35,825 nucleotides of DNA from positions 1-35,825 of the forward strand of contig JAFTQM010000050.1 in NCBI GenBank assembly GCA_017462755.1, given 5' to 3'. Source of the stretch: Lachnospiraceae bacterium (GTDB lineage: Bacteria; Bacillota; Clostridia; Lachnospirales; Lachnospiraceae). This document shows, piece by piece, positions 1-35,825 of this stretch (positions within the stretch are counted from its first letter, which is position 1; each line of letters opens with the position of its first letter). The notes under the pieces are model-generated. The model was not told where the DNA came from, searched no databases, and saw only the letters and a program-made list of their open reading frames with translations. A program made the position numbers and the translations under genes.

Positions 1-551
1 TCATCTACGTTACCCATGACCAGACAGAGGCTATGACCCTTGGTACCAGAATCGTTGTTATGAAGGACGGTGTTATCATGCAGGTTGATACTCCTCAGAA
101 TCTGTATGACAGACCAGACAACTTATTCGTAGCAGGTTTCATGGGATCTCCACAGATGAACTTCATCGATTGTAAGGTTGTTAAGTCCGGTTCCGACGTT
201 ATGTTAATGTTCGGTACTCACTCCATCAGAGTTCCGGAAGCTAAGGCTAAGAAGCTGATTGAGGGCGACTATGAGAATAAGACTGTAGTACTTGGTATCC
301 GTCCGGAGGACGTAAAGGATGAGGAAATGTTCATCAGCTCTTCTCCTGAGAGTGTTATCGAGGCAACAGTTAAGGTATACGAGTTGCTTGGTGCCGAAGT
401 ATTCCTGTACTTCGACGTAGATACCTTCAACATCACTGCACGTGTTAACCCACGTACTACCGCTAGACCTGGCGATACCATCAAGATTGCACTTGATCTT
501 TCCAAGATGCACATCTTCGATAAGGAAACAGAGCAGTGCATCACTCACTAA
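1..551 (+). CDS. Sugar ABC transporter ATP-binding protein, C-terminal part (MsmX/UgpC type)
   Basis: Partial gene that enters the window already open; the reading frame starts at base 3. The first visible residues, IYVTHDQTEAMTL, are the switch-histidine region of an ABC ATPase. They are followed by the sequence typical of the MalK/UgpC/MsmX group (VVMKDGVIMQVDTPQNLYDRPDNLFVAGFMGSPQMNF) and then an MOBE/TOBE-like beta domain with LGIRPEDV. Walker A, the signature motif and Walker B lie upstream of the window. In Gram-positive bacteria this ATPase often energises several carbohydrate importers, which would fit the glycosidases nearby; that link is inference. Codon use is strongly biased (GTT, GAC, CTT, AAG) compared with neighbouring genes, suggesting high expression. 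A hairpin terminator follows. Confidence 0.93.
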   Translation, partial: IYVTHDQTEAMTLGTRIVVMKDGVIMQVDTPQNLYDRPDNLFVAGFMGSPQMNFIDCKVVKSGSDVMLMFGTHSIRVPEAKAKKLIEGDYENKTVVLGIRPEDVKDEEMFISSSPESVIEATVKVYELLGAEVFLYFDVDTFNITARVNPRTTARPGDTIKIALDLSKMHIFDKETEQCITH

Positions 552-609
552 TCGAGTGATAGGGGCAGCAATGTGATACATAGGCTGCAATGAATAAAAA
601 GAAAATAGG

Positions 610-641
610 AGCTGTCACTTGTAAAAGTGGCAGCTTCTTTG
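610..641 (+). terminator. Rho-independent terminator of the ABC ATPase gene
   Basis: An 11-bp stem (610–620 with 625–635, one G·U pair) closes a GTAA tetraloop and is followed by a short T-rich stretch. It separates the ABC gene from the next transcription unit. Confidence 0.75.
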
Positions 642-661
642 CATATGAAACGGTGCATATC

Positions 662-689
662 TAATGCTTTTGAGGAAAATAGCCGATAT
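662..689 (+). promoter_or_regulatory. Candidate sigma-28 (SigD-type) promoter for the secreted modular protein
   Basis: GCCGATAT at 682–689 matches the -10 element of flagellar sigma-28 promoters. TAAT at 662–665, in the context CTAATGCTTTT, is a near match to the -35 element, with 16 nt between the two. The start codon of the next gene is about 75 nt downstream of the expected start site. A weaker sigma-A reading overlaps it (TTGAGG 670–675, 16 nt, TATATA 692–697), so the assignment is not certain. Confidence 0.5.
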
Positions 690-771
690 TGTATATAGGC
701 TGGCATTGCATGCGAGGATAGAAAGTACGGTTATCAGGGAGCGATAAGCGGGATACAAGGAGGTAATAAGT

Positions 772-2337
772 ATGAAGACGAAATCTTTAGCAAAGATATT
801 GGTGGCGACAATGATTTTGGGGCTGATGGTCACTGCAACACCTGCAGCACCGGGAGTGGTTGGTATGCTGGCAGCAAAGGTAGTTTCTGCTTCGGCAGCA
901 CTTGCGCCACAGGCGACACCGCCGGATGCGTCTGCAGTAACCGCAGTCAGAACAGCGGAAAAGACGATTTCGCTGACTACCAATGTATCCGGATTGGAGT
1001 ATACATCAGCGACGGCAAATGCATTGGAATATGCGACATGGGCGAAATTGACGGTGGGGAGGACTACTACCATTACGTTAGCAGACGAGAGAGCGCAGTC
1101 TGCAGTTACAATATACATTCGTACCGGAGCTCCGGCGGATGGAAGTACGACAGCATCGAGACCGGTGCCGATTGAGGTTCCAAAGTATGGCGAAGCACCA
1201 TCGCCAACCCCGACGGGAGAAGCCGGCGGAAACCCATCTGTGAATGAAAAGGCCGATACGTCCGTTGTAGTCAGCTATAAAGACTACACTGCCACAATTA
1301 CGACCGGCAGTGATGCCAGATATGCATTCCTTGAGGTATTGAAGGATGAGGCAGGTACGAAGGTTTCGGGGCTGTATGCGTATGAGCTTACAGACAATAA
1401 AATAATCGTTGACCTTTCTTTCTTAAAGGCGGCAAAGAAGTCATATATCCGTGTGTATAATAATACCAATATGGTTCCGTCTGCAGTTACGACGATTGAG
1501 GCGCTTCCTGCAAAATTAAAACTGAAGTTTGTGGCAGGAAAAAATACGGTAGCGGAATCCTTTGAGAACAACAAGGTTGCACTGAATGAAAAAACATTGG
1601 CATTGTATGAATACAGAACCATGTATGGTACTGAGTGGAAAAGTCTGGCAGAATTTGATCTTGCCAATACAATCGTTGCGGGAACGACGCTTGTTGTTCG
1701 TGAAAAGGCAACCAACGTGGCACCGGCAGGCACTGAGGTAAGAGTTAAGGTAAAGGCGATTGCGAAGGCTCCGAAGATTGGAGTGGATTATACCAAGGGA
1801 CAGATAGCTTTAAAAAAGGGAACGGAGATTAATATATTGTATAATAATGCCGAGCTTGCGGAGTGGGTAACGATAAGTGATGGCAATGCAGGAAAAAAAT
1901 CTTTGGAAGATTTACTGAAGCTGTGTACGGAATTAAAGAGCGCGGATGATGCGATTGTAAACGGTTTTACGCTGATGGTTCGTACGAAGGCAACGACCTC
2001 GAAACCGGCATCGAATATCGCGTTTTTGAATTTCGAAAAGCAGATTACAATAGCCAAAACCGAAGACGCGGATGAGGTAAAGGCAGGCAATGGTGTTCTT
2101 ACATGGAAGGCGACCGATGCGGGCATCGAATTTACCGCGACCAATGCGGATTTTGAATATCAGACATCCGGTAATGAAAAATGGGTGGCAATTAAGGCTG
2201 GTAAGACGTTGAAGGTAAAGAATGCCAGAACAGCAGATACGGTTTATACGGTTCGTTTAGCCGGAAATAAGACAGAAAGCACGATGCCGTCTGCGGAGTG
2301 TGAAATAACTTTAGCGAAGGCAGAAGTAAAAGAGTGA
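772..2337 (+). CDS. Secreted modular protein of unknown function
   Basis: A 521-aa protein preceded by a strong ribosome site (AAGGAGG, 8 nt before ATG). Residues 1 to about 42 form a signal peptide (KTKSLAK basic start, hydrophobic core, Ala-rich end). A Pro/Thr linker (about 137–152, PSPTPTGEAGG) separates a first beta-type module from three or four further modules of about 85–95 aa. The modules share a pattern: an aromatic such as YEYRT or FEYQT, then W-x-x-L/I, then G-x-T-L-x-V-R, then a short K/R-A-T stretch and P-A/S-x-x-x. This resembles the Ig-like surface repeats of Lachnospiraceae extracellular proteins. I see no catalytic motif, sortase signal or transmembrane anchor at the C-terminus. 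It stands alone between two terminators, and its upstream region carries a sigma-28-like promoter, so a role at the flagellate cell surface is possible but unproven. Confidence 0.8.
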   Translation: MKTKSLAKILVATMILGLMVTATPAAPGVVGMLAAKVVSASAALAPQATPPDASAVTAVRTAEKTISLTTNVSGLEYTSATANALEYATWAKLTVGRTTTITLADERAQSAVTIYIRTGAPADGSTTASRPVPIEVPKYGEAPSPTPTGEAGGNPSVNEKADTSVVVSYKDYTATITTGSDARYAFLEVLKDEAGTKVSGLYAYELTDNKIIVDLSFLKAAKKSYIRVYNNTNMVPSAVTTIEALPAKLKLKFVAGKNTVAESFENNKVALNEKTLALYEYRTMYGTEWKSLAEFDLANTIVAGTTLVVREKATNVAPAGTEVRVKVKAIAKAPKIGVDYTKGQIALKKGTEINILYNNAELAEWVTISDGNAGKKSLEDLLKLCTELKSADDAIVNGFTLMVRTKATTSKPASNIAFLNFEKQITIAKTEDADEVKAGNGVLTWKATDAGIEFTATNADFEYQTSGNEKWVAIKAGKTLKVKNARTADTVYTVRLAGNKTESTMPSAECEITLAKAEVKE

Positions 2338-2386
2338 GAGGCATTCTGCGATTTGCAATTTGTGGTTGATTAATAAGAGATAAGAG

Positions 2387-2420
2387 TATTCCCCCTGTGT
2401 TTGGCAGGGGGAATATTTTT
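2387..2420 (+). terminator. Rho-independent terminator between convergent genes
   Basis: An 11-bp GC-rich stem (2387–2397 with 2405–2415, containing CCCCC/GGGGG) with a 7-nt loop is followed by TTTTT. It ends the secreted-protein transcript. The convergent GH3 gene stops 17 nt further on and may use the same hairpin from the other side, although the T-run there is weaker. Confidence 0.88.
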
Positions 2421-2436
2421 GGCTAAAATATAAGTT

Positions 2437-5244
2437 TTATTCGATTAGTTCAAAAGCAATCGAGTGCATCTTCAAGCCGCTCTGTGCGAAGTAGAGGCGA
2501 ATTGAAGTAAAATGCGAGAAGAATGGTACCTCCTTGGAATAGGAGACCGGCTTGCCCTGTGTGCCGTTCCAGGTAAAGGTGCCGGAAGCGGTACCCAGTG
2601 AGAATAAGGTAACCGGAATCTGTGCAAGCTCACTCAGCTCGGAGCTGGCGGTTAATGTAACCCGATAAGTGCCCGGATTCATAATCTCCAGCGTAAAGGA
2701 ATGGGTACTGCCGCGACGGGTATCGATTTCATCCAGAGGGAGTGTTAAGGTGTGTTCCAATGGATAAATGTCAATCGCATCGGCTGCACTGCGCTCGGTA
2801 TCATATTCCTGACCGGTAATTTCGACGGTGGTTTCCTCGCCGAGCATACGTTTCATTGCGTGGGTATGCAACAAAAAGCTGCAAATATTTTCGGCACAAC
2901 GGCACAGCTCGGCGCGAGTTAAAGTACCCTGTGCCAAAGCCTCCAGTGTATTATCATCATGAGAAGCACCGTTGGAACAAACCATATACAAATCGTTTTG
3001 AGCCCGTACCATAGCAGCAAAATCTCTTTTGTCCGGAGCCTGATTCCGCACGTTAATATTTGCCCACCAGTCGGTCATGGCAATGCCGGAAAAGCCCCAT
3101 TCCTGACGCAGAATGGTCGTAGTCAGGTCGTAGCTGCCGGCGGTATAAAGACCGTTGACCGAGCCGTAGGTCGTCATAATCGAGGAAGCGCCTCCCGCCT
3201 TGATGGCGATTTCAAAACCCCTCAGATAAATTTCGCGGAGCGCACGTTCAGAAATTACGGAGTCGATGGTGTGTCGTCCGGTTTCCTGATTGTTTCCGCA
3301 AAAATGCTTAATGGTGCCGGTCACTCCGGCAGAATGCAGACCATCAAGCTCGGCTACGGCGATGGTACCGGTCAGATACGGGTCCTCCGAAAAATATTCA
3401 AAGTTACGACCATTCAGTGGGTGGCGGTGGATATTCATACCCGGTCCCAACAGACAGTCTACTTTATTTGCAACCATTTCAATACCGAGATAAGAGAACA
3501 GCTCGGTAATCAGCGGACGGTTGAAGGTAGAAGCAATCAGTGTGCCGTTTGGCAGGCTGAAGGCTCTGGCTCCGCTGTCCAGACGCATACCGGACGGACC
3601 GTCCGAGCAGCAGGCACAAGGAATGCCGTAAGCAGCCAATGCTTCGGAAACCCCGCCAAAAGCAGAAGCGGTACCGGCGGTAACCTTTGGACTGCCCATG
3701 CCTTCTCCGCGGACGATGCAGGCAAGCTCTTCGTTTGTGAGCTGCGCTAAAAATTCATCCATGGTATGATTGCCATGGAATACATCCTGCAACAAAATAC
3801 CGGTATTGCCGGTATACATAGGCGCGGTAGGCATGTTTGCCAGGCGGCGCATTTCCTCGGAAGGAGGGGCAATCGGCGCCGGTTCGGTAACCGGCAGATA
3901 AGGACTCTGTAAAGCGTTAAAAGCATCTGAGGCTGTACCGGAGTGTACGGTATTGTCCGCAGAAGCTGTCGTGTCCGGACGGATTCGGTCAAACGGAAGT
4001 ACCGGAGTCAGTGCGGAATGCAGCTGTTCCAGTACCAGTGTTTCCGACAGAGTAAGAGAGCCTGCATAAGTGGCACTGCGTACATCGGCACCGATATAAA
4101 AACGATATTCTCCGGCTTCAAGCAATCGACAGGCCTTGTGACCGGTTATGCCGGAATCATCAAAGGATGAAAAGGTGTCCGGGAGAACGGAAAAATGCAG
4201 TTCGCAGGTTTCGTTTGCAGCTAACGCAGGAGTTTTTTCGTAAGCACATAAAACACGTGCGGGTTTGCCAAGCTTGCCCTGCGGTGCCTCACAATAAATC
4301 TGTACGACTTCCTTGCCGCTAACCTTGCCGATATTTTTTACCGTAACTGCGAACGAAACAGCAGTTGTATCCGCAGACAGCAGCTTGCTTTGTAAGGAAA
4401 AATCGGTATAGGACAAGCCGAAGCCAAACGGATAACGAACCGCTTTGCGGGCAAAGGTTTCAAAATAGCGGTAGCCGACATAGATATCCTCACAATAAAA
4501 ATCCCGATAAATATCGCCGAAATATGGCGCCGAAGGATAATCGGAAACCGAATAAGCGATGGTATCCGGAAGCTTTCCGGAAGGGGAAGATTCACCGGTC
4601 AGTACGGCGGCAGTACCGAGACCGCCCATCATACCGCCCTGCCATACATAGAGTACGGCTTCCGGGTCGTATTTATCTACAAAGCTCATATCGAAAATGC
4701 CGCCGACATTCAGCAGCACAATCATTTTGGAAAAGTGTTTGCGGACAGTAGCAAGCATGGCATCCTCGGTATCGGTCAGCAGCCAGGCCCCCGGTTCCTC
4801 GCGATTGTCCTGCTCCTCGCCGGCAGTACGTCCGAGGATAACAATGGCGGTGTCCGAGCAGGCAGCAGCACGCGCAGCTACCTCATCACTCAGCGGCATT
4901 TCTGCCTGTGCCCAAGGCTCGCTGCCCCAGCCCTCTCCGCGGTCAAACGGATGCTCCAAATCCCATTGTTCATAGATATCTATAAGCTCCTCGTTGAGAC
5001 GAACCTTGCCGGAGGCTTTCAAGCCATCGACAATGTTGATTACGCGGGCAACATTTACCATACCGCCGGAGCCGGTACCGCTTTTGTAGTAGTGCATCTG
5101 GATGCGTCCAAAGACGGATACCTTTGCACCGGACGGCAGAGGCAGTGCCTGCCTGTCGTTTTTCAGCATGACGATACCTTCGGCTACCGTATCGGCGGAA
5201 ATGCGCTCATACGCCTTCCAGTCAAGAGTTTTTGTCGTATTCAT
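2437..5244 (-). CDS. Glycoside hydrolase family 3 beta-glucosidase with swapped domain order
   Basis: A 935-aa protein with no signal peptide, so probably cytosolic, acting on imported beta-linked oligosaccharides. The usual GH3 order is reversed. The (alpha/beta)6 C-terminal-type domain comes first (about 15–270, GIVMLKNDRQALPLP … ILGRTAGEEQDN … GKLPDTIAYS). A fibronectin-III-like domain follows (about 290–410), then the TIM-barrel domain (about 490–800) with DGPSGMR, NGRNFEYFSEDP, KHFCGNN and the nucleophile Asp725 in AMTDWW. About 120 C-terminal residues look like an extra beta-sandwich, possibly carbohydrate-binding. The same order is known from Butyrivibrio fibrisolvens BglA and Ruminococcus albus beta-glucosidase. 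AAAGGAT at 5251–5261 serves as ribosome site. Substrate specificity cannot be fixed from sequence. Confidence 0.93.
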   Translation of the reverse strand: MNTTKTLDWKAYERISADTVAEGIVMLKNDRQALPLPSGAKVSVFGRIQMHYYKSGTGSGGMVNVARVINIVDGLKASGKVRLNEELIDIYEQWDLEHPFDRGEGWGSEPWAQAEMPLSDEVAARAAACSDTAIVILGRTAGEEQDNREEPGAWLLTDTEDAMLATVRKHFSKMIVLLNVGGIFDMSFVDKYDPEAVLYVWQGGMMGGLGTAAVLTGESSPSGKLPDTIAYSVSDYPSAPYFGDIYRDFYCEDIYVGYRYFETFARKAVRYPFGFGLSYTDFSLQSKLLSADTTAVSFAVTVKNIGKVSGKEVVQIYCEAPQGKLGKPARVLCAYEKTPALAANETCELHFSVLPDTFSSFDDSGITGHKACRLLEAGEYRFYIGADVRSATYAGSLTLSETLVLEQLHSALTPVLPFDRIRPDTTASADNTVHSGTASDAFNALQSPYLPVTEPAPIAPPSEEMRRLANMPTAPMYTGNTGILLQDVFHGNHTMDEFLAQLTNEELACIVRGEGMGSPKVTAGTASAFGGVSEALAAYGIPCACCSDGPSGMRLDSGARAFSLPNGTLIASTFNRPLITELFSYLGIEMVANKVDCLLGPGMNIHRHPLNGRNFEYFSEDPYLTGTIAVAELDGLHSAGVTGTIKHFCGNNQETGRHTIDSVISERALREIYLRGFEIAIKAGGASSIMTTYGSVNGLYTAGSYDLTTTILRQEWGFSGIAMTDWWANINVRNQAPDKRDFAAMVRAQNDLYMVCSNGASHDDNTLEALAQGTLTRAELCRCAENICSFLLHTHAMKRMLGEETTVEITGQEYDTERSAADAIDIYPLEHTLTLPLDEIDTRRGSTHSFTLEIMNPGTYRVTLTASSELSELAQIPVTLFSLGTASGTFTWNGTQGKPVSYSKEVPFFSHFTSIRLYFAQSGLKMHSIAFELIE

Positions 5245-5316
5245 AGATAGAAAATCCTTTCAAAATAAAAATGATAGCTCGTCCCGCAAAGTGTGTAGCT
5301 CACGGAACAAAGAGAA

Positions 5317-7470
5317 TTATGCGCGAATATCAAAACTGTAACGCTTCATGGAGCCAGACGAGCGTGCGCAGACCATAAAATCCTGCAGCAGGTCGGATTG
5401 CTCGCTGCGCTGCTCTACGCGTGCCTGCAGGGAATAGCCCTTGTTTTCCAATGCCCGCTGGAGCAGAGGAAGATTTTCGGAGGTGATATCTGCGCTGTCG
5501 CTGTTGGACAGATAGAAGGTTGCCCGCAGCTCACGCTCTAAAAGATTTAAATGTACATCCAGTGGTCCAAGCTGCTCCATATCGAGGTGGAGCAGGACGC
5601 GGGTACCGTCTTCCTCGCTGCTGCCATGGCGGGAACGCGGGTAGACATAAAGCTCGGCATGAGCAGTCTGCCCGGTCAGCTTTAATGGCAGCTGAATGTA
5701 AGGATAGAGCTGATTGATGGTTTTGATAAAATCCATATTGTCACGGATGGCAGCAGCCGTATCCTGAAAGGCATGCTCTGTACCGGTGTGTATATTTAAT
5801 TTCTCCAAAAGAGACAAATCGAAATCCAGTGCTTTGTAGTACAAATCCAGCGCATCCCCCTTGGTCAGATGCTCCGGACGCAGGGTAAAGCGGGACAGCA
5901 GTGCCTGCTGCAGCATTTCCTGATAAGCGCGCGAGGAGGTATAGGAGGAATCGGAGGAGGAACGCTCCGGCAAATCTGCGAGCAGACGAAGCAGTTCACG
6001 AGTATCCAATTCACCGTTTTCTAATTTATCAATAATGGTAGACGGAAGTCTGCCGCGAAAATGATTTGCAAGCTCAACACGTTCGCTGCGGCTTAAATAG
6101 CTGTTTAAATGCAGGTTGGCAGTGGAAAGCCACGCATATTGACTGAGAATCGCGTAGACCTCCGGGGTCTGCAAAATCGCCGGAAGCTGTGAAATCGCGG
6201 CGGAAATCGGAAGCTCGGACAATTTTACCGGGTCCGGTAGGTTTTCAATATATTCCTGTGGATTCTCGGACGCAGCCTGCCCGGTCAGTGTGGATAAAAT
6301 ATCCGCGGCCTCTGCAGAAGTCATGGTAGTAAGTCTGCTGAACATTTCTGCGGCATCCGGTACCGACATGCCGGTATAATTTGCCAAGGTACCGGCAGCA
6401 GCGGATGGGGACATGGTAAGCATTGCGCTAAACAATGCGGTGGCCTCCGGTGTGGACAGATTGGTCAGTGCTGCAAGAACGGCGATGGCGTTGTTGCCCA
6501 TGGTCGGAGCGGCAGCTTCCGTAGAAAGCAGCATTGCGGTGTCAGCGGTTTGCAAAAGGAGCTGGCTGACCTCGGACAGCGAAGCCGAACCGTTTACAAT
6601 ACCGGCAGCCTGAGCATCGGAAATACCAAATTGCTCCAAGCTGTCCAACAGGGTCAGAGTACCGTCAGCATCCAGCAAATCAAACGCAGCCAAAGAGGCA
6701 TCGATGTTTGGCTGGAAGGTATCGGTACGCGCCAATGGGTCGGGAAGCTTTAGCAGCTGTAGTAATTGTTGATTTAAAGCACGCATGGCGGCAGTATTGC
6801 CTTGCTCCGTAGCAGCGGTAAGAGAGTCTATCAGCTCGGTAACCAGCGTTTGAGCCTGATTGGCAATACGATGCTCATAATTGAGATAGCGATCCATTTG
6901 TGCAGTATTGACGTCGGTTAGCGGAATATGATGCTTCATCAGCAGGGTCAGAGCCTGAAAGGAAACTCCGCGAAAGGTCGCAGATTGGCGTAACAGGTTC
7001 TGAATACTGTTTTTATCAATGGATAGACCTTGGTTTAACAATTCCCGAACCGCATTGACGTTGCGTTCGGTTTTCGGAAGATTTGCAGCCTCAAGTGCTT
7101 TGTCGATGGTCCACTCCTGTGAAAGCTGTTGCGGATTGGCGAGAACACGAAGCATGACATTGGAAGGCGTAGCTTCGCTGACCTGAAAGGTTGCAGTATC
7201 GCCGATGGAAAGCGTGGCGGTGGAATCTAAAGTGCCGGACAGCATACGGCTGTTTGCTAATTGGATTTTTACATAGTTATTCCGTAGGTCGATGACCTCG
7301 CCCTTAATAATTTGCCCCTTGGAAAAGCTCATCCCCTGTGCATGGGAATATCCCGGAGGAAGAGAGGTGCGGGAGGTCTGGGAGCTGGTCGAAGCAGTCC
7401 CGGTGCGGGTATAATTGTTTTGTAAGCCGGTTTGTGGTTTTCCGGTAACCCGTTGTTCAAATAAGCCCAT
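5317..7470 (-). CDS. FliK-like protein (candidate flagellar hook-length control protein)
   Basis: A 717-aa soluble protein. Residues about 1–110 are Gln/Ser/Thr-rich, followed by a small beta region (GEVIDLRNNYVKIQLANSRML…). The middle (about 115–560) is predicted mostly helical and Ala/Leu-rich, with repeats such as ALFSAMLTMSPSAAAGTL and EMFSRLTTMTSAEAADIL. The last 120 residues have the pattern of the FliK C-terminal domain: a beta stretch (AELYVYPRS), then LHLDMEQLGPLDVHLNLLERELRATFYL, then LPLLQRALENKGYSLQARV. It may belong to a DUF recorded mainly in Lachnospiraceae, which I could not check. GGAGG 7–11 nt before the ATG supports the start. A near-perfect sigma-28 promoter lies upstream, agreeing with a flagellar role. 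No other structural flagellar gene is in the window. GH3 follows 72 nt downstream on the same strand. Confidence 0.65.
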   Translation of the reverse strand: MGLFEQRVTGKPQTGLQNNYTRTGTASTSSQTSRTSLPPGYSHAQGMSFSKGQIIKGEVIDLRNNYVKIQLANSRMLSGTLDSTATLSIGDTATFQVSEATPSNVMLRVLANPQQLSQEWTIDKALEAANLPKTERNVNAVRELLNQGLSIDKNSIQNLLRQSATFRGVSFQALTLLMKHHIPLTDVNTAQMDRYLNYEHRIANQAQTLVTELIDSLTAATEQGNTAAMRALNQQLLQLLKLPDPLARTDTFQPNIDASLAAFDLLDADGTLTLLDSLEQFGISDAQAAGIVNGSASLSEVSQLLLQTADTAMLLSTEAAAPTMGNNAIAVLAALTNLSTPEATALFSAMLTMSPSAAAGTLANYTGMSVPDAAEMFSRLTTMTSAEAADILSTLTGQAASENPQEYIENLPDPVKLSELPISAAISQLPAILQTPEVYAILSQYAWLSTANLHLNSYLSRSERVELANHFRGRLPSTIIDKLENGELDTRELLRLLADLPERSSSDSSYTSSRAYQEMLQQALLSRFTLRPEHLTKGDALDLYYKALDFDLSLLEKLNIHTGTEHAFQDTAAAIRDNMDFIKTINQLYPYIQLPLKLTGQTAHAELYVYPRSRHGSSEEDGTRVLLHLDMEQLGPLDVHLNLLERELRATFYLSNSDSADITSENLPLLQRALENKGYSLQARVEQRSEQSDLLQDFMVCARSSGSMKRYSFDIRA

Positions 7471-7507
7471 AAAGAAACCTCCGTTCCTAGTTGTTTTGCT
7501 GTTAAAT

Positions 7508-7534
7508 TTATCGGCTGATTTTGTTGGTTTCTTA
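7508..7534 (-). promoter_or_regulatory. Sigma-28 (SigD-type) promoter for the FliK-like gene
   Basis: Read on the minus strand: TAAG at 7534–7531, exactly 15 nt, then GCCGATAA at 7515–7508. This is a full match to the flagellar sigma -10 element and three of four bases of the -35. The expected start site lies about 30 nt before the ATG at 7470. Confidence 0.75.
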
Positions 7535-7541
7535 ATGCCGA

Positions 7542-7603
7542 AAAAAGCTTCTTCGGAAAAACAGAGGTATCTTACCGGCTGTTATTTTACGGAGAAGCTT
7601 TTT
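7542..7603. repeat. Inverted repeat downstream of the GH26 gene
   Basis: AAAAAGCTTCT (7542–7552) is the exact reverse complement of AGAAGCTTTTT (7593–7603), with 40 nt between. On the minus strand the second arm is also part of a small hairpin (CCGAAGAA … TTTTTTCGG) ending in T-rich sequence. It may act as terminator for the GH26 transcript just before the sigma-28 promoter of the FliK-like gene. Confidence 0.45.
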
Positions 7604-7617
7604 GTTGTAAAAATATA

Positions 7618-8757
7618 TTATTCGGCGAGCAGGACATCAAAATCCGGCAGCTCGTCTAAGGTAATGACATATTCGTGATTGTAGATGGTGTCTAATTCTT
7701 CTTTGGTATTTTCCTTGAGGTACGATAAGGTCCAGGTCATAAACCAAGTCCAGTGAACCTTGCCGGAAATCATTTCGTCCGGCATCGGAATGTGGTCGCA
7801 TTCGTGCAACGGAATCGGCATACCCTCTTCGGCAAACGAAACGGAACGCTTGTACATCGAGGAACGGGTACCGGTTGCATAGCTGTCAGCGCCAAGAATA
7901 TCGACATATTCCGCGCCCGGATACCAGCCGTCCTTTAAGCCGCTGCTATAAGCAAGTACCCAAATGAGGTTGTTCAGTCCGTGGTAATTGGTATAGCGGT
8001 CGTACATCAGCTGCCAGAGCTTAATGAAGTTTTCGCTTCCGCCCTTGCCCCACCAGAACCATTCTCCGTCGAATTCGTGGAATGGCTTCCAAAGTACTAC
8101 GACATTTGCATCCTGCAGTTCTTTTAAGTAGCCTGCAGCCTCATCCAAATCAGCGAGCAGAGCATTGTGCAAATCCGTACCCTCAGTCAATGCTTCGGAT
8201 AAGTCGATGGTACCCTTGCTAGATTCGTAGCCGACACCATCCGGAGGGGTACCCCAGTGCCAGCTGAGACAAACCAGACCATGCATGGAATTGGACCAGA
8301 AGATGGAGCGGTCAACAACACCCTCAAAATCATCGTTGATAAAATCCAATCCGCGGATAGCAGGATATTTTCCGGTTACTTTTTTCAAATAATTCATTTC
8401 GCTCGAAGCCGCCGCAGCACCACAGGATTCCTCCTGACCGGAAATAATGCCCTGTCCGGAAACGCTGCAGAGATAATCGTAAACCAGCTGTGCCTTTGCA
8501 GTCGCATTTGGATTGGAAAGGTCACGAATGTTCTGAATTTCGATTTCAGGAGCGGTAGATATCTCTTCACCACCGACCGAAGGGGTTGCACCGGTACCCT
8601 CGCCGTTAGCCGCCGGAGTAGGAGTAGCATCGGTGGTTGGTGCTGCCGATACGGTTGGTGTAGGTGTAGTTGTGTTTTCGTTTTCCTTGCCACAGCCGGT
8701 AAGAGTGCCGGTCAGCATCGTGGCTGCCAAAAGCAAAGAAAGCAGTTTTTTCTTCAT
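7618..8757 (-). CDS. Glycoside hydrolase family 26 endo-beta-mannanase, lipoprotein
   Basis: A 379-aa surface lipoprotein. The start MKKKLLSLL is chosen because GGAGG (8764–8770) sits 7 nt upstream; a longer reading frame begins six codons earlier. The signal peptide ends in the lipobox LTGC (Cys22), followed by a Thr/Pro/Ala/Gly linker to about residue 75. The catalytic domain has the GH26 landmarks GLVCLSWHW, the acid/base Glu228 in WKPFHEFDGEWFWWG, and the nucleophile Glu319 in PIPLHECDHIP. The WFWWG stretch and the LSWHW strand match mannanase members of the family. The domain has normal length and no separate binding module. It probably cuts mannan or galactomannan outside the cell. A consensus sigma-A promoter drives it, divergent from the pse operon. 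Confidence 0.93.
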   Translation of the reverse strand: MKKKLLSLLLAATMLTGTLTGCGKENENTTTPTPTVSAAPTTDATPTPAANGEGTGATPSVGGEEISTAPEIEIQNIRDLSNPNATAKAQLVYDYLCSVSGQGIISGQEESCGAAAASSEMNYLKKVTGKYPAIRGLDFINDDFEGVVDRSIFWSNSMHGLVCLSWHWGTPPDGVGYESSKGTIDLSEALTEGTDLHNALLADLDEAAGYLKELQDANVVVLWKPFHEFDGEWFWWGKGGSENFIKLWQLMYDRYTNYHGLNNLIWVLAYSSGLKDGWYPGAEYVDILGADSYATGTRSSMYKRSVSFAEEGMPIPLHECDHIPMPDEMISGKVHWTWFMTWTLSYLKENTKEELDTIYNHEYVITLDELPDFDVLLAE

Positions 8758-8807
8758 AGGTAGTCCTCCATACAAAAAGGGAAGTTTCGTCTTTTTTCGT
8801 TACTTCT

Positions 8808-8836
8808 ATTTTAGATGAAAAATGAGTTTGTGTCAA
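8808..8836 (-). promoter_or_regulatory. Sigma-A promoter of the GH26 gene
   Basis: On the minus strand: TTGACA (8836–8831), 17 nt, TAAAAT (8813–8808). The expected start site is about 44 nt before the ATG at 8757. Confidence 0.85.
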
Positions 8837-8891
8837 CTACCTCTGATAGTTAAATAATGTACAAAATGATTGAGATGTTGCATAGGAGCGC

Positions 8892-8919
8892 TAAAGAAAA
8901 GTCAGAAAAATACCGATAT
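8892..8919 (+). promoter_or_regulatory. Candidate sigma-28 (SigD-type) promoter of the pse operon
   Basis: TAAA at 8892–8895 and CCGATAT at 8913–8919, 17 nt apart (16 nt if the -10 is counted as ACCGATAT). The spacing equals that of the candidate at 662–689 and is one longer than the consensus. It lies about 30 nt before the first gene of the operon. No good sigma-A alternative is seen in the same stretch. Confidence 0.6.
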
Positions 8920-8956
8920 TCTTACTGGATTATAGGAAGGTTGGAGTGAATGTTGT

Positions 8957-9985
8957 ATGATAATGATTCGGACAGATGCAAATAATCAGATAGCAATGGG
9001 GCACCTCATGCGCTGTATGTCCATCGGCCTGCAGCTAAGCGCATTGGGCGAGGAGGTGCTTTTTGTATTGTCTGAGCCGGATGCCGTAGAGCAGGTAAAA
9101 CAAAAAGGGTTTGCCTGTGTGTGCCTGCACAATCACTATAACGAAAAGGAGCAGGAGACAGAGGCTCTTTTGCACTTCGTAAAAGAAAAGCAGTGTGAGC
9201 TGTTATTTCTGGATTCCTATGAGGTAACACTGCCGTATATGAAGGCATTGAAGGCGCAGACCAGACTAGCTTATCTGGATGATTTGAATTTGTTTTGTTA
9301 TCCGGCAGATTTGATTGTCAATTATACCTTTGGAACGACGCGAGAGCTTTACGCAGAGCGGGGCTATGAGGAAACACAGGAGTTTTTGCTGGGAAGTCGT
9401 TATGTGCCGCTCCGACCGGAATTTGCAGCAGGCAGAATCGCGATTCGACCAAAGGTGCAGGATATTCTCGTAACGACCGGAGGCACAGACGAGCAGGATA
9501 TATTGTGCGGAATGGCAGAATGCCTAAAGAAATATCCTTTGGTACAAAAGCATTTGGTCGCAGGGCGGTTTTATCATAAGCCGGAGGCTTTGAAAGCATT
9601 GGAGCAGGAGGATGTGACGGTACATGTATACCATAATGTATCGGACATGGCAGGGCTGATGAGACGATGTGACCTTGCGGTTTCTGCGGGTGGAACAACG
9701 TTAGCTGAATTGGCAGCGTGCGGAATTCCAACGGTATGCTTTTCGGTAGCGGAAAATCAGGTTGCAGGAACACAAGCGTATGCAGCGGCAGGCATGCTGC
9801 GATATGCAGGGGATGTCAGAAACGGCCGCTTACAGCTTTTAGATAGAATAAGTAGTGAAGTGGAACGGCTGTATGGTCAGCCGACGCAAAGAGAGCAGTT
9901 AGGAGAGACTGCGTATTCTCAGGTGGATGGAAAGGGCGCAGAACGAATCGCCCGGAGATTAGTAACGCTTCAGAATGGAGGATAG
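8957..9985 (+). CDS. pseG: PseG, UDP-2,4-diacetamido-2,4,6-trideoxy-beta-L-altropyranose hydrolase
   Basis: A 342-aa protein of the GT-B-like PseG family, which removes UDP from the altrose precursor of pseudaminic acid. The N-terminal motif IRTDANNQIAMGHLMRCMSI carries the conserved Gly-His (His16) used by PseG as catalytic residue. The C-terminal nucleotide-binding half has ILVTTGGTDEQD and MRRCDLAVSAGGTTLAELAACGIPTV, the GT-B signature. GGAG at 8943–8946, 10 nt before ATG, sets the start. It is the first gene of a tight operon; its TAG stop lies one base before the pseI start. It is longer than the Campylobacter enzyme (about 274 aa) but similar to clostridial forms. The upstream enzymes PseB and PseC are not in the window. 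Confidence 0.88.
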   Translation: MIMIRTDANNQIAMGHLMRCMSIGLQLSALGEEVLFVLSEPDAVEQVKQKGFACVCLHNHYNEKEQETEALLHFVKEKQCELLFLDSYEVTLPYMKALKAQTRLAYLDDLNLFCYPADLIVNYTFGTTRELYAERGYEETQEFLLGSRYVPLRPEFAAGRIAIRPKVQDILVTTGGTDEQDILCGMAECLKKYPLVQKHLVAGRFYHKPEALKALEQEDVTVHVYHNVSDMAGLMRRCDLAVSAGGTTLAELAACGIPTVCFSVAENQVAGTQAYAAAGMLRYAGDVRNGRLQLLDRISSEVERLYGQPTQREQLGETAYSQVDGKGAERIARRLVTLQNGG

Positions 9986-9986
9986 G

Positions 9987-11036
9987 ATGAATAAAAAAAT
10001 ATACATAGGCAATCATGAGATTTCAGAACATGCGCCGACGTACATTGTGGCAGAGATGTCGGGAAATCATAATATGGAGCTGAGCCGTGCCAAGGCAATA
10101 ATAAAGGCGGCGGCAGAGGCCGGAGCAGATGCGATAAAAATACAGACCTATACCCCGGATACGATTACGATTGATTGCAAGGCAGATTGCTTCCGGGTGC
10201 AGGGAAAGCTCTGGGAAGGAATGACGCTGTACGAGCTGTATCAGACGGCGTATACTCCGTGGGAGTGGCAGAGCGAGCTGGCACAGTATGCAAAAGAACT
10301 CGGCATCGACTTTTTTTCCTCGCCGTTTGATTTGACGGCTGTCGATTTTTTGGAGGAGCTTGCGGTACCGGCATACAAAATCGCCTCGTATGAGATTAAT
10401 GATATTCCGTTGATTCGGAAGGCGGCACGCACAGGAAAGCCGATTATTATATCCACAGGAATTGCATATTTGGAGGACATTGAGCTGGCGTTGCGTACCT
10501 GTAAGGAGGAAGGAAACGACCAGGTTGTTTTGTTGAAATGTGTGTCTGCGTATCCGTCGCCGTTTGAGCAGATGAATTTGAAGACAATTCCGAATATGCG
10601 AGGAACCTTTGATTGTCTGTCCGGTCTTTCTGACCATACCCTTGGAAGCGAGACGGCCATAGCCGGTATCGCGCTGGGAGCAAAGATGATTGAAAAGCAT
10701 ATGACGCTCCGGAGAAGTGACGGAGGTCCGGATGCTGCATTTTCCATGGAGCCGGAGGAATTTGCACAAATGGTAACACAGATTCGCAATGTGGAAAAAG
10801 CATTGGGAAGTGCGACCTATGAACTGACTGAGATGCAGAAAAAGAAGCGTTCGGGTTCGCGTTCACTTTTTGTAGTAGAGGATGTGAAGGCGGGTGAGGT
10901 CTTTACGGAGAAAAATCTTCGCTCCATCCGTCCGGGTGTCGGAATGCATACAAAGCATTATGAAGAGCTTCTTGGAAAAAAGGCAAGATGTGATGTTTCT
11001 AAGGGTACTCCGATGGATTGGAAATATGTAGAATAA
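9987..11036 (+). CDS. pseI: PseI, pseudaminic acid synthase
   Basis: A 349-aa NeuB-family enzyme that condenses the altrose derivative with phosphoenolpyruvate to form pseudaminic acid. The start at 9987 follows GGAGGATAGG; an in-frame ATG at 9975 overlaps pseG and has no ribosome site. The TIM barrel carries YIVAEMSGNHN, DAIKIQTYTPDTITID, TPWEWQ, FFSSPFDLTAVDFLE, PAYKIASYEINDIPLI and KPIIISTGIA, which are PseI-type rather than sialic- or legionaminic-type signatures. LSDHTLG and GAKMIEKHMTL follow. The C-terminal 60 residues form the SAF (antifreeze-like) domain (RSLFVVEDVKAGEVFTEKNL … RPGVGM). It is translationally close to pseG and pseF. Confidence 0.93.
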   Translation: MNKKIYIGNHEISEHAPTYIVAEMSGNHNMELSRAKAIIKAAAEAGADAIKIQTYTPDTITIDCKADCFRVQGKLWEGMTLYELYQTAYTPWEWQSELAQYAKELGIDFFSSPFDLTAVDFLEELAVPAYKIASYEINDIPLIRKAARTGKPIIISTGIAYLEDIELALRTCKEEGNDQVVLLKCVSAYPSPFEQMNLKTIPNMRGTFDCLSGLSDHTLGSETAIAGIALGAKMIEKHMTLRRSDGGPDAAFSMEPEEFAQMVTQIRNVEKALGSATYELTEMQKKKRSGSRSLFVVEDVKAGEVFTEKNLRSIRPGVGMHTKHYEELLGKKARCDVSKGTPMDWKYVE

Positions 11037-11046
11037 GAGGTAGGAA

Positions 11047-11751
11047 ATGAGTACGAAGAAAATTGCGATTATTACAGCCAGAGGCGGTAGTAAGCGTATT
11101 CCGAGAAAAAATATAAAGGATTTTTGTGGAAAGCCGATTATTGCTTATTCGATTGAAGCAGCGCTGCAAAGCGGAATTTTTGAGGAGGTTATGGTATCCA
11201 CAGACGATGAGGAGATTGCCGAGATTGCGAAAAGCTATGGCGCGGCGGTGCCGTTTATGCGCAGTGAGAGAACGTCCGGAGATTATGCGACTACAGCAGA
11301 TGTGATTATGGAGGTGCTGGAGGAATACCGGAAAAGAGGAGTGGTATTCGAATACGCCTGCTGTATTTATCCTACGGCGCCATTTGTTACGCCAAAGAAG
11401 CTGCAGGATGCGATGGCGTTGATGGAGCAGCACAAGCCGATGAAGGTAATTCCGGTGGTACCGTTTTCGTTTCCGCCGCAGAGATGCTTCGTGATTGAAA
11501 ATGAAATCAATATGCGATATCGTTACCCGGAATATGCGACGATGCGCTCGCAGGATTTGGAAAAGCATTATCATGATGCCGGTCAGTTTTATGTGTATTA
11601 TCTGGAAAAATATTTGGAGAAGCAGGGAAGAACGATGGATGACATCATGCCGATTGTTGTTTCTGAGCTGGAGGTTCAGGATATTGACACGGAGGACGAC
11701 TGGAAGATTGCAGAGTTAAAATATAAATTGATGCATGAAGGTAAAATGTAA
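11047..11751 (+). CDS. pseF: PseF, pseudaminic acid cytidylyltransferase
   Basis: A 234-aa CMP-nonulosonate synthetase. ITARGGSKRIPRKNIKDFCGKPIIAYSI is the CTP-binding N-terminal signature of the NeuA/PseF family, and the RIPRKNIKDF wording is that of PseF. VSTDDEEIAEIAKSYGA, the CCIYPTAPFVTP strand and DAGQFYVY are also present. It activates pseudaminic acid as CMP-Pse, the donor for flagellin or surface glycan transferases. GAGGTAGGAA precedes the ATG. The gene lies 10 nt after pseI and 25 nt before the ATP-grasp gene, so pseG, pseI and pseF form one transcript covering the last three steps of CMP-Pse synthesis. Confidence 0.93.
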   Translation: MSTKKIAIITARGGSKRIPRKNIKDFCGKPIIAYSIEAALQSGIFEEVMVSTDDEEIAEIAKSYGAAVPFMRSERTSGDYATTADVIMEVLEEYRKRGVVFEYACCIYPTAPFVTPKKLQDAMALMEQHKPMKVIPVVPFSFPPQRCFVIENEINMRYRYPEYATMRSQDLEKHYHDAGQFYVYYLEKYLEKQGRTMDDIMPIVVSELEVQDIDTEDDWKIAELKYKLMHEGKM

Positions 11752-11776
11752 AATTGCTTCGGAACGGAGGAAAAAG

Positions 11777-12961
11777 ATGACAGGAGTAGTGATTGGTGCC
11801 GGCAGAGATGCCATTCATACAATAGAGAAGGCGAAGGAGCAGGGAATTTATGTGGTTGCGCTGGACGGCAATCCGGAAGCCGCAGGAATGGCACATGCCG
11901 ACCGGGCAGTTACGGTAGATATTTCAAAGCAGGAAAAGGTAGATGAGGTAATAGAGCAGGTAAGACCGGATTTTGTGATTCCGGTGCCGATTGGCCGCTA
12001 TCTTCTGACGACCGGTTATGTAAACGAGCGGTATCGGCTGAAGGGAGCGGGCTATCAGGCAACGGAGCTGAGTGTGGACAAGTATCTGTTTCATAAACGG
12101 CTGCAGGAGAAAAAGCTGCGTCCGATAGAGTTTTTCTTAATCAATCAGGACACGGATAAGCAGCAGGTGTCGATTTCTTATCCGGCGATTTTGAAGCCGC
12201 GTTTTGGTTCCGGCAGCAGGGATGTGTTTTGTATTACCTGCGAGCAGGAATTGCAGGAGGCTTGCGAGTTTGCGATAAACTCCGGCGAGGATTTTGTGCT
12301 GGAGCAGATGGTACAGGGAACCGAGTATGGTCTGGACGGAGCGGTCATGAACGGAAAGCTTCAGATTACGCTGCTGCGTCAAAAGGTGATTACTCCATTG
12401 CCGGCACGTCAGGCAGTGGCAAGCATTTCGATGGCAGATACTGCGGAGCATGAGGAATTGTATCAGCGAGTTTATCGCCATATGCAAGAGGTAATTGAGG
12501 TGTTGGGTTACAATGACTGTCTGGTCAATGCGGACATTATTTTGTCGGGAGAGCAGGTCTTTGTAATTGAAATCGCACCAAGACCATCCGGACATTATTT
12601 GCATGATGTTTTTGTGCCGCAGACGACGGGAGTCGATTTGGCAGAGGAATACATTCGGTTTTTATCCGGCAAGGAGTATGGCTTTGTGCCGAAGGAAATC
12701 AAATGCATGCGGATTCAGTTTTTCAAATTTGAGAATGTCTCCATTACGAAGGTACCGCAGGAAGCGGCTTTGCGTGCGAGCGAAGACTGCCGCTTGGTGC
12801 GTTGGGAGTGCAATATCAAAGAGGGAGACTGCATGGAGCCGGTGGTAAATGGGCATTCGATTATGGGACGCGGATTTTTTATCGTACAGGGCGAGAACGA
12901 GCAGGATTTGGAAGCACAGTGCGATTGGGTACTTCGTCAGTTTGGGGTGGAAGCATTATGA
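11777..12961 (+). CDS. ATP-grasp ligase of the pse operon
   Basis: A 394-aa ATP-grasp enzyme. The start at 11777 is set by GGAGG 6–10 nt upstream; the reading frame is open 42 nt further but overlaps pseF. Residues 1–100 form a Rossmann-like pre-ATP-grasp domain (VVIGAGRDAIHTIEKAKEQG, ALDGNP). The ATP-grasp fold follows with PAILKPRFGSGSRDVF (phosphate loop), VLEQMVQGTEYGLDGAVMNGK and the metal-binding EIAPRPSGHYLHDV. Such enzymes join a carboxylate to an amine, thiol or other nucleophile through an acylphosphate. The position between pseF and a GNAT gene, with a 4-bp ATGA overlap to the latter, suggests modification of the nonulosonic acid or its precursor, for instance by an amino acid. That is inference; a biotin-carboxylase-like or purine role is not excluded. 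Confidence 0.8.
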   Translation: MTGVVIGAGRDAIHTIEKAKEQGIYVVALDGNPEAAGMAHADRAVTVDISKQEKVDEVIEQVRPDFVIPVPIGRYLLTTGYVNERYRLKGAGYQATELSVDKYLFHKRLQEKKLRPIEFFLINQDTDKQQVSISYPAILKPRFGSGSRDVFCITCEQELQEACEFAINSGEDFVLEQMVQGTEYGLDGAVMNGKLQITLLRQKVITPLPARQAVASISMADTAEHEELYQRVYRHMQEVIEVLGYNDCLVNADIILSGEQVFVIEIAPRPSGHYLHDVFVPQTTGVDLAEEYIRFLSGKEYGFVPKEIKCMRIQFFKFENVSITKVPQEAALRASEDCRLVRWECNIKEGDCMEPVVNGHSIMGRGFFIVQGENEQDLEAQCDWVLRQFGVEAL

Positions 12962-13482
12962 GAATCAATACAGAACGTCTGGTGCTGAAGCCACTGGGAA
13001 TGGACCATTTTTTGACGGCGCATAAATATTTGGCAGATGCAGAGAATACCTTGTACATGAAATATTTGCCGCACGAGGACGAAGCGGAAACCATTCGTTT
13101 TCTGACGGCCTGTGAAGCGGAATGGCAAAAGGTGCGACCTGCGTACTATGAATTTGCAGTGTTTTTAGGAGAAACGCATATCGGTGGTGTTGCACTATAC
13201 AATGATACGGAAGAACGGGAAACAGGAGAGTTGGTCTGGATTATTGACAAAAACTACTGGGGCAAGGGATATGCAGCAGAGGCGGCGAAAAAGCTGGTCG
13301 ATTTTGGCGCAGAGCAGCTGGGGCTGAAGCGAATCATTGCCCGGTGTGACAGCAACAACCGGATGTCAAAACGCATCATGGAAAAATTGGGAATGAAGCA
13401 TTGCAATACGATTCCGGGCAGAAAAAATCGCGGTTCGGATGAGATTCATGAGGAATATGAATATGAACTATTATTTTCGTAA
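12958..13482 (+). CDS. GNAT N-acetyltransferase, possible PseH equivalent
   Basis: A 174-aa acetyltransferase of the RimJ/RimL-like GNAT type: INTERLVLKPL start, GGVALYNDTEERETGELVWIIDKNYWGKGYAAEAAKKLVDF containing the acetyl-CoA loop (W-G-K-G-Y-A), and RIIARCDSNNRMSKRIMEKLGM. The ATG at 12958 overlaps the stop of the ATP-grasp gene (ATGA), and GGGGTGG in that gene provides the ribosome site, so the two are translationally coupled. PseH, the acetylase of the pseudaminic pathway, is also a GNAT and is otherwise missing here, so this gene may fill that step or acetylate a modified sugar. Its similarity to RimJ-like proteins leaves protein or small-amine acetylation open. Confidence 0.8.
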   Translation: MRINTERLVLKPLGMDHFLTAHKYLADAENTLYMKYLPHEDEAETIRFLTACEAEWQKVRPAYYEFAVFLGETHIGGVALYNDTEERETGELVWIIDKNYWGKGYAAEAAKKLVDFGAEQLGLKRIIARCDSNNRMSKRIMEKLGMKHCNTIPGRKNRGSDEIHEEYEYELLFS

Positions 13483-15208
13483 AGCATTTGCGGCGGTACT
13501 GCTCGGAGTGTTGCTTGTGCTTACCGGATACGGAAGCGGAAGGTATGCGCAGAATTTGCAGCTTTTTGCTGCCGAAAAGGAATTTTTGTTTTCGCTTACC
13601 GCAGAGGAGGAGGCTTATTTGCAGAGTCTGCGGGGGGAGACACTTACGCTTGCAGTGGCAGAGCAGTCGGCCTATCAGCAGGATGTCACAGGGAAGCTGC
13701 CTTACGGAATGGCGGTACCGTTACTGGAGTTTTTGGAATACGAGCTTTCGCTTGAGGTAGAGGTGTATGCAGGCACATGGCAGGAATGCAGGGAAGCGTT
13801 AAGCTCCGGTGAGGCAGACCTGTTGTTTGGAGTGCCGGTGCTTTCTAAGGAGCTTGCGTCCTTTGAAGTGGAGGGACAGGCGGGCTGGTGCAGTGCGCCG
13901 TTTTATGAGGAGCAGATGTATCTGGTTACCCGGAAAGGAATCGATGCCATGCAGCTGTATCGTGAGCCGGAGAGCAGGCTTGGAATCGTAGAGGCAGCAC
14001 TTTGGAGCGAGCAGCTGCAGCCATGGCTGGTATCGGATTGGGAGCAGATTCCGTTTGAGGATACCGAAGCAATGCTGTCGGCATTGCTCCGAGGTGAGAT
14101 TTTGGCGGCGGCGTTACCGGAAAGCGAGCTGTTTTTGTTGTTTGCTGAGGAAGCGTACACGGTAACAGAACCATTGCTGCCACATACGACTGGGATAGCC
14201 GTGGGTGCAATCGCACCGGAGCTTGAGAGCTTGATGAAACTGATTGACCGCTATATGGCGCAGACGGAGGAAGGAGATGCGCTGCAGGAGGCAGTGGCAG
14301 ATGCCAAAATCCGGTTGTGGACACAGGCGTTTCAGACGCAAAATCAGGAGCTGCTGGCTTATGTCAGGGAGCGGTATGCGACTCTTACCTACGCATCCAT
14401 GAGCCGGGGCAGCGTTCCGATGTTTTGGAAGCGTGATGGTGCGACATATGGGCTATTGCCGGAGCTGATGAATGTCTGGGCAGAACTGTCGGGGATTCCG
14501 GCAGAGTATGTGGACCGCTTGGATGATGAGGAAGCGCTCTCCCTACTGGAAGAGGAGGAGCTGCTGGTGTTGGCAGGCTTGACGCAGAGCGGAGAGGAAC
14601 GGGAGAATATTTGTTTTTCGAAGGCTCTGGGAATGGGCAGCTTAGTAGCCGTGCTTTCTGAAACAGAGACCAAACGCATGGAAGAAGCGCTCCGAACCGG
14701 CAGCAGCGTCAAAGAAGAGATTGCATATTGCTATTGGGGAACGCAGGAGGATATCTTTCCGTTGCTTTCCGGAACGGTTTTTGACGGACATGCGGTTGTA
14801 TTCGGTAGTGAAGCAGCGTTGTTTGATGCATTTTCCGAAGGAACGGTTGGCGGGATGTTAATTAGGGAAGGTGTATATGAGCAGCAGTGGAACGAAATGC
14901 AGCGTCTTGAGGAAATTGCTTATGTGATACCGGAACGACTGGCATTCTGTGCTTCTGGTGAAGAGTTAAACCTTTTGTTTGAAAAGCTGCTGTACTGCTA
15001 TGAAATTACGCATCCGCAGGCGTGGGAGCGTTGGCAGGCGGCAGGTAAAGCAGAGCTTTTAGCGCAGACGCAAGCAAGCGCAGGAAAGCAGATTCGGCTG
15101 CTGCAGAGAGGGCTGATATGCGGTGCGGCAGGCGTGGCAGCATTGTTGTTGGGGCTGCTTTGGGCTGCCGGTAGTAAGAAAGAGCAAAAAGTGAAAGAAA
15201 AAACTTGA
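13463..15208 (+). CDS. Membrane-anchored receptor with two solute-binding (SBP_bac_3-like) lobes and no output domain
   Basis: About 581 aa. The start at 13463 is preferred because GAGG (13450–13453) lies 9 nt upstream; other in-frame ATGs are at 13439, 13448 and 13457. It overlaps the GNAT gene by 20 nt. An N-terminal hydrophobic segment (residues about 8–24) is followed by two tandem domains with features of family-3 periplasmic binding proteins: about 45–265 (LTLAVAEQSAYQ … GEADLLFGVPVLSKE) and about 290–540 (PMFWKRDGATYGLLPELMNVWAELSGI … ENICFSKALGMG). A second transmembrane helix (about 553–573, LICGAAGVAALLLGLLWAAG) and a short Lys-rich tail end the protein. The layout resembles the sensor half of BvgS-like kinases or GGDEF proteins, but no kinase, GGDEF, HAMP or chemoreceptor part follows. 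Partner and ligand are unknown. Confidence 0.7.
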   Translation: MNYYFRKAFAAVLLGVLLVLTGYGSGRYAQNLQLFAAEKEFLFSLTAEEEAYLQSLRGETLTLAVAEQSAYQQDVTGKLPYGMAVPLLEFLEYELSLEVEVYAGTWQECREALSSGEADLLFGVPVLSKELASFEVEGQAGWCSAPFYEEQMYLVTRKGIDAMQLYREPESRLGIVEAALWSEQLQPWLVSDWEQIPFEDTEAMLSALLRGEILAAALPESELFLLFAEEAYTVTEPLLPHTTGIAVGAIAPELESLMKLIDRYMAQTEEGDALQEAVADAKIRLWTQAFQTQNQELLAYVRERYATLTYASMSRGSVPMFWKRDGATYGLLPELMNVWAELSGIPAEYVDRLDDEEALSLLEEEELLVLAGLTQSGEERENICFSKALGMGSLVAVLSETETKRMEEALRTGSSVKEEIAYCYWGTQEDIFPLLSGTVFDGHAVVFGSEAALFDAFSEGTVGGMLIREGVYEQQWNEMQRLEEIAYVIPERLAFCASGEELNLLFEKLLYCYEITHPQAWERWQAAGKAELLAQTQASAGKQIRLLQRGLICGAAGVAALLLGLLWAAGSKKEQKVKEKT

Positions 15209-15233
15209 CAAAGTGGTTGCTTGTCGATATAAT
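15205..15233 (+). promoter_or_regulatory. Perfect consensus sigma-A promoter of the tRNA-Val–tRNA-Met unit
   Basis: TTGACA (15205–15210), 17 nt, TATAAT (15228–15233). The TGA stop of the receptor gene (15206–15208) lies inside the -35 box. The tRNA-Val begins 34 nt after the -10. Confidence 0.93.
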
Positions 15234-15267
15234 ATATCTCGTACTCGCGTTACGTGAGACGAGATAT

Positions 15268-15340
15268 GGGATCTTAGCTCAGCTGGGAGAGCATCTGCCT
15301 TACAAGCAGAGGGTCATAGGTTCGAGCCCTATAGGTCCCA
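15268..15340 (+). tRNA. tRNA-Val (anticodon TAC)
   Basis: A 73-nt cloverleaf. Acceptor GGGATCT pairs with AGGTCCC and is followed by discriminator A340. The anticodon stem TCTGC/GCAGA encloses the loop CTTACAA with TAC at 15301–15303, and the T loop is TTCGAGC. The CCA end is not encoded. Confidence 0.95.
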
Positions 15341-15365
15341 TTTTTGCAGCGAACCGCTGCAATAT

Positions 15366-15439
15366 GGCGAGATAGCTCAGTTGGCCAGAGCACACGGTTC
15401 ATACCCGTGGTGTCGAGGGTTCGAATCCCCCTCTCGCTA
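15366..15439 (+). tRNA. tRNA-Met (anticodon CAT), elongator type
   Basis: A 74-nt cloverleaf with acceptor GGCGAGA/TCTCGCT (first pair G·U), anticodon stem CACGG/CCGTG and loop TTCATAC, CAT at 15400–15402. The anticodon stem lacks the three G:C pairs of initiator tRNA, so it is elongator Met. A tRNA-Ile2 with lysidine cannot be excluded without a fuller comparison. CCA is not encoded. Confidence 0.88.
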
Positions 15440-15502
15440 CTATTTTTTTACAACCAAAGAACAGAACGCTCCGCTTAGGAGGCGTAACAATGTAGTGTGT
15501 AA

Positions 15503-15532
15503 AGTTGAGAGCAGAGTGTTCTCAGCTTTTTT
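15503..15532 (+). terminator. Rho-independent terminator after the tRNA pair
   Basis: A 10-bp stem (15503–15512 with 15518–15527, two G·U pairs) with loop AGAGT leads into TTTTTT. ispF starts 32 nt later with no clear promoter of its own in between. Confidence 0.82.
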
Positions 15533-15563
15533 GTGTTAAAGGCAATTAATTTTAGGAGGGGCT

Positions 15564-16145
15564 ATGAGAATCGGAAGCGGATATGATGTACACAGACTGG
15601 TAGAGGGACGGGATTTGATTCTTGGGGGAGTGAAGATACCGTTTGAAAAGGGATTGTTGGGGCATTCGGATGCGGATGTATTGACCCATGCGATTATGGA
15701 TGCGCTGCTTGGAGCAGCGGCACTCGGAGATATTGGGAGACATTTTCCGGACAATGATGAGAGATACCGCGGAGCGGACAGTCTGAAGCTGTTGGCACAT
15801 GTAGGTGAGCTGTTGCAGCAGGAGCATTATCTGGTGGGCAATATAGATGCGACCATTGTGGCACAGCGGCCGAAGTTAGCGCCGTATCTGGCACAGATGG
15901 AGGAAAACATTGCCGGAGTGCTTGGAATCGAAAAAAATCAGATAAATATTAAAGCAACGACGGAGGAGCATCTTGGCTTTACCGGTGCGGGCGAGGGAAT
16001 GTCGGCACAGGCGGTAGCACTGCTCCAGTCCGCAGAGGATTTTATGGATGCAGGAAAAGCAGGCATGGTTTATGCATATGATGGTGCAGCAGCCTCCGGA
16101 TGTTGTGCGGCAGGCTGTAGCGGTTGCTCTGCGAAGCAGCAGTAG
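15564..16145 (+). CDS. ispF: IspF, 2-C-methyl-D-erythritol 2,4-cyclodiphosphate synthase, with a Cys-rich tail
   Basis: A 193-aa enzyme of the MEP isoprenoid pathway, converting CDP-ME 2-phosphate to MEcPP with loss of [14 protein letters not shown] and [12 protein letters not shown] give the zinc ligands Asp8, His10 and His42; [23 protein letters not shown] and [17 protein letters not shown] complete the family pattern. AGGAGGGG sets the start. The usual IspF ends near residue 157. Here about 35 extra residues follow ([18 protein letters not shown], then an Ala/Gly/Ser stretch with Cys180, Cys181, Cys185 and Cys188). The tail function is unknown. It sits at the head of the ispF–cysE–mrnC–rlmB–sigH block. 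Confidence 0.95.
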
Positions 16146-16187
16146 CAGCCGTGTAAGGAACGCAATCATGGGAAGGGAGAGATAGAA

Positions 16188-16889
16188 ATGGGACTGATTT
16201 CTTTTATTCGTGAAGAGATGGCAATCGTCAGAGAGCGTGACCCTGCAATAAAATCCAATATGGAGGTTTTTTTGTATCCAAGCTTTAAAGCGGTGGTACG
16301 CCATCGGATTGCCCATCGTTTGTATCAGAAGAAGCATTATTTTCTGGCACGTTGGTATTCCCAGCGGACGGTGCGCAAGACCGGAATCGAGATTCATCCG
16401 GGTGCAACGATTGGCAAGGGCTTCTTTATAGACCATGGGAATGGTGTGGTAATCGGTGAGACGGCAATCATCGGCGAGAATGTAACGCTGTATCAGGGCG
16501 TAACGTTAGGTGGTACCGGTAAGGAAAAGGGCAAGCGTCATCCGACGATTGGTGATAATGTAATGATTAGTGTGGGTGCCAAGGTGCTTGGCTCGTTTAC
16601 CGTTGGAGAAAATTCCAAAATCGGTGCCGGCTCGGTGGTGCTGTCGGAGGTACCGCCGAATTCAACGGTAGTCGGTGTACCGGGACGTGTCGTGAAGCGT
16701 GATAATATGAAGGTGCCGAGAGAGGAACTGGATCAGGTGCATTTGCCGGACCCGGTATTAAACGATTTGAACGACTTGAGAAACGAAAATATGCGCTTGA
16801 AGGCAGAGTTAGAAAAGCTGCATCTGACGCAGACAGAGTGTATCAAGTTGTTACAAAAGACCGAGGGAAAATCAGAGAAAGAAAGCTGA
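16188..16889 (+). CDS. cysE: Serine O-acetyltransferase CysE
   Basis: A 233-aa hexapeptide-repeat acetyltransferase that makes O-acetylserine from serine and acetyl-CoA, the first step of cysteine synthesis. The short helical N-terminus (residues 1–65; RERDPAIKSNMEVFLYPSFKAVVRHRIAHRLY) and the left-handed beta-helix (GIEIHPGATIGKGFFIDHGNGVVIGETAIIGENVTLYQGVTLGGTGKEKGKRHPTIGDNVMI) match the short epsilon-type SAT of Firmicutes. The last 45 residues form a leucine-rich coiled coil (LNDLNDLRNENMRLKAELEKLH), longer than in most family members and possibly an oligomerisation or CysK-docking element. A GGAAGGGAG ribosome site precedes the ATG. It is followed 22 nt later by mrnC. Confidence 0.95.
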   Translation: MGLISFIREEMAIVRERDPAIKSNMEVFLYPSFKAVVRHRIAHRLYQKKHYFLARWYSQRTVRKTGIEIHPGATIGKGFFIDHGNGVVIGETAIIGENVTLYQGVTLGGTGKEKGKRHPTIGDNVMISVGAKVLGSFTVGENSKIGAGSVVLSEVPPNSTVVGVPGRVVKRDNMKVPREELDQVHLPDPVLNDLNDLRNENMRLKAELEKLHLTQTECIKLLQKTEGKSEKES

Positions 16890-16911
16890 TTACCTTGCAT
16901 GGAGGAAATCA

Positions 16912-17493
16912 ATGGAACAGAATACAACCCTTATGGGTTTGGTGCGCCAGACCTTTGAACTGCCGGAACAGGACATTCGTACCTATTCTCCGCTGACACT
17001 GGCGTATATCGGTGATGCAATTTACGATTTAATTATTCGCACGATGCTGGTGGAAAAGGGAAACAGTCAGGTAAATAAGCTGCATCAGCGTGCCAGTGCC
17101 ATGGTAAAGGCGGTGGCGCAGAAGGAAATCATGTTAGTGATTGAGCCGTTATTGACCGAGGAGGAGCGTGGATATTATAAGCGTGGACGAAATGCCAAAT
17201 CGTATACCACCGCCAAAAACGCTTCGATAGGGGAATATCGGGTGGCGACCGGCTTTGAAGCATTGCTGGGCTTTTTGTATCTGACCGACCGGATGGAGCG
17301 GTTGATGGAGCTGGTAAAGCTTGGAGTAGAGCGGCTGCAGGAGCTGCCGGCGAGTGCGATGAATCATGCGAAGCTGGGTACGAAGGCGAAAGCCGGAAAG
17401 CTACAGACGCATCCGCAGGCGAAAGCGGAAGCGAAAAAAGATACGGATGTAATGGAAGCAGAAACTACAGCGGAATCGTGCACGGCGCCGTAA
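16912..17493 (+). CDS. mrnC: Mini-ribonuclease III (MrnC)
   Basis: A 193-aa RNase III-like domain without the double-stranded-RNA-binding part. In Bacillus subtilis this family matures 23S rRNA. LTLAYIGDAIYDLIIRTMLVE corresponds to the catalytic signature, with the acidic residues supplied by GDAIYD and, later, by FEALLGFLYL. RGRNAKSYTTAKNASIGEYRVATGFEALLGFLYL is typical. A Lys/Ala/Glu-rich tail from about residue 150 has no counterpart in short family members. GGAGG lies 8–12 nt before the ATG. In many Firmicutes cysS lies between cysE and mrnC; here it is absent. Confidence 0.93.
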   Translation: MEQNTTLMGLVRQTFELPEQDIRTYSPLTLAYIGDAIYDLIIRTMLVEKGNSQVNKLHQRASAMVKAVAQKEIMLVIEPLLTEEERGYYKRGRNAKSYTTAKNASIGEYRVATGFEALLGFLYLTDRMERLMELVKLGVERLQELPASAMNHAKLGTKAKAGKLQTHPQAKAEAKKDTDVMEAETTAESCTAP

Positions 17494-17521
17494 ATGTAGG
17501 CGAAGAAAGGAAGATAGTACC

Positions 17522-18271
17522 ATGAGATACGAGGAATTGACCATAGAAGGAAGAAACGCGGTGCTGGAGGCATTTCGCTCCGGTAAGACAATCGATAAGC
17601 TGTTTGTATTGGATGGCTGTCAGGATGGTCCGGTAAAAACGATTTTGAGAGAAGCCAAAAAGGGCGATACGATTGTATCCTTTGTAAAGAAGGAGCGTCT
17701 GGATCAGATGTCTGAAACCGGAAAGCATCAGGGTGTAATTGCATTTGCGGCAGCCTATGATTACGCAGAGGTGGAGGATATCTTAAAGGCAGCGCGCGAC
17801 AAGGGCGAGGCGCCGTTTATTATTATCTTGGATGGAATTGAAGACCCGCACAATCTGGGAGCAATGATTCGGACAGCAAATCAGGCAGGTGCGCACGGTA
17901 TCATCATACCGAAGCGCCGTGCGGTAGGTTTGACGGCAACAGTAGCGAAGGTAAGTGCCGGAGCGATTAATTATACTCCGGTAGCGAAGGTTACCAATCT
18001 GGTGCAGACGATGGAGCAGTTAAAGGAAGAGGGACTGTGGTTTGTTTGTGCGGATATGTCCGGCGAGGTTATGTATCGTCAGAATCTGACCGGTCCGATT
18101 GGTCTGGTAATCGGCAGTGAGGGTGAGGGAGTCAGCCGACTGGTAAAGGAAAAATGTGATTTTGTGACGAAGATACCGATGTACGGCGATATTGATTCGT
18201 TGAATGCTTCGGTAGCTATGGGAATTTTGACTTACGAAATTGTGCGCCAGCGGACAATGAGCAGCAAGTAA
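17522..18271 (+). CDS. rlmB: 23S rRNA (guanosine-2'-O-)-methyltransferase RlmB (TrmH/SpoU family)
   Basis: A 249-aa SPOUT methyltransferase. The N-terminal substrate-binding domain (1–90, IEGRNAVLEAFRSGKTIDKLFV … KHQGVIAFA) is followed by the knotted catalytic domain with LDGIEDPHNLGAMIRTANQAGAHG (motif 1), GLVIGSEGEGVSRLV (motif 2) and IPMYGDIDSLNASVAMGILTYE (motif 3). It is expected to methylate the ribose of G2251 (E. coli numbering) of 23S rRNA using SAM. It begins 28 nt after mrnC, has the AAGGAAG ribosome site, and is in its usual place ahead of sigH. Confidence 0.94.
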   Translation: MRYEELTIEGRNAVLEAFRSGKTIDKLFVLDGCQDGPVKTILREAKKGDTIVSFVKKERLDQMSETGKHQGVIAFAAAYDYAEVEDILKAARDKGEAPFIIILDGIEDPHNLGAMIRTANQAGAHGIIIPKRRAVGLTATVAKVSAGAINYTPVAKVTNLVQTMEQLKEEGLWFVCADMSGEVMYRQNLTGPIGLVIGSEGEGVSRLVKEKCDFVTKIPMYGDIDSLNASVAMGILTYEIVRQRTMSSK

Positions 18272-18339
18272 TTGCAAAGCGGGAGTTTTATCAGAGGGTA
18301 GGAGAATAGTCAGAACGAAAGAAGGATTCGGGGGGAATT

Positions 18340-18936
18340 ATGCAGCAAACAGATGAACAGCTGATTGCAGCAGTGCGTCAGGGAAATTCGGAGGCAATGG
18401 ACGCGCTGCTGGATCGATATAAGAATGTTGTAAAAAAAAGAGCCAGAGCAATGTTTCTGATTGGCGGGGAGCATGACGATTTATTGCAGGAGGGAATGAT
18501 TGGTCTGTACAAGGCAATCCGGGATTATAAGCCGGAGAAGGGAGCAGGCTTTGCAACCTTTGCCAATCTTTGTATTTCCAGACAGCTGTATACGGCGATT
18601 AAGCTGTCAAACACCATGAAAAATCAGCCACTCAATGACTATGTTTCATTTGAAGACAACGAGCATGAGGAACAGAGCGGAGAACACTATATTTTGGGCG
18701 TGTACGGCAGAGAAAACAGTAGTAATCCGGAGGAGCTGTTGCTGGAGCAGGAAAATATGGAGATGCTGACAGAGTATGTAAAAAAGGTCTTGAGTCCTTT
18801 TGAATTGGAGGTACTGGAGGTATATCTGGAGGAAGAAAGCTATGCGAAGGTGGCGAAGCGCATGGAGTGTAGTCTGAAGGTAATTGACAACGCGCTGCAG
18901 CGGATTCGCAAAAAGCTGGCAGAGATACGTTTGTAA
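18340..18936 (+). CDS. sigH: Sigma-70 family sporulation/stationary-phase sigma factor SigH
   Basis: A 198-aa sigma factor. Region 2 (about 25–90) has DDLLQEGMIGLYKAIRDYKPEKGAGFATFANLCISRQLYTAIK, the wording characteristic of Sigma-H. Region 4 (about 145–195) has LSPFELEVLEVYLEEESYAKVAKRMECSLKVIDNALQRIRKKL. GGGGGG precedes the ATG by 6 nt. The locus order mrnC–rlmB–sigH is the one found around SigH in Bacilli and Clostridia, although yacP/rae1, often between rlmB and sigH, is missing. In sporulating relatives SigH starts the sporulation cascade; whether this organism sporulates cannot be told from the window. A possible weak hairpin follows the stop. Confidence 0.93.
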   Translation: MQQTDEQLIAAVRQGNSEAMDALLDRYKNVVKKRARAMFLIGGEHDDLLQEGMIGLYKAIRDYKPEKGAGFATFANLCISRQLYTAIKLSNTMKNQPLNDYVSFEDNEHEEQSGEHYILGVYGRENSSNPEELLLEQENMEMLTEYVKKVLSPFELEVLEVYLEEESYAKVAKRMECSLKVIDNALQRIRKKLAEIRL

Positions 18937-18977
18937 CGGACAGAAAAAAGAAATTCAAGAAAAAAATACCTTTATTC

Positions 18978-19006
18978 TTGCAATTATCTGTCGATTGGTG
19001 TAAAAT
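18978..19006 (+). promoter_or_regulatory. Sigma-A promoter of the DUF1508 gene
   Basis: TTGCAA (18978–18983), 17 nt, TAAAAT (19001–19006), about 32 nt from the likely start site to the ATG. Confidence 0.8.
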
Positions 19007-19044
19007 TGTTTCATAAATTCTACACAGATATTAGGAGGTATATG

Positions 19045-19413
19045 ATGGGCAAGTTTGTAGTTCGCAAGACAAATACTGGTGTTAAGTTTGATTTAAAGGC
19101 AACCAACGGTCAGGTAATTGCTACTTCTGAGGTTTACAATTCCGACGCAGCATGCCAGAATGGTATTGAGAGCGTAAAGAAGAATGCTCCGGTAGCAGCG
19201 GTAGAGAATCAGACCGTAGAAGGCTATGCAACTGAGAAGCATCCGAAGTTTGAGATTTATAACGATAAGGCAGGCGAGTTCCGTTTCCGTTTAAAGGCAA
19301 CCAATGGTCAGATTATCGCAGTGAGTGAGGGATATACCACACTTGCAAATTGTCAGAATGGCGTAGAATCCGTAAAGAAGAATGCGCCGGACGCAGAGGT
19401 TGTAGAAGAGTAA
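19045..19413 (+). CDS. DUF1508 (YegP/UPF0339-like) small protein with two repeats
   Basis: A 122-aa protein made of two copies of the DUF1508 unit: KFVVRKTNTGVKFDLKATNGQVIATSEVYNSDAACQNGIESVKKNAP and KFEIYNDKAGEFRFRLKATNGQIIAVSEGYTTLANCQNGVESVKKNAP. Each is expected to fold as a beta-beta-alpha element. Function is unknown; the family is often abundant under stress. Of two adjacent ATGs (19042 and 19045), the second is 6 nt from AGGAGG and is preferred. Codons are strongly biased, which together with the good promoter indicates high expression. The next gene, 42 nt on, probably shares the transcript. Confidence 0.92.
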   Translation: MGKFVVRKTNTGVKFDLKATNGQVIATSEVYNSDAACQNGIESVKKNAPVAAVENQTVEGYATEKHPKFEIYNDKAGEFRFRLKATNGQIIAVSEGYTTLANCQNGVESVKKNAPDAEVVEE

Positions 19414-19455
19414 TACGCTTTTGTAGCGAAAGATTTAGAAATGGAGAATAGTCAG

Positions 19456-19674
19456 ATGGATATCAAAGAAAAGATTGAGGATCTTGTAGAAAAGATTACG
19501 AAGGACGACGAACTCAAGGAGATGTTCGAGAAGGAGCCGATTAAGGCAGTAGAGAAGGTTCTTGGCGTAGATTTACCGGACGATGTGGTAGAGAAGGTAA
19601 TCGACGGCGTTAAGGCGAAGCTGACCGCAGATAGCTTTTCTAAGGTAGCAGGCGCATTGAAGAAGCTGTTCTAA
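19456..19674 (+). CDS. Small acidic helical protein, unknown function
   Basis: A 72-aa protein with no recognised enzyme motif. The start at 19456 has GGAG 9 nt upstream; the in-frame ATG at 19441 has no ribosome site. The sequence reads as amphipathic helices: DIKEKIEDLVEKITKDDELKEMFEKEPIKAVEKVLG, then a break VDLPDD, then VVEKVIDGVKAKLTAD. The central part (F..EP.KAVEKVLGVDLPDDVVEKVIDG) looks like the leader region of Nif11/nitrile-hydratase-type RiPP precursors. There is no Gly-Gly cleavage site, no Cys/Ser/Thr-rich core and no modifying enzyme nearby. It is probably a small cytosolic protein rather than a precursor. A strong terminator follows. Confidence 0.75.
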   Translation: MDIKEKIEDLVEKITKDDELKEMFEKEPIKAVEKVLGVDLPDDVVEKVIDGVKAKLTADSFSKVAGALKKLF

Positions 19675-19688
19675 GAAAAATATGAGTA

Positions 19689-19732
19689 AAAAAGAGGTAT
19701 CGGACGTTTGAAACGTTTGGTACCTCTTTTTG
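19689..19732 (+). terminator. Rho-independent terminator after the 72-aa gene
   Basis: A long hairpin: AAAGAGGTATC pairs with GGTACCTCTTT, and an inner ACGTT/AACGT helix extends it. TTTTT follows. Confidence 0.9.
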
Positions 19733-19818
19733 TATGAAAGGGAATGGTTGTTTCGCGACCGCGCGTTAGAGCAAGAGCTTGCGGGCAAATTCTTTTACAG
19801 GAAAGAGGGGAGTATAAC

Positions 19819-19846
19819 AAAAAAGGATACTCATTCGAGTATCCTT
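19819..19846 (-). terminator. Terminator of tRNA-Thr
   Basis: On the minus strand a perfect 10-bp stem AAGGATACTC/GAGTATCCTT (19846–19837 and 19832–19823) with a 4-nt loop runs into TTTTTT. It begins 3 nt after the tRNA end. Confidence 0.93.
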
Positions 19847-19849
19847 ATA

Positions 19850-19921
19850 AGCTGATGACGGGAATTGAACCCGTGACCCCTTCCTTACCAAGGAAGTGCT
19901 CTACCTCTGAGCCACATCAGC
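19850..19921 (-). tRNA. tRNA-Thr (anticodon GGT)
   Basis: A 72-nt cloverleaf on the minus strand: acceptor GCTGATG/CATCAGC, D arm GGCTCAGAGGTAGAGC, anticodon stem CTTCC/GGAAG with loop TTGGTAA (GGT, plus-strand ACC at 19887–19889) and T loop TTCAATT. CCA is not encoded. Confidence 0.95.
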
Positions 19922-19947
19922 AAGCTTGTCTCTCAAGCACGAATCTA

Positions 19948-19976
19948 ATGATAGCACAGGTTGAAGAAAAATGCAA
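19948..19976 (-). promoter_or_regulatory. Sigma-A promoter of tRNA-Thr
   Basis: On the minus strand: TTGCAT (19976–19971), 17 nt, TATCAT (19953–19948), 26 nt before the tRNA. Confidence 0.75.
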
Positions 19977-20015
19977 GCATTATTTTAAAAAAATTTAAAT
20001 TTTTTGTGTAATAGC

Positions 20016-20044
20016 TTCAATTCGTCCGTTTGGTGTGTTATACT
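20016..20044 (+). promoter_or_regulatory. Possible sigma-A promoter of pepF
   Basis: TTCAAT (20016–20021), 17 nt, TATACT (20039–20044). The -35 is weak and the -10 good. The pepF ATG is 54 nt further. Confidence 0.5.
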
Positions 20045-20097
20045 GTAAAAAGAAAAAAGGCTGAAAAGCCGCTAAAATCAAGGATTGGAGAAAAGAT

Positions 20098-21852
20098 ATG
20101 AATAAGGAATGGTCGTTGGAAGAACTTTACAAAGGATATGAGGATTCTGCATTTCAGGAGGATATCAAGAAGCTGGAGCAGGCAGTTGCAACCTTTAACC
20201 GCTTGGCAGGAAATCTGGATGCGGCACAGCCGGCGAAAAGTATTCGCGAAATGCTGCTGGCATCGGAGGAGCTGACAGCACTGGCAGAGAGATTGTTTGT
20301 ATTCTGCTCACTGAAGCAGAGCGTCAATACTTCGGACAATGATGCCGTAGCGTATATGGGAAAAATGGAGGATATGCTGAGCAATACGGCTAAGGCAGAT
20401 ACGGTGCTGGAGCAGTTTGTGGCAGCGCAGGAGAACTTAGAGGAACTGATTGCCTCAGATGATATATTAAAGGAATATGAGTACAAGTTAAAGCGAATCA
20501 AGCGGGAAGCGTGCTATTTGCTGAGCGAGGAGGTTGAGGAAGCCGTATCCAAGCTGAATGCATCGTCAGGAACGGCATGGTCGGATATGCACAGCTACCT
20601 GACCTCTACGGTAAAGGTAGACTATGAGGGCAAGGAAATGACCCTGCCGGCAATCCGTAATCTGGCATACAGCAAGGATGCCGCTGTGCGCAAGGCGGCA
20701 TATGAGGCGGAGCTTGCCAGCTACGAGAAAATCAAGGATGCGATCACCTTTTCCTTAAACAGCATCAAAAAGCAGGTATTGACGATGGTAGAGCTGCGCG
20801 GATATGAGTCGCCGCTTGATATGACATTACAGCAGTCCGGAATGCAGAAAGAAACGCTGGATGCGATGTTTACGGCGATGAAGGAATATTTTCCGAAGTT
20901 TCACCAGTATTTAAAGAGAAAGGGAGAACTGCTCGGTCACAAGAATGGTCTGCCGTGGTATGAGCTGTTTGCACCGATGGGCAGTGTCAGCCGTACCTTT
21001 ACGACGGAGGAGGCAAAGGATTATCTGGTAAATCTGTTACGTGGCTTCGCTCCGGATTTAGCAGAGATGGTAGAACGCGCGTTTGATGAGGCTTGGATTG
21101 ATTTTTATCCGCACGAGGGTAAGGTAGGCGGTGCGTTCTGCTGCAATGTGCAGGGCTTAAAGCAGAGCCGTATCCTGACGAATTTTGACGGAAGCCTGAG
21201 TGATGTGGTAACTCTGGCACACGAGCTGGGACATGCATATCATAATGTGCAGATTCACAATCATCGTCCGGGCAATACCGATTATTCGATGCCGGTCGCA
21301 GAAACCGCTTCTACCTTTAATGAGACGGTGGTTATGGACGCGGCAATCGCGGCAGCGGATAAGGAGGAGCGGATTGCGTTGATTGAAAGCCAGCTGCAGG
21401 ACATTACGCAGATTATGTGTGATATTTATTCCAGATACTTATTTGAGAGTGCGGTATTTGACAATCGCAATGAGGGCTTTATGTTTGCAGATCAGCTCAA
21501 GGAAATGATGCTTTCTGCACAGAAGGAGGCATATGGTGACGGTCTGGATGCCGAGTGCCTGCATCCGTATATGTGGGTGTGCAAGTGACATTATTATTCG
21601 ACCGGAAACAGCTTCTACAACTTCCCATATGCATTCGGCGGCTTGTTTGCACGTGGTCTGTATGCAAAATACAAGGAGGAGGGAGAGGGATTTTTGCCGA
21701 AGTATCGTGCGTTATTGCATGCGACTCCGGTTTGCAGTGTTGAGGATGCTGCAAAGATTGCAGGCATTGATTTGACGAACCCTGATTTCTTCCGCAAGAG
21801 CTTACAGAGCTATGCGGAGCGTATTGATGAATTTTTGGAATTGACGAAATGA
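20098..21852 (+). pseudogene. pepF: Oligoendopeptidase F (PepF, M3 family) interrupted by one in-frame TGA
   Basis: The frame encodes a zinc metallopeptidase that trims oligopeptides in the cytosol. The M3 active site is intact: TLAHELGHAYHN with His375, Glu376 and His379. Translation from 20098 (GGAG upstream) runs 496 codons and meets TGA at 21586–21588. The same frame continues without another stop to 21852, with HYYSTGNSFYNFPYAFGGLFARGLYAKYKEEG and the family C-terminus. The family normally reads HPYMWxCKGHYYS here, so the TGA replaces a conserved Gly, a one-base change from GGA. Total length (585 codons including the stop) is normal. Other genes in the window use TGA as stop, so recoding to Gly is unlikely. 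A recent nonsense mutation or a sequencing error is most probable; leaky readthrough (TGA followed by C) is possible. Confidence 0.88.
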
Positions 21853-22958
21853 TGAAACGATTATTACGATTAAAACGAATTTGGATTTTATTATTATATC
21901 CGCTGGCATTTTTGATGCTGTTTATAGCGTCAAAATCTGCTTGGGCGGCAGAGCATATTTTTGCCAGAGGCATTTTTAAAGCAATCAAGTGGATTATGGC
22001 GCATATCACCGGGTTATTGCCGTTTTCATTGATGGAAATCGGCATTCTGGTGCTTCCGGTGGCAGCAGTGGTACTCTTGGTGGTGTCGATTGTGCGTATG
22101 ATCTTGAAGAAAGAGGAGCGGCTGTTCCGATTTTGTAAGGGAGTCATGAATCTGCTCTGTATCGGCGCGATTGTGGTATTTTTGCTATTTATCGGCTGCT
22201 CAATCAATTATTACCGATATACGCTGGCAGAACATTTGGAGCTGACGATTGAACCGGCATCGGGCGAGGAGCTGTACGAGCTGGTGGTCAGTCTGGCACA
22301 GGAGACCTCTGAGGTACGCGAGCAGCTGACGGATTGCGAGAATGAGGCAGGAGTTTACGAGCTGTCCTTTTCGACCAAGGAGCTTGGCAAGAAAGCAGTC
22401 AGTGCCTTTAAAAATCTGGCAGAGGAGCACTCGATTTTTGCAGGTTATTATCCGCAGCCGAAGCGAATAATCTTTTCAAGGGCGATGTCGGAGACCCAGC
22501 TGACCGGAATATTCTGTCCGTTTACGATGGAGGCAAATGTCAACATTGATGTGCCGGATTATTCGATTGGCTCGACAATGTGTCATGAGCTGGCACACCT
22601 GAATGGTTTTATCCGGGAGGATGAGGCGAATTATATTTCGTATCTGGCAGCGTGTGCTTCGGAGGACATCGAGCTGCAATACAGCGGGTTGATGGAAGCT
22701 CTGATTTTGTCCGGCAATGCGCTGTATCGAAAGGATGCCGATTTGTATGCCAAGGCACGAGGATATTATTCGGAGGCGGTGCTGCGGGATTTGCGGGATA
22801 ATTCGGAATATTGGAAGCAGTATGAGGATACGGTCATCAGCAATACCACGGAAAAAATCAACGACACTTATCTCAAGGCAAACCATCAGGAGGATGGGGT
22901 GCAGAGCTATGGGCGTATGGTAGACTTGTTGCTGGCAGCGTATAAGAAGGAGAAATAG
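21849..22958 (+). CDS. DUF3810 family membrane protein with a zinc-peptidase motif
   Basis: A 369-aa protein with three N-terminal transmembrane helices (about 12–32, 60–85, 100–122; e.g. IWILLLYPLAFLMLFIASKSAW and LLCIGAIVVFLLFIGCS) and a large outer domain. That domain carries STMCHELAHLNGFIREDEANYISYLA, an HExxH motif with a downstream Glu, as in gluzincin-like peptidases. The family (DUF3810) has no established function. The gene overlaps the last codons of pepF (start 21849, pepF stop 21850–21852), so the two are translationally coupled. Pairing of a membrane protease-like protein with a cytosolic oligopeptidase may mean linked peptide turnover; this is inference. If pepF is truly truncated, coupling to this gene would suffer. 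Confidence 0.82.
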   Translation: MMKRLLRLKRIWILLLYPLAFLMLFIASKSAWAAEHIFARGIFKAIKWIMAHITGLLPFSLMEIGILVLPVAAVVLLVVSIVRMILKKEERLFRFCKGVMNLLCIGAIVVFLLFIGCSINYYRYTLAEHLELTIEPASGEELYELVVSLAQETSEVREQLTDCENEAGVYELSFSTKELGKKAVSAFKNLAEEHSIFAGYYPQPKRIIFSRAMSETQLTGIFCPFTMEANVNIDVPDYSIGSTMCHELAHLNGFIREDEANYISYLAACASEDIELQYSGLMEALILSGNALYRKDADLYAKARGYYSEAVLRDLRDNSEYWKQYEDTVISNTTEKINDTYLKANHQEDGVQSYGRMVDLLLAAYKKEK

Positions 22959-22968
22959 CAGCAAGAAC

Positions 22969-22996
22969 TTGACATTTTATGAGAACCTGCTATAAT
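22969..22996 (+). promoter_or_regulatory. Sigma-A promoter of the cell-wall hydrolase gene
   Basis: TTGACA (22969–22974), 16 nt, TATAAT (22991–22996): both boxes are perfect, with a spacer one base shorter than optimal. Confidence 0.9.
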
Positions 22997-22998
22997 AT

Positions 22999-23033
22999 GT
23001 TACGGAATTGTTACAAAGGTTACGAAAATGTTA
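22999..23033 (+). repeat. Four phased GTTA(C) direct repeats over the transcription start
   Basis: GTTAC at 22999, 23010 and 23019 and GTTA at 23030, with intervals of 11, 9 and 11 nt, about three helical turns overall. They cover the expected start site and 5' leader of the cell-wall hydrolase gene, where a repressor could bind. Confidence 0.5.
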
Positions 23034-23044
23034 AGGAGATTTGT

Positions 23045-23716
23045 ATGCGAGGGAAAAAACTTGTTTCAATTTTACTTATGCTGTGCCTGATTGCAGCGAG
23101 CGGTCAGAGCTTGGTCTATGCAGAGGAGACCACCGGAGAAGCAAAGAAGGAAAATGTGCTTTCCATTGAAGTTTCGAATGTAACCAACACATTGATGAGC
23201 GGATTGGCTCAGTCCGTAGCAGCGACGATTTCGCAGGAGCAGGCAAAGCTGCCAAAGTATACGGAAGAAGAGTTGATGTACCTTTCCTGTATTATTTATT
23301 GTGAAGCAGGAAATCAGGATTATGACGGTAAGGTTGCGGTAGCAAATGTAGTCATGAATCGTGCGAAAAGTGATTTGTTTGATCATGTAAACACGATTGA
23401 AGAGGTAATTTATGATTGCGAGCGTTGGGGGAGACAGTTCAGCCCTGCGTATAAGCGTGATTCCAACGGAAAGTGGACGACCAAGGGAAGCTCGTTAGAA
23501 AAAGCATTGACCATGTATCAGACCGGAGTGTATCCGAAGGACTGGCAGGAGCCGCAGATGGAAGAGTGTATTATCGCGGCCAAGGCAGCTTTGGAAGGAG
23601 AGTATGTATTAAAGGGAGAATACCTGTACTTTAATATGTCGATTTCAAAGAGTAAAGAGAAGTGTAAGAAGAACGGAAAAACATATCAGGTTATTGGATG
23701 TCATATCTTTTATTAG
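23045..23716 (+). CDS. Secreted cell-wall hydrolase (SleB/Hydrolase_2 type)
   Basis: A 223-aa protein. ATG 23045 is chosen because AAGGAG lies just upstream and the signal peptide (MRGKKLVSILLMLCLIAASGQSLVYAEE, cleavage after about residue 26) starts there. A linker of about 50 residues is followed by the Hydrolase_2 domain with YLSCIIYCEAGNQDYDGKVAVANVVMNRAKSD, where the Glu in CEAGNQ is the presumed catalytic residue. QFSPAYKRDSNGKW and the C-terminal YLYFNMSISKSKEKCKKNGKTYQVIGCHIFY complete it. In spore formers this domain acts as a cortex-lytic transglycosylase; vegetative copies such as this one remodel peptidoglycan. It is monocistronic, with its own consensus promoter and a hairpin behind it. 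Confidence 0.9.
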   Translation: MRGKKLVSILLMLCLIAASGQSLVYAEETTGEAKKENVLSIEVSNVTNTLMSGLAQSVAATISQEQAKLPKYTEEELMYLSCIIYCEAGNQDYDGKVAVANVVMNRAKSDLFDHVNTIEEVIYDCERWGRQFSPAYKRDSNGKWTTKGSSLEKALTMYQTGVYPKDWQEPQMEECIIAAKAALEGEYVLKGEYLYFNMSISKSKEKCKKNGKTYQVIGCHIFY

Positions 23717-23749
23717 AGAAACATTTTTTAAGCCGTTGCAAAGAGAATC

Positions 23750-23790
23750 CAACCCATCGCGGATGTGCCTGCGATGGGTTGTTCGTTTGT
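23750..23790 (+). terminator. Likely terminator after the cell-wall hydrolase gene
   Basis: An 11-bp stem (AACCCATCGC with GCGATGGGTT, plus one C:G pair) and a 10-nt loop. The following GTTCGTTTGT is only partly T-rich. Confidence 0.7.
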
Positions 23791-23813
23791 GGCGGCTTTT
23801 GCAGTTGTATCTG

Positions 23814-23842
23814 TTGACAGGCGTGCAATTAATTTATATAAT
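23814..23842 (+). promoter_or_regulatory. Perfect sigma-A promoter of the esterase–MarR–GH43 operon
   Basis: TTGACA (23814–23819), 17 nt, TATAAT (23837–23842). A palindromic operator follows directly. Confidence 0.93.
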
Positions 23843-23843
23843 G

Positions 23844-23859
23844 AATTAGAAATCTAATT
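23844..23859 (+). promoter_or_regulatory. MarR-type palindromic operator
   Basis: AATTAGA-AA-TCTAATT is a perfect 16-bp inverted repeat beginning two bases after the -10 box and covering the expected start site near 23849. It contains TTAG-N4-CTAA, close to known MarR-family half-site arrangements. The MarR gene is third in the operon behind it, so repression by its own product is the simplest model. Confidence 0.75.
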
Positions 23860-23898
23860 AGAGAATAAATAAAAGCAATGTATGGGAGGATTACAATT

Positions 23899-24654
23899 AT
23901 GGAAAGCATCAAGGTACAGGCAATGAAGGTAGCACATCATGGCAGACAGGCAGATGGTATTTTTTATGCGTCGCAGGAAGAGGGACGTTATCCGGTGGTG
24001 GTTTTCAGCCATGGGTACAATGGTCATCAAAGTGATTTTGATTGGACCGCGAGGTATCTTGCAGAGCGAGGCATCTGTTCATTTTCACATACCTTCTGCG
24101 GTGGCTCGACCAGAGATGAAAGTGGTATGCCGACAACGGAAATGACCATTTTTACGGAGAAGGAGGATTTGCTTGCGGTTATTGATTTTGTGAAGCAGCT
24201 AGAGCAGGTGGATGCGGAGAGAATATTTGTATTTGGCGGAAGTCAGGGCGGCTTGGTAACCGCCTTGGCAGCGGAGGAGATTCCGGAGGAATTAAGAGGT
24301 ATGATTTTGCTTTTTCCGGCATTTTGCATTGCAGATGACTGGAATAAGCGTTTTCCGAAGGAAGAGGATATCCCGGAGGCAGAGGTACTTTGGGATATGA
24401 AGCTTGGCAGGGTATTTTTTGAAAGTTTGCGCGGATTTGAGGTGTTTGAGCATGTTGGAAAATATGCAAAGAATATCTTAGTCATGCATGGCGACCTGGA
24501 CCCGATTGTGGCATTGGGATACAGTGAGCGAATCGTTAATGCATATCCGCATGTGCAGCTGGAGGTATTCAAGGGCGAAGGACACGGCTTTACTCCGGAA
24601 GGAAATGAACGCATGACCGAGCTGTTGTATGAGTTTGTGAAAGCAAACATTTAG
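23899..24654 (+). CDS. Alpha/beta hydrolase, probable cinnamoyl/feruloyl esterase
   Basis: A 251-aa cytosolic enzyme. The start MESIKV is set by GGGAGG about 12 nt upstream. The fold and triad are clear: SHGYNGHQSDFDWTARYLAERG (oxyanion region), nucleophile Ser115 in GGSQGG, Asp201 in HGDLDP and His229 in GEGHGF. The insert between beta-6 and the acid (about 140–190) resembles the cap of Butyrivibrio Est1E and Lactobacillus cinnamoyl esterases. It may release ferulate or p-coumarate from oligosaccharides taken up by the cell. It leads the operon; the adjacent GH43 and second esterase support a role on feruloylated arabinan or xylan side chains. Other acyl substrates remain possible. Confidence 0.82.
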   Translation: MESIKVQAMKVAHHGRQADGIFYASQEEGRYPVVVFSHGYNGHQSDFDWTARYLAERGICSFSHTFCGGSTRDESGMPTTEMTIFTEKEDLLAVIDFVKQLEQVDAERIFVFGGSQGGLVTALAAEEIPEELRGMILLFPAFCIADDWNKRFPKEEDIPEAEVLWDMKLGRVFFESLRGFEVFEHVGKYAKNILVMHGDLDPIVALGYSERIVNAYPHVQLEVFKGEGHGFTPEGNERMTELLYEFVKANI

Positions 24655-24664
24655 GAGGGGTAAT

Positions 24665-25537
24665 ATGCAGCAGAGACAGTTTTTTAAAACGGAAAGCGAT
24701 TTTTACAGGGCTTGTACTCAGAGTGGAACATTACAGAGAATCTATTATACGTCCAATACCTATGATGAAGAAGCCAGAGAGATTAAGAAGGATGCGCTGG
24801 TATATCTGCCTTACGGTTATGATACACAGGAGAAATATGATGTTTTTTACTTGATGCATGGTGGCGGAGGAAATTCGGATGAGGTTTTTGGTGGTTTGGA
24901 AGCCAAAACGGATTTGAAAAATATTCTTGACCATATGATTGAGAAAAAAATAATCCGACCATTGATTGTAGTGGCACCTTCGTTTTATTACGAGGGCCGT
25001 ACGGATGCACTAACGGAACGCAAGGCGGCAGGACTTTTAACACAGAATTTTCATCAGGAGCTGATTCGGGATTTGCTACCTGCCATTGAGGCAGAGTTCT
25101 CGGTAAAACAAGGAAGAGAGCATCGAGCCTTTGGCGGGTATTCGATGGGCTCGGAGGCAACGTGGAATGTATTTGCGAAATGTCTGGACAGTTTTCAATA
25201 TTTTCTTCCGATGAGTGGTGACTGCTGGGCGGTCAAAATACAGGGAGGATTGTTATGCCCGCAGGAAACCGTGGATTATCTGGAAAACGCAGTGAAAAAA
25301 GCAGGAAAAGCAAAGGAGGAATATCAGCTTTTAGTGTGCGTGGGAGATGACGGAGTGGCTTATAAAGCGGTCGATACCATGGTACACGAGATGAGAAAAC
25401 GTAAGGAGTATTTTGACTTTGGAGAAAGCTTTGAGAGTGGTAACATGATATATTGTGTTGCAGAGGGTGGAACCCATTCCTATGAATATTGTTATCAGTA
25501 TATCCGTTGTGCGTTACCGCATTTTTTTACGAAGTAG
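24665..25537 (+). CDS. Carbohydrate esterase family 1-like (feruloyl or acetyl-xylan) esterase
   Basis: A 290-aa alpha/beta hydrolase of the esterase-D/CE1 type, without a signal peptide. RIYYTSNTYDEEAREIKKDALVYLPYGYDTQEKYDVFYLMHGGGGN is the typical first strand and oxyanion loop of CE1 feruloyl esterases. The nucleophile is Ser160 in FGGYSMGSEATW, and His271 in GGTHSYEYCYQY closes the triad; the acid is probably Asp in GDDGV. AGGAGGGG precedes the ATG, 10 nt after the first esterase. A second esterase of a different family in the same operon suggests attack on a decorated polymer carrying more than one kind of ester, or different oligomer sizes. CE1 versus related D-esterases cannot be separated fully by eye. 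Confidence 0.85.
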   Translation: MQQRQFFKTESDFYRACTQSGTLQRIYYTSNTYDEEAREIKKDALVYLPYGYDTQEKYDVFYLMHGGGGNSDEVFGGLEAKTDLKNILDHMIEKKIIRPLIVVAPSFYYEGRTDALTERKAAGLLTQNFHQELIRDLLPAIEAEFSVKQGREHRAFGGYSMGSEATWNVFAKCLDSFQYFLPMSGDCWAVKIQGGLLCPQETVDYLENAVKKAGKAKEEYQLLVCVGDDGVAYKAVDTMVHEMRKRKEYFDFGESFESGNMIYCVAEGGTHSYEYCYQYIRCALPHFFTK

Positions 25538-25548
25538 AGGAAAACGAC

Positions 25549-25986
25549 ATGGGAGAAATCATTTTTCTGGCATTGATGGATACGCAGACGGCGCATTGGA
25601 ATCGGAGCCGCATCGGCTTTCAGAAGCTGGATTTGTCGGATGGGCAGCCTAAGGTACTTTACATATTGCGAACGATGGAGGGCTGTGTACAGAAGGAATT
25701 GGCAAAGGTCTGCGATATTAAACCGTCGTCAATGACGGTTATGCTGGACCGATTGGAAGAAAAGGGCTATGTACGCCGGGAGGAAACGAAGGTTTCCGGC
25801 GGCAAGCGGGCATATCGGATTTATTTGACTGAAGAAGGACGGCAAATTGCAGAGAAGGTATTTTGGTTGATGGAAACGATAGAGGAAGAGTGTTTTCAGG
25901 GAATATCGGATACGGAAAAGCAATTATTGTTTGACTTATTAAAGCGAGTAAGAGATAATTTGATTAAGAGTAGCGAAGCGCTTTAG
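25549..25986 (+). CDS. MarR family transcriptional regulator
   Basis: A 145-aa winged-helix protein. The start at 25549 follows GAGGAAAACGAC; an upstream in-frame ATG lies inside the preceding gene. The central part has the MarR pattern: SDGQPKVLYILRTMEGCVQKELAKVCDIKPSSMTVMLDRLEEKGYVRREETKVSGGKRAYRIYLTEEGRQIAEKV, with recognition helix SSMTVMLDRLEEKG and wing REETKVSGGKRAYRI. Flanking helices serve for dimer formation. It lies 11 nt after the CE1 esterase and 14 nt before GH43. With the palindrome at the operon promoter it probably represses its own operon. MarR proteins of hydroxycinnamate operons elsewhere respond to ferulate or its CoA ester; a similar ligand here is inference. Confidence 0.92.
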   Translation: MGEIIFLALMDTQTAHWNRSRIGFQKLDLSDGQPKVLYILRTMEGCVQKELAKVCDIKPSSMTVMLDRLEEKGYVRREETKVSGGKRAYRIYLTEEGRQIAEKVFWLMETIEEECFQGISDTEKQLLFDLLKRVRDNLIKSSEAL

Positions 25987-26000
25987 AATGGAGAATGGCG

Positions 26001-28514
26001 ATGAAGAAGCATTGGAAAAAGAGTCTGGTTGCATTGAGCATGACAGGCATGATACTAAGCCTTGCAGGCTGTGGAAACGGTCAGGAGACGCAGGGACAGA
26101 ACAACGAAAGTCAGGGAGCAGAAGCAACACCGCTTCCGACGGCGGCAGGTACCAATGAGGAAGACAAGCAAGGCACAGAAGCGACACAAACGCCTACGCC
26201 TACTGAGAAAGCACAGGGGGAATCAAGCGTGATAAGAAAAAAGAATCCGGAGCTGAATACAGACGCAACGGCTAAGAAAGAATTGGTGGAGGGAAGCATT
26301 GCCCGTGTGGCAGTACACGACCCATCGATTTTTAGAGAAGTGGACGAGGACGGCAACGTGGTATATTATGTGTTCGGAACGCATATTTCTTCGGCAAAGT
26401 CTGAGAATCTGGTGGATTGGACTATGTTTACCAATGGCTATCAGCCAAAGAACAATACCCACTATGGCGATTTGTCGGCGAATTTAAAGGAGTCCTTTGC
26501 CTGGGCAGGCGAGGACGATGCGGATTGTAAGGGCGGCTATGCAGTATGGGCGCCGGATGTCGTATACAGTGAGAATTATGTGAATGAGGACGGAAGTAAG
26601 GGTGCCTATATGATTTACTATTCGGTATCCTCTACTTATTGCCGTTCTGCGATTGGTTATGCGGTAGCCGATGAGGTAGAAGGACCATATACCTATAAAG
26701 GTACGTTAGTATATTCCGGTTTTACGATGATAAGCTCGAAGGATAACCGCAGTGATGTGGATAAGAAATGGACGAATACCAATATTGATGACCTGATGGC
26801 AGAGGGACGCATCGAGGGAGACTACAATCTTGTCTGGGGAACCAACCGCTACAATACGGATTATGCGCCAAATGCGATTGACCCGGCGATTTTTACGGAT
26901 ACAGACGGAAGAATGTGGATGTGCTATGGCTCCTGGTCGGGTGGAATATACCTGTTGGAATTGGACCCTGCGACCGGAGATGCGATTTATCCGGGAAAAG
27001 ACGGAACGACCGAGGATGGCAGAGTAATTGATAAATATTTTGGTACCAGAATTGCCGGTGGTCATACCATTTCCGGCGAGGGTCCGTTTATCCTGTATGA
27101 TGAGGCATCGGACTATTATTATTTGTATACAACCTACAATTATCTGGATTCCGTTAGTGGCTACAATATGCGTCTGTTCCGCGCGAAGAATCCGCAGGGA
27201 CCATATCTGGATGCAGCAGGAAATAATGCAGTATTTGCATCTTCTACCACCAATCAGTACCAGATAGGAATTAAGGTAATGGGTAATTACAACTTATCGA
27301 ATGTGAAGAAGGGTTATCGTTCTCCGGGACACTGCTCGGCATTTATTGATATGGACGGACAGAGATATCTGATTTATCATACCCGATTTGCAAGTGGCGG
27401 AGAAGGCTTTGAGGTACGGGTGCATCAGCAGTTTTTGAATGAGGATGGCTGGCCGGTAACAGCAGTATTTGAAAACCGGAATGATGTGATATCCGAAACC
27501 GGTTATGCGACCGGTGAGATTGCGGGTGTCTATGAGTTTATCAATCACGGTACCGGCTCGGACGGAGCAGGCGTAAAGGAACCGGAGATTGTGATTTTGT
27601 TGGAGGATGGCACCATAAGCGGAGACTATACCGGTACCTGGGCAGAAAAGGACGGCAGCTATCTGGCAACGTTTGAGATTGCCGGAGTGACTTATAAGGG
27701 TGTGTTTTTCAAGCAGCATGATGAGTTAACCCCAAGTCAGCCGATTATGACCTTTACTGCCATCGGAAGCAACAATGAAACCATCTGGGGCGTGAAGTAT
27801 GCGGAAGGCACCGAGTATGTAGAGAAGGTGGTAGAAGAGAACGGAGCACCGTCTACCGATTTTGCAGCGGTTGATAAAGCACCGGTATTAAAGTATACCT
27901 TTGACAGGGAGGATGAGTTAGAGGTTGCCGGAGATGCCAAGATTGCAAATGGTGTTTTAAGTCTGGCAAAGACTGCTTCCTCTTACGGAAAGTCCTATGC
28001 GGTATTGCCGGATTTGACTGCGTATGATTTTAGCGAGGGAATCACTATTTCTGCGGATGTTCTGGTAAGTAAATATGCGACGGACTGGACTCCGATTTTT
28101 ATGTTTGGAGACGGAGCAATCGGCAAGAGATGCCAGAGTCATGCGTACCATTTTACACAGGGCTTCAGCAGTGTTACCGACGATGCAAATGACCAAAAGA
28201 CCGGATACTTTGGAGTAGATATCAGCAGACCGTATACCTGGGATTACTTTAGCCAGAACGAAGCACAGAATACATGGCATACCATAACCGTAACTATCAC
28301 GGCATCGGAGATGAAGACTTACATCAATGGTAAAGTGGTTCAATCCGGTAAGGATAATTACGGCATGATTATGGATACGTTCCGGGTGGCTACGGGAAAT
28401 TATCTGGGCGGCTCCTATTACAGTGACCCGGATTTTTGCGGCAAGTTGGATAATGTAGCGATTTATAACAGCTGCTTGTCGGAGGACGAGGTAGCTGCGC
28501 TTGCAGGAAAATAA
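26001..28514 (+). CDS. Glycoside hydrolase family 43 arabinanase-like lipoprotein with LamG-type C-terminal domain
   Basis: An 837-aa surface lipoprotein. The start at 26001 is 7 nt from GGAG. The signal ends in lipobox LAGC (Cys24), with a Gln/Thr/Glu/Pro linker to about residue 75. The five-bladed propeller carries the GH43 triad: base Asp107 (VHDPSIF), Asp294 (AIDPAIF) and acid Glu360 (SGEGPFILY). SPGHCSAF and IYHTRFASGGEGFEVRVHQQF resemble endo-1,5-alpha-arabinanases, including their His metal site. Long inserts occur between the first two acids. A lipocalin-like GH43 C-terminal domain (about 510–600) and a concanavalin/LamG-like domain (about 635–835, YTFDRED … YINGKVV … GKLDNVAIYNSCLSEDEVAAL) follow. 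It probably cleaves arabinan side chains of pectin outside the cell. Xylan specificity is less likely. Confidence 0.9.
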   Translation: MKKHWKKSLVALSMTGMILSLAGCGNGQETQGQNNESQGAEATPLPTAAGTNEEDKQGTEATQTPTPTEKAQGESSVIRKKNPELNTDATAKKELVEGSIARVAVHDPSIFREVDEDGNVVYYVFGTHISSAKSENLVDWTMFTNGYQPKNNTHYGDLSANLKESFAWAGEDDADCKGGYAVWAPDVVYSENYVNEDGSKGAYMIYYSVSSTYCRSAIGYAVADEVEGPYTYKGTLVYSGFTMISSKDNRSDVDKKWTNTNIDDLMAEGRIEGDYNLVWGTNRYNTDYAPNAIDPAIFTDTDGRMWMCYGSWSGGIYLLELDPATGDAIYPGKDGTTEDGRVIDKYFGTRIAGGHTISGEGPFILYDEASDYYYLYTTYNYLDSVSGYNMRLFRAKNPQGPYLDAAGNNAVFASSTTNQYQIGIKVMGNYNLSNVKKGYRSPGHCSAFIDMDGQRYLIYHTRFASGGEGFEVRVHQQFLNEDGWPVTAVFENRNDVISETGYATGEIAGVYEFINHGTGSDGAGVKEPEIVILLEDGTISGDYTGTWAEKDGSYLATFEIAGVTYKGVFFKQHDELTPSQPIMTFTAIGSNNETIWGVKYAEGTEYVEKVVEENGAPSTDFAAVDKAPVLKYTFDREDELEVAGDAKIANGVLSLAKTASSYGKSYAVLPDLTAYDFSEGITISADVLVSKYATDWTPIFMFGDGAIGKRCQSHAYHFTQGFSSVTDDANDQKTGYFGVDISRPYTWDYFSQNEAQNTWHTITVTITASEMKTYINGKVVQSGKDNYGMIMDTFRVATGNYLGGSYYSDPDFCGKLDNVAIYNSCLSEDEVAALAGK

Positions 28515-28530
28515 AAGAAGAGAAGGAAAA

Positions 28531-28562
28531 GGGAACGACAGGCATAGTCGTTCTCTTTTTTG
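28531..28562 (+). terminator. Rho-independent terminator of the esterase–GH43 operon
   Basis: A 7-bp stem GAACGAC/GTCGTTC (28533–28539 with 28547–28553), 7-nt loop, then TCTTTTTT. Confidence 0.88.
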
Positions 28563-28743
28563 CATTAAGGGAAGTAGTTGCTTTGCAAACTCTTTTTGTA
28601 TGAAAAAATGAAATTCGCACTTTTCTAAAAAGGGATAGTGTGGTATCATATTATTAGATATGTCTTAGGACAAATGGAAGAATAATTTGTAGTTCGCTGA
28701 TTAGGGAATCCGACGGAGCTGCAATGGAAAGGCAAGGTTATAT

Positions 28744-30438
28744 ATGGACGAAACGAAAGAGATTTTGGCAGAAAAGGAAGAAAAAGAAGTCGTTTCCAAA
28801 AATTTTATCGAAATGATTATTGAGAAGGATATTGAGGCGGGGCATTGTACCGAAGTGGTAACACGTTTTCCACCGGAGCCGAACGGCTATCTGCACATCG
28901 GTCATGCGAAGTCGATTATCTTAAATTCCGGACTGGCAGCGAAGTACGGTGGTAAGTTTAACCTGCGTTTTGACGATACGAATCCGACGAAGGAAAAGAC
29001 GGAGTTCGTACAGTCGATTATCGAGGATGTAAAGTGGCTGGGAGCAGATTTTGAGGAGCGTCTGTTCTTTGCATCGGATTATTTTGATCAGATGTATGAG
29101 GGCGCAGTAAAGCTGATTCAGAAGGGAAAAGCATTCGTATGTGACCTTTCGGCAGATGAAATCAGAGAGTACCGCGGTACCTTAAAGGAGCCGGGCAAGA
29201 ACAGTCCGTATCGTGACCGCAGCATCGAAGAGAATTTGGATTTGTTCGAGCGTATGAAGAACGGTGAGTTCCCGGATGGTTCGAAGGTGCTTCGTGCAAA
29301 GATTGATATGGCATCCCCGAATATCAATATGCGAGACCCGGTTATTTACCGTATTGCACGTATGACACATCACAATACCGGCGATAAGTGGTGCATCTAT
29401 CCGATGTACGATTTTGCACATCCGATTGAGGATGCGATTGAGGGTGTTTCCCATTCGATTTGTACGCTGGAGTTTGAGGATCACAGACCGCTTTATGACT
29501 GGGTAGTACGCGAGTTAGAGTATGAGAATCCGCCAAAGCAGATTGAGTTTGCAAAGCTGTATCTGACGAATGTGGTTACCGGAAAGCGTTATATCAAGAA
29601 GTTAGTTGAGGATGGTATTGTAGACGGCTGGGATGATCCGAGACTGGTATCCATCAGCGCACTTCGCAGACGCGGTTTTACACCGGAGTCCATCCGTATG
29701 TTTATGGAGCTTTGTGGTGTGGCAAAGGCAAACAGCTCGGTGGATTATGCGATGTTAGAGTATTGTGTCCGTGAGGATTTGAAGTTAAAGCGTCCGCGTG
29801 TGATGGCAGTGCTGGATCCGGTGAAGTTAGTAATTACCAATTATCCGGAGGGTCAGACCGAGTATCTTGAGGCGATGAACAACCCGGAGAATGAAGAAAT
29901 GGGTACCCGTATGATACCGTTTACCAGAGAGCTGTATATCGAGCGTGAGGACTTTATGATAGAGCCTCCGAAGAAGTATTTCCGTCTGTTCCCGGGTAAT
30001 GAGGTTCGTTTGATGAATGCTTATTTTGTAACCTGTACCGATTATGTGACCGATGAGACCGGCAAGGTAACGGAGATTCATTGTACCTACGATCCGGAGA
30101 CCAAGAGCGGCTCGGGCTTTACCGGACGCAAGGTAAAGGGAACGATTCACTGGGTATCGGCAGAGCATGCGGTTCAGGTAGAGGCAAGATTATACGAGAA
30201 CCTGATTGATGAGGAAAAGGGTGTATACAACGAGGACGGTACGATGAACATCAATCCGGATTCCGTAAGCATCCGCAAGGAGTGCTATGTAGAGCCGATT
30301 ATCAAAGAGGCGAAGCCGTATGACAGCTATCAGTTCTTGAGAAACGGTTTCTTCTGTGTGGATTATAAGGATACGACAGAGGACAAGCTGGTATTTAACC
30401 GGGTAGCGTCGATGAAGAGTGGTTATAAGCCAAACTAA
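28744..30438 (+). CDS. glnS: Glutaminyl-tRNA synthetase
   Basis: A 564-aa class I synthetase charging tRNA-Gln. [18 protein letters not shown] holds the HIGH motif; [20 protein letters not shown] and [26 protein letters not shown] are GlnRS landmarks, and the C-terminal beta barrels for anticodon recognition are present (about 345–560). The KMSKS loop is unusual: [15 protein letters not shown] stands where most GlnRS read VMSKRKL, keeping the Lys but not the Met-Ser. Many Firmicutes lack GlnRS and use GatCAB instead; its presence fits Lachnospiraceae. The ribosome site is weak (AAGG). The 180 nt between the preceding terminator and the ATG show a TATCAT at about 28641 but no clear -35, and no T-box element. 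Confidence 0.95.
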
Positions 30439-30536
30439 TTGGTTTGCAATACAAAGAAGTAACGTACAAAGGTGGCGGCTGGGGACCGTCATGTAAGGAG
30501 AAGAAGCTGTAGCCCGGCAGCAGAAATGAGGTAGTG

Positions 30537-31385
30537 ATGGGAAATTTATTTTCTGGATTGGATTCCCTGGGACTGGGAAAGCTGTCTGATATGAATGTAT
30601 ACGAGACAGAGGAAAAGGTAGAAAAGGTAAAGGAGGAGCAGAAGCCGGTAGAGCTGACCGAATCTGATTTTCTCTTTGATAAATCGTTTACCTGTCCGGT
30701 ATGCGATAAGGAGTTTAAGGTTAAGACCGTGCGCACCGGTAAGGTAAAGCTGATTGCGGCGGATTCTGATTTGAGACCAAAGTATCAGACGGTGGATTCG
30801 TTAAAGTATGATGTTGTAGCGTGTCCGCACTGCGGCTATGCTGCACTGAACCGTTATTTCAACTATATGACCTCGGCACAGGCAAAGCTGATTAAGACGA
30901 ATATTTCGGCTAATTTTAAGGGACTGGCTACCGAAGGTGATATTGTGACCTATGACGAAGCGATTACAAAGCATCGTCTGGCGCTGGTCAATGCGATTGT
31001 AAAGCACGCAAAATCCAGCGAGAAGGCATATACCTGCCTAAAGACTGCATGGCTGCTGCGCGGTAAGGTGGAAACCTTACCGGAGGATACGCCAAACCGC
31101 GAAGAAGTAATCAAGCAGTGCCAGACTGAGGAAAGAGAGTTCTTGGAGAACGCTTACAACGGCTTTATGGAGGCATTTCCGAAGGAACTGTTCCCAATGT
31201 GCGGCATGGATGAGAATACGGTATCTTATCTGGTGGCAGATTTGGCGCGTCGTCTCGGCAAGTATGAGGATGCGACTCGTTGGGTATCCAGAGTATTGGT
31301 ATCGCGCAATTCCAATGAGCGTATTAAGGCGAAGTCCAGAGAGTTAAAGGAACTGATTGCAGCAGATATGAAGAAGAATCAGTAA
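30537..31385 (+). CDS. DUF2225 family protein with zinc-ribbon-like cysteines
   Basis: A 282-aa cytosolic protein. ATG 30537 is preferred over the adjacent GTG at 30534 for its spacing to GAGG (30528–30531). After an acidic, Lys/Glu-rich start (VEKVKEEQKPVELTESDF) comes SFTCPVCDKEFKVKTVRTGKVKL and then DVVACPHCGYAALNRYF, two CxxC pairs expected to hold one zinc. The rest is helical, in the style of TPR repeats (KAYTCLKTAWLLRGK, REFLENAYNGFMEAFP, GKYEDATRWVSRVL). The function of the family is not known. It lies 98 nt after glnS with no terminator, so it may be read from the same transcript, and it is followed by another Cys-rich protein. Confidence 0.9.
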   Translation: MGNLFSGLDSLGLGKLSDMNVYETEEKVEKVKEEQKPVELTESDFLFDKSFTCPVCDKEFKVKTVRTGKVKLIAADSDLRPKYQTVDSLKYDVVACPHCGYAALNRYFNYMTSAQAKLIKTNISANFKGLATEGDIVTYDEAITKHRLALVNAIVKHAKSSEKAYTCLKTAWLLRGKVETLPEDTPNREEVIKQCQTEEREFLENAYNGFMEAFPKELFPMCGMDENTVSYLVADLARRLGKYEDATRWVSRVLVSRNSNERIKAKSRELKELIAADMKKNQ

Positions 31386-31448
31386 TTACATAGGTTCGGT
31401 GAGTGGCTGCACTGCATTACAAACCGGACAACAGAAATGAGGGAACGC

Positions 31449-32183
31449 ATGAAAGAACAGCTTTATACCATACCGGTAAACGATGCCTTTGATGTAGATT
31501 GTGAGTGTCCGGTGTGCGAAATGTATCGCTCGCTGCAGACCGCAGCGGTGGAGTTCACAATGGGGCCGAGCTACATGGAGGATGATATCCGCATGGAGAC
31601 CAATAAGGTCGGCTTTTGTGACAAGCATGTGAAGCAGCTTTATGGCAATCAGAATCGTCTTGGTCTGGCCTTGATTCTGCTGACGCATACGGAGCAGGTC
31701 ATCAAGAATGCAGAGAAGCTGGCAAAGAGCGGCAGAGCAGCAGGCGGTCTGTTTAAAAAGCGTGAAACCTCCGGAGTAAAAGCTTATATGGATGGTTTGG
31801 ATGCTTCCTGTTATATCTGCAACCGGATGGCAGGAATGTTTGAACGGTATCTGGTTACGGTCTTTTATCTGTACGAAACGGATGAGGAATTTCGTAAGAA
31901 GTTAGAGAAGTCGAAGGGCTTTTGTAACCGTCACTATGCGCTCTTGTATGAAATGGCGCCGTCGAGACTTTCCGGGCGGAAGTTAGAGGATTTTATTCAG
32001 GCGTTAAACAAGGTTTACTTGGAGAATCTGAAGCGGGTACGGGATGATTTGGAATGGTTTACGGATAAGTTTGATTATCGTTACGTCAATGAACCGTGGA
32101 AAAATTCCAAGGATGCATTGCAGCGGACGATTCAGAAATTAAATTCGATACCCGCAGATACGCTGGGCGAGAAGGAAAATTAA
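31449..32183 (+). CDS. Cys-rich conserved protein (DUF6062-like)
   Basis: A 244-aa cytosolic protein. The start at 31449 is 7 nt from GAGGG; an ATG at 31437 is in frame but overlaps that ribosome site. It contains two similar halves, each with a CxxC pair followed by an FCxxH/HY element: CECPVC … GFCDKHVKQLY and SCYICNRM … GFCNRHYALLYE. Two metal sites of Cys3His type are therefore likely. Helices dominate the rest. I recognise the pattern of a Lachnospiraceae family listed as DUF6062 but could not check it. No function is known. Its 5' leader shares the sequence ACAGAAATGAGG-like text with that of the DUF2225 gene before it. Confidence 0.8.
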   Translation: MKEQLYTIPVNDAFDVDCECPVCEMYRSLQTAAVEFTMGPSYMEDDIRMETNKVGFCDKHVKQLYGNQNRLGLALILLTHTEQVIKNAEKLAKSGRAAGGLFKKRETSGVKAYMDGLDASCYICNRMAGMFERYLVTVFYLYETDEEFRKKLEKSKGFCNRHYALLYEMAPSRLSGRKLEDFIQALNKVYLENLKRVRDDLEWFTDKFDYRYVNEPWKNSKDALQRTIQKLNSIPADTLGEKEN

Positions 32184-32222
32184 AAGAAAGAGTTTGCAAA
32201 GCAGATTCTTTAATGCGAAATG

Positions 32223-32260
32223 ATTGCCCAATGAGTCAACGGATTCATTGGGCAATTTTG
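32223..32260 (+). terminator. Terminator between convergent DUF6062-like gene and thiE
   Basis: A perfect 12-bp stem (ATTGCCCAATGA, 32223–32234, with 32245–32256) and a 10-nt loop are followed by TTTT. The symmetric position 39 nt after one gene and 15 nt after thiE suggests use from both sides. Confidence 0.88.
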
Positions 32261-32274
32261 ATATTCAAAAAGAA

Positions 32275-32919
32275 TCATAGGCTTTTTACGAAGTGCGACG
32301 ATTGCCTATATTCATCATTTTTCAACTGTGTCATATAGGTTGCAGCATCTTCGCAGCGCATGAGTCCGCTCATAATACAGGCGCCTTTCGCACCGACAGT
32401 GCGAACCGCGTGGATATTTTGGGGCTTGATTCCGCCGATTGCAAACACAGGAATCGTAACGTTTTGAATGATTTCCTGTAAAAAATCAATACCGCGTGGT
32501 GCAAGGTCTTTTTTGCAGTCGGTTGCAAAAATATGTCCGGCGATGATATAAGTGCAGCCAAGCTGTTCGGCTTCTCTTGCCTCCGTTACGGAATGGCAGG
32601 AGGAGCCGAGTTCTGAAAAATGAGTCTTTTCGCTTGGACTCATGCGGCGTAAAAGCGGCAGCGGCAGGTGGATTCTTTGGCAATCCAGCTCGATTGCCGT
32701 GGATAAAAAGCTATGCAGGATGCAGGGAACCTGATATTTTTTGCAAATATCCAATACCTGCGCTGCGAGTAGTTTATATTCTGCTTCGGATAAGTCCTTT
32801 TCACGCAATAAGATACCGGCAGGTGCAGTCTGTGCAATTGCTTCAATGCGGGTCTTAAAGTCGTCCCGGCACAGACCTCGATTTGTTATACATAAAATAT
32901 CAGACATAGAGATAATCAT
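32275..32919 (-). CDS. thiE: Thiamine-phosphate synthase ThiE (ThiE/TenI family)
   Basis: A 214-aa TIM barrel joining the pyrimidine (HMP-PP) and thiazole phosphate to thiamine phosphate. ILCITNRGL, GILLREKDLSEAEY, SCHSVTEAREAEQLGCTYIIAGHIFATDCKKDLAPRGIDFL and IPVFAIGGIKPQNIHAVRTVGAKGACIMSGLM follow the family. The GHIFATDCKKDLAPRG wording is closer to TenI-like members, so a role as thiazole tautomerase rather than full synthase is possible. The start may be 32919 (overlapping thiH by 20 nt) or 32907 (ATGTCTGA, overlapping its stop); neither has a clear ribosome site, which suggests coupling to thiH. It is the last gene of thiSFGHE. Confidence 0.88.
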   Translation of the reverse strand: MIISMSDILCITNRGLCRDDFKTRIEAIAQTAPAGILLREKDLSEAEYKLLAAQVLDICKKYQVPCILHSFLSTAIELDCQRIHLPLPLLRRMSPSEKTHFSELGSSCHSVTEAREAEQLGCTYIIAGHIFATDCKKDLAPRGIDFLQEIIQNVTIPVFAIGGIKPQNIHAVRTVGAKGACIMSGLMRCEDAATYMTQLKNDEYRQSSHFVKSL

Positions 32920-34153
32920 TTAACACCGGTTGCAGTCCCTGTTCTGCAATGTCCCGGTACATTGTGTCAAAGCTGCGGCTGTCATTGATTTCAAACTGTT
33001 CATCACCTTCGGTGCTATCAGACTCCTTTCCCGTATACTTGCTTTCGTGGTCGCCGATGCCGGTAGAAACTCCGGCAGAAACCTTGGTAGCGGCAATCTT
33101 TACGATACCGTTTCGAAACTCTGCGCTTTCGCGGGAGGATACCGTAATACCTACGAATGGCAGGAAAATGCGGTAGGCGCAGAGAATCTGGCATAGCTGC
33201 TTTTCGTGGACATCCAACGGATTGATTTGCTCATTGTTGATAATCGGACGCAGACGCGGGCAGGAGAGGGACATCTCTGCCTGTGGGTATTTACGCTGCA
33301 AATAATATACATGCAGGGCACTGGCAAGCGCATCCTTGCGAAAGTCGGACAGACCGAGCAGTGCCGAGAATGCTACACCGCGCATACCTCCGCGCAGGGC
33401 GCGCTCCTGTGCATCGAAGCGATACGGCCAGATACGCTTATGACCGAGCAGGTGCAGCTCCTCATAGCGCTTGGTATCGTAGGTTTCCTGAAATACAGTC
33501 ACATAGTCCGCACCGCATTCGTGCAGGTAGCGGTAATCTTCGGTATTGACCGGATAAATCTCTAAGCCTACCATGCGGAAATACTTTCGTGCCAGCTTGC
33601 AAGCCTCACCGATATATCGGATATCACTTTTTGCCTGACTTTCCCCGGTCAGAAGGAGAATTTCCTCCATGCCGGAATCGGCAATGATTTTCATCTCATG
33701 CTCAATCTGTTCTGTGGTCAGCTTCATGCGGTTGATATGATTGTAGCAGTTGAAGCCACAGTAAACACAGTAGTTTTCGCAATAGTTAGCAATATAGAGC
33801 GGGGTAAACAGATACACCGTATTGCCGAAGTGCTTTCGTGTTTCCAAGCGTGCTTTCTGTGCCAGCTGCTCTAAAAAAGGTTCGGCAGCAGGGGAAAGGA
33901 GCGCTTTGAAATCCTCAATGGAGCAGCGTTCATGTTCCAGGGCAGCTTTTACATCCTTTGCAGTATATTGCGAATAGTCGTAGGTATTCATTTGTTCCAT
34001 AACACGGGCGCAGACCTCGGAGTCAATCTGCTCCATACCGGGCAGATATTCCATGTGATTGGTCCGGGAGGCTGGCTCCGTTTCTAATTGATGTTTTCTG
34101 GCAAGTGCCGCAGGAGACAGATGCTCCGAGTCAACAAAGAATTGATTTTCCAT
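32900..34153 (-). CDS. thiH: 2-iminoacetate synthase ThiH (radical SAM tyrosine lyase)
   Basis: A 417-aa radical SAM enzyme that splits tyrosine to dehydroglycine and p-cresol for thiazole formation, as used by anaerobes. The cluster motif is CENYCVYCGF (CxxxCxxC); GMEEILLLTGESQ, VGLEIYPVNTEDYRYLHECGADYVTVFQETYD and SLSCPRLRP are typical of ThiH. The start at 34153 (MENQFFV) is chosen because GGAG lies 6 nt upstream and because the longer frame (to 34177) runs into thiG. A variable Ser/Asp/Glu-rich stretch follows KVSAGVSTGIGDHE near the C-terminus. It acts with ThiG and ThiF/ThiS encoded just upstream. Confidence 0.94.
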   Translation of the reverse strand: MENQFFVDSEHLSPAALARKHQLETEPASRTNHMEYLPGMEQIDSEVCARVMEQMNTYDYSQYTAKDVKAALEHERCSIEDFKALLSPAAEPFLEQLAQKARLETRKHFGNTVYLFTPLYIANYCENYCVYCGFNCYNHINRMKLTTEQIEHEMKIIADSGMEEILLLTGESQAKSDIRYIGEACKLARKYFRMVGLEIYPVNTEDYRYLHECGADYVTVFQETYDTKRYEELHLLGHKRIWPYRFDAQERALRGGMRGVAFSALLGLSDFRKDALASALHVYYLQRKYPQAEMSLSCPRLRPIINNEQINPLDVHEKQLCQILCAYRIFLPFVGITVSSRESAEFRNGIVKIAATKVSAGVSTGIGDHESKYTGKESDSTEGDEQFEINDSRSFDTMYRDIAEQGLQPVLNDYLYV

Positions 34154-34169
34154 TACAATCTCCATTTCA

Positions 34170-34940
34170 TTAGTCATGTAAAAATCCGGTCAGCGGGTCG
34201 GAAGCAGAAGCACCGCGGACGAGTACTCTGCCGAGACCGGAGAGATATGCCTTTCTGCCGGCTTCGATTGCCTGACGGAAGGCAGCCGCCATCAGAGGCA
34301 GGTCTCCGGCGGTGGCAAGAGCAGTGTTTGCCATAATAGCGGCAGCCCCCATCTCCATTGCCTCGCAGGCCTGGGATGGTCTGCCGATACCGGCATCCAC
34401 AATGATAGGCAGGTCAATTTCGTCAATCAGAATCTGAATGAACTCCCGGGTAGCTAATCCTTTGTTCGAGCCGATAGGAGAAGCCAGTGGCATGATGGAT
34501 GCGGCACCGGCATTTACAAGGTCTCTCGCTACATTCAAATCCGGGTACATATAAGGCATAACCACAAAGCCCTCTTTGGCGAGGATTTCCGTTGCCTTGA
34601 TGGTTTCAGCATTGTCCGGCAGAAGATATTTCGAATCGCGCATGATTTCGATTTTTACGAAATTACCGCAGCCAAGCTCTCTGGCAAGACGAGCGATACG
34701 AACGGCTTCCTCTGCATTTCTGGCGCCGGAGGTATTTGGAAGCAGGGTAACGCCCTTTGGAATATAATCGAGAATGTTTTCCTGCTCCTTTGTATTGGCG
34801 CGGCGAACCGCGAGTGTGATAAGCTCTGCACCGGCATCCCTCACAGCTGCCTCAATCAGATTGAGCGAGTATTTACCGGAGCCTAAGATAAATCTGGACT
34901 GAAATTCATGTCCACCAATGATAAGTTTGTCGTTTTGCAT
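34170..34940 (-). CDS. thiG: Thiazole synthase ThiG
   Basis: A 256-aa TIM barrel that builds the thiazole ring from deoxyxylulose 5-phosphate, dehydroglycine and ThiS thiocarboxylate. [19 protein letters not shown] is the standard N-terminus; [75 protein letters not shown] and [28 protein letters not shown] follow. ATG 34940 has GGAG 6 nt upstream; an upstream ATG at 34952 is part of that ribosome site. It lies 26 nt after thiF. Confidence 0.96.
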
Positions 34941-34966
34941 GATAATCTCCATTCTTTCTTGTTTTG

Positions 34967-35611
34967 TTACACCTCATATTCTCCGGCAAGGATGCGAAGA
35001 GCCATATGTGCCTGATGCGCGGCGCAGAGCATGACGCGGGGCGCGACAAGTCCCATACCGTCGGCAATATCGCTGGTACCGTCCCCGCATAAGTAGAAGT
35101 GCTTTGAAATTTTGCGGGTCTGAATCGTATTTGCGGAGGCTAAGCCAGCCATGCCGGATGCAGCAATCAGATATTTGTCCGGAAAATGTTCCAGCACTCC
35201 GTTGACCAGCATGGCTTTTGCCTCGGCACAGTCGAATGCCTCGCAGATAATGTCTGCATCTGCCAGTAATTCCTGCAGGTTGTCTTCGGTAACGCGGCAG
35301 GTATGCAGAGTAAGCTCTATATAAGGTGCGACGGATTGCAGAACCTGCTTTAATGCCTGCGTTTTCGGAAGTCCGATTTGAGTTGCAAGGTACTGTTGGC
35401 GGTGCAGATTGGACAAATCGACCTTATCAAAGTCGATGAGTGTCAGTTTGCCGACTCCGGCGCGGGCGAGAGAAAGCGCAATGTTCGAGCCCAAGCCGCC
35501 CAGCCCGCAGATGGCGACATGAGCGCCGGAAAAGCATGCCTGCAGCTCCTTGCCATGTCGCGCGTTTAGCGCGTTAAAAAACGCTTCTTTGGTGGGATAT
35601 GACGGATTCAT
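34967..35611 (-). CDS. thiF: ThiS adenylyltransferase ThiF (E1-like)
   Basis: A 214-aa E1-like enzyme that adenylates the C-terminal glycine of ThiS before sulfur transfer. [56 protein letters not shown] contains the ATP loop (GxGGxG), the acidic D..D pair and the R-Q element; [14 protein letters not shown] follows. The usual zinc-binding CxxC pair is absent, as in the short clostridial ThiF type. The start at 35611 has GGAGG upstream, provided by the last codons of thiS, and only one base separates the thiS stop from the ATG. The longer open frame to 35719 overlaps thiS and is rejected. Confidence 0.93.
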
Positions 35612-35612
35612 A

Positions 35613-35807
35613 TCAGCCACCTCCAACGAAGCTGACGACTTCGATGACATCGCCATCTGCCAGTACAGTATCAGCATAGCTTGCCTTAGGAACGATTTCG
35701 CCGTTTCGCTCCACGGCAATCTGCGTCGGCTTGTAGTTGTTGGTTTCTAAATACTCTGCCAGCGTCTTTCCGGCGATATCAAATTCGGTTCCGTTGATTT
35801 TTACCAT
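35613..35807 (-). CDS. thiS: Sulfur carrier protein ThiS
   Basis: A 64-aa ubiquitin-like protein ending in VSFVGGG, the tail that carries the thiocarboxylate for thiazole synthesis. [24 protein letters not shown] and [29 protein letters not shown] match the family. ATG 35807 has GGAGG 8 nt upstream; a further ATG at 35819 is part of the ribosome site. It is the first thi gene in the window. Any TPP riboswitch would lie beyond the right edge. Confidence 0.94.
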
Positions 35808-35825
35808 GTTTACCTCCATTCAAAA

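Follow-up and report, generated by a model that had tools for sequence, protein, structure and literature searches.

Gene organization of the pseudaminic acid locus

The window analysed here, which is the whole stretch of 35,825 nucleotides of contig JAFTQM010000050.1 from a Lachnospiraceae bacterium, contains five adjoining genes on the + strand, pseG-pseI-pseF-ATP-grasp-GNAT, with spacings of -11, 10, 25 and -4 bases, and judging from this spacing they appear to form one transcript. The first three encode the UDP-sugar hydrolase PseG (8957..9985; TIGR03590, 182.8 bits with a cut-off of 153.55), the pseudaminic acid (Pse) synthase PseI with its NeuB and SAF domains (9975..11036; TIGR03586, 500.6 with a cut-off of 340.25; PF03102 and PF08666) and the CMP-pseudaminic acid synthetase PseF (11047..11751; TIGR03584, 297.6 with a cut-off of 205.7), so that all three passed the NCBIfam equivalog cut-offs. 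The fourth gene (11777..12961) encodes a putative ATP-grasp carboxylate-amine ligase, which was assigned to a Pse-linked clade by its PF02655 and PF13535 matches, conserved residues, gene neighbourhoods and tree, and the fifth (12958..13482) encodes a GNAT protein of the RimJ/RimL-like type with 174 aa (PF13302, 100.9 bits). Counted from its ATG at 11777, the ligase ORF encodes 394 aa, and the alternative in-frame ATG at 11735 would run into pseF. The initial annotation had placed the ATP-grasp gene after pseF and had it overlap the GNAT gene by ATGA, and the ORF coordinates confirm both, with the bases at 12958-12961 common to the two ORFs.

PseB and PseC of the window genome (G000; genomes are numbered with G and loci of other records with L) are located on a separate contig, G000:C77, where they reach 534.9 bits with TIGR03589 and 523 bits with TIGR03588, both above the cut-off. 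Beside PseB on this contig there are the end of a flagellin gene (PF00700), a glycosyltransferase-like gene and a Maf-type protein (PF01973, 129.7 bits), the last of which scores under the cut-off of the NF050051 model.

A SigD/FliA-like promoter motif, TAAA-N17-CCGATAT, is predicted at 8892..8919 on the + strand, ending 37 bases 5' of the pseG start, and resembles the SigD/FliA consensus. We give it modest weight because it was noticed by eye first and scanned afterwards. The scan returned two matches in the window against 0.25 expected, a number reached by 3 of 100 shuffles, and the second match lies inside a gene (17007-17031, - strand). Elsewhere, the motif was found 5' of flagellin and 5' of PseI in L066, 5' of flagellin in L067 and 5' of pseF in L121, and the scan of L068 and L233 gave none.

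Several other genes flank these five. Upstream of the Pse operon there is a gene for a FliK-like hook-length protein (5317-7470, - strand; PF02120, 39.3 bits), and a GH26 protein gene (7618-8775, - strand) lies between the two. Downstream, a 589-aa protein with a weak SBP_bac_3 match (13439-15208, + strand; PF00497, 29.1 bits) is encoded by an ORF which shares 44 bases with the 3' end of the GNAT gene and may be part of the Pse operon. The window also encodes an IspF-like protein (15564-16145, + strand), in which PF02542 covers residues 1-154 of 193 and the C-terminal tail is rich in cysteine.

Family and conserved residues of the ATP-grasp ligase

The window ligase exceeds the Pfam gathering scores of PF02655 (43.3 against 23.2), PF13535 (42 against 27) and, narrowly, PF02786 (20.7 against 19.8). 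Among the solved relatives of the clade profile, the best ones were 4dim (123.3 bits), the L-amino acid ligase BL00235 (66.7 bits, limited to profile positions 82-293) and carbamoyl-phosphate synthase (61.7 bits), and BacD reached 48.3 bits. BL00235, BacD and 4dim are ATP-grasp proteins like the window ligase, but the match covers the ATP-grasp core only and the window ligase is probably not a member of their groups.

A purine, vitamin or peptidoglycan enzyme was rejected as the identity of the ligase, because no such model listed reaches its cut-off. For the NCBIfam models (purine, carbamoyl-phosphate, D-Ala-D-Ala, cyanophycin and PylC), all scores among the matches listed (25 of 29) were below the cut-off, the best being 72.3 against 625.

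Six residues (K102, K140, E176, E183, D253 and E265) are invariant in all 13 rows of the clade alignment and in all 37 other clade rows, and by analogy they presumably have roles in handling ATP and Mg. Five others (R201, R211, H273, C345 and R365) are present in at least 36 of the 37 clade rows and are not conserved in distant Pse-linked ATP-grasps. In a tree built on 64 chosen rows, the nearest neighbours of the window ligase are those of L066 and L121 (96/86), then L068 (96/87) and L067 (93/68). The ligases of L069 and L070, which are located outside Pse loci, are sisters of this group, and the ATP-grasps counted near PseI belong to several lineages.

Association of the ligase clade with Pse genes

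Ligase homologues were found at E <= 1e-20 in 48 of 397 family genomes, and 13 genomes, including the window's own, make up the ligase clade at about 38% identity or more. All 13 contain PseI above its cut-off, against 84 of the 397 family genomes (hypergeometric 7.8e-10, kinship ignored), and in 11 of them PseI is within 10 kb of the ligase. Of the two exceptions, G042 has PseB and PseC rather than PseI close to the ligase, and in G162 ligase and PseI are on different contigs. The ligase match in the five other genomes of the same genus was 28 bits at best.

The wider survey covered 80 of 149 confirmed relatives, with loci from named records that were located by an alignment-based contig search. 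It turned out that 68 of the 80 loci have PseI, PseG, PseF or PseB within about 10 kb of the ligase (PseI in 59, PseG in 56, PseF in 54, 17 of these in long fused ORFs, and PseB in 21), and seven more have a PseC-like gene as the sole Pse gene. The loci without Pse genes are L069, L070, L074, L093 and L096, and the contigs of L074 and L096 measure 5 and 3 kb. Four of the 80 (L093, L099, L111 and L143) appear without a ligase ORF because a longer ORF overlapping it was retained in its place. The two surveys overlap, since L121, L139, L089 and L080 correspond to G192, G099, G305 and G042, and L113, L103, L141 and L123 to G211, G268, G105 and G217, respectively. ATP-grasp genes near nonulosonic acid (NulO) genes were already known from SfmE of Shewanella oneidensis, according to the available part of PMC3765264.

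The initial annotation had held that its reading would fall if the ATP-grasp protein belonged to a known purine, vitamin or peptidoglycan family with no recurrent link to nonulosonate genes. The searches gave the opposite picture, namely no such family membership in the models listed and a recurrence beside Pse genes in 13 of 13 clade genomes by PseI and in 68 of 80 relatives by PseI, PseG, PseF or PseB.

As a separate observation, the ligase relatives without Pse genes in L069, L070 and L074 have two shared other neighbours (clusters of 303 and 188 aa), and a TsaD-like gene sits between these in L069.

Distribution of the ligase and PseH

To describe the relation between ligase and PseH around PseI, two counts were made. 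The first covered 85 PseI places and mixes thresholds (rows at E <= 1e-12 and laxer rows); 17 places have an ATP-grasp homologue within 10 kb, and a PseH-like gene is found at one of these 17 and at 26 of the 68 others. For the second, 74 further PseI neighbourhoods were added and the ORFs were scored by the ligase profile and by a local PseH profile made from 12 ORFs of the scored set itself. A PseI ORF was kept in 82 loci, which divide into 29 with just the ligase, 28 with just PseH, one with both (L045, from G192) and 24 with neither (Fisher 1e-6, kinship ignored). Over the thresholds and distances tried, the Fisher values ranged from 1e-6 to 9e-4 with PseH at 25 bits or more, and from 0.006 to 0.15 with PseH at 50 bits or more. 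Thus, near PseI the ligase is mostly found where PseH is absent, a local near-exclusion which is weaker at strict thresholds.

In this count the window was scored as ligase only despite its own GNAT, and 5 of the 30 ligase loci near PseI depend on ATP-grasps below 50 bits. Three loci in which no PseI ORF was kept were left out, i.e. L153 (ligase, no PseH), L193 (PseH, no ligase) and L196 (neither). When the small unlabelled ORFs near PseI in the ligase loci were viewed by eye, no further GNAT was seen besides that of the window. The PseG ORFs of L183, L185 and L186 also match the local PseH profile (28-37 bits), which suggests that they are PseG~PseH fusions.

The exclusion of ligase and PseH is local only and fails genome-wide. 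We searched TIGR03585 (PseH, cut-off 93.1 bits) in 17, 80 and 8 genomes. In the window genome, whose assembly is 81.7% complete, the best match to it was 36.5 bits. A PseH-like match of 67-95 bits exists somewhere in 9 of the 13 clade genomes, and that of G268 is above the cut-off (94.8 bits) and 13.5 kb from PseI; in the four others (G000, G099, G222 and G142) the TIGR03585 search gave none above 38.4 bits. In the close relative G192 the ligase is followed by an adjoining PseH-like GNAT (78.5 bits), and in G162 the ligase is on one contig and a GNAT with 40.3 bits directly follows PseI on another. Eight clade genomes have their PseH-like hits outside the ligase neighbourhood, three of which were viewed (G105, G211 and G305). 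In G211 and G305 a WecE-type aminotransferase (599 and 643 bits) is about 1.8 kb from the PseH-like GNAT, and the gene order in G105 is alike, so this GNAT points to another sugar. PseH passed the cut-off in one of the eight genomes searched, that of L071, and the best PseH match in the genome of L066 is a partial one of 49.2 bits, some 440 kb off. The available part of PMC5109656 describes Pse islands in Geobacillus without a PseH orthologue.

The GNAT encoded in the window

The window GNAT has no match to TIGR03585 at E <= 1e-3 and scores 14.5 bits with the local PseH profile. Its homologues, with up to 54% identity, occur in 22 of 396 other family genomes, 9 of which have PseI, and none of these homologues is on a PseI contig (the assemblies are drafts, in which nearness is possible). 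On the other hand, it is 25% and 28% identical to the GNATs directly after PseI in L194 (G162) and L212 (G014), which were counted as PseH-like. The suggestion in the initial annotation that the GNAT acts as PseH is therefore disfavoured by the models and neighbourhoods and keeps some support from this likeness. The GNAT may be a recruited general acetyltransferase or passenger, an enzyme capping the acyl group, or a divergent PseH. A methyltransferase takes its position in L066 and L068.

Partner enzymes in related loci

Among the model loci, L067 has flagellin (identified by eye) and then PseB-PseC-PseI-PseF-ligase-PseG, with no other ORF of at least 100 aa kept between, and L066, from the complete chromosome of Anaerocolumna sp. 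MB42-C2, has flagellin (by eye) and later PseI-PseF-ligase-methyltransferase-SHMT-PseC-PseG-PseB; no GNAT was seen when these two Pse loci were viewed by eye. The order in L068 is ligase-methyltransferase-PseG. A class-III aminotransferase follows the ligase in L050, L052, L054 and L140. Many ligase loci belong to more extensive glycan clusters that also encode glycosyltransferases and an ABC transporter.

A PLP decarboxylase is present in the loci of 54 of the 80 relatives. In 17 of the 80, all from records named Butyrivibrio, it forms an ORF of about 640 aa with PseF, and the in-frame fusion of PseF to the decarboxylase was read in two of them (L048:5894-7822, - strand; L053:2902-4935, + strand). 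The decarboxylase profile matches FslC, the N-citrylornithine decarboxylase (159 bits), plant diaminopimelate decarboxylases (116 and 111 bits) and BtrK (102 bits). At E <= 1e-10, the decarboxylase is present in 4 of 11 genomes (G099, G042, G335 and that of L068) and missing from 7 (G000, G192, G222, G162 and those of L066, L067 and L140).

In L158, a locus with flagellin and Maf matches, the ORF between PseI and PseG (L158:9088-11073, + strand) is a fusion of a cytidylyltransferase (PF02348, 125.7 bits) with an ATP-grasp (PF13535, 44.2 bits). In L151, L160 and L161, a HAD-like hydrolase (by eye) is near a highly divergent ATP-grasp (34-39 bits) together with PseI and PseG, which makes another recurring Pse neighbourhood.

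Proposed role of the ligase and alternative explanations

The product of the operon may be a non-standard CMP-pseudaminic acid, probably destined for flagellin. In the reading we prefer, whose chances we put a little below even, the ligase stands in for PseH and couples the 4-amino group of the sugar to a carboxylic acid that is probably an amino acid. This reading is based on the observed gene order, protein families, Pse linkage, near-exclusion with PseH close to PseI and intact ATP-grasp residues. The loci L066 and L067, the WecE-type neighbours of the PseH-like GNATs in G211 and G305, the fusions in the Butyrivibrio records and in L158, and the relation of the decarboxylase to FslC and BtrK also favour it. 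Against it stand the PseH-like matches in 9 of the 13 clade genomes, the adjoining pair in G192, the GNAT after PseI in G162, the 24 of 82 loci that have neither gene, the incomplete window assembly, the weaker Fisher values at 50 bits, the five ligase loci below 50 bits, the window's own GNAT and the sisters L069 and L070. PseB and PseC, encoded on the other contig, would supply UDP-4-amino-4,6-dideoxy-L-AltNAc, and the ATP-grasp enzyme would activate the carboxylic acid as an acyl phosphate, replacing the acetyl-CoA-dependent step of PseH. The acyl group would then form an amide on the 4-amino group, which later becomes N7 of Pse; PseG would take off UDP, PseI would add the pyruvate unit, PseF would make the CMP donor, and a Maf-type flagellin glycosyltransferase would receive the CMP-sugar. 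The substrate and attachment site of the ligase, the order of the steps, the role of the GNAT and the flagellin target are those that we infer from the genes and their arrangement. PseH acylates the same amine as proposed here for the ligase, but the two proteins are unrelated, PseH being an acetyl-CoA-dependent GNAT and the ligase an ATP-grasp protein. Since relatives keep a PLP decarboxylase, a class-III aminotransferase and SHMT beside the ligase, an amino acid, or a compound made from one, is the most likely acid. The initial annotation, in which the ligase could attach an amino acid to the nonulosonate as an amide and the GNAT could act as PseH or as a second acylase, is partly supported overall.

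A broader form of this proposal, which we regard as tentative and somewhat doubtful, is that Lachnospiraceae-type bacteria have a second way to N-acylate nonulosonates, in which ATP-grasp ligases, recruited more than once, replace PseH and load amino acids onto the sugar nucleotide. Partner enzymes would then decarboxylate, transaminate, methylate or acetylate these amino acids, so that flagella and surface glycans would carry a family of aminoacyl pseudaminic acids not yet described. If replacement is true, the supposedly fixed acetylation by PseH would be swappable for an ATP-dependent ligation, some Pse loci without a recognised PseH would be explained, and new flagellar sugars would be predicted in bacteria of the gut and rumen, for example Butyrivibrio. 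NulOs on flagella matter for how bacteria move and how they meet the host, and the ligase would then be a tool for producing N7-modified pseudaminic acids.

The PseH activity could instead come from the downstream GNAT; the ligase would then attach an amino acid to another position of Pse (N5 or a hydroxyl), or to CMP-Pse, in an extra step. We consider this rather unlikely, and yet the ATGA overlap of the two genes, the ligase and PseH-like GNAT (78.5 bits) in succession in G192, and the PseF fusions, which hint at action near the CMP-sugar stage, all fit it; the 25% and 28% identity of the window GNAT to the GNATs after PseI in L194 and L212 does so as well and makes us slightly less confident in replacement. 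It is opposed by the absent TIGR03585 match and the 14.5 bits with the local PseH profile, by the closer homologues (up to 54%) found off the PseI contig in 22 genomes, and by L066 and L067, whose Pse loci have a ligase and no GNAT seen. It is quite improbable, in our view, that the target is another residue of a flagellar or surface glycan, or a protein, with the locus shared as both serve one glycan. The placement of the ligase inside short Pse operons (the window and L067), the partner enzyme fused to PseF and the near-exclusion with PseH close to PseI speak against such a target, although many ligase loci are the larger clusters with glycosyltransferases and an ABC transporter, the sisters in L069 and L070 lie outside Pse loci, and, in the available part of PMC5207246, an ATP-grasp gene is described in the type B flagellin locus of C. 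difficile, where the glycans contain GlcNAc and rhamnoses.

For the relatives with a decarboxylase, though not for the window, the replacement reading can be refined in the manner of BtrJ/BtrK. In butirosin biosynthesis, BtrJ and BtrK load an amino acid and decarboxylate the conjugate; here the side-chain carboxyl of an acidic amino acid would form the bond to the sugar, and decarboxylation of the attached amino acid would leave an omega-amino acyl group. The decarboxylase in 54 of 80 loci, 17 of them within the PseF ORF, and the profile matches to FslC (159 bits) and BtrK (102 bits) are consistent with this refinement, which we nevertheless judge unlikely: the plant diaminopimelate decarboxylases, whose substrate is a free amino acid, outscore BtrK with 116 and 111 bits, and 7 of 11 genomes, including G000, G192 and those of L066 and L067, have no decarboxylase at E <= 1e-10.

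Comparison with known systems

BtrJ/BtrK of butirosin and FslC of rhizoferrin share with the proposed route an amino acid that is loaded and a conjugate that is decarboxylated, but the carrier proposed here is a sugar nucleotide, and the BtrK/FslC-like decarboxylase belongs to the relatives only, with none in the window genome at E <= 1e-10.

A recurrent exchange of PseH and ATP-grasp was not found in the available parts of the literature searched on ATP-grasp with nonulosonates and on PseH acylation, and it is not proposed in the available parts of PMC3765264, PMC5207246, PMC11339370, PMC13317340 and PMC5109656. The word "ligase" is absent from the main text of PMC13317340. Leg5GluNMe7Ac of Clostridium botulinum, cited in the available part of PMC13317340, is a precedent for a flagellar NulO with an amino-acid substituent; it is a legionaminic acid, and its name places the substituent at N5.

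The closest described arrangement is SfmE (SO_3265) in the flagellin-modification operon sfmABCDE of S. oneidensis, where an ATP-grasp_4 protein and a NeuB-type synthase share an operon as in the window. The other genes of the sfm operon differ from those of the window, and SfmE is likened here by its description. In the available part of PMC3765264, a carboxylate-amine ligase or peptide-modifying activity was suggested for SfmE, and the authors inferred a protonatable amine in the Shewanella NulO and so do not demonstrate an amide at the second nitrogen. Deletion of sfmE kept filament and swimming and reduced spreading, as the same part of PMC3765264 describes.
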